From NCBI GenBank assembly GCA_001775395.1, contig MEWP01000094.1, positions 351 through 62,158 on the forward strand: a stretch of 61,808 nt of DNA, in the 5' to 3' direction. A program made the translations under genes and the position numbers. This document shows, piece by piece, positions 1-61,808 of this stretch. Each line of letters begins with the position of its first letter. Position 1 is the first letter of the stretch. The notes under the pieces are model-generated. The model was not told the DNA's origin, made no database searches, and saw only the letters and a program-made list of their open reading frames with translations. This stretch comes from a candidate division Zixibacteria bacterium RBG_16_53_22. Its GTDB lineage: Bacteria > Zixibacteria > MSB-5A5 > UBA10806.

Positions 1-75
1 ACGCAGACAACGCACAATGGCAAGATCATCGGGAAATGCGCGCGCCAGGGCAAGGTGTCGTTTGACATAGTCTGA
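1..75 (+). CDS. Possible C-terminal end of a gene cut by the window edge
   Basis: Frame 1 is open from the first base and stops with TGA at 73-75, giving 24 residues that end in KVSFDIV. Its third codon positions are GC-rich, as in the neighbouring real genes, and the other two forward frames look less coding-like. The fragment is too short to assign to a family. It could also be chance. Confidence 0.3.
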   Translation, partial: TQTTHNGKIIGKCARQGKVSFDIV

Positions 76-185
76 TTCCTTTCCGGGAAACTATGCTGGT
101 ATTTATTGATGTCCAATATCATGCTCTATTTTTCTCAAGTTCAGGGGCTATATCAAAGTAACTTCGGCGCCGTATTATAGTTCCC

Positions 186-215
186 ACGCCGGCCCGGAGA
201 GAGGGCTGCCGGCGT
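186..215. other. GC-rich hairpin in the intergenic region before tRNA-Arg
   Basis: ACGCCGGC (186-193) pairs perfectly with GCCGGCGT (208-215) across a 14-nt loop. No T-run follows on the plus strand, so it is not a textbook intrinsic terminator. It may still mark the 3' end of the gene that enters from the left edge. The rest of 76-295 shows no gene. Confidence 0.35.
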
Positions 216-257
216 TATCGCATCGTCCATCCAAGAAACTATTTGCCAAGCTGGCTT

Positions 258-263
258 TATAAT
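258..263 (+). promoter_or_regulatory. Candidate -10 box of the tRNA-Arg(CCG) promoter
   Basis: A perfect TATAAT lies 32 nt before the mature tRNA 5' end. That spacing suits a short transcribed leader. No good -35 hexamer sits 16-18 nt upstream: the nearest TTGCCA (243-248) is only 9 nt away. The call rests on the -10 box and position alone. Confidence 0.35.
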
Positions 264-295
264 GATAAATTACGCCTTGTTGTTAAGATGCATAC

Positions 296-368
296 GCCCC
301 CGTAGCTCAGTTGGATAGAGCAGCGGCCTCCGGAGCCGTGTGCGGCCGTTCAAGTCGGCCCGGGGGTA
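296..368 (+). tRNA. tRNA-Arg (anticodon CCG)
   Basis: The full cloverleaf can be folded. The 7-bp acceptor stem GCCCCCG/CGGGGGT has one G-U pair at 1-72. The D arm is GCTC/GAGC, and the anticodon stem GCGGC/GCCGT carries the loop CTCCGGA with anticodon CCG. The T arm is GGCCG/CGGCC with loop TTCAAGT. It reads the Arg codon CGG. No CCA is encoded after the discriminator A, so the tail must be added by CCA transferase. A T-run follows directly at 369-374 and may end the transcript. Confidence 0.95.
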
Positions 369-376
369 TTTTTTGT

Positions 377-411
377 AGTAGCGAGTAGCGATTAGCGAGT
401 AGCCAGTAGGG
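377..411 (+). repeat. Five-unit heptamer tandem repeat (AGTAGCG-like)
   Basis: Five contiguous 7-nt units run AGTAGCG, AGTAGCG, ATTAGCG, AGTAGCC, AGTAGGG. It sits just after the tRNA in the 328-nt gap before proS. It is a short imperfect microsatellite of the kind that changes by slippage. No coding function is visible. Confidence 0.7.
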
Positions 412-472
412 AAAGAACAAGAAATAAAGCCGCCGGTGATTGAATCAATGAATGGGATAATCAGCGTATCCC

Positions 473-521
473 TCGCGAGTCAGAGCTTGTTGCTCTGAAC
501 CTGTTTGGGCTCTGACCGCGA
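473..521 (+). repeat. Long hairpin with alternative pairing partners upstream of proS
   Basis: TCGCG (473-477) and GTCAGAGC (479-486) pair with GCTCTGAC (509-516) and CGCGA (517-521), giving 13 bp with one bulged A at 478. The loop holds a second GCTCTGA (492-498) that could pair instead with TCAGAGC and form a compact 7-bp hairpin. The two foldings exclude each other. It may be a dispersed inverted-repeat element or a leader structure. I see no T-box features. Confidence 0.45.
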
Positions 522-603
522 AAGATTAAATGTCATTTTAGGAAACGGTTAGTCCGGGGCCAGAAGCCGCGGCCATTAGTATCAGAAATAGAATGAACAT
601 GAT

Positions 604-625
604 GGGGCGTATCGCAATACGCCCC
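604..625. repeat. Perfect REP-like palindrome
   Basis: GGGGCGTAT (604-612) and ATACGCCCC (617-625) form a perfect 9-bp stem around the loop CGCA. Similar GGGGCGTAT...ATACGCCCC palindromes are, from memory, scattered between genes in many environmental bacterial genomes. It lies 72 nt before proS. No T-run follows, so a repeat element is more likely than a terminator. Confidence 0.6.
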
Positions 626-696
626 TACACGATTAAGCACATATTAAAACATTAAACTAACGATGTAACTCATTACAGGGAAACAGAAATAGGGCC

Positions 697-2415
697 ATGC
701 TTTGGAGCCAGACATTTATCCCCACTCTGCGGGATGACCCCGCCGATGCCGTTATCGATTCGCATAAGCTGATGCTTCGCGCGGGATTTATCCGTCAGTT
801 GACGGCGGGAATCTACAACTACCTGCCGCTCATGCAGTGCGTCATCCACAAGATCGAAAGGATTGTGCGTGAGGAGATGAACGCCGCCGGCGCTATCGAG
901 ATCACCATGCCGGTGCTTCACCCGGCCGAGCTCTGGCAAAAGTCGGGCCGCTGGGACGTAGTCGGCAAAGAGCAGATGCGGATGAAAGACCGCCATCAAC
1001 GCGACCTGGTCCTGGGCGGCACCCATGAGGAAGTTATCACCTGGATAGTCAGGGGAGAGCTTCGCAGTTACCGTCAATTGCCCAAGAACTTCTATCAGAT
1101 TCAGACCAAGTTCCGCGACGAGCCGAGGCCGCGATTCGGCCTAATGCGCGGCCGCGAATTCATCATGAAGGACGCCTACACGTTCGATGCCACCTGGGAT
1201 GGCCTTAAGAACGCCTACAATAAAATGGCTGAGGCCTATTTCAAGATATTTCGACGCATAGGATTCGATGTCAGGATGGTCGAATCGGATGTTGGCGCCA
1301 TGGGTGGAACCGGGGCTCATGAATTCATGGTGCCGGTCGAGACTTCCGGCGGCGAGAATGTCATTCTCTCCTGCGAGCGTTGCGACTACGCCGCCAATAT
1401 CGAGAAGGCGACATCGCTAAGCCTGGCCGATGAGGGCGCCCGTCCCGAGGAGCCGCGCCAAAAGGAGATGGTGTTCACACCGGGCATGAAAACGGTGGAG
1501 GAGGTCACCGGATTTCTTCGGGTGGGGCCGGAAAAACTGGTCAAGACGCTTCTTTATGAGGTCGATGGCGAGGTCGTGGCCGCCTTGATTCGTGGCGATA
1601 GGGAAATCAACGAGGTCAAGCTCAAGAATTATATGCGGGCCAATGAGCTCGTCATGGCTGCCGCTGACGTGGTCATGAGGGTGACCGGAGCGCAGGTTGG
1701 ATTTGCCGGGCCGATCGGGCTATCCAGGGTGCGTATCATAGCCGATCCCGAGGTCAAGCGCATGCGCAACTTCGTGGTCGGCGCCAATCGCGACGACACG
1801 CACATAATCAATGTCAATACCGTCGATTTCACGGTCGACGAATACGCCGAGATCCGCCAGGCCCAGGCCGGAGAAATATGCCCGCGCTGCAATCAGGGTC
1901 GGCTGCAGTCTTATTCGGGTATCGAGGTCGGCAACCTCTTCATGCTGGGAACCAAGTATTCCGATGCGCTGGGCGCGAATTTCATTGACTCCGATGGAGT
2001 GGAGAAACCGTTTGTAATGGGCTCATATGGAATCGGAATTACGCGCACCGCCCAGGCGGCTGTCGAGGCTTTCCATGATGAGAAAGGTATCATTTGGCCC
2101 AAAGCGATAGCTCCGTATGATTTTCACATCGTGCCGATCGAGATCACCGACCGCCGCCAGAGAGAGGTCGCTTTCGCTTTATACGAGGAACTTCAGGAAC
2201 GCGGATATGCTGTCTTGATGGACGACCGCGAGGAACGCCCGGGCGTGAAATTCAATGACGCTGACCTGATCGGTATCCCGGTGCGGATTTCGTTCGGCGA
2301 TAGAAGCCTCAAGGACGGACAGGTTGAGATAGTCAAGCGTCGGGGCAAGGAAATGGTCAAAATACCAGTCGAAAAAGCTGTGGACAAGGCTATCGAAATA
2401 TTCGGGCAACTTTAA
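697..2415 (+). CDS. proS: Prolyl-tRNA synthetase (bacterial type)
   Basis: Cytoplasmic class II synthetase that charges tRNA-Pro with proline. The 572-aa length is normal for the bacterial form with an editing insertion. Class II motif 2 is seen in FRDEPRPRFGLMRGREF (about residues 137-153) and motif 3 in GSYGIGITR. The region between them, about 220-400, is the INS editing domain. An anticodon-binding domain forms the last 100 residues (YDFHIVPIEI onward). The ATG at 697 gives the canonical N-terminus MLWSQTFIPTLRD; the ribosome site before it is weak. It precedes the rimP-nusA-infB operon but is separated from it by a hairpin with a short T-run, so it may be transcribed on its own. Confidence 0.97.
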   Translation: MLWSQTFIPTLRDDPADAVIDSHKLMLRAGFIRQLTAGIYNYLPLMQCVIHKIERIVREEMNAAGAIEITMPVLHPAELWQKSGRWDVVGKEQMRMKDRHQRDLVLGGTHEEVITWIVRGELRSYRQLPKNFYQIQTKFRDEPRPRFGLMRGREFIMKDAYTFDATWDGLKNAYNKMAEAYFKIFRRIGFDVRMVESDVGAMGGTGAHEFMVPVETSGGENVILSCERCDYAANIEKATSLSLADEGARPEEPRQKEMVFTPGMKTVEEVTGFLRVGPEKLVKTLLYEVDGEVVAALIRGDREINEVKLKNYMRANELVMAAADVVMRVTGAQVGFAGPIGLSRVRIIADPEVKRMRNFVVGANRDDTHIINVNTVDFTVDEYAEIRQAQAGEICPRCNQGRLQSYSGIEVGNLFMLGTKYSDALGANFIDSDGVEKPFVMGSYGIGITRTAQAAVEAFHDEKGIIWPKAIAPYDFHIVPIEITDRRQREVAFALYEELQERGYAVLMDDREERPGVKFNDADLIGIPVRISFGDRSLKDGQVEIVKRRGKEMVKIPVEKAVDKAIEIFGQL

Positions 2416-2461
2416 AAAAAGCTTGCATTTAGGAATTTAGAAGGTTATAATTTTAGGTTCG

Positions 2462-2486
2462 AGAGTGGGTCAGACCCACTCTTTTG
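2462..2486 (+). terminator. Hairpin plus T-run after proS
   Basis: AGAGTGGGT (2462-2470) and ACCCACTCT (2474-2482) form a perfect 9-bp stem around CAG, followed by a short T-run. It can work as an intrinsic terminator between proS and rimP. The near-perfect palindrome also resembles a dispersed repeat, so both readings are possible. Confidence 0.55.
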
Positions 2487-2531
2487 GCTATACGTATTCA
2501 ACATTAGCAAACGGCGCGGTGGGTATAGGCC

Positions 2532-2978
2532 TTGAAAATAGATGTTGAGAGTTTGAAAGACAAGATGCAAACCGTCACCGAGGGGATGGGTTTCGAGTTG
2601 GCCGATTTGACGGCCCCGGTGGTCGGCGGGCGGTTGATTCTGCGGGTCTTTATCCATTCACCCCAAGGAGTTACACTCGATAGCTGTGTCCGGGTCAGCC
2701 GGGAAATCTCGGATATGCTCGATACCCTCGATGCCATCGACACGCGCTATACGCTCGAGGTATCGTCGCTGGGACTGGACCGGCCATTGATTACGCCAAA
2801 GGATTTCAGCCGTCGGATTGGTGAACGGGTCAGCGTATCTTATTCGGTGGACGGAGGATCGAAGAAAGTGGAAGGCATTTTGATTTTCAGCGACGATACG
2901 GATATCAAGATCGACCGCAACGGTGAAATGATTACGATTCCTGCGGGCGCGAACCCCAGGGGGAAGATAATAATTTGA
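2532..2978 (+). CDS. rimP: Ribosome maturation factor RimP
   Basis: Small cytoplasmic factor needed for maturation of the 30S subunit. The 148-aa length and two-domain layout fit the family. The N-terminal alpha/beta domain contains GMGFELADL and LEVSSLGLDRPL (around residues 75-87, the strongest family signature). A C-terminal SH3-like barrel follows. The start is TTG (TTG AAA ATA GAT), with no ATG in a better position. It opens the classical rimP-nusA-infB operon, 47 nt before nusA. RimP directly preceding NusA is near universal in bacteria and supports the call. Confidence 0.93.
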   Translation: MKIDVESLKDKMQTVTEGMGFELADLTAPVVGGRLILRVFIHSPQGVTLDSCVRVSREISDMLDTLDAIDTRYTLEVSSLGLDRPLITPKDFSRRIGERVSVSYSVDGGSKKVEGILIFSDDTDIKIDRNGEMITIPAGANPRGKIII

Positions 2979-3025
2979 GGGCTCCGTACCTGCGGATCCG
3001 TATGGACCGCGGAGGTTGAGGGAAA

Positions 3026-4375
3026 ATGAATTACGATATTCTGGAAGCATTTGGGCAGATAGCCAAGGAAAAGAACCTGGAGTTGGATTATGTTCTGCAG
3101 ACTGTGGAATCGGCTCTGGCATCGGCCGTAAAGAAGAAATACAACACCGAGGATAATGTCCGCGTGGAAATAGATCGCACCGAGGGCGAAATCAAGGTCT
3201 TCCTGACGAAGAAAGTTGTCGAGGAAGTTGGCAATCCGGGGCAGGAGATGACGGTCGAGGAGGCCTCGGAATATTACGAGGACGTGGAGATCGGGCAAGT
3301 GCTCGATGTCCCCATGGCCTTCGAGGATTTCGGCCGCAACGCTATCGCGACCGCCAAGCAGATTCTGATCCAGCGGGTCCGCGAAGCCGAGCGTGAAAAA
3401 ATATTCCAGGAATATAAGAATCGTGTCGGCGAGTTGGTGACAGGAAATGTGCAGCAGGTGGACAAAGGGAACATCATTGTAAACCTGGGTCGCGCCGAGG
3501 CCATTGTGCCGCCTCGCGAGCAGATCAGGAAAGAAAAATTCCGCCAGGGCGACCGGATTCGCGCGGTCATAACCGAGGTTCAGGACACCAACCGCGGCCC
3601 CCAGATCACGCTTTCGAGGGGCTCGACCGATTTTCTAAAGAAGCTTTTCGAGCTGGAAGTACCGGAGATCGCCGAGAGAATAATCGAGATAAGGGCCATG
3701 GCCCGCGAAGCGGGGGAGAGATCGAAGGTGGCGGTTTACTCGAACGACGACAGAATCGACGCTGTCGGGGCTTGCGTGGGCGTAAAGGGAGTAAGAGTTC
3801 AGAACATAGTCCGCGAGCTGAATAACGAACGGATCGACATCGTGCCCTGGTCATCGGAGCCGATGATCTTTGTGACCAAGGCCCTGGCGCCGGCCAAGAT
3901 CGTCAATGTCGACGTCTACCCGCCCGACAAGAAGATGCTGGTGGCGGTTGCCGATGACAAGCTGTCACTGGCGATCGGGAAAGCCGGGCAGAACGCCAGG
4001 CTGGCTGCCAAACTGACCGGCTGGAAGATAAACATCATGTCGGCTACGGAATATGATGCGCTCAAGAAATCGGAGGAAGAGGAGAAGGTCGATATCGAAA
4101 CCGTCGAGGAAATCGGCGCCAAGATGATCCAGAAGCTCCTCCATTCCGGGTTCGAGACGGCGCAAGATGTCATCAGGGCCGATAGGGAGCGCCTGATGAG
4201 CATAGAAGGAGTCGGCGAGAAGACCGCAGATAAGATAATAGCGGCCTGCACGGCAGCCATCGAGAAAGCCGCTATCGAACGGGAGAAGCCGGAGGAGCCG
4301 GCTCCGGCGGCGTCAACATTGGAGTTTTCGCCGGATGACGAGGGGCAGGCGCCGCCACGTCCGGAGGACTATTGA
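3026..4375 (+). CDS. nusA: Transcription termination/antitermination factor NusA
   Basis: RNA polymerase-binding elongation factor that modulates pausing, termination and antitermination. Visible domains in order: N-terminal RNAP-binding domain (about 1-130), S1 (about 134-198, GNVQQVDKGNIIVNLG), two KH domains (about 200-345, including VGVKGVRVQNIVRELNNE and IGKAGQNARLAAKLTGW), and a C-terminal helix-hairpin-helix segment (LMSIEGVGEKTADKI). The 449-aa length fits NusA with only a short C-terminal extension. The tail is acidic/proline-rich. ATG at 3026 is preceded by GAGGTTGAGGGAAA. It lies in operon with rimP and infB. Confidence 0.97.
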   Translation: MNYDILEAFGQIAKEKNLELDYVLQTVESALASAVKKKYNTEDNVRVEIDRTEGEIKVFLTKKVVEEVGNPGQEMTVEEASEYYEDVEIGQVLDVPMAFEDFGRNAIATAKQILIQRVREAEREKIFQEYKNRVGELVTGNVQQVDKGNIIVNLGRAEAIVPPREQIRKEKFRQGDRIRAVITEVQDTNRGPQITLSRGSTDFLKKLFELEVPEIAERIIEIRAMAREAGERSKVAVYSNDDRIDAVGACVGVKGVRVQNIVRELNNERIDIVPWSSEPMIFVTKALAPAKIVNVDVYPPDKKMLVAVADDKLSLAIGKAGQNARLAAKLTGWKINIMSATEYDALKKSEEEEKVDIETVEEIGAKMIQKLLHSGFETAQDVIRADRERLMSIEGVGEKTADKIIAACTAAIEKAAIEREKPEEPAPAASTLEFSPDDEGQAPPRPEDY

Positions 4376-4377
4376 GA

Positions 4378-4494
4378 ATGGCTGGCAGGCTCGAATTTTT
4401 AAGGGCAGCCATCAGGGAAAATGGCCGCATATCGCCGGAGTCAGGCGGCACGACGGGCCGAAATCCTCGGCTGCAAGAGAATGAGCGAAAATGA
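4378..4494 (+). CDS. 38-codon ORF between nusA and infB, unknown
   Basis: An ATG-started 38-aa ORF begins 2 nt after the nusA stop and ends 13 nt before infB, filling the gap that in many bacteria holds ylxR. The product (MAGRLEFLRAAIREN...) is basic and lacks the paired cysteines and the GRGAY motif of YlxR, so it is not an obvious remnant of it. It may be a real leader-type peptide or chance. I see no convincing ribosome-binding site. Confidence 0.25.
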   Translation: MAGRLEFLRAAIRENGRISPESGGTTGRNPRLQENERK

Positions 4495-4507
4495 TTGGTG
4501 GTGAATA

Positions 4508-6778
4508 ATGTCGAAAAAAAGACTTTATGAACTGGCAAAGGACTATAATGTTTCATCCAAGGCCATGGTCGATATAGTTCACGGGCTTGGCTTTGACGTG
4601 AAATCGCACTCCTCGACAGCCACTGATGAAATGCTTCAGGCGGTCCAGAACAAGTTTGCCTCCAAAAAGGAAGAGGTGAAAAAGGAGATCGAGGAGCGCA
4701 AGAAGAAGGCCGAGGCGCGCCAGTTAGCCGAGGGGGAAGCGATTCGCCGGCGCCAGGAGATCGAGCGCCGAATGATGGCCGAGCTTCGCCCCGCCGTCGC
4801 CGCCGCGGCAGTCCCCAAGAAGAAGGAGCTGCCCAGAGAGGAAAAGAGGCCGATTCTCAGGAAGAAGAAAGACCGCCGCAAAAAGAGAAAAGAAAAAGTC
4901 GTTGACTTAAAGGCCATACACGCCAGTTTCAAAAAGACGATGTCAAGCCTCGACCTGGGCAAGAAGAAACGATTTCACCGACGGGACGAGCGTCCGGGAA
5001 TGGCGGCAGAGGAGAGCGAGCCGACAAACATCATTAAAGTAACCGAATATATGACCGTTTCGGAGCTGGCGGGCCTGATGGGTGTGCGCCCGGCGCAGGT
5101 CGTGGCCAAGTGCATGGAGATGGGCATGATGGCCACCATCAATCAACGCCTCGACATGGATACGATCGGCACCCTGGCCCTGGAATTCGGCTTTAATATC
5201 GAGGAATCAAAGCAAATCGGAGAGGAAGAAGAACTCCATGACGAACCGGGCACTCTCAAGTCTCGTTCGCCGGTCGTGACCATCATGGGGCATGTGGATC
5301 ATGGCAAGACCTCGCTTCTCGATTATATCCGCAAATCCAATGTCATTGCCGGTGAGGCGGGTGGGATTACCCAGCACATCGGAGCCTACGAGGTGGAGCT
5401 GTCCAAGGGCAGTATCACTTTCCTCGATACACCCGGCCACCAGGCGTTTTCGGCCATGAGAGCGAGGGGAGCCCATTCGACCGATATCGTGGTCCTGGTT
5501 GTGGCCGCCGACGATTCCGTGATGCCCCAGACGATCGAGGCTATCGATCATGCCAGGGCGGCGGGCGTACCGATTTTAGTCGCCATAAACAAAATGGATT
5601 TGCCGACTGCAAATCCCGAGAGGATTCGCGAGGCCCTTGCCAAGCATAACCTCGTGCCCGAGGATTGGGGCGGCAAGACCATCATGGTTGAGGTTTCCGC
5701 CAAGACCGGCCAGGGCGTGGATAAGCTCCTGGAGATGATTCTCCTGCAAACCGAGATGATGGAGCTTAAAGCAAATCCCGACAGAGAGGCTCACGGGGTT
5801 ATTATCGAGGCCAGGCTGGACCGAGGCAAAGGTCCCGTCTGCACTATCCTTATCCAGAAGGGTGCGCTTCGGGTTGGCGAACCATTCGTTACAGGCACTC
5901 AGTTTGGCCGCGTTCGCGCCATGTTCGACGAGCGAGGCAAGAATGTCGAATTGGCCACGCCGTCGACCCCGATTCAAATTCTGGGCGCCAATGGTGTCCC
6001 GCAGGCCGGAGATACGTTCATGGTCGTGGCGGATGAAGCCGAGGCCAGGGATATTGCCCATAAGCGGCTTCGACTCAAACGCGAGAAGGATTTCCGCACC
6101 CTTAAGAGGTTGACCCTCACCGAGGTTTATGATCGCATCAAGGAGGGGCAGATCAAGGACCTCAACCTGATAATCAAGGGCGATGTCGACGGTTCGGTGG
6201 AGGCTCTGTCCGATACATTAGCCCGGATTCAGCATAAGGAAGTCAAGGTCAATGTGATTCATCGGGGGGTTGGGGCAATATCGGAATCCGATGTTTTGCT
6301 GGCGGCGGCATCGCAAGCCATCATAATCGGTTTTCATGTCCGTCCCGAGCCGCGGGCCGCCGAGCTTGCCCAGCGCGAGAAAGTCGATATCCGTCTTTAC
6401 AAGATCATTTACGAGGTCGAGGCCGATATCAAGGCGGCCCTCGAGGGGTTGCTGGCTCCGGAAATCGTCAGGGTAAATCTCGGCGAGGCCGAGGTGAGAC
6501 AGCTCTTCAGAGTCCCAAAGTTGGGATTCATAGCGGGCAGCTATGTCAGGAATGGCACTATCAAACGCGGGGCAGCGGCCGAGGTCTTGCGCAACGGTGT
6601 CAAAATAGGCGAGGGCACCATAACGTCGCTGAAGCGGTTTAAGGATGATGTCAGAGAGGTCAACAGCGGTTTTGAATGCGGGATCGGCATCGAAAACGTG
6701 ACCGACATCAAAGAAGGAGATACGATCAGGGTCTTCGCCGAGGTTGAGGAGGCCCGCCGGCTGGAGTCGGGCGTTTAA
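4508..6778 (+). CDS. infB: Translation initiation factor IF-2
   Basis: GTPase that delivers fMet-tRNA to the 30S subunit and promotes 50S joining. The 756-aa protein begins with an IF2N domain ([15 protein letters not shown]). A highly charged Lys/Glu/Arg linker (about 60-160) and a second IF2N-like segment ([18 protein letters not shown], about 180-240) follow. The G domain has [12 protein letters not shown] (about 258), DTPGH (about 306) and NKMD (about 361). The C-terminal half carries the domain II barrel, IF-2 domain 3 ([17 protein letters not shown]) and the C2 initiator-tRNA binding barrel. ATG at 4508 is 7 nt after a GGTGG. Order and spacing are as in the usual nusA-infB operon. Confidence 0.97.
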
Positions 6779-6785
6779 GAAAAAG

Positions 6786-7067
6786 ATGGTTGTGGCAATA
6801 CTCAGGATCAGCATATCGATACCTCACGCAAACTCATTAAAGGACAAGCGCCGCGTTCTTAAAAGCATTAAGGACCGAATTCGCAGCGGCTTCAACGTCT
6901 CGGTGGCCGAGATTGGTGACCAGGACATTTGGCGCACCGCCCAACTGGGCATAGCGGTCATCTCCGAGGATTCGACTTATGCCAACGGCGTTCTCTCCCG
7001 GGTGCAGGATTCGATCAGGGACAGAAGCGACGCCATCATGACACATTGCGAGATGGAATGGCGGTAA
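6786..7067 (+). CDS. ylxP: YlxP/DUF503 family protein
   Basis: A 93-aa cytoplasmic protein of the DUF503 family, which is almost always encoded between infB and rbfA. The signature is SLKDKRRVLKSI with a basic stretch, and the C-terminus ends MEWR. The reading frame extends upstream into infB, but the ATG at 6786 gives the family-typical N-terminus (MVVAILRISISIP) and avoids overlap with infB. Its role is unproven; family members have been linked to late 30S maturation. Four nt separate it from rbfA. Confidence 0.88.
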   Translation: MVVAILRISISIPHANSLKDKRRVLKSIKDRIRSGFNVSVAEIGDQDIWRTAQLGIAVISEDSTYANGVLSRVQDSIRDRSDAIMTHCEMEWR

Positions 7068-7071
7068 GATT

Positions 7072-7428
7072 ATGGATTTTTCGCGCGTCGACAGGCTTCA
7101 GAGTCAATTCATCAAGGAGATATCCGACATAGTCGCCAACGAGCTGAAGGATTCGCCGCCGGCCATGATAACGATTACCAGAGCCGAAATTACCCGCGAC
7201 CTGAAATTCGCCAGAATTTTCTTTTCGGCCTTTGGCTCCGACGAGGGAATTGAGCATTGTGACGAATACTTACGGCGCCACACCGGTATCATAAGACATT
7301 TGATAGGACGCAGGATAAGGATCCGCGCGCTGCCGGAATTATCGTTTCATTACGATGCTTCCATCGAAAATGTCATGAGGATAAACGAGATTCTGGAACA
7401 ATTGAAGAAAGATGAAAACAAGTCCTGA
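7072..7428 (+). CDS. rbfA: 30S ribosome-binding factor RbfA
   Basis: A 118-aa KH-like-fold factor that binds the free 30S subunit near the 5' helix of 16S rRNA and is needed for cold-tolerant maturation. The conserved core is VDRLQSQFIKEISDIV at the N-terminus, followed by KFARIFFSAFG and RIRALPELSFHYDASIE. It overlaps nrnA by 17 nt, which suggests translational coupling in the infB operon. Confidence 0.93.
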   Translation: MDFSRVDRLQSQFIKEISDIVANELKDSPPAMITITRAEITRDLKFARIFFSAFGSDEGIEHCDEYLRRHTGIIRHLIGRRIRIRALPELSFHYDASIENVMRINEILEQLKKDENKS

Positions 7429-8392
7429 AATAAAGCAAATTCATAAGCTTCTGACCGGTAAGCAGCGATTCCTGATAACGTCGCATAAGGACCCCGACGG
7501 TGATTCCATTGGGTCACAATTGGGATTATTCCACGCGCTCAAGAGCCGCGGCAAGGACGTGGTCATTGTCAATCAGGGCGCAATCCCGGAAAAATACGCG
7601 TTTCTCGACGCCGAGAGGACCATTAGTTTCTCTAACGGGCCATTGCCTTTCGAGCCGGAGGTCGTCATAATCCTCGAGTGCCCGGTGCTCGATAGAATCG
7701 GTTTTGTAAGAGAGCTGATTCCGCAATCGGCCGGGCTGGTCAATATCGATCATCATATGGATAACCAGAACTACGGGCAGATAAATCTGGTCGACACCGC
7801 AAGCTGCGCTGTCGGCGAGTTGATTTATTTCATCCTGAGCGACGGCGGCTATGAACTTACCCCGCTGATTGCAAAGAACCTCTATGCCGCCGTAATTTGC
7901 GATACCGGCAATTTCCGGTTTGCATCGACCACCGCCAGGGGCATGAAGATCGCCGCCACGCTCGTGGAACACGGGGCCGACCCGAAAGCGATATTCGACC
8001 AGATTTTCACGAAATCATCGGCCGCGACCCTGCGCCTTCTCGGATTAACGCTGGCAACTTTGGATACGACCGCCGGCGGCCGCATAGGATATTTGACCGT
8101 AACCAGGGATAATGTTGACAAGGCCCGGGCCCGAATCGAGGATTCCGAGGGCTTCGTCGATTACTCGCTGGCAATCGCCGGCGTGCGCATGGGCATGCTT
8201 TTCAAGGAGTCGGGCAACGGCGAGATTAAGGTCTCGATCCGCTCGCAAAATGGAATCGATGCGGCCTCATTCGCGAAGAAGTACGATGGCGGCGGCCATG
8301 TCAACGCCGCCGGATTTACGCTCAAGGGCCGGATAGATGATGTCGTCAAAAAGGTGCTGGCGGAGGCCGAGGGGTATATCGATGCTGCCTAA
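7412..8392 (+). CDS. nrnA: DHH-family nanoRNase/pAp phosphatase (NrnA-like)
   Basis: A 326-aa phosphoesterase expected to degrade very short RNAs and dephosphorylate 3'-phosphoadenosine 5'-phosphate. Metal-binding DHH motifs are visible: SHKDPDGDSIGS near residue 28, the NIDHHMDN signature near 115 and DTGNFRF near 170. The C-terminal DHHA1 substrate-binding domain shows YDGGGHVNAAGF. The ATG at 7412 overlaps the end of rbfA. Its own 3' end overlaps truB by 11 nt. The rbfA-nrnA-truB order is common across bacteria. Confidence 0.92.
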   Translation: MKTSPEIKQIHKLLTGKQRFLITSHKDPDGDSIGSQLGLFHALKSRGKDVVIVNQGAIPEKYAFLDAERTISFSNGPLPFEPEVVIILECPVLDRIGFVRELIPQSAGLVNIDHHMDNQNYGQINLVDTASCAVGELIYFILSDGGYELTPLIAKNLYAAVICDTGNFRFASTTARGMKIAATLVEHGADPKAIFDQIFTKSSAATLRLLGLTLATLDTTAGGRIGYLTVTRDNVDKARARIEDSEGFVDYSLAIAGVRMGMLFKESGNGEIKVSIRSQNGIDAASFAKKYDGGGHVNAAGFTLKGRIDDVVKKVLAEAEGYIDAA

Positions 8393-9332
8393 GAACGGGA
8401 TAATCCTTATCGACAAGCCGGCCGGGATGACCTCGCACGACGTGGTTAACCACCTCAGGCGCAAACTCAAGACCCGCAGAATCGGGCACACCGGCATACT
8501 CGATCCCAACGCCACCGGGCTTCTAATCATGTTGATCGAGCGGGGCACGCTGCTGTCGAGCTGGCTTATCGGTATGCCCAAGCGTTATGTCGCCAGGTTC
8601 GCATTCGGAAGCTCGACCGATACCTATGACGCCGATGGCGAGATCACGGGTCAATTCGACCCCGGACAAGTCGGACGAGAAGAATTCGGGAAGCTAATTC
8701 CCAGGTTCATGGGGGAGATCGAGCAGAAGATTCCTCCCTATTCCGCAACCAAGCGGCAGGGCAAGAAATTCTACAAGTTGGCTCGTAAAGGAAGCCAATT
8801 CAATCCGGGACTAAAGGTTGTCGAAATCGAGAATATCCAGATTCTGGATTTTGCCTGGCCCGAGGTGGCGTTCGATATACAATGCTCATCAGGCACATAT
8901 ATAAGGAGTCTCGCGTTTCAAATGGGCGAGGAGCTTGGATGCGGCGGCCATCTCAAAATCCTGAGGCGGATCGAAGTCGGCCCATTTCATTTATCGGAGG
9001 CCGTGGGCCTTTCCGATCTATTGGAATCGGCGGATCCATTCGGATTTATCCGGCCGCTTAAGGAAGCTTTGCCGATGCTGCCGGGAGTTAGAATAAAGGA
9101 ACAATATCGCGGGGCTGTGCTTGGGGGACGGCCGCTGGTTAAGAAATTTTTCGAAAATGACGCTTATCGCGGGAGCGGGGGTGAGCTGTCGCTTCTGCTC
9201 GACCATGACGAGAAGGTCCTGGCTTTGGCCCGGCTGAATATGAATTGGAGAACCGCCGATAAGCTCAGTCCCACCGAGATCATGGGCACATATTTGAGGG
9301 TTATAGATGAGGGTCATATTCGGGATAAATGA
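8382..9332 (+). CDS. truB: tRNA pseudouridine(55) synthase TruB
   Basis: Forms pseudouridine 55 in the T loop of tRNAs. The catalytic motif GHTGILDPNATG places the nucleophilic Asp at residue 41. KPAGMTSHDVV, SATKRQGKKFY-like and SSGTYIRSLA segments are also family-typical. The reading frame is open further upstream, but ATG 8382 gives the standard N-terminus (MLPKNGIILIDKPAG, 316 aa) and an 11-nt overlap with nrnA. It overlaps ribF by 26 nt at its 3' end. Confidence 0.95.
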   Translation: MLPKNGIILIDKPAGMTSHDVVNHLRRKLKTRRIGHTGILDPNATGLLIMLIERGTLLSSWLIGMPKRYVARFAFGSSTDTYDADGEITGQFDPGQVGREEFGKLIPRFMGEIEQKIPPYSATKRQGKKFYKLARKGSQFNPGLKVVEIENIQILDFAWPEVAFDIQCSSGTYIRSLAFQMGEELGCGGHLKILRRIEVGPFHLSEAVGLSDLLESADPFGFIRPLKEALPMLPGVRIKEQYRGAVLGGRPLVKKFFENDAYRGSGGELSLLLDHDEKVLALARLNMNWRTADKLSPTEIMGTYLRVIDEGHIRDK

Positions 9333-10251
9333 GCTCGAGGCATCGGGGCTCTCGGATGTCATCACCACGCTGGGGTCGTTCGATGGCGTTCATGCCGGCC
9401 ACAAACGAATCATATCGACCACGCTCGAATATGGCCGCGATAAGGGCCTGGCTCCGGTGTTGCTGACTTTTCATCCGCATCCGCAGATAGTGCTGGGTCG
9501 CAGGGGTCCTACGGAGCTTCTGACTACGCTCGAAGAGAAACTGCAGTTGTTCGAAAAGATCGGGGTCGAAAACGTAGTCATCCTCGATTTTAATCGCCAG
9601 TTGGCCTCTTACCCGCCGGAGAACTTCGTGCGGGACGTGTTGATTGGCAAAATGGGGATGAAGGCTTTGGTGATAGGGTATGATCACGCATTTGGCAAGG
9701 ACCGCAGCGGCAATAAGGAACTTCTCGAACGGATGTCGAAATCCGAGGGCTTCGATTTCCTGGTGGTGCCGGAGTTCAAGATTAACAATCAGACCGTGAA
9801 ATCGACCATAATACGGGAATTGCTTAAAGCGGGGGAATTCGACCTTGCCAGGCGCGCCCTGGGGTATAACTATTTCATGACCGGCAAGGTCATTAAGGGG
9901 CACGGTGTCGGCAAGGCGCTTGGTTTTCCCACTATCAACCTGGCCATACCATCAGGGAAACTCCTGCCCAAAGAAGGAGTTTATTCGGCATTGACCAGTT
10001 TCGACGGGATCCAATATGCCGGCATGGCCTATATCGGCGCCAGGCTGACATTCGGCGACACCTCCATATCGGTTGAGGTGAACCTGTTTGACTTCGACGG
10101 AAAGGCCGGCTCCGATCATGCCGCCCTGGAGCTAACCGATTATGTCAGGCCGCCCGAAAAATTCAAGACACCGGGCGAATTGGCCCAGCAGATGAAGATA
10201 GATGAAATTGAAATTAGAAAGAAATTTTCAAATAAGGAGGCTGTAAGTTGA
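9307..10251 (+). CDS. ribF: Bifunctional riboflavin kinase/FAD synthetase RibF
   Basis: Converts riboflavin to FMN and then FAD. The N-terminal nucleotidyl-transferase domain shows [13 protein letters not shown] (about 20-32), LTFHPHP and the ISSTxxR-type signature as [10 protein letters not shown]. The C-terminal flavokinase domain begins near residue 185 ([22 protein letters not shown]). The 314-aa length is normal. ATG 9307 lies inside the truB 3' end. The stop TGA (10249-10251) overlaps the TTG start of rpsO, so translation of the two is probably coupled. Confidence 0.95.
10234..10250 (+). promoter_or_regulatory. Ribosome-binding site that decides the rpsO start
   Basis: A full AAGGAGG (10234-10240) stands 7 nt before TTG 10248 and 13 nt before the in-frame ATG 10254. 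Standard spacing therefore favours the TTG, whose last two bases begin the ribF stop codon TGA. Confidence 0.65.
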
Positions 10252-10517
10252 CGATGACCAAGGAAGCGAAGGGTAACCTGATGAAGCAGTACCACCTGCA
10301 TGATACCGACACCGGTTCGGTCGAGGTTCAGGTAGCCCTGTTGACCGCTCGCATTAACGAATTGACCGATCATCTGAAAACTCATACGAAAGATCATCAC
10401 TCTCGTCTGGGTCTGCTGAGGATGGTGGGGCAAAGGCGCCGGCTGCTTGAATATCTCAAGGGCTCCGATCTGGAGGCTTACCGGGCGCTAATCGAAAACC
10501 TGAACCTGAGAAAGTAA
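10248..10517 (+). CDS. rpsO: 30S ribosomal protein S15 (uS15)
   Basis: An 89-aa primary 16S rRNA-binding protein. The family pattern is visible from [26 protein letters not shown] to [24 protein letters not shown] 10248 is preferred over ATG 10254 because of the spacing to a full AAGGAGG. It lies between ribF and pnp, and 26 nt separate it from pnp, as in the widespread rpsO-pnp pair. This pair is often autoregulated and processed together; nothing specific for that is visible here. Confidence 0.97.
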
Positions 10518-10543
10518 CAATCCGGGTTTATTGGAGGAATTAA

Positions 10544-12703
10544 TTGGAAACAGCAGAATTACGTCTGGAAGACGGTCGAACCTTATCAATTGAAACTGGT
10601 CGAGTCGCAAGGCAAGCCAGCGGCGCAACTCTGGTTCGTCTTGGCGACACCATGGTCCTGGCCGCCGCAGTCAGCGCCCCGGCGGGCGAGGAACGCGACT
10701 TTTTCCCTCTCACGGTGGATTACCGGGAAAAATCGTATGCCGCCGGAAAGATCCCCGGCGGATTTTTCAAGCGCGAGGGGCGACCCAGCGAGAAGGAAAT
10801 TCTCTCCGCCCGCCTCGTCGACAGGCCGATACGTCCACTTTTCCCGGAGGGATACAACGACGAGGTCCAGGTGATGATCCAGGTTTTGTCGTCCGACCAG
10901 GAGAACGACGGCGACATCCTCGGAATCATCGGCGCCTCGGCGGCGCTGTCGATATCCGATATCCCGTTTCATAATCCGATCGGCGCGGTTCGAATCGGCA
11001 GGGTCGACGGGCAATTCATTGTCAATCCGCTATTCTCACAGCTTGAGGAATCCGATATCAACCTGACTATCGCCGGCACCAAGGATTATATCATCATGGT
11101 CGAGGGTGGCGCGCAGGAGATTGTCGAGCAAGACATGGTCGCCGCTCTATCATTCGGACACGAGCATATCAAGAAGGTCGTGGCCATGATCGAGGATCTT
11201 GCCGCTCGAGTCGGCCGCCCCAAGAAGGAAGTGGTCAAGCGCGAAATTAATCCCGAGTTGGTCGCGGCCGTGACCAAGATGGCGGCCGAGAAGATTAAAA
11301 CCGCCGACAGGATCAAGGAAAAACAGGCTCGGGGAGAAGCCATCGAGGCCATAAGAGTCGAGACAGTCGAGGCCATGGCGGAACGTTTCCCCGAATCGGA
11401 GAAGGACATCGCGAAGCTAATCGGCGACATCGAAAGCGCCGACTTGCGCGGCATGATCCTGAACGAGGGTGTCCGCGCCGACGGCCGGGGGCTCGACAAT
11501 ATCCGCGACATCTCGATCGAAATCAGCGTCCTGCCTCGCACGCATGGGTCGGCGATATTCACGCGCGGCCAGACCCAGGCGCTGGTCGTTACGACGCTGG
11601 GCACCAAGATGGATGAGCAGCGAATAGACGACCTTCTGGGCGAATCTTTCAAAAGTTACATGCTGCATTATAACTTTCCATCATATTCGGTGGGCGAGGT
11701 CAGGCCGATCCGGGGCCCGGGACGCCGGGAAATTGGGCATGGCGCCCTTGCCGAGCGCGCCCTCGATCCCGTCATTCCGGCCGAGGAGAATTTTCCTTAT
11801 ACGATCCGGATTGTCTCCGATATCCTCGAGTCCAATGGATCATCGTCGATGGCGACTGTCTGCGGAGGCTCGCTGGCGCTCATGGACGCCGGTGTTCCCA
11901 TCAAGGCGCCGGTGGCAGGGATCGCCATGGGGCTGGTGATGGAGGGCGGCCGCAGCGCCATCTTGACCGATATCCTGGGGGTCGAGGATCATCTCGGCGA
12001 TATGGATTTCAAGGTGGCCGGCACGGCGCAGGGAATTACCGCGTTCCAGCTCGATATCAAAATCGGCGGCCTTACAATAGAACTGATGGCCTCGGCGCTC
12101 GAAAAGGCGCGCGCGGCCAGGCTCTTCGTTCTCGACAAGATGAACGAGGCGATTTCGAAACCGAAACCGGATCTCTCGCCATATGCGCCGAGAATTATCA
12201 CGATCAAGATTCCGATCGATAAAATCGGCGAAGTTATCGGGCCGGGCGGCAAGGTCATTCGCTCTATAATCGAGGCCACCGGCGCCAAGATCGATATCGA
12301 GGACGATGGCACCGTGACCGTGGCCTCGGTCGACCAATCCGCCGGCGAGGCCGCCAGGGACAAAATCCTGGCGCTGATAGAGGAGGCTGAAGTCGGCAAG
12401 GTGTATATCGGCAAGGTCAAACGCATCGCCACATTCGGCGCCTTCATCGAAATCCTGCCCAATGTCGACGGTCTCGTGCATATCTCCGAACTCGAGAACC
12501 ACCGCGTCGCCAAAGTCGAGGATGTCGTGAATCTCGGTGACGAGATCAAGGTCAAGGTAATCGGCATCGATGCCGAGGGGAAGGTCAGGCTGTCGCGCCG
12601 GGTGCTCCTGGAGGGCGCCGAGGATAGGCCGCCACACTCCAATGATGACAGGCCTCGTCCGCCCCGCGGGGATCGGCATTCCGGTGGTCGTCAAAGGCGG
12701 TAA
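10544..12703 (+). CDS. pnp: Polyribonucleotide nucleotidyltransferase (PNPase)
   Basis: Phosphorolytic 3'-5' exoribonuclease, normally a trimer and part of the degradosome. Domains in order: RNase PH 1 (about 10-140), an all-helical linker domain (about 150-230), RNase PH 2 (about 320-460, with ESNGSSSMATVCGGSLAL), KH (about 555-610, GKVIRSIIEATGAKI) and S1 (about 622-690, GKVKRIATFGAFIEI). The tail is Arg/Pro/Asp rich. The 719-aa length is standard. The start is TTG, 6 nt after GGAGG (10533-10537). The next gene, an M16 protease, starts 2 nt later, a common pairing. Confidence 0.97.
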   Translation: METAELRLEDGRTLSIETGRVARQASGATLVRLGDTMVLAAAVSAPAGEERDFFPLTVDYREKSYAAGKIPGGFFKREGRPSEKEILSARLVDRPIRPLFPEGYNDEVQVMIQVLSSDQENDGDILGIIGASAALSISDIPFHNPIGAVRIGRVDGQFIVNPLFSQLEESDINLTIAGTKDYIIMVEGGAQEIVEQDMVAALSFGHEHIKKVVAMIEDLAARVGRPKKEVVKREINPELVAAVTKMAAEKIKTADRIKEKQARGEAIEAIRVETVEAMAERFPESEKDIAKLIGDIESADLRGMILNEGVRADGRGLDNIRDISIEISVLPRTHGSAIFTRGQTQALVVTTLGTKMDEQRIDDLLGESFKSYMLHYNFPSYSVGEVRPIRGPGRREIGHGALAERALDPVIPAEENFPYTIRIVSDILESNGSSSMATVCGGSLALMDAGVPIKAPVAGIAMGLVMEGGRSAILTDILGVEDHLGDMDFKVAGTAQGITAFQLDIKIGGLTIELMASALEKARAARLFVLDKMNEAISKPKPDLSPYAPRIITIKIPIDKIGEVIGPGGKVIRSIIEATGAKIDIEDDGTVTVASVDQSAGEAARDKILALIEEAEVGKVYIGKVKRIATFGAFIEILPNVDGLVHISELENHRVAKVEDVVNLGDEIKVKVIGIDAEGKVRLSRRVLLEGAEDRPPHSNDDRPRPPRGDRHSGGRQRR

Positions 12704-12705
12704 TA

Positions 12706-13971
12706 TTGGTTACCGAGAATTCGAGCTATAAAAGGACAGTTTTTCCGAATGGCCTCAAAATCATTTCCGAGGCCATTCCTCATGTCCGCTCTGTCTCATT
12801 GGGGCTATGGATCGATGTCGGCTCGCGCGATGAGAACGAGAAAAACGCCGGTGTCTCTCATTTCATCGAGCATATGGTTTTCAAGGGTACCAGGAACAGG
12901 GATGCCTCTCAGATCGCCTCGTATCTCGAGTCGGTTGGAGGTGTCCTCAATGCCTTTACCAGCCGAGAGCAGACCTGTTATTTCGCCAAAATCCTCGACC
13001 AGCACTTACCCCGAGCGGTGGATATAATATTCGACCTGGCTCAAAACGCCCTTTTTGACAAGAGCAATATTGATAAGGAGAAGCGCGTTATCCTCGAGGA
13101 GATCAAGGATATCGAGGATGCCCCATCGGACCTGGTCCACGATAGATTTGCCCGGGCCTTTTTTGGGCCACACCCTCTTGGCCGTCCGATTCTCGGTGAG
13201 AAGGCTACTGTCAAAGGCATGGGCCGGGTGGCGATCCTTCGGCACCTGAACAAGTATTATCGTCCCGACAGAATGCTGGTGGCGGCCTCAGGCAATCTGG
13301 ATCACGCCGCCCTGGTGAATTTGGTCGGGCAGGCGTTTGGCGCCGGCGAGCATGACGGCAGCCCTATCAATAGAAAGAGGCCGGTTTTCAAGCCATTGCG
13401 CAAGGCGATCAAACGCAAATCCTCGCAGGTGCATATCTGCCTGGGAGTCCCCGCCAGGGAATTCAACGATCCCTCGCGATCCGCCATGTTTATATTGAAT
13501 TCCATGCTTGGTGGCGGAATGTCATCGCGGCTATTCCAGAAATTGCGCGACAATCTCGGCATCGTCTACAACGTCTATACATATTTGGATTATTTCCAGG
13601 ATACCAGCGTTCAAGGCATTTACCTGGCCACCGACAGGAAGAATGTCAGGCGCGCCATAGAGGCTGTCATGAAGGAGATCGACCGAATTGCCTCGGAGCC
13701 GCTTCCCGAGGCCGACCTTAGCCGCAACAAGGAGCAGCTCAAAGGGCATCTCATGCTGGGCCTGGAGAACACCTCCAGCAGGATGAACCGGCTGGCCAAG
13801 CACGAGCTATTGATCGGCAGATACATACCCCTCGATGAAACCGTGCTGGGAATCGATACTGTCAAAGCTGAGGAGATCACCGATTTGGCGCGCGAGCTCT
13901 TTCGGCGCGACCGCTTCACGGCCGTCACCATGGGGAATGTCGAGGGAGATATTTTCTCGGCGCTGGAATAA
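12706..13971 (+). CDS. M16 family zinc metallopeptidase
   Basis: A pitrilysin-type processing protease of 421 aa, the length of the short bacterial M16B enzymes that usually follow pnp. The inverted zinc motif HFIEH (His52, Glu55, His56) is intact, and the downstream zinc-ligand region EEIKDIEDAPSD is present. The second half is the inactive M16 C-terminal domain, with the typical GGMSSRLFQKLRDNLGIVYNVY segment. The start is TTG 12706, 2 nt after pnp. It may process peptides in the cytoplasm or, if exported, the periplasm; no signal peptide is seen. Confidence 0.92.
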   Translation: MVTENSSYKRTVFPNGLKIISEAIPHVRSVSLGLWIDVGSRDENEKNAGVSHFIEHMVFKGTRNRDASQIASYLESVGGVLNAFTSREQTCYFAKILDQHLPRAVDIIFDLAQNALFDKSNIDKEKRVILEEIKDIEDAPSDLVHDRFARAFFGPHPLGRPILGEKATVKGMGRVAILRHLNKYYRPDRMLVAASGNLDHAALVNLVGQAFGAGEHDGSPINRKRPVFKPLRKAIKRKSSQVHICLGVPAREFNDPSRSAMFILNSMLGGGMSSRLFQKLRDNLGIVYNVYTYLDYFQDTSVQGIYLATDRKNVRRAIEAVMKEIDRIASEPLPEADLSRNKEQLKGHLMLGLENTSSRMNRLAKHELLIGRYIPLDETVLGIDTVKAEEITDLARELFRRDRFTAVTMGNVEGDIFSALE

Positions 13972-14123
13972 TATCCTGACATTGGCAAATATGTCCAGCC
14001 GCCGTCGGTTCGCACTTCCGACAGCGATATCTTTTTGGGTTGCCAAATGCAAACATTGACGCTATCATAACGTATTATTTTCTTATAAGGTAAATAGGGG
14101 GGAGGACGGCAAAGAGGTTTGCG

Positions 14124-14474
14124 GTGCAAAGGTTTCTGGTCAGGACACTGATTACGGCAATTGCGATTTTCGTGGTGGTCATGATCCTTCCGTGGGTCGA
14201 GGTCGAAAGCCCGCTATCGCTCCTCGTTACGGCCATTATTCTGGGGCTGCTCAATGCCATACTGAGGCCGCTGCTCATCTTCCTGACCCTGCCGATAACG
14301 GTATTAAGTTTCGGTCTCTTCGTCTTCGTAATCAATGGCCTGATCCTGTATCTGGTGGCGGCGCTGGTCCCCGGATTCCGGCTGGCGAATTTCGGGGTCG
14401 CTATCCTGGCTGCCTTCCTGATATCGCTGATATCGTGGGCCATTAATTGGCTTATCAGAGATTCGATAGCCTGA
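14124..14474 (+). CDS. YvlD / phage holin IV-like four-helix membrane protein
   Basis: A 116-aa, very hydrophobic protein with four predicted membrane helices. The conserved LLNAILRPLLIFLTLPITVLSFG stretch (split here by NAILRPLL and TLPITVL motifs) is typical of the YvlD/phage holin superfamily IV group of housekeeping membrane proteins. The start is GTG 14124. No phage genes are nearby, so 'holin' is only a family name. Its function is not known. It sits between the M16 protease and leuS. Confidence 0.85.
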   Translation: MQRFLVRTLITAIAIFVVVMILPWVEVESPLSLLVTAIILGLLNAILRPLLIFLTLPITVLSFGLFVFVINGLILYLVAALVPGFRLANFGVAILAAFLISLISWAINWLIRDSIA

Positions 14475-14498
14475 ATCGAACGTTGAGGTATCCTGAAT

Positions 14499-16997
14499 AT
14501 GTCTGACATAAAGTCGAAAGAAGTATCCGCAGGTTCGCACCCGTTCAAGGAAATTGAGGCCAAGTGGCGCAAGTTCTGGGAGGACAACGGGCATCATACG
14601 GCCGACCTGAACGATTCCGCTAAGAAGCTTTATTCGTTGGTGATGTTCTCATATCCGTCGGGTGAGAAGCTGCATATTGGCCATTGGTACAATTACGGGC
14701 CGGCCGACACATGGAGCCGAAAGAAGAAGATGGAGGGATTCAACGTCTTCGAGCCGATGGGGTATGATTCGTTTGGCCTGCCGGCTGAGAACTTCGCCCT
14801 CAAGTCGGGAGTTCATCCAGCCATCTCCACGGCGGCCAACGTCGATTATATCCGCGAGCAACTCAAACAGATCGGCGCCATGTACGATTGGTCGAAAGAA
14901 CTGGCCACCAGCGACCCGCAATACTACCGATGGACCCAGTGGCTTTTCCTGAAATTCTACGAGCATAGCATGGCAGTTCGAAAAGAGGCGCCGGTTAACT
15001 GGTGCCCATCGTGTAAAACCGTTTTGGCTAATGAACAGGTTATTAACGGCCGTTGCGAGCGCTGCGAGACGGAGATCACTCATAAGAACCTCAAGCAATG
15101 GTTTCTCAGGATCACCAGGTACGCCGACCGGCTCCTTGCCGGCCTGGACCGGCTCGACTGGCCGGCCAAGACGATCGCCATGCAACGCAATTGGATTGGC
15201 CGTTCCGAGGGTTCCGAGATTTTTTTCACTGGCGAGAAGTCAGGGGAGAGGATCCCCGTTTTCACCACCCGTGCCGATACCCTGTTCGGGGTGACCTATA
15301 TCGTGCTGGCGCCAGAGCATCCGCTGGTGGAAAAAATCACCGTGCCGGAATGCCGACAGGCAGTCATCGAATATGTTGAACGCAGCCGCAGGCTTTCGGA
15401 GATCGAACGCCTGTCGACCGTTAAGGAGAAAACCGGCGCCTTTACGGGAAGTTTCGCCCTAAATCCCATTAACGGAGAGCGCATTCAAATATGGATTGCC
15501 GATTATGTCCTGTACTCGTATGGAACCGGGGCTGTGATGGCAGTGCCCGGCCACGACCAACGTGACTGGGAATTTGCCACAAAGTTCAATTTGGAGATCA
15601 GGCAGGTTATAGAGCCGTCGGATGACTCATCGTTCGACCTGGCTCGAGGCGCCTTCGAGGATTACGGCAGGATGGTCAATTCGCGCGAGTTCACAGGCCT
15701 GGACTCCAGGATCGGCATGAACAAGGTCACGGAAAAGCTCAAATCGCAAGGCCAGGGCGATTTTAGGGTCAATTACAAGCTTCGGGATTGGCTCATATCG
15801 CGGCAACGGTATTGGGGCGCCCCGATTCCGATTATCCGCTGTGAGAAATGCGGCGATGTTCCCGTTTCGGAATCCGAACTGCCGGTGCTCTTGCCCAATA
15901 TCAGGAATTTCCATCCCACCGGCGAGGGCGAATCGCCGCTGGCGACATCGCCGGAGTTTGTCAATGTCAGATGTCCCAGGTGCGGCGGGGGCGCCCGACG
16001 CGAGACCGAGACGATGGACACCTTCGTGGATTCATCCTGGTATTTCCTCCGCTTCCTCGATCCCGCCTACGAGAAAGGTCCATGGGACCACGATCTGGTT
16101 CGCAAGTGGTTGCCGATCGACATGTATATCGGCGGCGCGGAGCACGCCGTAATGCATCTGATGTACGCTCGCTTCTTCTGTATGTTCTTGTTCGACATCG
16201 GATTGGTTCATTTCGATGAACCGTTTCTTAAACTGCGGCACCAGGGTTCCATAACAAGCAAAGGCTCCAAGATGTCCAAATCGCGGGGCAACGTAATCAA
16301 TCCGGAGCATTTTCTCGAACGATATGGTTCGGATACGCTTCGCATGTACTTGATGTTTATGGGTTCGTACAGCCTTGGCGGCGATTGGGATGATTCCGGC
16401 ATAAATGGCATATCTCGTTTTCTGGGAAGAGTTTACAGGCTTGTTTCGAAATACGCGTCAGAAATCAAGACGCGCTTTCCATTGGCGTATTCGGCAATCG
16501 ATCAGATGGACGCCGGCCTGAATCATCGCTTGAATCTGACAATCAAGCATGTCAGCGGGGATATCGAGACCTTGGAATTCAACACCGCTATAGCCGCCTG
16601 CATGGAATTGGTTAACGACCTGCAGAAGGTTTCTGAAAGCCAGCGCCTCAATAATAATCAGTTCTATTATTCGCTTCAGACATTGGTCCTGCTGATGGCG
16701 CCAATGGCCCCGCATTTGGCGGAGGAACTCTGGAGCATGATTGGCGGCAGCGGGACGATTTTCTCGCAAGCCTGGCCTCAGGCCGATCCACAGGCACTGG
16801 CGCTGAATACTATCACGATGGTGGTGCAGGTTAATGGCAGATTGCGCGGTAATTTTGACGTTCCGGCCGGGATCGATGAGGACGCGTTCTTCAAAATCGT
16901 GTCGCAAGACGAGCGCGTGGGCAAATTCATAGAGGGCAGACAGATAGTGAAGAAGGTGTTTGTCCCTGGAAAACTCCTGAATATAGTAATACGATAA
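14499..16997 (+). CDS. leuS: Leucyl-tRNA synthetase
   Basis: Class Ia synthetase that charges tRNA-Leu, 832 aa, the usual bacterial length. The HIGH motif appears as HIGHWYN (about residue 53) and KMSKS as SKMSKSRGN (about 590). The zinc-binding CPSC...CERC segment (about 168-190) and the CP1 editing domain (about 220-415, with the TTRADTLFG motif) are present. A second CxxC pair lies near 450-490. The C-terminal domain ends VFVPGKLLNIVIR. A strong terminator follows immediately, closing the plus-strand block. Confidence 0.97.
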   Translation: MSDIKSKEVSAGSHPFKEIEAKWRKFWEDNGHHTADLNDSAKKLYSLVMFSYPSGEKLHIGHWYNYGPADTWSRKKKMEGFNVFEPMGYDSFGLPAENFALKSGVHPAISTAANVDYIREQLKQIGAMYDWSKELATSDPQYYRWTQWLFLKFYEHSMAVRKEAPVNWCPSCKTVLANEQVINGRCERCETEITHKNLKQWFLRITRYADRLLAGLDRLDWPAKTIAMQRNWIGRSEGSEIFFTGEKSGERIPVFTTRADTLFGVTYIVLAPEHPLVEKITVPECRQAVIEYVERSRRLSEIERLSTVKEKTGAFTGSFALNPINGERIQIWIADYVLYSYGTGAVMAVPGHDQRDWEFATKFNLEIRQVIEPSDDSSFDLARGAFEDYGRMVNSREFTGLDSRIGMNKVTEKLKSQGQGDFRVNYKLRDWLISRQRYWGAPIPIIRCEKCGDVPVSESELPVLLPNIRNFHPTGEGESPLATSPEFVNVRCPRCGGGARRETETMDTFVDSSWYFLRFLDPAYEKGPWDHDLVRKWLPIDMYIGGAEHAVMHLMYARFFCMFLFDIGLVHFDEPFLKLRHQGSITSKGSKMSKSRGNVINPEHFLERYGSDTLRMYLMFMGSYSLGGDWDDSGINGISRFLGRVYRLVSKYASEIKTRFPLAYSAIDQMDAGLNHRLNLTIKHVSGDIETLEFNTAIAACMELVNDLQKVSESQRLNNNQFYYSLQTLVLLMAPMAPHLAEELWSMIGGSGTIFSQAWPQADPQALALNTITMVVQVNGRLRGNFDVPAGIDEDAFFKIVSQDERVGKFIEGRQIVKKVFVPGKLLNIVIR

Positions 16998-17003
16998 CCT
17001 TAG

Positions 17004-17030
17004 CCCGCATCGAGAGTTGATGCGGGTTTT
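17004..17030 (+). terminator. Intrinsic terminator of leuS
   Basis: CCCGCATC (17004-17011) pairs perfectly with GATGCGGG (17019-17026) around a 7-nt loop, followed by TTTT. It starts 7 nt after the leuS stop. The genes that follow are on the other strand. Confidence 0.88.
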
Positions 17031-17117
17031 GATTGCTATCTAAAGTTTACATAATATATCTTATAGGACGTAATACACACAGAAAGATGTCGCCCCCGAT
17101 GACTGGCACCTGCTGCC

Positions 17118-19289
17118 TCACACTACCCAGGGTATCTCTTTCGGGTTTGGAAGCTCGATTTTCAGGGCCTCCGCTGGAGGCCATGATTCCGATGGCTTGC
17201 CACCATCCAGTACGCTCAGGCGGACCAGATATTGGTTTTGCTTGGGAATCGGAAGCAGATTGAACGGAATGCCGACTTCAAGGATGTCACCAATGGCAAA
17301 ATTGATTTTGTCATCGAGTCGGCCATCAAGCGTAACGCTTTTTTCGGTGGGCCGAATAAGGACCGCCGATTTGCGGGAATTGACAAATTCAATTTCAAAG
17401 TCAAATGACATGAAACGCTTTCGGTCGACTGTGACACCCCTATCGAGCCTGAAATAAAGCTCAGATTCATCATATCCAAACCAAATACCCGAAAGCAGCC
17501 GTTCGGCCTTGTGCATGGTCGAGCCCGCCTTGGCGCAGTCAAAGAAGCCGGCCGACGCCCATTCATAATATTGTGTCACACGCCCATCGATTTTAGGCCT
17601 GATAAAATCGATAGGCTTGAGATAATGGGCGTCGATAAAACTGGTCCGTACCGGCTGGAATAGCTCCGGGGGTGGCTCGCGATCGGTTAATCGGTAAACA
17701 TTCGCCAGATGCGACCTGAAAAGCCTATCGAAATCGTCATTGTTGGGGCCAACATGATCGGGGCCGAACCACCAACACCAGTCGGAACCCTCGGCGATCA
17801 TTATCTCTTTCCAGGCCACCTTGAGTTTATCCTGGTCAAACCCCGGGGTGGCCTTCTGAAACGCCTCCAGCTGGTCGCGAACCGCGCCTAAAAGGTCCCA
17901 GGCCTTGTTATCCTCGGAATGGCCGATCCAGACAGCGAAATTGTGGCTAATCCAGCTTCCAGGAAATAATCTTTTGAGCTGCACAAGGTTAGGTCTACCA
18001 CTCAAATACTGTTCAAAGGTGCAGGTCTCCAACCAGGGAGCAGCGCCGATTTTTGTATATAAGGCTTGCAGAAAGTCATGGCCATCGTTCCTATAATATT
18101 CCCAGGCGTTTTCGCCATCGAGTATGACACAGGCAATCGGATCGGGCACGTTTCTGAGTATCAGGTTATTGTGAACTGCCCGGAGCTTGCCGACGAAGTC
18201 ATCGGCGGCCCGTTCCGGTTCCCAGCCCGAGTAGACGAATCCGATATTGTCTGACAAGGCGTGATCGCGGAAGAAAATCGAAATCGTTGCGCTTTCTTTT
18301 TGAAATTTATATCCCCGATATAATTCACCTGAATTGATGAGACTGTTGGGCAGATCATGCCTGGCCGGAATTCTCAGGCTTTCCGCCAGTATCTCCTCAT
18401 CGGTCGCAATCCACCTAAAGCCATACTTGCATATAATAGGGATAATATCCTCGGAGACAGAACCTTCCGATGGCCACATGCCGACCGGTTTGCGGCCAAA
18501 CAGGCGTTCATACATGGCGACAGCATCCGAGATTTGACGGTCGACATCCTCGGGATGTTGGAACCGTTTCTTTGGCAGGCTTGCCCCCGGCATAGCGGTC
18601 AACGCCGATGACGTATCGTAAAGAAGCGGCATGATGGGATGAAAATAAGGGGTCACCGAGACTTCGATTTGCCCTGATTCAATGTGAGCCTTTAGCGAGG
18701 GCACTATTCGCTGAATGATCTTTCTCTGGAATTCGAGCACCTCGAGCTTATCGCTTTCGGTGTACTTCTCCCCTTTCGCGACCAGCTCCTTCATGCGCCC
18801 GCCTGATTTGAACATCGGGTCTACCCAGGCCAGGTTAGCCAGGACCTGCAAATCCCGCCATTCCGCTGTATTCCATTCGGCTCCGGCTCGTTCTCGGCCG
18901 CGATGCAGGGCCGCGTATCTCCTGTTGGGGCCGATCATGGTGTCATAATTGGCCTGGAATAGAAGCTCGAGCATCATGCTCTTATCTTCGAAAGTGAGAT
19001 TTTGGGCGTTCTTGAGGCTTATTTCCAGGTGCGGGTCGAGCGCCGTGCCGTTAGCGTAATCCTCGAGCTGTTCGAGCAGGGATGGCACCATGTTGAAGGT
19101 TTGCTTGATCCGAGGATGGGAATCGAGGATTTCGACCATGTCCAAATAATCTTTGACTCCGTGCAGGCGGACCCACGGCAATAGATATCTGTCGGTCAGG
19201 AGGTCTTTATAGTATGGTTGATGCTGATGCCAGAGGAAGGCCAGTTTCAATACCTGGCCGGCCGGCTTTGATGATGGATCGGGCGTCAT
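17118..19289 (-). CDS. Glycoside hydrolase family 57 protein (amylase/glucanotransferase-like)
   Basis: A 723-aa probable alpha-1,4-glucan-acting enzyme with a (beta/alpha)7 barrel. The GH57 N-terminal signature LAFLWHQHQPYYKD is at about 15-29. MWPSEGSVS holds the likely catalytic nucleophile Glu275, and LDGENAWEYY the likely acid Asp391. The C-terminal 230 residues are a beta-rich domain. No signal peptide is visible, so it probably acts on intracellular glycogen or maltodextrin. Exact specificity (amylase, amylopullulanase, glucanotransferase) cannot be read from sequence alone. It lies 24 nt after a TPR membrane-protein gene and is probably co-transcribed with it. Confidence 0.9.
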   Translation of the reverse strand: MTPDPSSKPAGQVLKLAFLWHQHQPYYKDLLTDRYLLPWVRLHGVKDYLDMVEILDSHPRIKQTFNMVPSLLEQLEDYANGTALDPHLEISLKNAQNLTFEDKSMMLELLFQANYDTMIGPNRRYAALHRGRERAGAEWNTAEWRDLQVLANLAWVDPMFKSGGRMKELVAKGEKYTESDKLEVLEFQRKIIQRIVPSLKAHIESGQIEVSVTPYFHPIMPLLYDTSSALTAMPGASLPKKRFQHPEDVDRQISDAVAMYERLFGRKPVGMWPSEGSVSEDIIPIICKYGFRWIATDEEILAESLRIPARHDLPNSLINSGELYRGYKFQKESATISIFFRDHALSDNIGFVYSGWEPERAADDFVGKLRAVHNNLILRNVPDPIACVILDGENAWEYYRNDGHDFLQALYTKIGAAPWLETCTFEQYLSGRPNLVQLKRLFPGSWISHNFAVWIGHSEDNKAWDLLGAVRDQLEAFQKATPGFDQDKLKVAWKEIMIAEGSDWCWWFGPDHVGPNNDDFDRLFRSHLANVYRLTDREPPPELFQPVRTSFIDAHYLKPIDFIRPKIDGRVTQYYEWASAGFFDCAKAGSTMHKAERLLSGIWFGYDESELYFRLDRGVTVDRKRFMSFDFEIEFVNSRKSAVLIRPTEKSVTLDGRLDDKINFAIGDILEVGIPFNLLPIPKQNQYLVRLSVLDGGKPSESWPPAEALKIELPNPKEIPWVV

Positions 19290-19313
19290 TGAAAAACAGC
19301 CCTTGCGCCTTAA

Positions 19314-19985
19314 TCAATAGCCAATCTCGGCCAGGGCACGCCGCGCGGCCGAAAACTCCAGCGAGTTCTGATACTTTTCCTCGATGATTTTTAGCGCGTC
19401 GGCGGCTTTTTCTTTATCGCCCGCCTTGGAATAGCCCAGGCCGGCTTTAAGCAGATAGCCGGAGGCCCAGGTTTGGCCCTCGCTCAGATCGGCGGCTTTT
19501 TTGTATTGCTCGGCGGCTTGTTTATAATCGCCGTTTATTTCATGTATGGCGCCCAATCCGGCGCAGGCTCCGGCGCTTAGAATCTGGTCATCGGAATAGC
19601 GATCGATGATCCTCTTGAAATAAACCTCGGCCCGGGTGTAGTCCTTGCTTCGGAAATAATTATTGGCCAGCCTCGATGTGGCCAGTTTACCCTGGGCGGT
19701 TCCGCCGTAATTATCGGAGAGAAGCGCCAGGTCGCCAAGATACTGATCCATATTTTGCATGGCCGCGGTAATCTCGGCCCGGGTCATGATTCCGGCGGCC
19801 TCATTCCTCTTGCGATCGCCGCTCCATCTTAAAAAAACGACCAGCGCGAATACAGCCGCCACGACCAATGTGCCGACAACAAAGGGTGTCTGATTCTTCT
19901 GTATATATTCGGTCGCCCTGAAGGTTGTCGAGACCAGCCTGTCTTCCTTCATGCGCCGTTTTGTGATTCTCTTCTCGGGTGCCAT
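19314..19985 (-). CDS. Membrane-anchored TPR protein (YfgM-like)
   Basis: A 223-aa protein with a basic N-terminus and one membrane helix (about 35-55, VVGTLVVAAVFALVVFL). TPR-like repeats follow (YFRSKDYTRAEVYFKRI, HEINGDYKQAAEQYKKA, YSKAGDKEKAADALK). Start choice: ATG 19985 lies 8 nt after AAGGAG (19994-19999). An upstream in-frame GTG falls on that ribosome site and is unlikely. Family members act as periplasm-facing adaptors; the partner here is unknown. It heads a two-gene unit with the GH57 gene. Confidence 0.8.
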   Translation of the reverse strand: MAPEKRITKRRMKEDRLVSTTFRATEYIQKNQTPFVVGTLVVAAVFALVVFLRWSGDRKRNEAAGIMTRAEITAAMQNMDQYLGDLALLSDNYGGTAQGKLATSRLANNYFRSKDYTRAEVYFKRIIDRYSDDQILSAGACAGLGAIHEINGDYKQAAEQYKKAADLSEGQTWASGYLLKAGLGYSKAGDKEKAADALKIIEEKYQNSLEFSAARRALAEIGY

Positions 19986-20089
19986 CAAACTCACTCCTTA
20001 TCATAACTTAGACCGCCAATTTATCAAATAGCCCGCATGGCTGCAAGTAGTATTTATCTCAAAGTCGGCCGCGCCCGGGTTGTGGCCAT

Positions 20090-20116
20090 AAAAAAAGGGC
20101 GCCCGGTGGGACGCCC
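20090..20116 (-). terminator. Intrinsic terminator of the PorV-like gene
   Basis: Read on the minus strand, GGGCGTCC (20116-20109) pairs with GGGCGCCC (20104-20097), with one G-T pair, around a CACC loop. Seven T's follow (20096-20090). It begins 22 nt after the stop of the barrel protein gene. On the plus strand there is no T-run. Confidence 0.85.
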
Positions 20117-20138
20117 ATTCGAACTAATTTCGGCGGGC

Positions 20139-21494
20139 TTAGAAGTACATCCCGGCCGAGACGAAGAGCCGGCTGTAATCGCGCTTCTGCTCAATTATCT
20201 TATCATTGCTAAAGAAAATAATATGGGAATCGTAGGAGCTGCTTCCGAACTGGTATGCAAAGTCAATCCAGGCCTTCTCGAAATGCAGGCCCGAGCCAAA
20301 CGTAATGATATTCGTGTTGATCTGGTCTCCATACGACGAAGTGGAGCCGGTCGAATCTCCTGACCAACTAATCAGTTCCTTCTCAATGGAAGGATAGTTT
20401 CTGAACCCCAACCTTAGCGGCAGCGAAGCAAATCCCGCGTTCAGCATATATTCGGCACCGATTCTGAATTGGGTCAGATTTTCCCAGTCGGGATCGTATT
20501 CGTAATCGGTTCTGTCGATAACTTCCCAATTTACGTTTATCCTGGTTTTCGACATCGGGCGGCTATCCAGGTCCAGGGCCAAAGTGAGTTTTTCGATAGG
20601 CATAACGGCGACACCGGCCGAGAATCCCAGCGGCATGTCTGTTGTAATTGTTATGCGATCAATGGCGCCTATGGGAAGCGGGGCGAACATGTAAGTTCTG
20701 GTAAATTTTACGTCTTGCTTTAAATTGAAAGGCGTGTGCATTACGGCGCCGGCCTTGAACATGCCAAATGAAGCCGCCAGACCCAGATCAAAATTCACGC
20801 CGCTGTAATGGGATGTCTCATTATCCCAGATATCGATCGTGTCGGGAAATGGATCGGTTGAGGTATAAAATTCCTCCGCTTTCAATAACCATGCATTTCG
20901 CTCGGTGCCGCGGACGTAAGAATTCGCAGTTACACCGAACCCGAGGTTATCGGTAATCAGGCCGGCCAGGGCGACACTTATGGCATCGACGCCGTCGGTC
21001 ATGGTGTTGCTATTAATATCGCCATAGAAAGATTCGGATTCGTAATTCATATCCAAGTCGAATATATTTCTATAGCCGCCGCCGACCGCCCAGTTTCTAT
21101 CCATAAACGAAAATGGAACTCCGAAACCCCCGAAATCAAGGCTGAAATGGTCACGCTTAACATCGGCTGCTTGTAGCGTATAGATATCAAGAGTTGAGCT
21201 TCCGTTTGCCACCGGTATGACGAATTTATCGGCTGCCGAAACGAATTGAATCCCCACGTATTTTTTCTCGGCGAATATCAACGCCCCGGGATTCCAAGAA
21301 TAGGCATATTCACCCTCCGACAATCCCAGGAAAGCCCCTCCCATACCGGCTGCCCTGGCCCCACCTCCGAGCGAATTAAATTCCAGGAATTGGCTTAGGT
21401 CAGAAAGGGCCTCACCTACCTGCGCCTGGGCCAAAAGTGGCATGAAAGCCATTAATGCCACCGTCAAAAACACCACAGAAAATTTCTTCATCAT
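20139..21494 (-). CDS. PorV/UPF0164-type outer-membrane beta-barrel protein
   Basis: About 451 aa with a clean signal peptide (MMKKFSVVFLTVALMAF...AQAQ). The mature N-terminus has the PorV-like pattern LEFNSLGGGARAAGMGGAFLGLSEGEYAYSWNPGAL, here in the short motifs GARAAGMGGA and YSWNPGAL. The rest is amphipathic beta-strand with a C-terminal aromatic (GMYF), the usual outer-membrane insertion signal. Start: ATG 21494 or ATG 21491, directly after GGAGGA; the frame is open further upstream without a site. Family members are FadL-like barrels, and some assist type IX secretion. No substrate is indicated here. It has its own terminator. Confidence 0.8.
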   Translation of the reverse strand: MMKKFSVVFLTVALMAFMPLLAQAQVGEALSDLSQFLEFNSLGGGARAAGMGGAFLGLSEGEYAYSWNPGALIFAEKKYVGIQFVSAADKFVIPVANGSSTLDIYTLQAADVKRDHFSLDFGGFGVPFSFMDRNWAVGGGYRNIFDLDMNYESESFYGDINSNTMTDGVDAISVALAGLITDNLGFGVTANSYVRGTERNAWLLKAEEFYTSTDPFPDTIDIWDNETSHYSGVNFDLGLAASFGMFKAGAVMHTPFNLKQDVKFTRTYMFAPLPIGAIDRITITTDMPLGFSAGVAVMPIEKLTLALDLDSRPMSKTRINVNWEVIDRTDYEYDPDWENLTQFRIGAEYMLNAGFASLPLRLGFRNYPSIEKELISWSGDSTGSTSSYGDQINTNIITFGSGLHFEKAWIDFAYQFGSSSYDSHIIFFSNDKIIEQKRDYSRLFVSAGMYF

Positions 21495-21705
21495 TCCTCC
21501 GGAGTTCATAATCTGGAAGTCAATGCAGGCGAAAAAAGAATGCCTAAATTTTTTCCCCACTCATAAGGTGACTTGCACCCGCTCCTTGCCCCCCTCAATA
21601 TACCATCATCGAGGTCGAATATTCCTCGAAAACTTCAGGAATTTAAAACCTATGTCGTTCATTTGCAAGGGTTTTTTTGCGGCTAATGGAGATAAAAATA
21701 ATACG

Positions 21706-21779
21706 TACCCCCGGCCCGACTTGAACGGGCGACCTGCGGTTTAGGAAACCGTCGCTCTATCCACCTGAGCTACGGGGGC
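21706..21779 (-). tRNA. tRNA-Arg (anticodon CCT)
   Basis: The cloverleaf on the minus strand has the acceptor GCCCCCG/CGGGGGT, D arm GCTC/GAGC, anticodon loop TTCCTAA with anticodon CCT (Arg codon AGG), and a T arm with loop TTCAAGT. The anticodon stem ACGGT/ACCGC has one A-C mismatch at its base. The acceptor stem is the same as that of the tRNA-Arg(CCG) at 296-368. CCA is not encoded. Confidence 0.93.
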
Positions 21780-21972
21780 ATGAAATTCATAACATCGATC
21801 ATTCCATATTATGGCGCACTGTTCTTACGCGGGGCAATAAACTGGCACAACTGCCGCAGGTCAACACAAAAATATCTCCATCACTCACGGAATCATGCAG
21901 CAGGAGCAATGGAGGTTCTATCGCGGAAAGTCATTCAATTGTATACTGTAATTCCCTTGATTCTTAAGGGGA

Positions 21973-21992
21973 GCCATAGCTTCGGCTATGGC
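21973..21992 (-). terminator. UUCG/CGAA-capped hairpin at the end of the phosphoesterase gene
   Basis: GCCATAGC (21973-21980) and GCTATGGC (21985-21992) form a perfect 8-bp stem around TTCG. It contains the stop codon of the phosphoesterase gene. On the minus strand it is followed by TCCCC rather than a T-run, so it may stabilise the mRNA end instead of terminating. The rest of 21780-21985 shows no gene. Confidence 0.45.
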
Positions 21993-22471
21993 CCGGCGAT
22001 TTTGATTACCTCGCCGCAGGGGGGATCGCAGTCGAGATGCAGAAGGCCAAACGTGTTGGCCTCTCCCCTGCCGCTTCGCAAACTGCCGGGATTGAAATAG
22101 AGCGTGCCGTTTTCCCGGTGATGATATGGGATGTGTGTATGGCCGAAAAGGGCGATATCGACCTTGCCGGCGAATTCCTCTTTGACGCTTTTGAGAGTGT
22201 CGGATGGCCCACCGTGACCGTGAACGAGGCCGATTTTCAATCGCTCGATCTCGATGACTTTTCTGGGTGGCAGGCCTCGTCGAACATCGGGCATATCACA
22301 ATTGCCTCTGACCGCCTCGAACTGACACAGGTTGCGCAGATGCTCGAGAGCCTCAAGCGAGACCAGGTCGCCCAGATGCAAAATAATATCCTCCCGCGAG
22401 ACCCGTTTCACAAAGGCCTCCGGGAGGAATTGATTTCTGGTTAAATGAGTATCGGAGATGACCCAGATCAC
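21986..22471 (-). CDS. YfcE/MJ0936-type metallophosphoesterase
   Basis: A 161-aa calcineurin-like phosphodiesterase. All dimetal motifs are visible: ISDTHLTR (start), LHLGDLVS, RGNCD, LVHGHGGP and FGHTHIPY, with a C-terminal FNPGSLRSGRG. The family hydrolyses phosphodiesters in the cytoplasm; the physiological substrate is uncertain. It lies downstream of the HU/bS22 cluster on the same strand, 42 nt after the bS22-like gene. Confidence 0.9.
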   Translation of the reverse strand: MIWVISDTHLTRNQFLPEAFVKRVSREDIILHLGDLVSLEALEHLRNLCQFEAVRGNCDMPDVRRGLPPRKVIEIERLKIGLVHGHGGPSDTLKSVKEEFAGKVDIALFGHTHIPYHHRENGTLYFNPGSLRSGRGEANTFGLLHLDCDPPCGEVIKIAGP

Positions 22472-22513
22472 GGCCGCCTTGCCATTAAACCGATCAGCCG
22501 GCTAATCGCCAGA

Positions 22514-22609
22514 TTATCTCAGTTTCTTTTTATGGCGATCCTTGCGAAGTCTTTTTTTGCGCTTATGGGTTTTGATTTTATGTCTCTTGCGCTTTTTACC
22601 ACTTGGCAT
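22514..22609 (-). CDS. bS22/mS38-like micro-protein (AURKAIP1/COX24 domain, DUF1713)
   Basis: A 31-aa, extremely basic protein, MPSGKKRKRHKIKTHKRKKR followed by LRKDRHKKKLR, read on the minus strand between HU and the phosphoesterase. It matches the short 'AURKAIP1/COX24 domain-containing' proteins of Bacteroidetes almost residue for residue, from memory. That family is related to mitochondrial small-subunit protein mS38 and actinobacterial bS22, so it is probably a small-subunit ribosomal protein. ATG 22609 follows AAGGA with 5 nt spacing. It is easily missed because of its size. Confidence 0.82.
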   Translation of the reverse strand: MPSGKKRKRHKIKTHKRKKRLRKDRHKKKLR

Positions 22610-22617
22610 ATTTTTCC

Positions 22618-22911
22618 TTATCCCCTTTGCGATGCCGCGCTCATCACGAGATTCTTAAATTCATTCGACGGTTTAAATACGGGAATCTTCCTGTCCGGAA
22701 CCGGGACCACGTCGCCGGTCCGCGGATTCCGGGCCTTGCGGGCCTTCCGAGGCTTGATCTTGAACGTGCCGAATCCTCTTATTTCGATGTTGGAGCCGTT
22801 TTCCAGCGCCCGTTTAATGGCATCCAGAAAAGAATCCACCGTGGCGGCAACATCGGTGCGGGTCAAGCCGGTTTTCTCCGCCACTTGTTCTACCAGATCG
22901 GCTTTTGTCAT
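22618..22911 (-). CDS. HU/IHF family DNA-binding protein
   Basis: A 97-aa nucleoid protein that bends DNA. The family pattern is complete: an N-terminal helical dimer part (MTKADLVEQVAEKTGLT), IEIRGFGTFKIKPRKARKARNP, and the beta-arm ending with RNPRTGDVVPVPDRKIPVFKPS (motif ARNPRTGD). HU and IHF subunits cannot be separated by eye. It lies 8 nt upstream of the bS22-like gene and 33 nt after the FmdB gene, in one probable operon. Confidence 0.95.
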   Translation of the reverse strand: MTKADLVEQVAEKTGLTRTDVAATVDSFLDAIKRALENGSNIEIRGFGTFKIKPRKARKARNPRTGDVVPVPDRKIPVFKPSNEFKNLVMSAASQRG

Positions 22912-22944
22912 TAACCACCTCCCATGGTCAAAGGATTTATCTTG

Positions 22945-23166
22945 TCAATGATGGCATCCACCACAATTGTGACTCGCGCATCCGCCGCAGGTTTTGGCGC
23001 CTGATGCGACCACCGTCGAGTTTCCCGATATAAAACCGAATGTCGAGAATTTTTTCGTAACATTTTCAGCCGCACAGTCCGGACAACTGACTTTCGATTC
23101 GGAGCTTCTGATAAGGACTTCAAATTCGTTTCCGCATATCTTGCAGCGGTATTCAAAAATGGGCAT
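22945..23166 (-). CDS. FmdB-family zinc ribbon protein
   Basis: A 73-aa protein with the FmdB/CxxC_CxxC_SSSS pattern. MPIFEYRCKICGNEFEVL has the first CxxC, and VSCPDCAAENVTKKFS the second, together a zinc ribbon. The C-terminal tail is rich in Cys, Gly and His (CGGCASHNCGGCHH) and could bind a second metal. The function of the family is unclear; regulatory roles have been suggested. It sits 5 nt after sppA on the same strand. Confidence 0.88.
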   Translation of the reverse strand: MPIFEYRCKICGNEFEVLIRSSESKVSCPDCAAENVTKKFSTFGFISGNSTVVASGAKTCGGCASHNCGGCHH

Positions 23167-23171
23167 AAAAT

Positions 23172-24068
23172 TTAATTGTATCTATATTCCAGCGCCGGCC
23201 ACAGGCGAATCTGCGATTTGAAGTTATCGAGCCCGAGCAATCCCACCAACTGCTCGAAAATATTGCGTCTAAATGGACGTTCCTTGACGACGCGCGGCTT
23301 CTGCCCCAGACCGGCCATGTCGCCGGCCAACGAAATGGCATCATCCAAAGTGCCGAGCTTATCGACCAGGGCTTTATCGCGCGCCTGGCGGCCGGTAAAT
23401 ATCGACCCGTTGGCCAGGCTCTTCACAAAATCGAGATCCAGACCGCGGCGCTCCGATACGACATTGACGAATTGATCGTAAGTGTCATCGATGACCGATT
23501 GCAGCATGGCCCGCTCACGCGGGTCGAGGCTGCGCGCCGGACTGCCGACGTCCTTGAAATCGCCCGATTTTACGACCTCCATCTTGACCCCGGCCTTGTC
23601 CATCAAGTTCTCGAATACGAGATAGGAGAAAATCACTCCGATCGAACCGGTGATAGTGCCGGGATTGGCGAAAATGGTATCGGCGGCGCAGGCGATATAG
23701 AAACCCCCGGATGCCGCAACGCTCCCCATGGAGGCGACGATATATTTATCTTTTTCACGGAATTTGAGCAATTGGTCGTAAATTTCCTGCGCCGGAGCCA
23801 CCCCCCCGCCGGGGCTGTCGATTCTGATCACGAGCGCCTTGATCGAATTATCCTCTTCATATTTCTTGAGTTGCCTGACAACATCCTCCGAGCTCTCGAT
23901 TACCCCGGAGATTTCAATGAGCGCAACTCGTCCGCCGAGAGAGGCGAAAGGGAGCTCTGCAGTCGAGGGCCTGGTCACCAATAGCGTCGCAAGGCTGATT
24001 ACCCCAAGCATAAAGAGGCCGGCTACAACTATAACCAGGATAATTACTTTATCTCTATCAGAGGCCAT
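23172..24068 (-). CDS. sppA: Signal peptide peptidase SppA, short (36K-type) form
   Basis: An inner-membrane serine protease that degrades cleaved signal peptides and stress-induced membrane peptides. It has 298 aa with one N-terminal membrane helix (about 8-30). The catalytic dyad regions are visible: Ser in MGSVAASGGFYIA (about 114-126) and Lys in VKSGDFKDVGSPAR (about 163-176). DSPGGGV precedes them, as in the family. The single protease domain matches the Bacillus/archaeal short form rather than the duplicated E. coli SppA. It heads the fmdB-HU-bS22 run. Confidence 0.93.
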   Translation of the reverse strand: MASDRDKVIILVIVVAGLFMLGVISLATLLVTRPSTAELPFASLGGRVALIEISGVIESSEDVVRQLKKYEEDNSIKALVIRIDSPGGGVAPAQEIYDQLLKFREKDKYIVASMGSVAASGGFYIACAADTIFANPGTITGSIGVIFSYLVFENLMDKAGVKMEVVKSGDFKDVGSPARSLDPRERAMLQSVIDDTYDQFVNVVSERRGLDLDFVKSLANGSIFTGRQARDKALVDKLGTLDDAISLAGDMAGLGQKPRVVKERPFRRNIFEQLVGLLGLDNFKSQIRLWPALEYRYN

Positions 24069-24122
24069 AACTTGGCGTAAATTTATTTTGGATGGATTTT
24101 AATGTCAAATCATTTTTTGCCG

Positions 24123-26195
24123 TTAGTCGAAATAAATCTTCAACTTATCTCCGGGGAAGATGCGGCTTCTAACACTGAGGTTGTTCCATCGGGCCAGGCT
24201 ATTAAGCGAAACGCCATGCGCCTGGGCTATTTTCCAAAGCGTGTCGCCTCGCCTAACCGTATAGATTTTCTGGCTTAACTCCTTAGTATTATTTGGCTTA
24301 TCGGAGGCATCGGAGTTACCCGCAGCGCCGTTGGATGGTATCTTGAGTCGCATACTGGGAAAAATCCTGTTTGAGGTCAGGCCATTTGCCTCTTTGATTG
24401 TCGCCAGGTCGGTGCCAAAGCGGCTGGCAATCTTATTGAGATAATCGCCTCTCTTTACAGTGTAAATCTCGAGAGTCATCTCAGCCGGCTTGATCTCTGC
24501 GGAGGGGGATGAACGAGTTGGTATCTTCAGCCATCGCCCGGCATAGACCGTATTGGATGATAGATTGTTATGCCTTTTCAGCTCGGCGATGCTGATACCA
24601 TATAAAGAGGCGATTTTCCAGAGCGTGTCGCCCGAGCGGACCCGATACTTTCCTGTCGACTTATCGACAGTTTGTGTCTTCGCTGTCCGCGATTGCGCCA
24701 GATCGGACGAAGCCCGGCGTATGGGCTTGCCGCCTCCAGTTGGAATATTCAGATATTGGCCGATATAGATTCGCTTATTCTTCCTGATATTATTGGCCGT
24801 CACCAGGGTGTTGACGGAAACACCATATTTCCTGGCGATGCCCGACAGGGTTTCTCCTCGTCGCACCTTGTGGCGAGACAAGGTAGCCGGCTTTTCCTCG
24901 GGGATATTATTATATGCCATGCCGAGGGCATCGGACATGCCTTTTGGTATCCTGAAATCGTATTGCTTCACTCCCGGTGGAGTGATACCCCTCAAGAGTT
25001 CGGGATTGAGCCGTTCGAGGTCGGCTGTGCCAATTCCGGTTCTGGCCGAAATAACCTCGAGCGACATGCATTTGTCGATTTTGAAAATATCGTATTCTAT
25101 CGGATCATGATAATTAGGGAAAAAGCCGTATTTTTGCGGCTCCTTAGCTATTATGGTGGCGGCCATAAAAAGAGGCACATAGGCCTTGGTCTGTTTATGC
25201 AGGCTCAGTTTCCAAAAATTATTTGTTTTGGCCTTCTTAATCTCGCGCGAAACCCTGCCGGCGCCGCCGTTATAGGCGGCCAGAGCCAGGTTCCATGAGC
25301 CAAACTGATCATAAAGATCCTTGAGATGCTCGGCCGCGGCGATTGTCGATTTGACAAAATCACGCCTTTCGTCATACCACCAATTGTGCTCCAATCCGTA
25401 GAGCCTGCCTGTGGATGATATAAACTGCCAGAATCCCGAGGCCTTGGCGTATGAATAGGCCGATGCCTTGAATCCCGATTCGATAAGCGGCAGGTAGACG
25501 AGGTCGTGGGGAAGGCCTCTCTCCTCGAATATTTTCTCCATCAAGGGAAGGTACGCGCCGGCCCGCTCGAGGTAAGTATTGAATTTTTCGCGCGCCACGG
25601 TTTGAAGGTATATCAGGGAGTTTTCGACCTTCTCATTCCATTCGATATCTATATCGTAGATGACTGTATCGGCCTCGTTAAACTCCTTGACCTTGACCTC
25701 GGATTGCTCTTTGAGTCGCTTGAAATTTTTCAAATCGGCGAAAAGCTCTCTGAACGCGGTGACCGAAGCTTCATTTGAAAGAGAGCCGGAGGCAATCAGG
25801 GTCAGGCGATAATCCTCTTCGATTTCATTGAGGAGACGGTCCATTCGGGCGGCCTGGTCGGGGCTTTGCTCGGAATTGAGGTCGATTTCCGCCAGAATGG
25901 CAAGGGCCTGCTCGTAAGAGGCCTGGGCGGAGTCGAGTTCGCTGGTTTGGAAATAGTATACGCCCGTCGCATAAAGAGCCTCGACATTGTCGAGAGCCTC
26001 ATCAAGGTCGGGCCGCGAAACGGGAGTCTTAAGCGAGTCTACAGTTACCGAGGCCGTATCAGTCAACGCGGAGCTTTGCGCCGGAGTCTCAGCGGCGGTC
26101 TGAAGAGTCCAGATCGGATCGGGCTGGGAACAGCCAATTATAACCGTCAACGCCGCCGGGAAAAGCGTTAGGGTAGTTATCCTCCTCCATGCCAT
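24123..26195 (-). CDS. mltD: MltD-like membrane-bound lytic transglycosylase with four LysM domains
   Basis: A 690-aa probable lipoprotein (lipobox VIIGC near residue 22) that cleaves peptidoglycan glycan strands. The N-terminal part, about 60-180, is helical. The SLT domain follows: LPLIESGFKASAYSYAKASGFWQF holds the catalytic Glu (motif IESGF), with NWWYDERRDF and ALAAYNGGAGRV. Then come four LysM repeats, each beginning KVRRGETL, YRVRSGDTL, YTVKRGDYL or YTVRRGDTL. MltD usually has two or three LysM, so four is on the high side. ATG 26195 follows AGAGGTAAGGTT. Confidence 0.93.
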   Translation of the reverse strand: MAWRRITTLTLFPAALTVIIGCSQPDPIWTLQTAAETPAQSSALTDTASVTVDSLKTPVSRPDLDEALDNVEALYATGVYYFQTSELDSAQASYEQALAILAEIDLNSEQSPDQAARMDRLLNEIEEDYRLTLIASGSLSNEASVTAFRELFADLKNFKRLKEQSEVKVKEFNEADTVIYDIDIEWNEKVENSLIYLQTVAREKFNTYLERAGAYLPLMEKIFEERGLPHDLVYLPLIESGFKASAYSYAKASGFWQFISSTGRLYGLEHNWWYDERRDFVKSTIAAAEHLKDLYDQFGSWNLALAAYNGGAGRVSREIKKAKTNNFWKLSLHKQTKAYVPLFMAATIIAKEPQKYGFFPNYHDPIEYDIFKIDKCMSLEVISARTGIGTADLERLNPELLRGITPPGVKQYDFRIPKGMSDALGMAYNNIPEEKPATLSRHKVRRGETLSGIARKYGVSVNTLVTANNIRKNKRIYIGQYLNIPTGGGKPIRRASSDLAQSRTAKTQTVDKSTGKYRVRSGDTLWKIASLYGISIAELKRHNNLSSNTVYAGRWLKIPTRSSPSAEIKPAEMTLEIYTVKRGDYLNKIASRFGTDLATIKEANGLTSNRIFPSMRLKIPSNGAAGNSDASDKPNNTKELSQKIYTVRRGDTLWKIAQAHGVSLNSLARWNNLSVRSRIFPGDKLKIYFD

Positions 26196-26240
26196 AACCT
26201 TACCTCTAATAACAAGAAAAAGATTTCAAGTCAAGCCCTT

Positions 26241-27194
26241 TTATTTAAGATAATCGTCAATTATGCGCGAAACTTCATTATAATAATGGTTGGCGTCAGG
26301 ATCTAACCATTTTGCGCACGCCTGATGGCGGAACCATGTTAATTGCCTTTTGGCGTAATTTCGGCTATGCTGTTTGACAAGGTCTATAGCTTCTTCCATC
26401 GTTATCAAGCCCTCGAGCGCTTCGAGTATCTCATAATAACCTACAATTCTCTTCTGCTTGATCGAGTTTCCCAGGCCGTCATTTTTGAGGCCCGCAATCT
26501 CATCGACCAGGCCAGAGGTGACCATTCGGTCGACACGCCGGTTTATACGCTCGTAGAGCCGTTTTCGCTCCGGCGTGACACCGATCCATAGGAATTCCGT
26601 GTCGAGCCGCTCATAGTATCCCCTTGACTGCAATTCACTTATTTTCTTTCCTGTGAGCCTGAATACTTCCAGGGCCCTGATCAAACGCGCTCTGTCGCCC
26701 GGTGATATTCGTCTTGCCGCCTCAGGGTCGATCCGAGAGAGCTGACGATGTAGATAGTCTTGTCCGGCCTTGTCGGCCTCGGCCTCGAGATCGTGTCGGA
26801 GGTTGGGGTCGGCCGAGGGCCCCTCAAAAATGCCCCGCGTGAGGGCCGCCAGATAAAGGCCAGCTCCCCCAACGATAAAAGGAATATCATGCTCGGCGCA
26901 AGTTTCATTGATGGCAGCCATCGCCATGGCCGAATATCGCCTTGCGGTAAAAACCTCATCGATATCGGCGACATCGATCATATAATGAATTATTCTGGCC
27001 CTATCCTCCAGCGATGGCTTGGCGGTTCCGATATCGAGCCGCCTGTAGATTTGGCGTGAATCGGCGCTGATTATGCGGCCGCCATATTTCTCGGCCAGGG
27101 CGAAGCCCAGGTCGGATTTGCCAGAGCCGGTCGGGCCGCAGATTATGATTGCCCTGGGGCGGTTATTTCCGTCGGAAGATTTTCTCGAGGTCAT
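26241..27194 (-). CDS. miaA: tRNA dimethylallyltransferase MiaA
   Basis: Adds a dimethylallyl group to A37 of tRNAs reading UNN codons. The P-loop GPTGSGKSDLG is at about residues 20-30, followed by ISADSRQIYRRLDIGTAKP and the Asp/Thr-rich catalytic region. LYLAALTRGIFEGP and RQLTWFRHQ (C-terminal tRNA-binding) are also typical. The 317-aa length is normal. The assigned ATG lies 32 nt inside mutL; a later in-frame start is possible because the first 10 residues are not conserved. The mutL-miaA order is widespread. Confidence 0.95.
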   Translation of the reverse strand: MTSRKSSDGNNRPRAIIICGPTGSGKSDLGFALAEKYGGRIISADSRQIYRRLDIGTAKPSLEDRARIIHYMIDVADIDEVFTARRYSAMAMAAINETCAEHDIPFIVGGAGLYLAALTRGIFEGPSADPNLRHDLEAEADKAGQDYLHRQLSRIDPEAARRISPGDRARLIRALEVFRLTGKKISELQSRGYYERLDTEFLWIGVTPERKRLYERINRRVDRMVTSGLVDEIAGLKNDGLGNSIKQKRIVGYYEILEALEGLITMEEAIDLVKQHSRNYAKRQLTWFRHQACAKWLDPDANHYYNEVSRIIDDYLK

Positions 27195-28917
27195 CGCGGC
27201 TCATTACAACAATTGTAGGTCGTCCATGAGGGCACCTATAAGGTTCGCGGCATTTGAAAAGCTCCACAATCAAGGCTCGCATCTGAGCCTCTGAAAGCCG
27301 ATGCCCGGCTTTGACTGCGGCCTTGCAGGCCACCGCCGCCGCCAGCGCCAGCTTGAGCTCCTGCCCCTGGCGAAGGTTATTGCCAAGGACGGCCAGGGTC
27401 TCCTTGAGAGCCTCGGCAGGCGCCATACCTCCCATATCGAGCGGCACGCCGGAGATGATGAACTGATCACCGCCGAACGGCCGAAGCTCGAAACCGGCCC
27501 TGGCGATGAGACCACCGGCCGTATCAAGCGCGCTTTGCTCCTCGGGGCTTAAGTGAACCTGTTCCTCGAATAGAAGTTTCTGCGACGGCATACCCTGAAT
27601 TTCGAACGAATTGAGGTTCTTTTCGAAAAGGATGCGCTCGTGTGCGGTGTGTTGATCGACAATGAGCATTTCGTTGTTCTGACGGGCGAGAATATAGGTG
27701 TCGAAAAGCTGTATAACAGAGGCGGCCTGCCCAACAAAATCAATCTGGGGCGATGTCATCACAGGCCCCACCGGCGATTCAAAGGATGCCGGCTCACCGG
27801 GAATCATGCTCAATCGACGCTCATCGAAAGCCTCCTGACGCGCCCTGCCAAACGGGATAGTTTGCGGCCCGTTATGAGTCTGTGAACCCAGCCTCGGCTC
27901 TGTCGATGAACGAAGAGAGAATCCAAGCGGCAATGCCAGGGCCTTATCGAGCGATTTCTTCAGAGTCGTAAACATGAAGCCGTCATCTGCGAAACGGATC
28001 TCGGTCTTGGCGGGATGAACATTGATGTCGATGAAATTTGGCTCGATTTCCAAAAAAACTGCGGCGTATGGATGTCGCCCCGGTGGAAGAGTCGTCCCGT
28101 AGGATACGGCAATTGCCCCGAAAAACGATTTTTCCAGGACCGGGCGCCTGTTAACAAAAAAGAATATCTCGCCCCTGCTGGAGCGTGTGACCTCGGGTTT
28201 GGAAACATACCCGTGTATGGTCATTGGACCAGACGGCCCTCCCGCTAGTTCAACCAGATTATCTGTGATTGAATCTCCCCAGACCGACTCCAGCCTTTCG
28301 AGGAGGTTCTTTGTCGCCGGGAGTGAGCTGACAGGTCTGCCGTCATGTGTAATCTTAAATCCTATTTCCGGGTGGGCGATAAGGTATCGTCTTATAACCT
28401 CGGAGATTTTTCGTTTCTCCGACAATTCCGATTTAAGGAATTTCCGCCTTGCGGGGACATTGTAAAACAGGTTCTTGACCGTGATGGCGGTACCTTTTCT
28501 TGGTGGAGCGGGGCCGAAAAACGTCTGCTTTCCGCCGTCGAATTTGATGGTTGATCCGACCCGTTCACCATCGTAGAAAGTGGTCAGCTCCATGAGGGAA
28601 ACGGAGCATATCGACGGCAGAGCCTCTCCCCTGAACCCCATGGTGAATGTTTTGAGGAGATCCTCCCAACTGCGAATTTTCGACGTGGCATGCCGGTAGA
28701 AGGCCAATTCCACCTGGTCCTTGGGTATGCCCTCGCCGTCATCGACAATAATAATTTCATCCTTGCCGCCACCGGAGATGGAAATCTCGATATTGGCCGC
28801 CCCGGCATCGATGGAGTTCTCGACAAGCTCCTTGATCACCGAGGCTGGGTTCTCAATCACCTCGCCGGCGGCGATTCTATCGATGAGACCTTCGGGTAGG
28901 ACCTTTATGATTTTCAT
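27163..28917 (-). CDS. mutL: DNA mismatch repair protein MutL (endonuclease type)
   Basis: A 584-aa GHKL ATPase of mismatch repair. N-terminal motifs are IAAGEVIENPASVIKELVENSIDAG (in parts, IAAGEVI and ELVENSIDAG), DDGEGI and TMGFRGEAL. The C-terminal domain carries the nuclease motif region DQHTAHERILFE, plus ACKAAVKAG and CPHGRPT. These mark the incising MutL found in bacteria without MutH. The usual DQHAAHE reads DQHTAHE here, a change at one small residue; metal ligands are kept. It overlaps the upstream PLP-enzyme gene by 41 nt and miaA by 32 nt. Confidence 0.95.
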   Translation of the reverse strand: MKIIKVLPEGLIDRIAAGEVIENPASVIKELVENSIDAGAANIEISISGGGKDEIIIVDDGEGIPKDQVELAFYRHATSKIRSWEDLLKTFTMGFRGEALPSICSVSLMELTTFYDGERVGSTIKFDGGKQTFFGPAPPRKGTAITVKNLFYNVPARRKFLKSELSEKRKISEVIRRYLIAHPEIGFKITHDGRPVSSLPATKNLLERLESVWGDSITDNLVELAGGPSGPMTIHGYVSKPEVTRSSRGEIFFFVNRRPVLEKSFFGAIAVSYGTTLPPGRHPYAAVFLEIEPNFIDINVHPAKTEIRFADDGFMFTTLKKSLDKALALPLGFSLRSSTEPRLGSQTHNGPQTIPFGRARQEAFDERRLSMIPGEPASFESPVGPVMTSPQIDFVGQAASVIQLFDTYILARQNNEMLIVDQHTAHERILFEKNLNSFEIQGMPSQKLLFEEQVHLSPEEQSALDTAGGLIARAGFELRPFGGDQFIISGVPLDMGGMAPAEALKETLAVLGNNLRQGQELKLALAAAVACKAAVKAGHRLSEAQMRALIVELFKCREPYRCPHGRPTIVVMSRDDLEKIFRRK

Positions 28918-30307
28918 TGCGGAGGAATCTCAGTTTTTCAGGGAATCTAAAGCCGCTGGGGCGAACTTGCCCGGTATGCTCATCCATTAGATATTTGCCT
29001 CTAAATGTCCTGTTTACGATCGATTTCAAAATTTTGAAGAAGGTATTGATCTCGGCCTTAGTGTTATAAATGCCGAAAGACACCCGAACCAGACCGGGCA
29101 CTTCGCTTCGCACACCGGCGTTGATCTGGTCTCGATATTTCTTAGAGGCGTCCTCGCTGATCTTGAGCAAGCGCATGATATAGGGATGTGCGCAGAAACA
29201 TCCGTTACGCACTGCCACCGCCCCCTCAAAACTTAAAATGGCGGCCGTCACGGCATGATAGACGCCATCGACATTGAACGAGATGACTCCGACTCGATCC
29301 TGACCGGGAATCCATCTGGATGGGCCATATAAGGTGACGCCATCGAGTTTGGCGAATTTCTCGAACGCATATTTTGTCAACTCTTTTTCGTGGGCCGCGA
29401 TTTTATCAAAGCCCACTTTGCGCAAATAATCTATGGCCGAGGCCAGGGCAACCGCTCCCGGGACATTGGGGCTGCCGGCTTCCTCTTTATCGGGCAAGTG
29501 GGCCCACTGCACCTGCGAGAGGGTGACATAATTTACCGAGCCGCCGCCGACCAAATCGGGGTCCCCCTGTTTAAACAAACTCTTGGGGCCGATCAAGACG
29601 CCTGCTCCAAATGGGGCGTACATCTTGTGTCCGGAGAAAACAAGGTAATCAATCGCATCTTCGCGGCTGGGCTTTCCCATTCTGATCCTGCGATGCGGCG
29701 CCAATTGGGCGGCATCGACCATGAACTGCGCGCCATGCTCATGGGCAATTCGGGCTGCTTCCCTTATCGGCGGCATCACCCCGGTTACATTGGAAGCGCC
29801 TGAAATAGCCACAAGCTTAACCTGACGGCCGAATTTTGTTAATTTATGTCGAAGGTCCTCGAGGTCGATCTGGCCATTGTTATCCACCTCTATATATTCA
29901 ATCCGGGCCCGCATGCGCCAGGGGAGGTCGTTGGAGTGATGTTCCATCAGGCTGGACAGCACAATATCGTCTTTGGTCAGGTTGAGTCGGCGTGAAAGCT
30001 TGTTTATCCCCTCGGTGGTATTGCGCACCATAATACAGGTGAAATGCTCGGGGTCGGCATCGACAAATTGCAGCGCCTTCTCGTGCGCCAGGTCATAGGC
30101 CCTGGTCGAGACGATCGATTTATAGCCGGTCCCCCTATGCACCGACGAGTAGTAATCCTTGAACTCCTCGAGGATTTCCCAAACGCATTTTAGCGGCGGA
30201 GTCGAGGCGGCATTGTCGAAATTGATATAATCATGCAAGGCCCCCCCGATAACCGGCACCTTAATATTCAGCCCTGCAATGTCTTTGCGGAAGTTGTGGT
30301 TGGTCAT
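28877..30307 (-). CDS. Class V PLP-dependent aminotransferase / cysteine desulfurase-like protein
   Basis: A fold-type I PLP enzyme of about 476 aa, related to SufS/Csd. Visible features are NFDNAASTPPL at the N-terminus, MEHHSNDLPWR, the cofactor Asp in MVDAAQLAPH, and the PLP lysine in FSGHKMYAPFGAG. A Cys-containing loop AVRNGCFCAHPY sits at the place of the desulfurase catalytic cysteine. The neighbours are DNA repair genes and not isc/suf, so sulfur transfer is only likely, not shown. Start: ATG 30307 (MTNHNFRKD) is chosen; the frame is open to a TTG at 30400 with no ribosome site. The C-terminal 60 residues look like an extension. Confidence 0.85.
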   Translation of the reverse strand: MTNHNFRKDIAGLNIKVPVIGGALHDYINFDNAASTPPLKCVWEILEEFKDYYSSVHRGTGYKSIVSTRAYDLAHEKALQFVDADPEHFTCIMVRNTTEGINKLSRRLNLTKDDIVLSSLMEHHSNDLPWRMRARIEYIEVDNNGQIDLEDLRHKLTKFGRQVKLVAISGASNVTGVMPPIREAARIAHEHGAQFMVDAAQLAPHRRIRMGKPSREDAIDYLVFSGHKMYAPFGAGVLIGPKSLFKQGDPDLVGGGSVNYVTLSQVQWAHLPDKEEAGSPNVPGAVALASAIDYLRKVGFDKIAAHEKELTKYAFEKFAKLDGVTLYGPSRWIPGQDRVGVISFNVDGVYHAVTAAILSFEGAVAVRNGCFCAHPYIMRLLKISEDASKKYRDQINAGVRSEVPGLVRVSFGIYNTKAEINTFFKILKSIVNRTFRGKYLMDEHTGQVRPSGFRFPEKLRFLRNENHKGPTRRSHR

Positions 30308-30446
30308 AATGGTTATATAATATTGGTTGCATTGCTTAATCAAGCCCTCTTTTGAATCATCCGACAGGACCTGACACTCATTTTCGATATCTAATAACAA
30401 TGAAGAGGCGGGAATGGTTGCCTGAGAGAGTCGGGGCGCTTGGGAT

Positions 30447-31862
30447 TTACGCTTCCCCTTTTTTCGGCAAGCCGTACCGTTCTATCTTGCGGTAGAGCGT
30501 GGAAAGGTCGATACCGAGAATCTTGGCGGCCTGGTTCTTGTTCCATCCGGTCTGCGCCAGAGTGTAGAAGATATATGCTTTCTCCATCGACTCCAGATCC
30601 GGCCCGACAGATAGGCTGGCGGTTCTGTTCTTGATATCGGTGGCATTCCTGATTTCGTCGGGCAGATCATCGGGTCCAATGGTGACCCCGTGCGAGAGCA
30701 TGACGGTGCGTTCGAGGAGGTTTTCGAGTTGCCTGACATTTCCCGGCCAACTATAGGCTTTGAGCAGCCCCATGGCCTGTTCGCTTAGCGCTTTGTCCGG
30801 CATATCGAGCTTGGCGCAATGGCGTCGGACGAAATGCACCGCCAACAGCTCGATATCCTCACCTCTGTGACGGAGGGGCGGTATCTTTATGCTGAAAACG
30901 TTAAGCCTGTAGAAAAGGTCGGCCCGGAACGCCCCGTGATCGACGCGCTCCTGCAGGTTGGCATTGGTGGCGGCGATCAAGCGCACGTCGACGCATTGTG
31001 GCTTGGTGGCTCCCAACGGGGTAATCTCTTTTTCCTCGAGAACGCGCAACAGCTTGGCCTGGATCGCCGGGCTGGTCTCGCTGATCTCATCGAGGAAAAA
31101 GGTGCCGTCGACAGCGGCGGCGAATAACCCGACCTTATCCTTGATAGCGCCCGTAAACGATCCTTTGGTATGTCCGAAAAGCTCCGATTCGAGCAGGGTT
31201 TCGGGCAGGGCCGCGCAGTTGAGCGATAAAAATGGCTCGGAGGATCGATTGCTCTCGCTATGGATAGCGCGCGCCAAGACCTCTTTGCCGGTGCCCGATT
31301 CACCGCTGATTAAAACCGTGACATCGGTGGCGGCGGCCTTGGTCGCCAGCCGCTTTATTTCCACCACGGCCGCCGAGGATCCTATGAAGGAATCGAATCC
31401 GGTGGAGAGGTTTTCTTTCAACACCTGATACTGACGCTTGATTTGCTTCTGCTCGATAACCTTGCGGACCGCGATTTTGATCTCCTCGACCTTGAACGGC
31501 TTGGTAATATAATCATGAGCCCCATTCTTGAGGGCCTCGACTGCCGTGTCGATTGAGCCGAATGCGGTCATGACAATGAAATCTATACCGGGATCGATTC
31601 TCTGCGACGATTTGAGCAGTTCCAAACCCGACATTTCCGGCATCATAAGGTCGGTGACTACCAGGTCGAATCTTTTTTCGGGGTCGCGGGAGCCCTGGCG
31701 CAGTTCGGTCAGGGCCTGATTGGCCGATGTTTGATGCGAGACGGCGTAACCCTCTTTGCCGAGCATGATACTCAAGAATTCGCACATGCTCGGCTCATCG
31801 TCGACCACGAGAATGCGGGCGGCTGTCCGCTCTTTGGATGAAGCAGAAATGGCTTTAGACAT
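30447..31862 (-). CDS. NtrC-family sigma-54-dependent response regulator
   Basis: A 471-aa regulator. The receiver domain (about 16-130) has phospho-acceptor Asp71 in VVTDLMMPEMSG. The AAA+ domain (about 160-390) has Walker A GESGTGKE, a sigma-54 contact loop reading GSFTGA (a known variant of GAFTGA) and Walker B GTFFLDEIS. The Fis-type HTH near the C-terminus (NKNQAAKILGIDLSTLYRKIERYG) binds DNA. No sensor kinase gene is adjacent, so it is an orphan here. It is divergent from the porin-cytochrome-ccm unit, which makes that unit a candidate target; I see no clear -24/-12 element there. Confidence 0.92.
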   Translation of the reverse strand: MSKAISASSKERTAARILVVDDEPSMCEFLSIMLGKEGYAVSHQTSANQALTELRQGSRDPEKRFDLVVTDLMMPEMSGLELLKSSQRIDPGIDFIVMTAFGSIDTAVEALKNGAHDYITKPFKVEEIKIAVRKVIEQKQIKRQYQVLKENLSTGFDSFIGSSAAVVEIKRLATKAAATDVTVLISGESGTGKEVLARAIHSESNRSSEPFLSLNCAALPETLLESELFGHTKGSFTGAIKDKVGLFAAAVDGTFFLDEISETSPAIQAKLLRVLEEKEITPLGATKPQCVDVRLIAATNANLQERVDHGAFRADLFYRLNVFSIKIPPLRHRGEDIELLAVHFVRRHCAKLDMPDKALSEQAMGLLKAYSWPGNVRQLENLLERTVMLSHGVTIGPDDLPDEIRNATDIKNRTASLSVGPDLESMEKAYIFYTLAQTGWNKNQAAKILGIDLSTLYRKIERYGLPKKGEA

Positions 31863-32005
31863 ATGGTATCTATATTATAAGTCGGATGAAATGGGGCCGG
31901 GCTTTAATCCGGCCAAGTATACGGGCACGAATCGAATCCGACGCTGAGGTTAATCCGAAAATTCAATTTTTCATTTGCCAATTCGATAATGATAATATAA
32001 ATAAG

Positions 32006-32033
32006 TTGACAGCGGGTATGTTATCCTCATAAG
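32006..32033 (+). promoter_or_regulatory. Sigma-70-type promoter before the porin-cytochrome genes
   Basis: A consensus -35 TTGACA (32006-32011), 16-nt spacer and CATAAG (32028-32033, 4 of 6 matches) would start transcription about 15 nt before the ATG at 32057. A hairpin GGCCGG/CCGGCC lies upstream at 31895-31914, between the divergent genes. Confidence 0.5.
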
Positions 32034-32056
32034 AAGCTGGCATGATAGGAGGGAAA

Positions 32057-33304
32057 ATGTCCAAATTGATTAAGGTTAGTGTCGCGGCAGCAGTTTTGTG
32101 CCTGGCCAAGCCGGCCTTCCCGCAAACCATATTCGACGCTGGCGCCTGGACCGAGTTCTATACTTTCAAGGTCCCCGACCAGGATAACCAGCAGGTCAGG
32201 TCGCTTCAGGGGCTGAGGCTGCGGGCAAGCAATGTCGGAACGCCGGGCCTGAGTTTCTTCTTGCGCGGGCGAGTCTTGTCGGACCTTTCCGAGAAACTGG
32301 CCAGCGACCCCGATTTCCGAATCTTCGGCGCCTACGCTGAATATAAGCGCCGCGACCTACTGATGTTGCGCGTGGGGCGGCAATTCGTTTCTGCGGGCAT
32401 TGGCGGATTTACCATGGATGGAGGCAGGATCGACCTCTTCCCTGTTAACGTCGTCAAGCTCACAGCGTTCGCTGGCGGTCTGCCGGGACCATCCTTTTAC
32501 AAGTACGATCGGATCGCCCAATGGGATGATAGGAATGCAATCGGCGGACAACTCCAATACAATGGATTCAAAGAGTTCCGGCCATCGATCTCCTATCTTC
32601 AGCGCAGCTCGAATAATGATCTGGTCATGCAGGCGGGCGGCTTCGATGTCGCCATTAAAACCGGGCCTTACAGCGAATGGGCGGGACTGGATTACGATTT
32701 CCTGTTCAAGCATCTCAGATCGGGCGTTTCAAGGACAGGAATTGAATTCCAGGGCGGCCACCGCGCGGAATTCGAATATTTCTACCGCAGACCATCGCTG
32801 GATTTGAGCAACGTCTTCTCAGTCTTCAAGAACGAGCCTTTTCATCAGGTGCGCTTGAGTCCCACATATAGGATTAACAAGAAGGTCTTAGCCCAGGGCT
32901 CGATGTCATATACCATTTTCGAAGACGATGAAAATACCCGTATCTCGCTGGGGGGATCCTATGACGGGCAATCAGCCGGGGTGGTTTACTCGGCCGGGTA
33001 TGCCGGGACCAGACTGGGAATATACAGTTTCCTGTTCTATGACCTCGTGCAACAACTGCGGGTGTATCTCAACGCCGATATGTATAATTACAAACTCGAC
33101 ACCGAGGTGGATGACACAACACCGAGCGTTGCCACGTCATTTGGGGCGTTATTCGGCGTTTTCAGGGGCGTGAGCAGCCGCGCCGAGTTGCAGTTGCTCT
33201 CAAACCGTGATTTTAAGTACGATACCAGATTTTACTTTAAGATCGGTTATAATTTCAATTCGAGATCCCGAACCAGCGGGTCTGGAGGAGGTCTTTACCG
33301 ATGA
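32057..33304 (+). CDS. Outer-membrane porin-like beta-barrel, partner of a multiheme cytochrome
   Basis: 415 aa with a signal peptide (MSKLIKVSVAAAVLCLAKPAFPQ). The mature part is alternating amphipathic strands, for example LMLRVGRQFVSAG and TRLGIYSFLFYDL, and ends near FKIGYNF before a short Gly/Ser tail. ATG 32057 follows AGGAGGGAAA; an earlier in-frame ATG (32042) precedes that site. It overlaps the 13-heme cytochrome gene by 4 nt (ATGA), so the two are made together. By analogy with porin-cytochrome conduits it may hold the cytochrome in the outer membrane. It has no recognisable similarity to MtrB by eye, so that role is inferred. Confidence 0.75.
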   Translation: MSKLIKVSVAAAVLCLAKPAFPQTIFDAGAWTEFYTFKVPDQDNQQVRSLQGLRLRASNVGTPGLSFFLRGRVLSDLSEKLASDPDFRIFGAYAEYKRRDLLMLRVGRQFVSAGIGGFTMDGGRIDLFPVNVVKLTAFAGGLPGPSFYKYDRIAQWDDRNAIGGQLQYNGFKEFRPSISYLQRSSNNDLVMQAGGFDVAIKTGPYSEWAGLDYDFLFKHLRSGVSRTGIEFQGGHRAEFEYFYRRPSLDLSNVFSVFKNEPFHQVRLSPTYRINKKVLAQGSMSYTIFEDDENTRISLGGSYDGQSAGVVYSAGYAGTRLGIYSFLFYDLVQQLRVYLNADMYNYKLDTEVDDTTPSVATSFGALFGVFRGVSSRAELQLLSNRDFKYDTRFYFKIGYNFNSRSRTSGSGGGLYR

Positions 33305-34317
33305 TTCCGATTATTTTTAACATAATCGTGTCGTTGATATTCACGACCTACGAGAAAACCGAATCGGACATTACATTCAGCCACAAGGCCCATTTCGGAG
33401 ATCGCGATATCGAATGCCAGGCATGTCATAAGGCCGCCCAGAGCGTATCGGCCGATGACATTAATATGCCGGGTCATGACGAATGCTCCGAATGCCACTC
33501 GGTTTCCAACGCTCCCGATGATTGCGGAATTTGCCACGCCGATCCGGCAAACCCCAAAGGTATCACAATGGCTGAGCGGGAAATCACCTTCTCGCATAGG
33601 GCGCATCTCGGAGACAATCCCACGTCGGATGATTGCCTTTCATGTCATCAGGGAATCGACCAGCTCGTATCGCAGCTGACATCCACAGAATATCCCTGGG
33701 TTGAGTGCGAGGCCTGCCATTCCAGGCCGGCGATCGTGACGGCGCTTGTTCATCCGCCCGATTGGGGGCATGCGCACAAGTTTGCGGCCGCTGATGATCA
33801 AAGGCAGTCATGCGCCCCGTGTCATCACAATGAATCGTTTTGCAGCGATTGTCACGCCGGCGATAACCTGGTTGAAACCGTGCACGACCTGAACTATCGT
33901 TTCAATCATGGCCTCGATGCCAAGGGCAAGGAATCCCAATGCCAGAGCTGCCACGATTTCGAGACATTCTGCGGCGATTGTCACAACCAGGAGGACGTCA
34001 TTCCGCTCAGCCATTTTTATCAAGTCTGGAATCCCCGGACTAATCCCGGTACCCACGCCGATTTCGCCAGGAAGGATATCGAATCGTGCGCCTCGTGCCA
34101 TGACGATCAAAGCTTCACCTGCGGCCAATCCGGCTGTCATGGCGACCGGGATGGTATCAGGGGCACCGATCCCGATATTCACCCCAGCGATTTCATGGAT
34201 TCGGAGAAGGGGCCGTGGCATGATGATCCCGAATTCGAGTGTTTCCGGTGCCACACCAATACAAATCGTGCCGGCACTCGATTTTGCGGCTATTGTCATG
34301 GGGAGAACGGGGAATAA
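33301..34317 (+). CDS. 13-heme c-type cytochrome
   Basis: 338 aa with twelve CxxCH motifs (CQACH, CSECH, CGICH, CLSCH, CEACH, CAPCH, CSDCH, CQSCH, CGDCH, CASCH, CFRCH, CGYCH) and one CX4CH (CGQSGCH). The sequences DITFSHKAHFGD and EITFSHRAHLGD repeat ahead of CxxCH sites, as in cytochrome c7/c3-type units whose first His is a distal ligand. The N-terminus MIPIIFNIIVSLIFTTYE is hydrophobic but has no basic residue, an unusual signal sequence. A strong GGAGGAGG precedes the ATG, which overlaps the porin stop. It likely carries electrons across the periplasm or outer membrane, and needs the ccm genes that follow. Confidence 0.93.
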   Translation: MIPIIFNIIVSLIFTTYEKTESDITFSHKAHFGDRDIECQACHKAAQSVSADDINMPGHDECSECHSVSNAPDDCGICHADPANPKGITMAEREITFSHRAHLGDNPTSDDCLSCHQGIDQLVSQLTSTEYPWVECEACHSRPAIVTALVHPPDWGHAHKFAAADDQRQSCAPCHHNESFCSDCHAGDNLVETVHDLNYRFNHGLDAKGKESQCQSCHDFETFCGDCHNQEDVIPLSHFYQVWNPRTNPGTHADFARKDIESCASCHDDQSFTCGQSGCHGDRDGIRGTDPDIHPSDFMDSEKGPWHDDPEFECFRCHTNTNRAGTRFCGYCHGENGE

Positions 34318-34405
34318 GGGCGATATCGCGGGCCGATTGGACAGAGGCGCGGCTTACCAGGCCGCTATGCCGAGAGGTCGGCCGATAAGCTATTATTAAG
34401 ACCGC

Positions 34406-35020
34406 ATGAGCTTGAAATTGACAATTGACGGGTTGGCCAAGGAATTTCCCGGCCGACCCGTTTTTTCGGATATCTCGGCCGTGGTCGAAGAAGGCAGGAG
34501 GCTTGTAATAACCGGCCCGAACGGCTCCGGCAAATCGACATTGGTTCGAATCCTCTGCGCTTTCAACCGACCGACCAGGGGCAGTGTCGGATTCGAGATA
34601 GACGAAAAGAAACTCACGCATCTGGAGATCAGGCCTCATATCGGTTTGGTCTCACCCGATATGGTCCTTTATGACGAGCTGACAGCAATCGAAAATCTGT
34701 CTTTTTTCGCCGAGGTGGCCGGCCACAGATTCGAAATTCCCGAACTCGAACGGCGGCTGGAGAATATCGGCCTGGCGGGACGGGGCCGTGATTTTGTCGG
34801 TTCCTATTCCTCGGGAATGAAGCAGCGCCTCAAATATTGCCTGGCGCTTCTGCGAGAGCCGGAAATCCTCATTCTCGATGAGCCGACAGCCAATCTCGAC
34901 GAGCGCGGCAAGGGGTTGGTCGATGATATAATTCGTTCGCATCACGGGATCGTGGTGATCGCGACAAACGAGAAAGCGGAACTTTTCTATGGCGACCAGT
35001 TCATCAGGCTCGGCGACTAA
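34406..35020 (+). CDS. ccmA: Haem exporter-type ABC ATPase CcmA
   Basis: A 204-aa ATPase of the CcmAB complex, which releases holo-CcmE from CcmC during cytochrome c maturation. Walker A is GPNGSGKST (about 36-44), the signature YSSGMKQRL (about 134-142) and Walker B EILILDEPTANLD (about 152-164). The short length is typical of CcmA. On sequence alone it could be any small ABC ATPase, but overlap with ccmB by 32 nt and the ccmC-F genes behind it settle the role. Confidence 0.9.
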   Translation: MSLKLTIDGLAKEFPGRPVFSDISAVVEEGRRLVITGPNGSGKSTLVRILCAFNRPTRGSVGFEIDEKKLTHLEIRPHIGLVSPDMVLYDELTAIENLSFFAEVAGHRFEIPELERRLENIGLAGRGRDFVGSYSSGMKQRLKYCLALLREPEILILDEPTANLDERGKGLVDDIIRSHHGIVVIATNEKAELFYGDQFIRLGD

Positions 35021-35675
35021 GGCGATCTCGCTTTTCCTCAAGGATATCAAGAGCGAGTTTCGCACCCGCTACGCCATTAACGCTATCGCCATGTTTGCGG
35101 TGGTGACCGTGTTCGCCATATCTTTCGCAATCAAGGGCACCGGCCTTTCGACAGAGTTACAAGCGTCGCTCCTCTGGATAGTAATCTATTTTTCCTCGCT
35201 CTCTGGTCTGGCCCAGAGCTTCGTCAAGGAGGAGGAATCGAAAACCGCCATGGCTCTTCGGCTATACGCGCCGGCCGAGGTTATTTTCGCGGGGAAACTT
35301 CTTTTCAATCTTGTTCTTCTTTTCGGCCTGAACCTGATCACAATTCCCCTGTTTGCCATATTCATCAGTTTCGAAGTCGCCAGCTACCCGTTGTTTTTTG
35401 CGATATTGCTGATCGGTTCAACCGGGCTGGCGGTAGTGACTACATTTGTGGCGGCGATCATTTCCAAGGCCTCTGTGAAAGGAGCCCTATTCGCCGTACT
35501 GTCGTTCCCGCTAATACTTCCCCTATTGGTGGAGGCGATCTCCGGAACAAAAAAAGCTATGACTGATGGCATCGCGTTTGGCGCGGCTCGCATGGAAATA
35601 CAGGTCCTCCTTTCCTATCTTGTTATTATGGTTGTGCTTAGCTTTCTGCTCTTTGAGGCGGTCTGGAACGATTGA
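34989..35675 (+). CDS. ccmB: Haem exporter membrane protein CcmB
   Basis: A 228-aa integral membrane protein with about six helices and few charges. Family-typical parts are FLKDIKSEFRTRYAINA at the N-terminus, SGLAQSFVKEEESKTAMALRLYAP (parts SFVKEEES and ALRLYAP) and FPLILPLLVEAI. It pairs with CcmA in cytochrome c biogenesis. The start ATG 34989 lies inside the end of ccmA, suggesting coupled translation. A 141-nt gap with a possible promoter separates it from ccmC. Confidence 0.9.
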   Translation: MATSSSGSATKAISLFLKDIKSEFRTRYAINAIAMFAVVTVFAISFAIKGTGLSTELQASLLWIVIYFSSLSGLAQSFVKEEESKTAMALRLYAPAEVIFAGKLLFNLVLLFGLNLITIPLFAIFISFEVASYPLFFAILLIGSTGLAVVTTFVAAIISKASVKGALFAVLSFPLILPLLVEAISGTKKAMTDGIAFGAARMEIQVLLSYLVIMVVLSFLLFEAVWND

Positions 35676-35740
35676 TTCCCGATATCACGTAACATCAAGG
35701 TAAATCGGGAGTTATTGAACTACGTTGACGTATTTTAGTA

Positions 35741-35770
35741 TTGACTTTTAATTGCGAAACGTCTTATTAA
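35741..35770 (+). promoter_or_regulatory. Possible promoter before ccmC
   Basis: TTGACT (35741-35746) and TATTAA (35765-35770) stand 18 nt apart, with 5 of 6 and 4 of 6 consensus matches. It lies in the only sizeable gap between ccmB and ccmC. The segment is AT-rich compared with its surroundings. Confidence 0.35.
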
Positions 35771-35816
35771 TGCCGAAACTTAACTACTAAGATGAGGGTT
35801 TGGTGATTTCGCTGGT

Positions 35817-36482
35817 ATGATTTGGAAAGTTGTTTTGCTGCTGATAATTAGCTGGGTAACTGTCGGCGCCTGGGTATTCCCTCCGCCGACACCGGTGATA
35901 GATAATCCGGAGGTTTTCCGCATTATCTATTTCCATTTCCCGATGGCGATAACCACCGTGGTGGCTTATGGCCTGGGGATGTTCTATTCGATAAAGTATC
36001 TCTCGGAACGAAACATGAAATATGATCTGCGCGAGGTGGCGTCGGCCAGGCTGGGTACCATATTTTGCGTATTGGCGGCCGTCTCAGGCTCGATTTTCGC
36101 CAAGAACACATGGGGATCTTATTGGAACTGGGATCCCAGGGAAACCTCGATATTCATGCTTCTGCTGGTTTACGGCGCCTATTTTGCCTTGCGATCGGCT
36201 GTTTCCGATCCCGACCAGAGAGCCAATCTCTCGGCCGTCTATTCGATATTCGGATTTGTGGCGGCCATATTCTTCATCTTTATCATGCCGCGCATCATGC
36301 CGGGGCTTCATCCGGGGGCGCCGAAACCGACCGGCGGCAGCGAAGGCTCGATCATCACTTTCAATCTTGAAACGGCCAGCGTTTTGATTCCGTCATGCCT
36401 GGCCTATATCGGTGTTTTCATTTGGATGAAAAATCTGACGGTTGATATAACCGAACTTGGGAAAGGGAATAAGGGTGTCTAA
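35817..36482 (+). CDS. ccmC: Haem handling protein CcmC
   Basis: A 221-aa membrane protein with six helices that loads haem onto CcmE. The periplasmic tryptophan-rich WWD motif is clear (TWGSYWNWDPRETS, about 100-113). Conserved His residues occur in IIYFHFPMA (about 42) and in the later loop LHPGAPKP. It overlaps the small ccmD ORF by 8 nt. Confidence 0.93.
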   Translation: MIWKVVLLLIISWVTVGAWVFPPPTPVIDNPEVFRIIYFHFPMAITTVVAYGLGMFYSIKYLSERNMKYDLREVASARLGTIFCVLAAVSGSIFAKNTWGSYWNWDPRETSIFMLLLVYGAYFALRSAVSDPDQRANLSAVYSIFGFVAAIFFIFIMPRIMPGLHPGAPKPTGGSEGSIITFNLETASVLIPSCLAYIGVFIWMKNLTVDITELGKGNKGV

Positions 36483-36582
36483 TTACATTCCAATGGGAGT
36501 TGCCTTATTGGGCTGGGTAGCCCTATGGGTATACCTTTTTTCACTCGATCAGAAGATCAAAAGGATAAAGAAGGATGCATAA
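36475..36582 (+). CDS. ccmD: CcmD-like small membrane protein
   Basis: A 35-aa peptide starting with GTG (MSNYIPMGVALLGWVALWVY...) with one membrane helix and a basic C-terminal tail (QKIKRIKKDA). This is the usual plan of CcmD, which stabilises the CcmC-CcmE complex. It overlaps ccmC by 8 nt and ccmE by 8 nt, the standard place for ccmD. Sequence conservation in this family is low, so position and topology carry the call. Confidence 0.8.
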   Translation: MSNYIPMGVALLGWVALWVYLFSLDQKIKRIKKDA

Positions 36583-36967
36583 GAATCTCAAGAGGGGAAT
36601 TGCGCTTGGCGTGGTGTTAGTGGCCGCCGGAGTCGGAATATTGTCGCTGGTCACAGGCGGCGGGGTCACGCCCTATGTCGGCTTTTCGGAGGCTCGGGCG
36701 GCCAAGGGAAATGTTCAGGTCATGGGTGAAATCCAGGCTGAACAGACCAGCTATGACACGCAGGCCGGCTCGTTTTCATTCTATATTATCGATGCCAACG
36801 GCGATCGCATGAAGGTGGTTTATGGCGGCACCAAGCCGGGCAACTTCGACCAGGCCACGTCAGTGGTATGCATAGGCCGTTACGAGCAAGAGGCCTTTTA
36901 CGCCGACAAGCTCTTGATTAAATGCCCATCAAAATATCAGAACGCTCCGACCGAATCGGGAGCGTGA
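36575..36967 (+). CDS. ccmE: Haem chaperone CcmE, cysteine (CxxxY) variant
   Basis: A 130-aa periplasmic haem chaperone anchored by one N-terminal helix (about 8-28). The OB-fold core is seen in KGNVQVMGEI, FSFYIIDANGD and VVYGGTKPGNF. The haem-binding site reads CPSKY (Cys117, Tyr121) in place of the usual HxxxY. That Cys variant is known in archaea, Desulfovibrio and some other bacteria and goes with absence of CcmH (variant 'System I*'). The C-terminus stops nine residues after the Tyr. Confidence 0.93.
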   Translation: MHKNLKRGIALGVVLVAAGVGILSLVTGGGVTPYVGFSEARAAKGNVQVMGEIQAEQTSYDTQAGSFSFYIIDANGDRMKVVYGGTKPGNFDQATSVVCIGRYEQEAFYADKLLIKCPSKYQNAPTESGA

Positions 36968-37081
36968 TTGGTCCTCCAAAAGGGCGGGCGATTATCCAGA
37001 TTCATACAGGGACACGCCGAGTCGTGTCCAATGTTCAATGCGAGGGGCCCGATGTGGCCGCCAATAAAATGAGGGGTTAGT

Positions 37082-39673
37082 ATGGATATAGGTAATTTTC
37101 TATTAGCCTGGGCCCCGGTGCCATTGATACTGGCTATGGCCGGATATTTGATGGCCGCCACCGGAAACAGGCAATATCAACTTGGAGCCAGGGTTGTTTA
37201 TTGGGTCTTATTGGCTATGGTTGGGGCGGCGTTCATCAACCTGATGTCATTGTTCTTGGCTGATCGTTTCGAATTCTCCTACGTCGCCACCTACTCGTCA
37301 CGCGACCTTTCCAATACCTGGCCGCATTTCTTCAAATTCAGCGCTCTCTGGGCCGGCCAGCAGGGCACTTTCATGCTGTGGCTGGTCTATGGCCTGGTCC
37401 TCGGAATCTGGGTGCGCGCCCGAGCCAAGGAAAACGAGGGCTGGGTCATGTTTTTCTATATCCTGGCTCAGACATTTCTCCTCGTTCTGGCCCTGATTTC
37501 CAAACCGTTTGCCAGGCTCGATTTCATGCCCGCCGACGGCCAGGGGCTCAATCCCCTGCTTCAGAATTATTGGATGCAGATTCATCCGCCGATCGTCTTC
37601 CTGGGATTCGCGGCGGCCTGCATCCCGTTCGCATTCGCGATGGCGGCGCTGGCGACGAACAAGTACGACAGTTGGGTCAGGCAGACAATGCCCTGGGCCG
37701 TCTTTTCGGTTGTGACGCTGGGGCTGGGGATCTTTCTGGGAGGATATTGGGCATACGAGACCCTGGGCTGGGGCGGATATTGGGCCTGGGACCCGGTCGA
37801 GAACGCCTCGGCAATCCCCTGGATGACGGGAATCGCGCTTGTTCACGGCATGGTCGTGGAACGCACGCGCGGCTCCTGGCGACGGATGAATCTTTTCCTG
37901 GCGATCACGCTGTTTCTCTTGATTGTCTATGGCACGTTCCTGACACGATCGGGCGTGCTGGCCGATTTCTCGGTGCACTCTTTTGTCGACCTGGGATACA
38001 ATAATGCTCTTTGGATATCGATAGCCGTCATAGCCGCGTTAGCGTATGGCTTGTTCGCTTACAGAGCGCGAAAGATCAAGGGCGCCACACCAAGCAGCGA
38101 TTTTCTCTCGCAGGAATTTACGACATTTCTGGCGGTGGCGCTTCTCTTGCCATTTATAGTCCTGGTGCTGTTCTGGACCTCATTTCCATTGATCACGACC
38201 ATCTTCTCCCAGGTGCCAGTTCTGTCGAAAATAACCCCGAAGCCGGCGGCGATTGCAACCTCATACTACAACATGGCGGGCCTGATTTTCTCGACCATTT
38301 TCGCCCTGATCCTGGGATTCAATTCGCTTCTATACTGGCGTAAGACCGAGACCGAGCTTGTTCTGAAGAGGCTCCTGCCGCCGCTGATTATTTCCGGCGC
38401 CGGCGCCATCCTGTTTTTCGCATTCGGATTTACGAAGATCGTGGAATTCTGGTCGTGGCCCGACCCACCGAGCATATCGGTCAAAATTATTCTGGTCGCG
38501 GCATTATATCTGATTTTCTTTTTCTCCGTTCTCTTTGCCTTCATTACCAACCTCCTTTATCTGGTCCGGCATCGCAACGGAAGTTTTCGAACCAGGGGCG
38601 GCTACCTGGCCCACGTGGGATTCTCAATCATGCTGATGGGCGTGATACTATCGTCGAGCTTTGGAGACAAGACCAAGATCACCATACCCGCGGGCGAATC
38701 CAAGTCGGCGCTGGGATACGATATCAAGTTTGTCGGGACCGAACGCCTCGGCCCCAAGGAAGAGCTGACTAATTTCGAGGTCAAGAGAGACGGCGAGTCG
38801 TTCCAGGCGCATTCGGTCACCAAGGCGATGGGGCGCGGCGACAATGTCCAATTCGCCAGGACCCCGCATATCAAGAAATATCTGCTTTCCGATTTATATT
38901 TATCGCTTGAAAATATCACCGAGGGCGGGCAATTAAGCATGCAGCCGTTCACGCTGGGGATCGCCGGCAGAGCCGAGCTCGGAGGCAAGCAGTTTGTTCT
39001 CACGGGATTCGACAGCGACGAGAACAAGCGGCAATTGGCTCGCCTTCAGCCGCAGGTATTCGAGGTCGCCAAGGGGCAATCGTTCAATATCGGCGACCGC
39101 AAGGTGACTTTCGAAAAGTTCGAAATGGGCGCTCATGAGTCGGGGATGGCCTCGAATATCGGAGCGGTTCTGCACGTCGAGCAGAATGGCAAGACCACGA
39201 CCATTGTCCCGGTCTATGAGCCGCTCGCCGGCGGGGAGCACCGCTCTCATCCGATCGATATGCCGGGCGGCGGGGCGATCGCGCTGACGGCAATCAGGGC
39301 CGATATAGGCGCGGTCAGCCTGTCCTATTCGACATCAAAGGAGAAGGCCTCTGTCAGCCTGGGTACCAACCTGCTGGTTATCGAGGGCGCCGATACATCC
39401 AGGGTTGCCCCTGTGTTCGATCCATCGACAGCGCATGGCGATAATAGCGTCGCAACTTTCGCCGACGGGAGCCAGCTATTCCTGGTCGAAATCGATGCTT
39501 CCGGCGATTCGGCGTCTTACGTTTATGTCCCCAGCCAGAAACCGATGCTGGCCACGGTCGAGCTGTCCACCAAGCCGATGATAAACCTGGTTTGGTTAGG
39601 ATTCCTGACTATCGTGGTTGGCGCGGCCATTTCGTTTCTCAGGCGCATGAAGGAAAGCAAGATCAAGGAATAG
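37082..39673 (+). CDS. ccmF: Cytochrome c haem lyase CcmF
   Basis: An 863-aa polytopic membrane protein that attaches haem from CcmE to apocytochromes. The WWD motif GYWAWDPVENAS lies near residues 235-245; WAGQQGTFMLW and conserved His residues (for example IHPPIVFLG) are also present. About 14 helices fill the first 550 residues. A periplasmic domain of roughly 290 residues follows, with a last helix (LVWLGFLTIVVGAAISFL). With no CcmH or CcmG in view, CcmF may take apocytochrome directly, as proposed for System I*. Confidence 0.95.
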   Translation: MDIGNFLLAWAPVPLILAMAGYLMAATGNRQYQLGARVVYWVLLAMVGAAFINLMSLFLADRFEFSYVATYSSRDLSNTWPHFFKFSALWAGQQGTFMLWLVYGLVLGIWVRARAKENEGWVMFFYILAQTFLLVLALISKPFARLDFMPADGQGLNPLLQNYWMQIHPPIVFLGFAAACIPFAFAMAALATNKYDSWVRQTMPWAVFSVVTLGLGIFLGGYWAYETLGWGGYWAWDPVENASAIPWMTGIALVHGMVVERTRGSWRRMNLFLAITLFLLIVYGTFLTRSGVLADFSVHSFVDLGYNNALWISIAVIAALAYGLFAYRARKIKGATPSSDFLSQEFTTFLAVALLLPFIVLVLFWTSFPLITTIFSQVPVLSKITPKPAAIATSYYNMAGLIFSTIFALILGFNSLLYWRKTETELVLKRLLPPLIISGAGAILFFAFGFTKIVEFWSWPDPPSISVKIILVAALYLIFFFSVLFAFITNLLYLVRHRNGSFRTRGGYLAHVGFSIMLMGVILSSSFGDKTKITIPAGESKSALGYDIKFVGTERLGPKEELTNFEVKRDGESFQAHSVTKAMGRGDNVQFARTPHIKKYLLSDLYLSLENITEGGQLSMQPFTLGIAGRAELGGKQFVLTGFDSDENKRQLARLQPQVFEVAKGQSFNIGDRKVTFEKFEMGAHESGMASNIGAVLHVEQNGKTTTIVPVYEPLAGGEHRSHPIDMPGGGAIALTAIRADIGAVSLSYSTSKEKASVSLGTNLLVIEGADTSRVAPVFDPSTAHGDNSVATFADGSQLFLVEIDASGDSASYVYVPSQKPMLATVELSTKPMINLVWLGFLTIVVGAAISFLRRMKESKIKE

Positions 39674-39907
39674 GGTTGATATCGATATCGATTTGAGTCG
39701 CAAAAAGGGCGGTCAAGGGCTGTGTAGGCACTCAAATATTATTAGACGCCTGCAGCCTGATTTTATGAGCCGTGATTTTATTGGACAGAAAACCAGGACA
39801 TTAATCAGCACGCTAAGGCCTTTTCTGAAACTGGCAGAAATTCTTTGTTATTGCGTTAAGCGCATCGAAATAATATCCTAAAGAAAATTCCTGATGGAGG
39901 TTGAACA

Positions 39908-42900
39908 TTGCGCTTAGGCCTCGATATCGGCTCTGTGTCATTAAGCCTCGTTTTGGCTGACGATAACGGCGACATCATCGAATTACGATATATCAGACAC
40001 AATGGAGATCCGATCGGATGTGCCATACCGTCGATAATTGAAATAAATTCCAGGCATGGCATCATAGATAAATGGGGGGCCACCGGCAACGGCGCCTCCC
40101 AATTGGCAAATTCCACGGGGATCCCGTTCTTCAACGAATTTTCGGCTATAAGCGCGGCGGTATCGCGCCTCGTTCCCGGAGCACGCACAATATTTGAAAT
40201 GGGCGGCCAGCAGGCGAAATACATCCACCTCTCCCCCCCGCTGGGCACGTCCTATGCAACGCTCGACGATTTCGCCGCCAGCGGATTGTGCGCCGCCGGC
40301 ACCGGTTCCTTTCTCGATCAGCAGGCCAAGCGGTTGGGGATCGAAATCGAGGGGGAATTCGGCGAGTTGGCGCTGAAGTCAGTCAACCCGCCGCATATCG
40401 CCGGCCGATGCTCGGTATTTGCCAAGTCCGACATGATCCATCATCAGCAACGCGGCGTACCGGTCTATGACATCATCGCGGGCCTGTGTCATGCGGTTGC
40501 CCGGAATTTTAAGGGGACCATCGCAAAATCGAAGCAGCTTGATCTTCCGGTTGTGTTTGTCGGCGGAGTGGCCTCCAATCCCGGTGTGATAAGAGCTATC
40601 AAGAGCATATTCGAAATCGCCGATGCCGATTTCATAGTTCCGGAATGGCACAAGCACGCAGCCGCCATAGGCTGCGCCCTGTTAGGTTCCAATTTTGAGT
40701 TTAGTCCCGAGCAATTTGTTAAGGCCGCTGCCGACGCCAGAAACGCTGCCATGTCGGATATGGCGCGCACGACATCGCTTGCCTACTCATTTCCGAGCAG
40801 TAAATATTATGAAAAGACTATTCGCGAGCAGCGACCGCGAGGCGATATAGAATCGGGCTATCTCGGAATAGATATCGGATCGCTTTCGACCAATGTCGTC
40901 CTTATAGATGAAGATTGCGAGGTCATCTCGCGCCGCTACCTCATGACTGCCGGGCGTCCCATCGAGGTGGTCCAGCAGGGATTGCGTGAAATACGCGAGG
41001 AGATCGCGCCAGATTTCGAGATTCTCGGCGTGGGCGCGACCGGATCGGGGCGGTATCTGATTGGCGAGCTGGTCGGCGCCGATGTCATCCGCAACGAGAT
41101 CACAGCTCAGGCCACCGGTGGAATCCATTTCGTTCCCGAGGTCGACACCATTTTCGAGATCGGCGGCCAGGATTCGAAATTCATCAGCCTCGAAAACGGC
41201 GTAGTAGTCGATTTCGAAATGAACCGAGCCTGCGCGGCGGGGACCGGCTCGTTCCTCGAAGAGCAGGCCGAGCGTCTGGCGGTCAATATCAAGACCCAAT
41301 TTGCCAACATGGCCCTTTCGGCCGAGCAGCCGGTAGCATGCGGCGAACGATGCACGGTATTCATGGAATCGGACCTGGTAAAGTTCGAGCAGGGCGGCGC
41401 CTCTAAAGAGGAAATCACTGCCGGCCTGGCCCTGGCCGTAGTGCACAACTACTTGAATAAAGTCGTGGGGCGGAAAAAGGTCGGCAACAGGATATTGTTC
41501 CAGGGGGGCGTGGCCTGGAACAAAGCCGTGGTGGCGGCATTCGAAACAGTGGTCGGCAAGGAATTTGTCGTGCCGCCGCATCACGATATAACGGGCGCAA
41601 TCGGCGTGGCTATCCTGACAAGAAACGCCGCAGTCGAGGAAACCAATTTCAAGGGATTCGAGATCGCCCTGCGCAAAATCGAGCAGGAAACGTTCCTATG
41701 CGAGGACTGCGCCAACATCTGCAATATCACCAAAGTCAATGATAGCGGCCGCGAGTTGTATTTCGGTTCTCGCTGCGAGAAATACGATGCCGACAGCGGC
41801 CGGAAATCGAGCCATCCCAATCCAGCCGCCATTCGCAACCGGATGTTCCTGGCCGCGCCGAAAGGCAGATATACCAGAAAAATGGTTGTCGGGTTGCCGC
41901 GGGCATTGTCGAATTGGGAATTCTTGTATTTATGGCGGCGATTTTTTGCGGAGCTTGGTATCCGGGTCATGATTTCGAAGAGCAGCGCCGGCGAAATCAT
42001 CAGGCAGGGCGTCGAATCAGTTGGCTCGGAAACGTGTTTTCCCGTTAAGGTGGCCCATGGCCATGTGATTGATCTCGCAAGACGAAAGCTCGATTTCATT
42101 TTTCTACCATCGATAGTGACTGGTGTCGAGAAACCGCCCCGGGGAACGTCGAATTATTACTGCCCGTACATCCAGGCGTTTCCTTTTATAGCCCGCTCGT
42201 CGATTCGCGATCTCGATACGCACGACGTGGTCTCCCCTATTATCAGATTCGGCGAAGGTCCCAGGGCGGTTTCGAAGGCGCTGTATGACGCTCTGCGGCA
42301 ATATGGATTCTCATTCAAGGAGATCGAAAAAGCTCTCGATACGGCACTGGGTCAGTTCGAGGAATTCAAGAAGGAGCTTGTCGAAACGGGCCGGGAATTT
42401 CTTTCGCGGGTATCGGAGGAGAAGCCGGGCATACTATTGATCGGGCGGCCGTACAACAGCCTTGACCCCGGCGTCTCGATGGATATTGCCGCCAAGTTGA
42501 TTGATCTTGGAGTCACGGTCATTCCGATGGAGATGGCGCCCCTGCCGCCGGATGAGTTCAGATTCATCTACTGGCAGAGCGGTCGACGAATCCTTCGCGC
42601 CGCCAAACTGGCCAGGGAGACACCCGGCCTTTACCCGGTATATATCAGCAATTTTGGATGCGGGCCCGATTCATTCATCCTGCATCATTTCAAGCAGATC
42701 ATGGGCGAAAAGCCGCACATGGTGCTTGAACTCGACGAGCATTCGGCCGACGCCGGCCTTATCACCCGCTGTGAGGCGTTCCTGGATAGTCTTCCGAAGA
42801 AGGCCAAAGGATTCGCGGGCCCTCTTATCAAAGAGCATGCCGACGGATTCAAACGCAAGCTTCTTATCCCTCACATGTGCGAACATGCCGAGCTTTTTGC

Positions 42901-44038
42901 CGCCGCCATGCGCCATTGCGGGCTCGATGCCGAGGTGCTTCCCGAAACCGATGCCCGCTCGCTCGAACTCGGGCGCAAGCACACCGGGGGCCGGGAGTGC
43001 TATCCGGCGGCTCTCACGACCGGAGACCTTCTGCGCGAGCTTGAGAAGCCCGGCGTGGACCCCTCGAAGATAGCCTTTTTCATGCCGACCGCCGGCGGCC
43101 CCTGTCGGTTCGGGCAATATTCTCATCTGCACAGGCAGATATTAGAGAACCTCGGGTACGGCGATGTTCCGGTCTACTCCCCCAGTTCGAGCGATTCATA
43201 CGGCAATTTCCCGGAAACCGAAAAGTCATTCCGCCGCCTGGCATGGAAAGGATTTGTAGTCGGGGATTACCTGCGAAAGTTCATGCTTCGCGCCCGGCCA
43301 TACGAAAACAGATCCGGCATTGCCAACAAGGCTCACCGGCGATATCTGGATCTGGCGCGAGCGGAGATCGAGCGTGGCGGCAAACGCCTCGATGAATTAG
43401 TACAACAGGCGTTTGATGAGTTCAATTCCATGGCCGATAGCTCGATGCCAAAGCGTCCCAGGGTCGGCGTCATCGGGGAAATTTATATCCGCAATAACCG
43501 TTTCTCGAATAACAATCTGGTGGAGAAACTCGAGGCGGTGGGGCTGGAGGTGGAACTGGCCTCGTTCTCCGAATGGATTTATTTCACAACCGAGATGTTC
43601 AAGCGAGATTCCCATCGCAAGGGCTCATTGAAAGATATTGTTAACGCCACGCTCAAGGACCATTTCCAACATCGGGACGAACGTGCAGTTGTCCGGCGCG
43701 TATTCGATGAGCTGGATGGCCATTTCGAAAGGCCGGTCGGCGAAACTCTGAAATTCATCGAGCCTTACCTGCCTATCAGCGTTGGCGGCGAGGCCATGCC
43801 GGCCATGGGCAAGGCGCTCGAAATGATGCATAAGGGATGCTCCGGCATCGTTAATACCCTTCCTTTCACCTGCATGCCGGGGAATATCATCACCTCGATC
43901 TCGGCCAGGATCGTGCGCGAGAATGGCAATTTCCCCTGGCTCAATATGGCTTACGAGGGAGTCGGCGGCGAGAACGACACGGTCAAGTTGGGAGCGTTCG
44001 CCGAAAGCGTCAAATCCTGGGCCACCGTGAAGAAGTAG
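39908..44038 (+). CDS. Double-activase fusion: BadF/BcrA-type CoA dehydratase activase with DUF2229 and dehydratase-like region
   Basis: A 1376-aa cytoplasmic protein. Two ASKHA ATPase domains of the 2-hydroxyacyl-CoA dehydratase activator family are in tandem. The first (about 1-265) has GLDIGSVS and CAAGTGSFLDQQ; the second (about 318-575) has GIDIGSLS, EIGGQDSKF, CAAGTGSFLEEQ and ACGERCTVF with possible Fe-S cysteines. A DUF2229-like part (about 655-900) and a C-terminal part resembling dehydratase subunits follow. Such giant activases (YjiL/HgdC-like) are common in anaerobes. TTG 39908 lies 7 nt after GGAGG. The substrate is unknown. No dehydratase or CoA-transferase genes are adjacent. 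Confidence 0.88.
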   Translation: MRLGLDIGSVSLSLVLADDNGDIIELRYIRHNGDPIGCAIPSIIEINSRHGIIDKWGATGNGASQLANSTGIPFFNEFSAISAAVSRLVPGARTIFEMGGQQAKYIHLSPPLGTSYATLDDFAASGLCAAGTGSFLDQQAKRLGIEIEGEFGELALKSVNPPHIAGRCSVFAKSDMIHHQQRGVPVYDIIAGLCHAVARNFKGTIAKSKQLDLPVVFVGGVASNPGVIRAIKSIFEIADADFIVPEWHKHAAAIGCALLGSNFEFSPEQFVKAAADARNAAMSDMARTTSLAYSFPSSKYYEKTIREQRPRGDIESGYLGIDIGSLSTNVVLIDEDCEVISRRYLMTAGRPIEVVQQGLREIREEIAPDFEILGVGATGSGRYLIGELVGADVIRNEITAQATGGIHFVPEVDTIFEIGGQDSKFISLENGVVVDFEMNRACAAGTGSFLEEQAERLAVNIKTQFANMALSAEQPVACGERCTVFMESDLVKFEQGGASKEEITAGLALAVVHNYLNKVVGRKKVGNRILFQGGVAWNKAVVAAFETVVGKEFVVPPHHDITGAIGVAILTRNAAVEETNFKGFEIALRKIEQETFLCEDCANICNITKVNDSGRELYFGSRCEKYDADSGRKSSHPNPAAIRNRMFLAAPKGRYTRKMVVGLPRALSNWEFLYLWRRFFAELGIRVMISKSSAGEIIRQGVESVGSETCFPVKVAHGHVIDLARRKLDFIFLPSIVTGVEKPPRGTSNYYCPYIQAFPFIARSSIRDLDTHDVVSPIIRFGEGPRAVSKALYDALRQYGFSFKEIEKALDTALGQFEEFKKELVETGREFLSRVSEEKPGILLIGRPYNSLDPGVSMDIAAKLIDLGVTVIPMEMAPLPPDEFRFIYWQSGRRILRAAKLARETPGLYPVYISNFGCGPDSFILHHFKQIMGEKPHMVLELDEHSADAGLITRCEAFLDSLPKKAKGFAGPLIKEHADGFKRKLLIPHMCEHAELFAAAMRHCGLDAEVLPETDARSLELGRKHTGGRECYPAALTTGDLLRELEKPGVDPSKIAFFMPTAGGPCRFGQYSHLHRQILENLGYGDVPVYSPSSSDSYGNFPETEKSFRRLAWKGFVVGDYLRKFMLRARPYENRSGIANKAHRRYLDLARAEIERGGKRLDELVQQAFDEFNSMADSSMPKRPRVGVIGEIYIRNNRFSNNNLVEKLEAVGLEVELASFSEWIYFTTEMFKRDSHRKGSLKDIVNATLKDHFQHRDERAVVRRVFDELDGHFERPVGETLKFIEPYLPISVGGEAMPAMGKALEMMHKGCSGIVNTLPFTCMPGNIITSISARIVRENGNFPWLNMAYEGVGGENDTVKLGAFAESVKSWATVKK

Positions 44039-44502
44039 ATGTTGTTTTTTCAATAATCTCCTCAATTGTTACTTTCATGAAGCAGGACAGTGAGAAGTAT
44101 TTGACTTCAGAAGATGTCATTAGCCCCATTAATAAGCCATTGTCTTGCTCTTTGTCATACTGCGATAAAGAATATTGATTTATACTCCTTACCAGGAAAA
44201 GTAAGAATCGGTTTCTATAAAATGGGCATTTCAATTTTTGCCCAAACTGCCACCCCTCGCAGCGGATAAATGGCGGCACTCCAAAACGCTCATGGCAGCT
44301 TTTGAAGCCAAAAATGTATTTCAATAATTGCAGCCCAAATAAATAAAACAAAACGACGCTTATGGAAGAAATCCTGTAATTTCCTATTGCCTGAATTATA
44401 AACCCATGGCATTATCATGATTGGCAGATAGCCGGGACTTATCTTGATGATAAATGACGGAATAAATGCGGCGGTCACTCGTATACGTAGGCAGGGATAA
44501 TC
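44039..44502. other. 464-nt intergenic region, no gene recognised
   Basis: The stretch is AT-richer than its surroundings. A minus-strand ORF of 113 codons exists but has no familiar sequence and no ribosome site. A 33-codon plus-strand ORF (from 44078) is equally unsupported. A hairpin GGGCA/TGCCC occurs around 44224-44243. The promoter of the sigma factor gene must lie near its right end, but I could not pick clear boxes. Confidence 0.5.
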
Positions 44503-45081
44503 TTGTCTACGGATAAGGGTATCAACTGGAGCGAGGTCGATGATGCCAACCTGGTGGGCATGGCTGCCGGGGGCAGTGACAAGGCGTTCGAGCAAATCGT
44601 ATTGAGGCACCAGCAGAAAATACAGCGGATTTGCCGGCGCATGTTGGGTGACAGAATCGAGGCCGAGGAGGCGGCGCAGGATATTTTCGTCAAGGTTTAT
44701 TACCACTTGAAAAGTTACGACCAAAGCCGCGATTTTGGTGTCTGGTGCACCGCAATCGCGATAAATGACTGCCGGGATCGCCTGCGGAGACGTCAGCGGG
44801 CAACACGGACCTTCCGCGACATCGCGGAGGCCGATAGGGCCTCGATTTCGGCCGCCCAGGATGACTGCGATGATAGCCGCGTGAAGCTCTCGATGGTCGA
44901 AAAGGCGCTCGAGGAGCTGCCGGAAAAATTGAAGGAGGTTATCGTCTTGAAAGCCTATGGCGATTGCTCATATGGGGAAATTGCAAAAATACTGAAAATC
45001 CGTCAGGGAACCGTCATGTCGCGACTATTCAGGGCGCGACAAAGGCTGACCGTAATTATGGAGAGAGGGAAATTGACTTGA
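44503..45081 (+). CDS. ECF-type RNA polymerase sigma factor
   Basis: 192 aa with region 2 (VLRHQQKIQRICRRMLGDRIEAEEAAQDIFVKVY, seen in parts such as AEEAAQDIFVKVY, about 55-67) and region 4 (ALEELPEKLKEVIVLKAYGDCSYGEIAKIL, a helix-turn-helix near 135-180). The protein recruits core polymerase to a stress or envelope regulon. The start is TTG 44503. Its stop TGA overlaps the TTG start of the anti-sigma gene (TTGA), the usual tight coupling of such pairs. Confidence 0.93.
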   Translation: MSTDKGINWSEVDDANLVGMAAGGSDKAFEQIVLRHQQKIQRICRRMLGDRIEAEEAAQDIFVKVYYHLKSYDQSRDFGVWCTAIAINDCRDRLRRRQRATRTFRDIAEADRASISAAQDDCDDSRVKLSMVEKALEELPEKLKEVIVLKAYGDCSYGEIAKILKIRQGTVMSRLFRARQRLTVIMERGKLT

Positions 45082-46034
45082 ACGACTGCGTGCGAATCGA
45101 AAAATTACTTTGGGATTTTGCCGATAGCGGACCGAACGAGAAGGCCGCCGTGGCCGCTCACCTCGAGCGCTGCCAGAAATGTCGCCAGGCAAGTGAGACG
45201 ATTATTGCCCTAAGAGCTCTTTCGGAGAGCGACCGTCGAATACTTGCCGCGACCAGCCCGGAGACATTCAGCCGCGGCGTAATAGCCAAGATCAATCATC
45301 CCTCGAAATTTCTCGAGCTGCAGGAACAGCCATCCTCTCAATACAATATCAGAGTGGCTTTTTCCTTTCTGGCGGCGGCGGCTTTGGTGCTGTTCATGAT
45401 CAAGTCGGTCTCGGATCTCGGGCCCGTCGAAAGCAGCCGTGCCCCAGCGCCGCCGACAGCGCAGGACGATAGTCGAAGATTGATTAATATTCAATTGGGG
45501 CGGAAGGCCGAGACGGCCGCCTCGGCCGGGAAAGATGCATTGGTTCAATCGCAACAGCAGGCTGTCGACGCATTTTCAATTCTGCCGGGCGCCGTGACGG
45601 CACCCTCGCCTGAATCGGTTAATATCGATGCTGTCTATGTCGCCAGCGACAGTGTGCCGCTTGTAAACCAAATGGAGGCGGCATCGCTGGCAGAGATTTA
45701 TTCCGATACGGGGGCGGTCCAGGCCATGGCGCCGCGGGTCAGTGTCTTGATCACTACGGAGGAGATGCCGAAACCGATCCAGATGGTTGTACCGGAGTAT
45801 CCGGTCTGGGCCAGGAAGCAGGGGCTTTCGGCCAATGTCTGGGTGAAAGCGAAAGTCCTTCCGGATGGGAAGGTCGGTGAGGCGATTATCTTATCCTGCG
45901 ATAAGCCCGGAGTCGGTTTTGAAGAAGCGGCAACGCGGGCGGCCTCCTTGAGCCAATTCCTCCCCGCCTCGGCCAATGGAATCAATTACGCGGTATGGGT
46001 TATATATCCAGTCAGATTCATTTTTCGTGAATAG
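45078..46034 (+). CDS. Anti-sigma factor (zf-HC2-like) fused to a TonB-C-like domain
   Basis: 318 aa. The cytoplasmic N-terminus has the zinc anti-sigma pattern HLERCQKCRQ (about 28-37). One membrane helix follows (about 95-112, FSFLAAAALVLFMI), then a low-complexity linker. The C-terminal 85 residues match TonB C-terminal domains: MPKPIQMVVPEYPVWARKQGLSANVWVKAKVLPDGKV (parts VVPEYPVWARKQG and VKAKVLPDGKV). The periplasmic TonB-like domain could sense an outer-membrane receptor or barrel protein; this is inference. TTG 45078 overlaps the sigma stop. A terminator follows. Confidence 0.85.
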   Translation: MNDCVRIEKLLWDFADSGPNEKAAVAAHLERCQKCRQASETIIALRALSESDRRILAATSPETFSRGVIAKINHPSKFLELQEQPSSQYNIRVAFSFLAAAALVLFMIKSVSDLGPVESSRAPAPPTAQDDSRRLINIQLGRKAETAASAGKDALVQSQQQAVDAFSILPGAVTAPSPESVNIDAVYVASDSVPLVNQMEAASLAEIYSDTGAVQAMAPRVSVLITTEEMPKPIQMVVPEYPVWARKQGLSANVWVKAKVLPDGKVGEAIILSCDKPGVGFEEAATRAASLSQFLPASANGINYAVWVIYPVRFIFRE

Positions 46035-46052
46035 AACGCCGCCCTTTTACTT

Positions 46053-46085
46053 AAAAAAAGAAGGCCCCTTTTCAGGGGCCTTTAT
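46053..46085 (+). terminator. Terminator after the sigma/anti-sigma pair, possibly bidirectional
   Basis: AAGGCCCC (46061-46068) pairs with GGGGCCTT (46075-46082) around TTTTCA. An A-run lies on the left (46053-46059) and T-rich sequence on the right. It ends the plus-strand pair and could also act on minus-strand transcripts. Confidence 0.82.
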
Positions 46086-46320
46086 CGCGGCTGTGACCTT
46101 AAATATCTTCCGGAGGGGGAAAGAAGACACCTATAGGCCGGAACCGCAGCGAAAATGATTTCCCGCAAACTCGGAAATCTACGAGAGTTTTCAATGAACA
46201 AACCGTTGATCAATGCTCTCTAAAGCATAACTGGTCAAACATTTCCCTTAACGGAAAATCTTTGTCCTATATCTCACTTATAATGAATAACCCGCGCTGA
46301 AGAAAAGTCAAGGAATATTT

Positions 46321-46557
46321 TCAGCCTTTTTTGCCGTTAGAACCGGGGTTTTTGGCTTCCGAGTCGATCTGCTCGTGAAGCCAGGTCGGTTTAAAGGCTC
46401 TTTTCATACGTCTGATCCGTTCAGGGGAAACGTCCGGAGTCTTAACCTCCGGCCTTTCCTCCGTGGGCGCCAATTCGCGTCTGGGTTCCTTTTCAACCTG
46501 GACATTGTCTTCCAAGGGACTATCCTCCATCATATTCCGAAATATCAGGTGCGTCAT
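46321..46557 (-). CDS. Small charged hypothetical protein
   Basis: Up to 78 aa, rich in Glu, Lys, Arg and Pro (for example RIRRMKRAFKPTWLHEQID), with no membrane helix or signal. Codon use looks plausible for a real gene. The start is uncertain: an AGGAGG lies too far (about 17 nt) before ATG 46557, and two later in-frame ATGs have no site. It stands alone between a terminator and an empty region. I do not recognise a family. Confidence 0.4.
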   Translation of the reverse strand: MTHLIFRNMMEDSPLEDNVQVEKEPRRELAPTEERPEVKTPDVSPERIRRMKRAFKPTWLHEQIDSEAKNPGSNGKKG

Positions 46558-47221
46558 CTAAGCGATGCCGCCCGCCTCCTAAATTAGCTTTGTAAACCTA
46601 CGCGACAGCCTGAATGTCTTCACCCCTCATAGATCGTATCCGCCTGGGCGCATTCAAGTTATGGATCGGGGTACTTAAACTTATGGCGTTGAGGCAAAAC
46701 GTGATTCCGGGCGCCCCCGTTCCCGAAAGTGTCTGTCCGCTTGAGAACCGAAAGTGACTGCCGTGATTGGTGCTTCCTAGTACTTATACTCATCACGCCC
46801 ATCGGAAGTTCGATTCTCGTTCCGGCCGGCTCTTTCGAAATTGCCTCTCCAACAGGCCTTATTATCATGCCCGAAGCCGAATTCCCCGATGAATCCCAAG
46901 AAACAACAGGCAACAATAATCAGGATAAGCTCAAGACGGCTTTTGCAAGTAAATCAACGGACCGACCCATTGCCGATGGCAGCCCAATTGATTTTAATAT
47001 CCCTGCGATTTATCGCGATTTGCTTCAGATAAATCCCCTCCAGGGTATACGTATGATATCATCTGCCGTTGCAAATGGCAAGCGAATAAATTTGGCAAAA
47101 GAACTATTTTTACTCTCTCTCAAATTGAAAACAGTATTCTTTATCAATGGGCGTCGGGCGTTTATGAGGCTTTTAAATTACTAATGCCTTATTAATTATA
47201 TCGGCATGAAAGCAATTGAGA
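46558..47221. other. About 660 nt without a convincing gene
   Basis: A plus-strand ORF of 151 codons (46729-47184) has a hydrophobic start but no ribosome site, mixed third-position bases and no family I recognise. Its opposite strand also has a short ORF. The segment could hold a decayed gene. I see no strong hairpins or repeats in it. Confidence 0.45.
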
Positions 47222-48490
47222 TTATTGGAAATATAGCCCCAGCGCTGCAGCGAGCCTTAAGCCCTTGGAATCGGCCGGCAAAGGTGAACCGGAATTAGCC
47301 AACCCCAGATCGAAATGAAATGTTCCCTGGTTGAAGCCAAGTCCCGCCGAATAAGTGGCTCCCTGGCCGCCGCCAAAGGCTATCCCTGAGCGAACCGGCA
47401 AGAAAAGCCAGGGCTTAAATTCCATGCCGAATGCCACTCTGGGATTGACGCTTACCCCCGGCTCGGTGAAGAAAGCCTGGTGCCAGTCGACCGACCATGT
47501 AATCATCCTTAGTTTTCTGGCCAGGCCGAGCGCCATCGAGGGGGACGGCCTCGACGAAAATCCGGGGGCGGAATAAGAAGTATCGCCGGATGTCACCAAG
47601 GAATCGCTTTGCCCTTCAAGGAAAAAATCCTCCAGGGTGATCGGCCTCATGGCAAACCAGGCTAGATACTCCTCGTTTTTCACGTTCCAATCGGCATTGG
47701 CGATCAAATTTTTCCAGGCGGCCGAAAAATACCAGTCATCCTGGAATCTCATGGCGGCACCGAAATCAATCGCATAGCCATTCCCGCCGAATGAAGTCCG
47801 AACTCTCAGCAAGCCGTCGCCGACAAATCCGGTATCGGTTGTGGAAACGCCCCCCGTTGCCTCTATCACCCGGCCGTATGCCAGTCCCTTCAAATAATGA
47901 ATGCTGGCCCCCAGGCATATTTCCCCGCCCTGCCAGCTCTTCACGGCCTGGCCGTATGAGGCGGCCAGGTCGGCGAATGCGTAACTCTCGCCTCTGGTAT
48001 CTGAAACTTCTACCTCGCGAAGCACGGCGTTGCCCAAAAGCATGAGCCTCAAAGGATCCCTGTCGACGTTCAAGCTCGAGGATCCAAAGGCCCGCTGGGT
48101 GAGCGCGAAATTGCCGATCGAGAAATTGAGCGCCGATGCCTCGGCCCCGAGGTCGACAGTCATTCCGCTGGCCGGGATGGAATTTATGATAATCTCCTTG
48201 TCGTTCTCGTTCAGCAGTTTCCCGGTGTACCGGTTATACTCCGCTATCGAAAGGGAGTTGTTTTTGATCGCCGCGCCGGTGCCGATGATGTTGAGCGTGA
48301 ATTTCCGGCCATCGGAAAGCCCGAGATTGGCCGGATTCCAGTTAGGCGCCTCAAAATCGCGAGCCAGGGCGGTATAGGCCCCACCCATGCCGATTGCCCG
48401 CGGATGCAGGCCCATGTCGGCATTGCAGATCGTCGCCCAAGTTAATACTGACATAACAAGAAAGGCGGATTTTTCAAACAGCCGAATCAT
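47222..48490 (-). CDS. PorV-like (DUF5723-type) outer-membrane barrel protein
   Basis: About 422 aa with a signal peptide (MIRLFEKSAFLVMSVLTWATICNA). Conserved start of the mature chain is HPRAIGMGGAYTALARDFEAPNWNPANLG (parts AIGMGGAYTALA and NWNPANLG). Amphipathic strands follow and the chain ends ALGLYFQ. ATG 48490 follows GGAG with 8 nt spacing; a GTG further upstream overlaps the neighbouring gene. It begins 10 nt after the lipoprotein gene's stop, so the two form an operon, suggesting a barrel-lipoprotein complex. Function unknown. Confidence 0.78.
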   Translation of the reverse strand: MIRLFEKSAFLVMSVLTWATICNADMGLHPRAIGMGGAYTALARDFEAPNWNPANLGLSDGRKFTLNIIGTGAAIKNNSLSIAEYNRYTGKLLNENDKEIIINSIPASGMTVDLGAEASALNFSIGNFALTQRAFGSSSLNVDRDPLRLMLLGNAVLREVEVSDTRGESYAFADLAASYGQAVKSWQGGEICLGASIHYLKGLAYGRVIEATGGVSTTDTGFVGDGLLRVRTSFGGNGYAIDFGAAMRFQDDWYFSAAWKNLIANADWNVKNEEYLAWFAMRPITLEDFFLEGQSDSLVTSGDTSYSAPGFSSRPSPSMALGLARKLRMITWSVDWHQAFFTEPGVSVNPRVAFGMEFKPWLFLPVRSGIAFGGGQGATYSAGLGFNQGTFHFDLGLANSGSPLPADSKGLRLAAALGLYFQ

Positions 48491-48500
48491 TTTATGGCTC

Positions 48501-50498
48501 CTAATCACCGATTCTTATCCTCAGCGAGGCGATGGCCCTGATCCCGATATAATCCGAGCCATTGATTATTATTCCCGACGTATCGGTCGGAAACATCTCG
48601 ATAACCTGCCCGACGAAAACCGAGTCGCCGTCAAACAGCCAGAGATGCGACTCGCCGATAGTGTCTGATATCATCGATGTCACCGGCTGGATCGCCTCGC
48701 CCGATGGCCCGATAATGGCCGGACCCATCGCATAAGGTCCCATGACAAGCGACGATGTGTCTGTGTAAAGAGTGGAGTCGGCCCGGTTTCCGATATAGAG
48801 CGCGATCCTGGTCCCCAGCGGAAGACCGTTTTCGAGAATCGCCCTCAAGTCGCCGCCGTAGACCTTGTCGCCGAAATCGTGAGGGCGTGAATCTTCGATG
48901 GCCACAGTAGACACCTCGGGACTGAATTCGATCGTGTCGTCGAGTGCGATCGCAAACGGCGATTCGATAGTCAGCTCGCCTGCAATGTAATCCCCGCTGG
49001 AGAGGCTTGCCAACTGGTAAGCAGGATTTATCACGCCGCCGCCCGAGATTACGATCTGGTCCGGCGGGGGGTCGAAGAATTCGCGGGTTTGATCGTGCGT
49101 GGCCGAGAAGACGGTTGTCATTGGAGGAGAATCAATCGATGGCTTTGGAGCCACCATGCCGCTTAGATGAATAACCTCCTCCCCTGCTGTCACATCCAGA
49201 TCGAGCGAGGCCGGCACGCAGCTATTGTTGGCGATGGAGATATCCAATGTCGCATCGGTCAGCCTCGATTGCTCGAACCCCTCAGGAAGATCCATGGAGC
49301 GGGTTACGGGATCGATATCGACCGGGGTCGGTTTGATTCGCCCGGTTAACGATTCGAAGCTGATATTCGAGACATCGAGATGCAGGCTCAGGCTGTCGGC
49401 CGCATGAAACTCGTGCCTGGCAGGCGCCGAGGCGGGTATTGTATTGATCATTTCGACTTCGACCTGCTGAGGCGCCTGCGCGCCCTGGGGGATAAATGTG
49501 TAGCCGGATATATCGACTGCGAATATCCTGTAATCGTGCGAGGACAATTGCTCGCTCAGGGAAAAATCAGTGCCGTTAAGCCTGAAGTTTGGGGAGCGAA
49601 CAACCACCGAGCAGGGCAGGTCGGTCTCGTTCGCAACGTCGAATATAAGAACCCCATCCGAGATAATGGCCAACTCGACCACGGTGGAGTCCTCGATCCG
49701 GTAAGTGTCGCTCTTGGTTCGCGTAATCCGGGGAACCTCTCCCCTGGCCGCGGAGACGGTCAATGTTTGGGAAAAAGAGACGGTTGCTCTCAAGTATTGG
49801 CCGCTGATATTCAGCAGGGGCCCGCCTGGAGTATGCCCGTGATAAGAAAGCACGATCGCGTTCGATATGGTCTGGCCCGCCAGATCGATATCGCTCGTTT
49901 CGGTTTCGAGATAGTCGAGGCCGCCCGCGAAGACAGCCGTTCCGATTACATGAGAATCGCCGGCGTCGATGATTGTCAATATGAGCGTATCGAGATCAAT
50001 TTCGAGCGCGTTGAAGAGGGTAATGTTCAACAGGCCGCTATCGACAGTCGCCCAATCGAAACGATCAAAAGGCTGAAGGGCCTGGGATAGCTCGAATCCC
50101 GAGGGCGGGACATACCCCAGATTCGGCTGGGCAATCTGATCGAGCGCTATCGTGCCTTGTGTCCCCGATGGCGGAACAATCTCAATAAGGCCCAGCGAAT
50201 CCTTCAGATATAGCTCGGCGCTATCAACGGTGAGCTGGTCATCCAACGATACGGTATCGATCGGCTGGATAATGTTGATGCCGGGATTGCCGGCCGAATC
50301 GTAACAGACGTTGGAACCATCGAAATGGCTCAAAATCTCGGCCATATCGATGTGGCGATTGACAAGCGGCAGAGTCCAATCGGAATACCAACTGGGCGCC
50401 TGCGGTTTCTTGATTCCGCATGCCGCAACCAGAATGCCGGTGACAGCAGGCAGAGTAAGAAGTAAAATCGAAAATCCGGTCCGTCTTGAAAGTCCCAT
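48501..50498 (-). CDS. Large secreted lipoprotein, unknown function
   Basis: 665 aa. The signal peptide ends in a lipobox (LVAAC, Cys at about 27), so it is lipid-anchored. The mature part is acidic, Ser/Thr/Asp-rich and predicted beta-sandwich throughout, with no enzymatic motif that I recognise. A segment near the C-terminus (LGTRIALYIGNRADSTLY) recalls beta-sandwich repeats seen in other FCB lipoproteins. ATG 50498 follows GGGAGGA. It is co-transcribed with the PorV-like barrel gene directly downstream. Confidence 0.78.
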   Translation of the reverse strand: MGLSRRTGFSILLLTLPAVTGILVAACGIKKPQAPSWYSDWTLPLVNRHIDMAEILSHFDGSNVCYDSAGNPGINIIQPIDTVSLDDQLTVDSAELYLKDSLGLIEIVPPSGTQGTIALDQIAQPNLGYVPPSGFELSQALQPFDRFDWATVDSGLLNITLFNALEIDLDTLILTIIDAGDSHVIGTAVFAGGLDYLETETSDIDLAGQTISNAIVLSYHGHTPGGPLLNISGQYLRATVSFSQTLTVSAARGEVPRITRTKSDTYRIEDSTVVELAIISDGVLIFDVANETDLPCSVVVRSPNFRLNGTDFSLSEQLSSHDYRIFAVDISGYTFIPQGAQAPQQVEVEMINTIPASAPARHEFHAADSLSLHLDVSNISFESLTGRIKPTPVDIDPVTRSMDLPEGFEQSRLTDATLDISIANNSCVPASLDLDVTAGEEVIHLSGMVAPKPSIDSPPMTTVFSATHDQTREFFDPPPDQIVISGGGVINPAYQLASLSSGDYIAGELTIESPFAIALDDTIEFSPEVSTVAIEDSRPHDFGDKVYGGDLRAILENGLPLGTRIALYIGNRADSTLYTDTSSLVMGPYAMGPAIIGPSGEAIQPVTSMISDTIGESHLWLFDGDSVFVGQVIEMFPTDTSGIIINGSDYIGIRAIASLRIRIGD

Positions 50499-50719
50499 TA
50501 ATCCTCCCGGGCGCTGCTATGCCCATCAGTAACAAGGCAATGCGCGTGCCCTCTCTGAAATGGGCATTTCAAATCGGGACGACAGCGGAACTAATTAGGG
50601 ATAATAGGTTTATAATATGGAATCAGTCGTGTCCATGCCGGCCGACTTTTCTCTCGATCGGAAATATATGGGCCGAATCCCATAGTTAATTGACTCGGCC
50701 CAAGTCGGTTGCAATTATA

Positions 50720-50748
50720 TTGACATCCGACAGGATAATGAATAATAT
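50720..50748 (+). promoter_or_regulatory. Promoter of tRNA-His
   Basis: A consensus TTGACA (50720-50725), a 17-nt spacer and TAATAT (50743-50748) stand 20 nt before the tRNA. The GGGGCG just after the -10 box is a GC-rich discriminator, as in stringently controlled stable-RNA promoters. Confidence 0.68.
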
Positions 50749-50768
50749 GGGGCGAAGTCAGATATCGC

Positions 50769-50843
50769 GGTGGGTGTAGCTCAGTTGGTTAGAGCACCAG
50801 GTTGTGGCCCTGGGGGTCGTGGGTTCGAATCCCATCTCCCACC
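50769..50843 (+). tRNA. tRNA-His (anticodon GTG)
   Basis: The cloverleaf includes the extra G-1 (50769) opposite C73 typical of tRNA-His. The acceptor is GTGGGTG/CTCCCAC with a U-U mismatch at 6-67. The D arm is GCTC/GAGC, the anticodon stem CCAGG/CCTGG with loop TTGTGGC, and the T arm GTGGG/CCCAT with one G-U pair. CCA is not encoded. Confidence 0.95.
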
Positions 50844-51282
50844 CTTGAATTGATGCCGAATTCATTGACCGCCCGCGGCTTTGATCCTCCAACCGACGAA
50901 TCATGATTAAAATGGAGTAGAGAATCGGTTCAGCATATGGGAAATTGCTCATATGGCGGATGTCGCTATGCCCGATTGATACCGATTTTTTTGCCTTGAC
51001 TGGTTTCAGCCAGGTCAGACTATAAGATTCGGAATCCATAGGCTTCTCTCACATGGGGGAAACCAGACGCTATTCAATTACAGACTGTCGAGTTATGATT
51101 CGGAGATGCCTGGCCCAAATATCATATCACTTTAACTAATTGCTCTAAGGATATGTTATTTAAGAACATATCCGCTGGAAAATCTCTCAACCACGACTCC
51201 GATCGAGGCCGGCGTCAGTAAGCATCAGGCCGGGCAAGGACCCGGCCTGAACATGGAAATACCCCTAAGTAGTTCGCTTCCC
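50844..51282. other. 439-nt intergenic region with two strong hairpins
   Basis: GGATATGTT (51149-51157) pairs with AACATATCC (51165-51173). TCAGGCCGGG (51225-51234) pairs perfectly with CCCGGCCTGA (51241-51250). The second lies 33 nt beyond the stop of the C25 protease gene on its strand and probably ends that transcript or stabilises it, although no T-run follows. No gene is seen. Confidence 0.5.
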
Positions 51283-54200
51283 TTATTTCGCGGACCCACT
51301 TTGAGGAATGTTCTTAGCATCCAACTTTGGTTTCTGCACGGCCGGCGCTGATGGAGCGGCCGGTGGGCAAATTTCGCACCACTGCAGGCCGGGCTGCAGG
51401 CCTTTAAGATATGCCACATAAAAAGTCAGGTCTATGCCGTTAAATGAGCAGTTGCCGTTGACATCGCCCGCGCCCAGGAGATTCTGACCGGCGTTTGGAC
51501 AATCCCGGCAGGTATCCGGGGGCGCATCGCCGCCTTTGAAATAGATGACACCGAATGTGACATCGAGACCATTCGCAATGCCGTTGCCATTTAAGTCGCC
51601 GGGAATATAAGCGCAGCCGGGAGCCGAAACATATAGTTCCACCGGCAGCGATCCGCTGGGGTGATCGGTATCGTTCGAGGTGTAGTCGAACGTGCAATTA
51701 TGAACTCCCGGCGCGAGGCCCGCCGAAATCAGGGTGACGTCGTAGAAAATGCTATCGAGAGGCGGGATGGTCTGCTCGCCGGGCAGGAAATGGAGCCAGC
51801 CATCATCACAGGTGAATCCGACCCCGAGGTCGGCATCCCCGCGGTTATAAATTTTGAATCGATGCGTGGCGCTATCGCCCTGCACGAGGCTGTCGGCGAT
51901 GTTGCTAATCGAGAATTCAAGCTCGGGATTGCCGGGAGAGCCCTGCAAGTAGCCGCGAATCAAGATATCGTCGATATTCCAACCGCCATAGACCACGGAG
52001 CCATCGGTAGTGCCGAGCCCGAATCTCAGTTTGAAGTTGGCGTTGCCGTCGGCAGTGGCGGAAAGATCATACTCGTCAGGTGTCCAGGCCGATTCATTAA
52101 TCGTAGTCGAGCCGTTCTCGAAGAGTCGAATCCAGGCGGTGCCATTGAAAGCCTCGAGATATACGTGGTCGTAGGCGTTTCTCTCGACTCCCAGCCAATG
52201 GTAATAAGACATCATGACGCCGGTGTAGTCGGAGCAATCGATTGTTGGCGATGTTATCCAATAGGTTTGGTTGAGGTTATTCGAATATGTGCCTGACGAT
52301 GCCAGGTCGTTACCCATAACTCTATTGTCGGTTGACGGGCTATTGTCCTGCGCGGGATCTCCCGTGCCACCAACAGCGGGACCGATTGCCCATTCGCCGG
52401 CTCCACCGAGGCCGGTCCAACCCAGATTAGCCGAGAAATCATCGCTATATATTACGGCCCGATCGCCGACCATGATCGGGAAGGTTATTTGCCCCTGATA
52501 TCCGCCGGCGGCGGTGAAGCTCACAGTCAACGTGGCGGAATATCCCATCGGGCAATATGACGCGGCCGAGATGGTGAAAAGATCAGCGGAGTTATCGGCC
52601 GTATCTCCCGGGGCGATGGTTCCGAATGAGGCGTTAGCATCGATAATGGTGATGTACTCGTCGGTTTCAAAGAGGATGCCCTGCACTAAAACGGCCTGCG
52701 CGGAGCCGGCATTGGTGACCGAAAGCGTCAGATTCGCCGATTCGCCGGGGTCGACGATCCCGTTGTCATTTCCGATATCATCGATAATCAGGCTTACATA
52801 TTCCATAACAGGCGCATGGACCGGCAGAGCAAATATGCTTTCGACCGTATCCGGTCCGTCGAAGATAACAGTCAGCGTGAAGTTGATGCTGGCGCCGTCC
52901 GGCGACTGCCCGGAAACGTCGAATGCAAATGCGTTGGACCGATAGGAGACGCCGTTATTGCCCGGGATGGCGCCGTAGGCTTCCTGATTATCGGTGATTG
53001 TAATCAGGGTATCGGGGGTGCTTAACGTGGCCGTGACATTGTTTGCGGAATCGGGACCGACGTTCATGAGTTGGACCCCGAGCGCGATATGCTCACCGCA
53101 ATCGATCTGGCCGTTGTTGTTGCCGGAGGAATCATCCACATAAGAGCTATCGAAAATCACGTAGGGGCCGCTCGGCGCAATTAGTTGGATTGTCGAGATA
53201 TATGGTATCCGATTCTGGGCCGTAATCACAATATCCGCCACACCCGGCCCCCCGAAGGGTGTGAGGTCTATATCGACCGCGCCGGAAGAGCCGACATGGC
53301 CGACGCCATGAAGCGCGCCATCCTGCGATATACCGATATATGAACCGGGCACGGCCTGGATAGTTACCTGCGGCGAATTGAATAATATGGCCGGATCATG
53401 TACGACTGTGTTTGAAATCGGAACTCCCAAATATGTCATGACAGATGGGTCGCCGAAAAGATGGTAAACCTGCCAGTAGTAGGCCTTGCGGCTGCTGGGC
53501 GATTCCTGCACAGCCATGTTGCCGCAGAACACGACGGCATCATTGGTTATATAGTAAAGGCTGTCCGGCTCACTATGATCGTGGAACATGCCATCATAGG
53601 CGCCGATTCGATTGGGCACGTATGAGGGATGCTCGACGATAGTCTGATATCCCACGCCCCAATAGTAATCCTCATCCCAATAGGTTGAATTTGAGCCGCC
53701 GATATAACCGACCGCGCCCTTATTTGCCGCCTGCAAGAATACCTCGCCCAGGCAGGGCGTGGAATAATCGGTTCCGAATGTGCCTGTCAAACAACAATTT
53801 CCGACAGCCAGGGGATACTTATGGGCATTGGTCAGGCTGTTCACGTTGCCAACTGTCAGGGTTGGATCCGACCAGCTGTCGTGCGACCCGTGGGCCGTAT
53901 AATTGATGAACCCGATGCCGTCATTGATAGTCTGAATTATGGCCGCCTCGACCGGGCCGTTGGAGGCCGGATAGAGCCAGGTATTCGAGTAAATGCCGTG
54001 GGCGGAGTTGAAATACAGGCTGGTGCCATAATTGATCTGGCCATTGGCCCACACCTGAGCATAATAGCCATCGACACCGGCGATCATGGTAACCTCGCCG
54101 AGGAAATTCGGATCCGGCATCAGATACTGCTCATATTCGAGAGTCTTATCTATTTGAGGCTGAAGCTGGGTAGTATTTTGAGCGGAGAAACGGCCGTAAT

Positions 54201-55233
54201 AAATTTCGGGAATATTGTCGCTGGTGTATTCGCAGAAATTGAGGTCGGAAATATGTCCACTGTAAGATTGCGGCGGTATTTGCTGGGCGTCACCGACAAG
54301 AAGGACGAAGGATGGCGCCGGGTCCTCGGGAGTGCCTTCGTCATAGAAATTGCGAATCCAGGCCTTGATAGCGGCGTTAGTGCCGCCAATGATATCGGTG
54401 TAACCGACAATGACATTAAATCCTTTTTGGGTTTTCCATTCGATGAAAGGCTGCAATTGCCCCTCGAACATCCTGTGTGAAACGATTACGTATTTTACCG
54501 GGTATCGAGTCAGATCGTGAAGGAGCATCGATTCCTGGCCGGCGTAGTTGATAACGCGCGAATAGACTGCGGAAAAGTTGGGAGAATAGAGGCGCTGCCA
54601 CTCGCTGCGGGTGGCATTCCAATCGGGATTTACGTAATTGACTCTGACTGTAAGACCCTTATAAATCCTCAGCATATTATTCGCCGGATCGTACTCGATA
54701 GGCGCAACGGAAACAAGACCAAGGCGCATGGCGCGCATGAAGCCGACGATTTCGGTCTCGGCAAGAGGCAACTTGTAGTAGCCGCTTTGTTGGTAAACGG
54801 CGCGATTGAATTCGAATGGCACGTCCGAGGGATCCTGAGACTTAGAGAGGGACGGTTGAGTCGGCATGATGAGATTCGTGATGCCGTAGGCCGATAGAGA
54901 GATTTCCGCGACCTCATAATCGACCAACTCGGCTGAAAGCCGGCAGCCATACGGAATAGAAATCAGCCGGTTGAAGAGCGGCAGGGCGGGCTCGCCGATA
55001 TTATTCGATCCGGCGGAGCCGCCGACAACCAGCCGAGAAAAAGTGCCTTCCGGCGTGGTGACATCGAACAGTTCCAGGGCTCCGATGTCGACCCGCATAG
55101 TCAGACCGGCCTCGTCCTGGGATAGGAGCGTGGCTCCCGATTGCGAGTCGGAGAGGCGAATCGTCTGGTTCGCAATCGCCGGACCGACCAGGGAAATGGC
55201 AATTAACAAACCGTAAATCGTGAACCTTTTCAC
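51283..55233 (-). CDS. Secreted C25 (gingipain-like) cysteine protease with dockerin-like C-terminus
   Basis: About 1316 aa. After a signal peptide (VKRFTIYGLLIAISLVGPAIA) come a propeptide-like region and the C25 domain (about 240-600). That domain has the catalytic His in NYTAHGSHDSW (about 448) and Cys in VGNCCLTGTF (about 480). Ig-like/CARDB-type repeats follow, then a MAM/jelly-roll-like segment near 960-1120 (DDFSANLGWTG, YGGWNIDDILIRG). The end is a paired EF-hand dockerin-like module (GDLNGNGIANGLD and GDVNGNCSFNGID). GTG 55233 is the likely start: GGAGGT stands 4-5 nt before it, while ATG 55245 overlaps that site. No type IX sorting domain is seen. Confidence 0.88.
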   Translation of the reverse strand: MKRFTIYGLLIAISLVGPAIANQTIRLSDSQSGATLLSQDEAGLTMRVDIGALELFDVTTPEGTFSRLVVGGSAGSNNIGEPALPLFNRLISIPYGCRLSAELVDYEVAEISLSAYGITNLIMPTQPSLSKSQDPSDVPFEFNRAVYQQSGYYKLPLAETEIVGFMRAMRLGLVSVAPIEYDPANNMLRIYKGLTVRVNYVNPDWNATRSEWQRLYSPNFSAVYSRVINYAGQESMLLHDLTRYPVKYVIVSHRMFEGQLQPFIEWKTQKGFNVIVGYTDIIGGTNAAIKAWIRNFYDEGTPEDPAPSFVLLVGDAQQIPPQSYSGHISDLNFCEYTSDNIPEIYYGRFSAQNTTQLQPQIDKTLEYEQYLMPDPNFLGEVTMIAGVDGYYAQVWANGQINYGTSLYFNSAHGIYSNTWLYPASNGPVEAAIIQTINDGIGFINYTAHGSHDSWSDPTLTVGNVNSLTNAHKYPLAVGNCCLTGTFGTDYSTPCLGEVFLQAANKGAVGYIGGSNSTYWDEDYYWGVGYQTIVEHPSYVPNRIGAYDGMFHDHSEPDSLYYITNDAVVFCGNMAVQESPSSRKAYYWQVYHLFGDPSVMTYLGVPISNTVVHDPAILFNSPQVTIQAVPGSYIGISQDGALHGVGHVGSSGAVDIDLTPFGGPGVADIVITAQNRIPYISTIQLIAPSGPYVIFDSSYVDDSSGNNNGQIDCGEHIALGVQLMNVGPDSANNVTATLSTPDTLITITDNQEAYGAIPGNNGVSYRSNAFAFDVSGQSPDGASINFTLTVIFDGPDTVESIFALPVHAPVMEYVSLIIDDIGNDNGIVDPGESANLTLSVTNAGSAQAVLVQGILFETDEYITIIDANASFGTIAPGDTADNSADLFTISAASYCPMGYSATLTVSFTAAGGYQGQITFPIMVGDRAVIYSDDFSANLGWTGLGGAGEWAIGPAVGGTGDPAQDNSPSTDNRVMGNDLASSGTYSNNLNQTYWITSPTIDCSDYTGVMMSYYHWLGVERNAYDHVYLEAFNGTAWIRLFENGSTTINESAWTPDEYDLSATADGNANFKLRFGLGTTDGSVVYGGWNIDDILIRGYLQGSPGNPELEFSISNIADSLVQGDSATHRFKIYNRGDADLGVGFTCDDGWLHFLPGEQTIPPLDSIFYDVTLISAGLAPGVHNCTFDYTSNDTDHPSGSLPVELYVSAPGCAYIPGDLNGNGIANGLDVTFGVIYFKGGDAPPDTCRDCPNAGQNLLGAGDVNGNCSFNGIDLTFYVAYLKGLQPGLQWCEICPPAAPSAPAVQKPKLDAKNIPQSGSAK

Positions 55234-55361
55234 ATGTACCTCCATACAAATGCTGTTATCACAAAAAAATCACTCTTATCCTTAGTTGAGACTATTATCC
55301 GTGTCGCTATCACTCCCCGCGCTAAGGCCTTTCGGCCAGGGCATGTAAATTACAGCCAAGC

Positions 55362-57428
55362 TCATCTCGATGATGGCGGGCAATCGGGACACGCCCTTGG
55401 CACCGCCAGCCCTCTCAGACATCTTAGCAGGTACACCATATCGGCGCCATTGACCCGGCAATTGCCATTGACATCAGCAGCCGCATAAACCAGGCCTCCG
55501 TTGCCGCATTCGCAACTTACCGGTGGAACCTGCCCTCCCTTGAAATAATTGACCAGAAAGACGCAGTCCAAACCATTGGTTTGACTGTCGTTATTTATGT
55601 CGCCCGATTCATATGCGCAGCCGCCGATGGTAACCTCGAGCAAAATCGGAATTTGATACAGGAGATTATTGGGGTCGTTACTCCTGAGATTCAGGATAGC
55701 CTCATATGCGCCGGGCGCCAGGCTGTCCGTATCGAATGTAATATCTACAACCTCGGTGCTGTCAGGCAATATAACCCCCGAGGACGAACCGAGGCTGATC
55801 CAGCTCAAATCAGTAGGTCCCCCATAGATAAATCTCGTGGCCAGCGAACTGCGCACGTATGGGCTGTTGTAAGCCAATTGAAGTCCGATATTGCCGTGAA
55901 CGTTCTCGATCCCCACAGAACATTCGTCGAGGCGGGCCGGCCCCATGTCGGCGTATTGAAACACGATGGTGTCGGGGGCGATCAAAATCACCTCAAATGT
56001 AAAGATCCCCTCCTGCCTCGAATCTCTGACACCGTTCCATGAGATGATGGCCGAATCGGCATGGTTGGTGTAGAAATAGGCCTGGCCGCCATATTGCAAA
56101 GTAAGATCATCGAAGAATACGGACACGAGGTTATTCGGCAAGGTTGGATCGGGAACAGGCAGATTCTGCCAGTTGAAGAAATAGGCGTTCATGAAGCATG
56201 CCCAGCCGTTGACACTGGCCTTTACGTAGCCATATTGCCGATCGTAGTAATGAAATGTGAAACCAAGCAGCAGGTTGTCCGACGACCCGTTGTCGGAATC
56301 ATAGAATTCTACGGGCTGTCCGATTTGAGTAATATCGCGCCATGAAAATGCCGGCCCATCCGGCGCATCGCTGTCGACCCAATAGTAGCCGTATGAATCG
56401 CGGTTCCCCTGAGGCGCAACCTGAATCCCATAGCGCAGGTCGCCATCACCGACGTTGACCATATACAGGCCGGTCGTCCTGCTAACATCGGTCGGCAGGC
56501 TGAAATCAAAAGAACCCGGCTCAAACACCATGGCTCCCTGCCCCCCCGAAATATATATGGGCCTTTGGGTGAACTGGCCAAAACCGGATGAATTGTATTT
56601 CATGCAAAAATAACCGCTGACGCCCCAGGTTACCCCCCAGCTATTCTTGACAATCCAGGCGCCCTGTCCGTCGCACATATTGTCGTCCCAGCCGACGATG
56701 ACGACAGCGTGGTTCAGCGGTTCGGTATCGGCGTGTTCGTAACACCCCCCGCGATACCCGTAGAAATCGTCATATACGGTAAACGTGGTTGAGAGCGGCC
56801 CCATGAGCAGGGCATTCTTGATGGCATTTACGTTATTGGGCACATCCTCATACCCCATCAGATAAGCGGTGGGTGTGAAGTTGGTCTGAATACAGGGAAT
56901 CTGATCGTTGGCTCCATAGGGCATGCACCATTCGTCAATGGCCCCGTAATTAATGAAAACATCGTATGCATCCGACATCCAGCCCCCGTCGCAGCCGGAT
57001 TCGCCCGTATTGCAGGATAGTGCCTGCTGTTCGGAGAAATCCGGCGTGATACCGGTCCTTATCATCCAGGCCGATTCGAAGGCGCCGGTGGCGGCGAAAT
57101 CCCAGCATGAGCCGCATTGCCCCTGGTCCTTGACCGGAGTCACGCCCTGGAGGAGCCGCCAGTCGAAAAATGATTCCGTGTTGAGCAAAACCGGCGGCGG
57201 CATCCGGTTAAGTTCCTCGAAGCGTTGCTTGACGTCATCCGGAATAATCAATCCCAATCTTTGGCGACGCTCCGCAAGCGGTAAATCCATCATGGAGGTC
57301 TGCCCGGCCTGCCAGTGCAGGTCGTTGGCGTCGATATATTTCTGTATTTCAGTTACATTATCGAACGTTTGAGCGTTGACGGAAAACGGCAAAATCGCAA
57401 AGATCGAGATTAAGATACCCACCCGCAT
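55362..57428 (-). CDS. Secreted C1A (papain-like) cysteine protease with dockerin-like C-terminus
   Basis: 688 aa with signal peptide MRVGILISIFAILPFSVNA. An I29-like short propeptide precedes the papain domain (about 85-290). Catalytic Cys108 is in GQCGSCWDFA, His240 in EPLNHAVVIVGW and Asn262 in VKNSWG. A middle beta-rich region (about 300-600) contains a DUF-like propeller or lectin-type fold and an Ig-like segment (GVILPDSTEVVDITF). The C-terminus is a paired dockerin-like module (GDINNDSQTNGLD and ADVNGNCRVNGAD) with extra cysteines. ATG follows GGAGG with 4 nt spacing. It probably has its own promoter. Confidence 0.9.
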   Translation of the reverse strand: MRVGILISIFAILPFSVNAQTFDNVTEIQKYIDANDLHWQAGQTSMMDLPLAERRQRLGLIIPDDVKQRFEELNRMPPPVLLNTESFFDWRLLQGVTPVKDQGQCGSCWDFAATGAFESAWMIRTGITPDFSEQQALSCNTGESGCDGGWMSDAYDVFINYGAIDEWCMPYGANDQIPCIQTNFTPTAYLMGYEDVPNNVNAIKNALLMGPLSTTFTVYDDFYGYRGGCYEHADTEPLNHAVVIVGWDDNMCDGQGAWIVKNSWGVTWGVSGYFCMKYNSSGFGQFTQRPIYISGGQGAMVFEPGSFDFSLPTDVSRTTGLYMVNVGDGDLRYGIQVAPQGNRDSYGYYWVDSDAPDGPAFSWRDITQIGQPVEFYDSDNGSSDNLLLGFTFHYYDRQYGYVKASVNGWACFMNAYFFNWQNLPVPDPTLPNNLVSVFFDDLTLQYGGQAYFYTNHADSAIISWNGVRDSRQEGIFTFEVILIAPDTIVFQYADMGPARLDECSVGIENVHGNIGLQLAYNSPYVRSSLATRFIYGGPTDLSWISLGSSSGVILPDSTEVVDITFDTDSLAPGAYEAILNLRSNDPNNLLYQIPILLEVTIGGCAYESGDINNDSQTNGLDCVFLVNYFKGGQVPPVSCECGNGGLVYAAADVNGNCRVNGADMVYLLRCLRGLAVPRACPDCPPSSR

Positions 57429-57465
57429 CGAACCTCCGAGGTTAATTCATAGCAAATTCCATCTA

Positions 57466-57494
57466 AAATTAATCGAAAATCCCGGAATTGTCAA
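57466..57494 (-). promoter_or_regulatory. Possible promoter of the C1 protease gene
   Basis: On the minus strand a consensus TTGACA (57494-57489) is followed after 17 nt by TAATTT (57471-57466, 3 of 6 matches). It is 38 nt before the protease start codon, downstream of the terminator at 57554-57583. Confidence 0.38.
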
Positions 57495-57553
57495 CATCGA
57501 TTAAGGTCTCGGATAACACTCCGCGGCTGATATTTTCTCGAGGCGAGGATTAG

Positions 57554-57583
57554 AAAAGGCGGGGGCCAATAGAATCCGCCTCT
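57554..57583 (-). terminator. Intrinsic terminator within the structured RNA region
   Basis: Read on the minus strand, AGAGGCGG pairs with CCGCCTTT (one G-T pair) around a 13-nt loop, and the pairing runs into a T-run. The loop contains the 3' strand of the long P1 helix of the RNA described at 57554-57704, so the two structures would compete. Confidence 0.6.
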
Positions 57584-57704
57584 AAGCTTTGGGTTCCTGG
57601 CGCAACAGAGGTATCAACCCCAAGTTAGATCGTTGCCGGCGCTTGAGAGGCGGCATCTCTCGCCTCAGCCGAGTCGGCAACGGACACACCGATCCTATTG
57701 GCCC
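57554..57704 (-). ncRNA. Candidate structured RNA with a three-way junction
   Basis: The closing helix P1 joins 57563-57572 to 57695-57704 (10 bp perfect, then a mismatch and 3 more bp at 57574-57576/57691-57693). P2 is 57587-57595/57616-57624 (9 bp, one mismatch). P3 is 57631-57638/57675-57682 (8 bp perfect), extended by a 6-bp stem 57647-57652/57661-57666. The terminator on the minus strand makes that strand the better guess, placing it after the Fn3-dockerin gene. It matches no known riboswitch, SRP, 6S, tmRNA or RNase P pattern that I can recall. The strand and function are uncertain. Confidence 0.5.
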
Positions 57705-57734
57705 GTTTGCGGAAGGCAGAAAGGACAATCAATC

Positions 57735-58454
57735 TTATCTATTTCCATCTACGACATTCACGTGAATTCCGGCCCGAGTCGCCGGGATTGGCTCTTCGAT
57801 GGGGTATTGCGGAGGTGGACCACCCCTGAAAAATGTGATCAGATAAGACGCATCGAGGCCGTTGATGCCGGGTATGCCGTTGACATCGGCGCGCCCCTGC
57901 GGCTCCGGAATTTCATTCATGCCATCCAAATAACCAATCAGGAAAACAGCATCGATACCGTTGACCTCGCCGGAATTGTTGACATCGCCCGCAATGTAGA
58001 AATCGGGAATCAAGGCTCCCACAAGGGGCGAATTGGAGAAACCGGAGATATTGTCGGCTTCATCGAATGTCCTGATGCAAAAGTAGAATTGTGATCCCGC
58101 CGGCAACCCCGAAATTACGATGGAATCGGGCTGGCCGGCCGGCGACGGGATAGGCTCGTTGTAGAACTGAAATGCATTTTCCCATTCGTACTCGGTATCC
58201 AGCGGGCCATAGGCGGGAAGGCGCGCCCGCAGATCATAGCTTGTAGCCCTGCCCGTATTGCCATCATCGCCGGGAGCAGTCCAACGCAATTTTATAACGG
58301 CTGTCGGTACGGGAATATCCTGGCTACCGGATAGGGCTATTCCCAGGGGAAGAATGCCCTGATCGGTGGAGTCGGACTGGGCCTGAACCGCCGATCCCGA
58401 CAAGTTCGCCAGCAAAAATGACATTACAACGAGCGTCCTGCCGCCTGCATACAT
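57735..58454 (-). CDS. Secreted Fn3-like protein with dockerin-like C-terminus
   Basis: 239 aa with a signal peptide (MYAGGRTLVVMSFLLANLSGSAVQA). One fibronectin type III-like domain follows (about 45-150, VIKLRWTAPGDDGNTGRATSYDLR in parts such as LRWTAPGDDG and YDLRAR), then a paired dockerin-like module (GDVNNSGEVNGIDAVF and ADVNGIPGINGLDASY). ATG 58454 lies 7 nt after AAGGAGG; an in-frame TTG just before it is not needed. There is no enzymatic domain, so it may be a scaffold or adhesion protein. It precedes the structured RNA region and the C1 protease. Confidence 0.82.
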   Translation of the reverse strand: MYAGGRTLVVMSFLLANLSGSAVQAQSDSTDQGILPLGIALSGSQDIPVPTAVIKLRWTAPGDDGNTGRATSYDLRARLPAYGPLDTEYEWENAFQFYNEPIPSPAGQPDSIVISGLPAGSQFYFCIRTFDEADNISGFSNSPLVGALIPDFYIAGDVNNSGEVNGIDAVFLIGYLDGMNEIPEPQGRADVNGIPGINGLDASYLITFFRGGPPPQYPIEEPIPATRAGIHVNVVDGNR

Positions 58455-58958
58455 CAAACATCCTCCTTGAGCACGGCAAATTGGCGTTTTCCAGGCAGAC
58501 CTGTTTACACCATCGAACAGGCAAGCCTAAATCTTCAGTTTTCCCGGTGACCTCAATTGTCAGGCAGAATTGTCAGAAGCATCGATCATCCTGAAGCTTC
58601 CTGTGGCCCCCACAAACCGACATCATGTCAGCCTTCTCCTTGCCAGCAGGCCAAGGTCAAAGCCTTGCTTTCGCGGTGGATTATATCCCACGCCGCAAGA
58701 ACGGTCAAGTACTATTTTCGTAATCACACTATTCTGGGTCTACCATTGTTACATTGTCATTTCCGGCGAAACCGGGGAAAGCAAATTATCCGCGGTCTAA
58801 GCGCAAGCCGAAATCCTGCAATTTTCGACCGGCACCGACGAATCGGCATTGTCGTCAAATTGGATTCGGTGATAATCCGCGCCGGCGAGTGTCAAATATT
58901 ATTTGGTACAATAGCCTGATTTATTACTAATGCGCGACTGATGCGTTACATGAACCTA
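58455..58958. other. About 500-nt intergenic region
   Basis: This holds the promoter and leader of the Fn3-dockerin gene. A hairpin CCTGTT/AACAGG lies at about 58502-58523. A CCGG-CGAAA-CCGG hairpin near 58763-58775 may follow the NHL lipoprotein operon. Short ORFs here are unsupported. I find no recognisable riboswitch. Confidence 0.4.
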
Positions 58959-60128
58959 TCAATTTTCCAGGTCGGTCGAGAGCTTGAAGCGGAGAATCCT
59001 GTTTCCGCCTGTATCGGCTACATACAGGGTACGCCGGTCGCCATAAATATCGTAGGTGATACCGCCGGGCGAATGAAACAGCCCGGTTGTATCGGCATCG
59101 CATAGGGTCTCCAACAACTGCCCCTGCCTCGAGAATTTCAGGCCACTGCAAAGGGATTGAGGCCCGCTGTCGACAATATAGAGATTCCCCTGGGGGTCGA
59201 CCGCGGCGCCTTTGGGCAGATCGAAAAGCTCGGGGGCAAGCAGGTCGGTCTGCCCGGGCGTGTGGGTATAATTGAAGACCCAGGTCCGGTCCCAGGGCTG
59301 GCGCTCGAATTTCATATCGTGCACCGGGAAACTTCCCTCGTCCTGGCAGACGATGAGATGAACCACGGTGCCCGAAAGGTAGGCGTAGATGAAATTAGGA
59401 TATGTGGTCGTGGTAATGCCATTGCCTGTTATAACCACCGGATTCTTGAATGTGTCGGCCTCGGCGTCGGCATATTTTCGATCGAAAACGGAATCGGCCA
59501 GAGCCAGGTTATCGGATTCGCCCCAGAATCTTAAGATACGGCCGTTATTAATTTCGCTCGATGAGACCGCGACAAAATAGGTCTTGTCATCGAGGGGCAT
59601 ATCGCTCACGGCCATGAAACGATCGGATGCCCCCAGCATGGAATTAAGCTTGAAACGATAGCCGGACGAATCATCGGGCGGCACGTTTGGCGGGATGCCG
59701 TCGTAATCGAAGGCCACATATGATATGCCGTCGCCATCGGGACCGACATCGATCTTATAAATCCGCTTCTCCCCTGTTGCGACCAGCAAGCGCATCAATT
59801 CATCCTGCGAAACGGAGATCGGGTTTTCGATACTGAATTCGCGGTGGATCGTGCCGGCGGCATCGAGCTGGATTATTCTATCATGGCCGGTATCGGCGAC
59901 ATAGAGGTAAGTATCGTGCCCGAAATAAATGCACGTGGGGCCGGAGAAATCGTACCCGTGAGCGGCATCCCATGGCGGATTGAGCATGAGATATAAAGTA
60001 TCGCCGAGATTCCCAGTCGGAGGTTTCTCGGTCGGAAGGCTTATTTTTTCGCCGCATGAGAATATGATCGCCGCCAGAATCGCTATCGAAATTGACCAGG
60101 AATATGCCTTATTCACTAAAAACCCCAT
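58959..60128 (-). CDS. NHL-repeat lipoprotein
   Basis: 389 aa. A signal peptide with lipobox IIFSC (Cys near 25) precedes NHL/beta-propeller repeats, for example LYVADTGHDRIIQLD, NLYIVDSGPQSLC and TLYVADTGGNRILRF. Such propellers bind proteins or ligands at the cell surface. The start is either ATG 60128 or GTG 60116, the latter overlapping the upstream stop as TAGTG and giving a neater signal peptide (MNKAYSWSISIAIL). It is the third gene of the operon with a TonB-dependent receptor and a PorV-like barrel. Confidence 0.83.
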   Translation of the reverse strand: MGFLVNKAYSWSISIAILAAIIFSCGEKISLPTEKPPTGNLGDTLYLMLNPPWDAAHGYDFSGPTCIYFGHDTYLYVADTGHDRIIQLDAAGTIHREFSIENPISVSQDELMRLLVATGEKRIYKIDVGPDGDGISYVAFDYDGIPPNVPPDDSSGYRFKLNSMLGASDRFMAVSDMPLDDKTYFVAVSSSEINNGRILRFWGESDNLALADSVFDRKYADAEADTFKNPVVITGNGITTTTYPNFIYAYLSGTVVHLIVCQDEGSFPVHDMKFERQPWDRTWVFNYTHTPGQTDLLAPELFDLPKGAAVDPQGNLYIVDSGPQSLCSGLKFSRQGQLLETLCDADTTGLFHSPGGITYDIYGDRRTLYVADTGGNRILRFKLSTDLEN

Positions 60129-61114
60129 CTGAAGGAAAACAGGTTGGAGTTGCCCAGGTCGCCGACAAAGGAGAAGGCATAATCGAGTTCGCCTTCCATG
60201 GCCCCGATATTCAATTTGAATCCCGTCCCCAGCGAGAAATGCTGGACGTCGCTGTTGGTCTTATAACCGCCACGCAGGAACAGCATGTCACTTATACCAT
60301 ATTCGGTGCCAAAAACAAATGCCTCGGCATTGTCGGTGGGATGATCGAGCTGCAGAGAGGCCCGCCAATTTCCTTTGCCGTTGTTCAAGAGATCGGCCGT
60401 GACACCGATGCGAAAAACGGTCGGAGGCGAAAATGACTGGTAGGTCTTGGGTATTTGCTCACCAGACGGATTGGAATAAGTGTACTGGCCATCGGGTTTA
60501 ACCTGCTGGCCGAAATTGGTCAACGTCACCGCAAAGCAGGTGCCGTGGAAATTGGTTTGATAGTATGTCCCCAGGTCCAGCAGGAAGCCGCGCATTTTGA
60601 GATCGTCGATACTCTCCTGGGCATATTTGGCGGTCGCCCCGAACGAGAAGTAATCTGTCAGGCGCTGGGCGAACGAGAGTCCTAACGCGATATCTGAAAA
60701 TCCGAAGGTCTCCCCCGTGCCGAAGGGGTGGTACTCGTCGGTGACATTCATCTTATCGGTGCCCAGGAAAAGGGCGCTGGCGCCGATAGCGGCATCCTCG
60801 CCGAGCTTCATGCTATAACCCAAAAAATCGTAATTGACATCGACAACCCAAACATTGTGCGAGACCGCCACCTCGGCCTTCCCGGTCCATACCAGGGTCG
60901 CCGGATTCCAATACAAACCAAAGGCCCCGTCGGGATTGGCCGACATGGAATTCCCCATCGCGGCGGCCTTGGCGCCGGCCCCGAGCTTCAAGAACTGCAT
61001 CGAGGCGGTCCCGGCTCGCTCATCGCCCAGATTGGGGAAAATATTCCAGGCTTGTGATACTGCCGCCAGGGTGAAAGTCAGGCTAATGGCCAGGGTCACG
61101 ACTTTTTTTACCAT
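60116..61114 (-). CDS. PorV/PorQ-family outer-membrane barrel protein
   Basis: 332 aa with a signal peptide (MVKKVVTLAISLTFTLAAVSQA). The classical PorV start GTASMQFLKLGAGAKAAAMGNS is present (motifs FLKLGAGAKAAAMG and LYWNPATL). Fourteen or so amphipathic strands follow, ending FSFRWGF with a C-terminal Phe. Its ATG overlaps the end of the receptor gene by 7 nt, and its own end overlaps the NHL lipoprotein start, so the three are one operon. PorV proteins in Bacteroidetes serve type IX secretion; no other T9SS part is visible here. Confidence 0.88.
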   Translation of the reverse strand: MVKKVVTLAISLTFTLAAVSQAWNIFPNLGDERAGTASMQFLKLGAGAKAAAMGNSMSANPDGAFGLYWNPATLVWTGKAEVAVSHNVWVVDVNYDFLGYSMKLGEDAAIGASALFLGTDKMNVTDEYHPFGTGETFGFSDIALGLSFAQRLTDYFSFGATAKYAQESIDDLKMRGFLLDLGTYYQTNFHGTCFAVTLTNFGQQVKPDGQYTYSNPSGEQIPKTYQSFSPPTVFRIGVTADLLNNGKGNWRASLQLDHPTDNAEAFVFGTEYGISDMLFLRGGYKTNSDVQHFSLGTGFKLNIGAMEGELDYAFSFVGDLGNSNLFSFRWGF

Positions 61115-61808
61115 GACAGCGATACCCCCACCTTGACATTTCTCGGCGACAGGTATCTCGCCGGGTTGAACGGGAATGGCTGCAGCGGCGAGGGGTCAGG
61201 ATTGAGCGGGTCGTTCCATGTATCGAGGACGGGGTCGCCATATTCGTAGGCGCGGCCGGTCAAGGGATTGATGATGTCGGAATTCCTGCCATTGAAGATG
61301 TTGGTGATCTCGGTGAACAATGCCATTCTCACGCCGAAAGCTCGGAAATATTTCTTGAAGCTGATATCGACCCAATGCCAGCTATTCGACACTGCCGCGT
61401 AGGGGTCCTTGTTATTGGCTACGTATTGATCCAATTCGCCCTGGCGTTCGATACGGGTATAGGTCGTGTAGCGCTTCCCGGATTGCAGGAATGTGCGGAT
61501 ATAGAAATCCCAGTCGGAGGGCAGTGTCAGCCCGAATACGTTATAACGGTCCTTCTTGCCGGCGAAAAAGCTCAAATCGACTGCGAAGCGGAAGGGGCGA
61601 TCCCAGGAGAGGTAATTTTCCTTGATCGAGCGTTCCTCGAGCTGGCCGCGCGCCACCAGGAGTTCGTCTTTCGGCGAGGACGACTTGCCGGTGGCAATCG
61701 AATAGGAAGCGGTGACATTGGCGGTAAAGAAACTTCCGGCCCGCTTTTTGTATTCCAGCTCCAATCCGCGCGACCGGGCGTAATCGAGATTGAAATACAT
61801 AAGGTATG
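61108..61808 (-). CDS. TonB-dependent receptor, C-terminal part (cut by window edge)
   Basis: The frame stays open through the right edge, so the N-terminus, with TonB box and plug, is missing. The visible 233 residues are the last strands of the 22-stranded barrel. Typical parts are LDYARSRGLELEYKKR, WHWVDISFKKYF, ALFTEITNIFNGRN (the family's NIFN pattern) and a terminal aromatic (VGVSLSW). The substrate cannot be guessed. It heads the PorV-NHL operon on the minus strand. Confidence 0.88.
   Translation of the reverse strand, partial: YLMYFNLDYARSRGLELEYKKRAGSFFTANVTASYSIATGKSSSPKDELLVARGQLEERSIKENYLSWDRPFRFAVDLSFFAGKKDRYNVFGLTLPSDWDFYIRTFLQSGKRYTTYTRIERQGELDQYVANNKDPYAAVSNSWHWVDISFKKYFRAFGVRMALFTEITNIFNGRNSDIINPLTGRAYEYGDPVLDTWNDPLNPDPSPLQPFPFNPARYLSPRNVKVGVSLSW

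What the first reader, a model, noticed from the sequence alone, without database searches (positions are those of the whole stretch)
32006..39673. Porin + 13-heme cytochrome + System I* maturation genes as one electron-transfer locus
An outer-membrane barrel and a 13-heme cytochrome overlap by 4 nt and are followed on the same strand by ccmA-F. This is the minimal kit for a trans-outer-membrane electron conduit plus its own haem attachment machinery. The barrel is not recognisably MtrB, PioB or OmcB-associated, so this could be a distinct porin-cytochrome type.
Basis: partly seen in the sequence, partly recalled or inferred. Interest (0 to 1): 0.72.

Follow-up and report, generated by a model that had tools for sequence, protein, structure and literature searches.

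The report
Porin-cytochrome electron conduit in Zixibacteria
Two overlapping genes of an uncultured Zixibacteria bacterium most likely build a protein-insulated wire, a 22-stranded outer-membrane tube with a 13-heme cytochrome, that carries respiratory electrons out of the cell; it is a member of a known but barely studied type of conduit, and it sits by lineage-specific linkage next to the cell's only heme-attachment genes.

Summary
A 415-aa outer-membrane barrel (32057-33304) overlaps by 4 nt a cytochrome (33301-34317) with 12 CXXCH and one CX4CH motif, followed by ccmA, B, C, an overlooked ccmD-like gene, E and F. The pair is a real unit. In all 30 Zixibacteria genomes (of 133) that hold the cytochrome, the barrel gene is adjacent and on the same strand. 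The barrel also precedes the cytochrome in 77 of 80 loci from Ignavibacteria, KSB1, Calditrichota and relatives. AlphaFold2 gives a confident 22-stranded barrel (pLDDT 92) with no plug domain, wider than ordinary 16-18-stranded porins and narrower than MtrB. It matches no Pfam or NCBIfam family, MtrB/PioB included. The closest published system is the Ignavibacterium album porin-cytochrome pair (IALB_1839/1838; Shi et al. 2014). Best reading: a trans-outer-membrane electron conduit of that type. Correction: the ccm genes are not 'its own' machinery. CcmE is single-copy in the genome, and in relatives ccm occurs without the pair or unlinked to it. Relatives usually add a third, multiheme gene (often a predicted lipoprotein); in Zixibacteria this carries 11, 16, 21 or 56 hemes. 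The window's lineage lacks it at this locus. New member of a known kind; moderate interest.

The parts
32057..33304 (+). Outer-membrane beta-barrel (porin of the pair), 415 aa, signal peptide, 22 predicted strands, no plug domain, no Cys in the mature chain
   Evidence: homologue adjacent to the cytochrome in all relatives with an uncut locus
33301..34317 (+). 13-heme c-type cytochrome (12 CXXCH + CX4CH), 338 aa, N-terminal half like cytochrome c7 chains; family consensus 14 hemes, one lost here by a 14-residue deletion near residue 135
34406..35020 (+). ccmA, heme-export ABC ATPase of System I*
   Evidence: TIGR01189 E=4e-31, below its cut-off; 70-73% identity to the gene in the same place in G001 and G002
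34989..35675 (+). ccmB
   Evidence: PF03379 E=3e-20
35817..36482 (+). ccmC
36475..36582 (+). ccmD-like single-TM peptide, 35 aa, GTG start, overlapping ccmC and ccmE
   Evidence: TIGR04391 CcmD_alt E=0.0027, below its cut-off; position and TM+basic tail read from sequence
36575..36967 (+). ccmE with CXXXY heme site (CPSKY); only CcmE found in the genome
37082..39673 (+). ccmF heme lyase
30447..31862 (-). Divergent sigma-54-dependent response regulator (AtoC/NtrC type); possible regulator, relation to the pair not shown
   Evidence: position only

Best explanation
The two overlapping genes encode a trans-outer-membrane electron conduit of the porin-cytochrome (Pcc) kind. The barrel inserts in the outer membrane as a 22-stranded, unplugged tube. 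The 13-heme cytochrome, a thin chain of c7-like bis-histidine hemes exported to the periplasm and matured by System I* (CcmABC(D)EF), threads into or docks in the tube from the periplasmic side and carries electrons from periplasmic carriers, ultimately quinol, to the cell surface. In most relatives an adjacent multiheme gene, often a predicted lipoprotein, would take the electrons over outside. In this lineage that gene is absent from the locus, so either the cytochrome tip itself faces the outside (as proposed for the two-gene Pcc of Anaeromyxobacter and Kuenenia) or an unlinked multiheme protein acts as acceptor. Shown here: gene anatomy, heme motifs, conservation of the pair, barrel fold prediction, single ccm set. 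Inferred: insertion of the cytochrome in the barrel, direction of electron flow, final acceptor (Fe(III)/Mn(IV) oxides, humics or partner cells).
For: Heme motifs and conserved distal His. Pair conservation: both genes adjacent and co-oriented in all 30 Zixibacteria genomes with the cytochrome; the only two genomes with the barrel alone have it cut by a contig end or fragmented. In 77 of 80 loci in other phyla the barrel is directly upstream; the other three are cut by contig ends or joined in one ORF. Barrel AlphaFold2 pLDDT 92.4, 22 strands; ideal backbone diameter about 40 A against about 31 A for 16 strands and 47 A for 26. Neighbours are electron-transfer genes: a c554-type tetraheme cytochrome two genes upstream in most Ignavibacteria loci, Rieske + cytochrome b + 9-heme cytochrome upstream in several Zixibacteria, multiheme genes downstream in 80 of 102 loci. 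Distance matrices of barrel and cytochrome correlate at r=0.91 (permutation maximum 0.32), as expected for co-inheritance. Published precedent: I. album IALB_1839/1838, a porin plus a 400-aa, 14-heme cytochrome (PMC4245776).
Against: No complex was modelled. The cytochrome model is poor (pLDDT 65), as expected without hemes, and Foldseek found no solved trans-membrane conduit close to either protein. The cytochrome's signal sequence in the window is short and lacks basic residues. The correlation of distances would also arise from simple operon inheritance. No expression or physiology is known for this organism.
Confidence: 0.8

Rival explanations
1. The barrel is an export gate rather than a sheath: it passes the cytochrome, or a multiheme lipoprotein encoded nearby, to the surface, where the cytochrome works as a free surface protein or polymerises into a filament.
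For: c7-like chains are known as extended wires (GSU1996, 3ov0, is the best PDB profile hit). Third genes with 11-56 hemes and lipobox-like starts sit beside the pair in relatives. The barrel's weak Foldseek hits include the usher translocation pores FimD and PapC.
Against: The Foldseek hits are weak (TM 0.3-0.5) and generic to large barrels; there is no usher plug, chaperone or secretion ATPase. A fixed 13-14-heme cytochrome always paired with one barrel fits a stoichiometric complex better. The cytochrome length (338-430 aa) fits a membrane-spanning wire.
Confidence: 0.1
2. The barrel is an ordinary nutrient porin or transporter, co-transcribed by chance with a periplasmic cytochrome that serves another respiratory chain.
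For: A few of the 71 barrel homologues show weak matches to generic OMP families: LptD 12, OMP_b-brl 8, Porin_4 3.
Against: The window barrel matches no transporter family. Twenty-two strands without a plug is unlike Porin_4 or OprD. The pairing is kept without exception in at least eight phylum-level groups and tens of genomes.
Confidence: 0.04
3. The same conduit runs inward: it takes electrons from Fe(II), minerals or partner cells for autotrophic or lithotrophic growth.
For: Two-gene conduits without an outer cytochrome are typical of Fe(II) oxidisers (mto/pio; PMC4245776). Zixibacteria with rTCA and mtr-type genes have been reported (PMC9769843).
Against: Most relatives add an outer multiheme gene and quinol-oxidising modules (Rieske/cytochrome b), and Melioribacter reduces Fe(III) (PMC6137239), which points outward. 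Sequence cannot settle direction.
Confidence: 0.15

Closest known systems
Ignavibacterium album Pcc pair IALB_1839 (porin) / IALB_1838 (400 aa, 14 hemes), Shi et al. 2014 (PMC4245776)
   Same: Same gene order, similar cytochrome size and heme number. The Ignavibacteria loci found here, including MAGs labelled Ignavibacterium sp. (L093, 401 aa, 14 hemes) and Melioribacter roseus (L079, L087), are homologous to the window pair (cytochrome 37-38% identity in alignment A4; barrel recovered by profile, E about 1e-73 to 1e-74).
   Different: The window cytochrome is about 60 aa shorter with one heme fewer, has no flanking c554-type or downstream multiheme gene, and is followed by ccm genes. The type-strain sequences themselves could not be fetched; identification with IALB_1838/1839 rests on the published description and on congeneric MAGs.
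Two-gene Pcc of Anaeromyxobacter and Ca. Kuenenia (PMC4245776)
   Same: Porin plus one large cytochrome (338-344 aa, 12-14 hemes), no outer-membrane cytochrome gene: the same architecture and size as the window pair.
   Different: Sequence relationship not testable here; different phyla; no ccm linkage mentioned in the passages read.
Geobacter OmbB-OmaB-OmcB (Pcc)
   Same: Barrel size class (18-22 strands predicted by Shi et al.) and the functional concept.
   Different: OmaB has 8 hemes; OmcB is an OM lipoprotein encoded in the same cluster. Relatives of the window pair show that third role, the window does not. Homology was asserted for I. album by Shi et al. but not retested here.
MtrAB / MtoAB / PioAB
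   Same: Works alike: multiheme cytochrome sheathed by an OM barrel.
   Different: MtrB/PioB barrels have 26-28 strands and their own Pfam/NCBIfam models; the window barrel matches neither and the genome has no PF11854 hit. MtrA-type cytochromes have 10 hemes.
Cyc2 fused porin-cytochrome
   Same: Trans-OM electron transfer by a barrel plus heme.
   Different: Cyc2 is a single monoheme fusion with a 16-stranded barrel (own knowledge); here two genes, 13 hemes, 22 strands.

Membership tests
Porin-cytochrome (Pcc) complexes, I. album type | Gene for a porin-like OMP always adjacent to a gene for a multiheme cytochrome | tested here: met
Porin-cytochrome (Pcc) complexes, I. album type | Barrel of 18-22 strands, smaller than MtrB | tested here: met
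   22 strands in the AlphaFold2 model, pLDDT 92; published range 18-22
Porin-cytochrome (Pcc) complexes, I. album type | Periplasmic cytochrome with 5-14 hemes; I. album type about 14 hemes and 400 aa | tested here: met
   13 hemes, 338 aa; homologues 11-14 hemes
Porin-cytochrome (Pcc) complexes, I. album type | Sequence homology to the I. album pair | tested here: inconclusive
   Homology to congeneric MAG pairs (L093) and to Melioribacter roseus MAGs shown; type-strain sequences not available
Porin-cytochrome (Pcc) complexes, I. album type | Outer-membrane/extracellular multiheme cytochrome in the cluster (usual, not obligatory) | tested here: not met
   No cytochrome gene between the pair and ccmA; no homologue of the Zixibacteria 11-heme lipoprotein found in the own genome. 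Shi et al. accept two-gene clusters without it, so this does not exclude membership
Porin-cytochrome (Pcc) complexes, I. album type | Electron transfer across the outer membrane by the assembled complex | not testable with these tools
   needs protein work
MtrAB/PioAB | Barrel matches MtrB_PioB (PF11854 / TIGR03509) | tested here: not met
   (only one of 71 homologues gives a weak TIGR03509 hit, E=0.0016)
MtrAB/PioAB | Decaheme MtrA-type cytochrome (TIGR03508 above cut-off) | tested here: not met
   19 bits against a cut-off of 192; 13 hemes
Cytochrome c maturation System I* | CcmE with CXXXY instead of HXXXY | tested here: met
   CPSKY in the 36575-36967 product; motif definition PMC9084895
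Cytochrome c maturation System I* | No CcmH | tested here: met
   PF03918 absent, controls positive; genome 96% complete
Dedicated heme machinery for this conduit | ccm set additional to, or always linked with, the pair | tested here: not met
   single CcmE in the genome; CcmE in relatives without the pair (G003, G004, G005, G008) and far from it in others

The most novel reading that the evidence does not exclude
The pair is the fixed core of an unnamed FCB-wide conduit family whose outer end is built from repeats of about 190 aa: adjacent multiheme genes with 11, 16, 21 and, in one genome, 56 CXXCH (11 tandem 192-aa units, the last partial, each full one with five CXXCH and one CX4CH). This would make it the root of a genetically encoded single-chain wire of variable length. 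In the window's lineage the outer module was dropped, and the cytochrome itself, or an unlinked protein such as the genome's 43-heme cytochrome, serves as the surface terminal.
Probability: 0.25. Interest if true: 0.75.

Novelty: new member of a known kind. Interest (0 to 1): 0.45.

Why it matters
It places a third structural class of outer-membrane electron conduit (compact 22-stranded barrel plus one 13-14-heme cytochrome) as a conserved unit across Zixibacteria, Ignavibacteria, KSB1, Calditrichota, Latescibacterota and neighbours, phyla common in sediments and aquifers with few or no cultures. It gives profiles that annotation libraries lack: the barrel matches no Pfam or NCBIfam family. 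Cultured Ignavibacteria (Melioribacter, Ignavibacterium) offer a tractable test of whether a barrel narrower than MtrB can sheathe a heme wire.

Tried and rejected
Dedicated ccm machinery: rejected, single-copy CcmE and unlinked ccm in relatives. Natural barrel-cytochrome fusion as proof of contact: L140 (KSB1) has both in one ORF, but a signal peptide lies at the junction, so a lost stop or sequencing error is more likely; not used. MtrB/PioB membership: rejected by HMM. Barrel homology to solved porins: sequence profile found nothing up to E=10; Foldseek only generic barrels, TM up to 0.52. Cytochrome fold search: low-confidence model, only weak hits to alternative complex III cytochromes. 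The sigma-70/terminator scan is at chance level, so no operon boundary is claimed. The Melioribacter respiratory multi-omics paper (PMC5492636) does not discuss the pair.
Full report
What is there. The window is contig C94 of a 3.86-Mb, 96% complete genome; its nearest named relatives are Zixibacteria MAGs. The barrel gene starts best at ATG 32057, after a GGAGGG Shine-Dalgarno, with a standard signal peptide; its stop overlaps the cytochrome start by four bases, and an AGGAGG site for the cytochrome lies in the barrel's last codons. The cytochrome has 12 CXXCH and one CX4CH, no Cys outside them, and 12 conserved distal His. Twelve CXXCH in one ORF is not chance: the other five frames of the window hold two in all. 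Pfam sees a cytochrome c7 domain at the N-terminus, and profile searches of the PDB give the c7 chain GSU1996 and other c7-like proteins. ccmA, B, C, E and F follow, with a 35-aa ccmD-like gene between C and E. CcmE has the CXXXY site and no CcmH is found genome-wide, so System I* is right.

Is the pair a unit? In 133 genomes of the phylum, strong barrel hits (E below 1e-20) occur in 32 and strong cytochrome hits (E below 1e-29) in 30, all among those 32; every one of the 31 loci with both has the genes adjacent and co-oriented. The two barrel-only genomes have the barrel at a contig end (G107, six bases left) or in fragments (G119). A scan of GTDB genomes with the cytochrome profile gave 80 loci, mainly Ignavibacteria and 'Bacteroidetes' MAGs plus KSB1, Calditrichota, Latescibacterota, Neomarinimicrobiota, Kryptoniota and Zixibacteria. 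The barrel homologue is directly upstream in 77, joined in one ORF in one, and two contigs begin at the cytochrome. Heme numbers are 11-14, mostly 13 or 14. The window protein lost one family heme through a 14-residue deletion near residue 135; G002 lost a neighbouring one. Barrel and cytochrome distance matrices correlate at 0.91, consistent with co-inheritance but not proof of contact.

The barrel. AlphaFold2 on 71 homologues gives pLDDT 92.4, pTM 0.82 and 22 strands with short turns and no plug. An ideal 22-stranded barrel has a backbone diameter of about 40 A, between 16-stranded porins (31 A) and 26-stranded MtrB (47 A). It matches no Pfam or NCBIfam model. Foldseek gives only generic large barrels with TM up to 0.52. 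The cytochrome model is poor (pLDDT 65), as expected without hemes.

Neighbourhoods. In most Ignavibacteria a c554-type tetraheme cytochrome lies two genes upstream and a multiheme gene downstream. Across 102 partly redundant loci, 80 have a multiheme gene directly after the pair. In Zixibacteria this third gene has 11, 16, 21 or 56 CXXCH with lengths rising by about 190 aa per five hemes; the 56-heme protein (L071) is 2252 aa with units of 192 aa repeating. Several Zixibacteria have Rieske, cytochrome b and a 9-heme cytochrome upstream of the pair. The window lineage (G000, G001, G002) instead has ccm genes; family f11 (G017, G031) has pair, a 6-heme gene, then ccm. No homologue of the 11-heme third gene was found in the own genome (no positive control genome was included), but it holds a 43-heme, 1079-aa cytochrome and others.

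The ccm genes. CcmE is single-copy in the genome. Relatives without the pair (G003, G004, G005, G008) have CcmE, and relatives with the pair (G032, G047, G056, G128 and others) have it elsewhere. So ccm is general housekeeping; its place here is lineage-specific and may help co-expression, nothing more.

Known systems. Shi et al. 2014 (PMC4245776) listed Ignavibacterium album IALB_1839/1838 as a Pcc pair standing apart from the Geobacter groups, with a 400-aa, 14-heme cytochrome, and described two-gene Pcc pairs (338-344 aa, 12-14 hemes) in Anaeromyxobacter and Kuenenia. Later papers report Pcc-type porins in Melioribacter and other Ignavibacteriales (PMC7399161, PMC6137239) and Pcc operons in Zixibacteria (PMC7005843). 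The window pair is therefore a new member of a known kind. Its barrel family is unnamed and outside MtrB/PioB, and this lineage has a stripped two-gene form.

Verdict. Conduit reading about 0.8; direction of flow, docking mode and acceptor are inferred. Interest 0.45.

Noticed in passing
L071:3443-10201 (+) (also L056:9255-16013, -; genome G032): Third gene after the pair encodes a 2252-aa protein with 56 CXXCH and 11 CX4CH in tandem units of 192 aa (neighbouring units about 53-80% identical when in register), with a lipobox-like N-terminus; other Zixibacteria carry 11-, 16- and 21-heme versions.
   Followed up: partly
G000:C1 = L155:13477-16716 (-), with L155:12653-13450 and 16671-17897: The window's own genome encodes a 43-heme, 1079-aa cytochrome between a 10-heme one and a 16-heme fragment cut by the contig end.
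   Followed up: partly
L065:9081-14941 (G000:C69): Pentaheme c7-type cytochrome, followed by what look like molybdopterin-type, FeS and NrfD-type genes: an alternative-complex-III/Qrc-like quinol oxidoreductase that could feed periplasmic cytochromes. Subunits named by eye, not by HMM.
   Followed up: no
L057:4612-7441, L059:2032-4861, L055:2646-5466: Rieske, cytochrome b and a 9-heme cytochrome stand upstream of the porin-cytochrome pair in one Zixibacteria family, a plausible direct link from quinol to conduit.
   Followed up: partly
L140:100-1938 (KSB1): Barrel and cytochrome are joined in one open frame with a signal-peptide-like stretch at the junction; lost stop, sequencing error or true fusion not resolved.
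   Followed up: partly
window 36475-36582: Overlooked 35-aa ccmD-like gene with a GTG start, overlapping both ccmC and ccmE.
   Followed up: yes
window 30447-31862 (-): Sigma-54-dependent response regulator divergent from the barrel gene, about 190 bp away; possible regulator, untested.
   Followed up: no
window 33301-33360: The cytochrome's N-terminus (MIPIIFNIIVSLIFTTYE) is an unusually short export signal without basic residues, although the start codon is well supported by a Shine-Dalgarno; most relatives have normal signals.
   Followed up: partly
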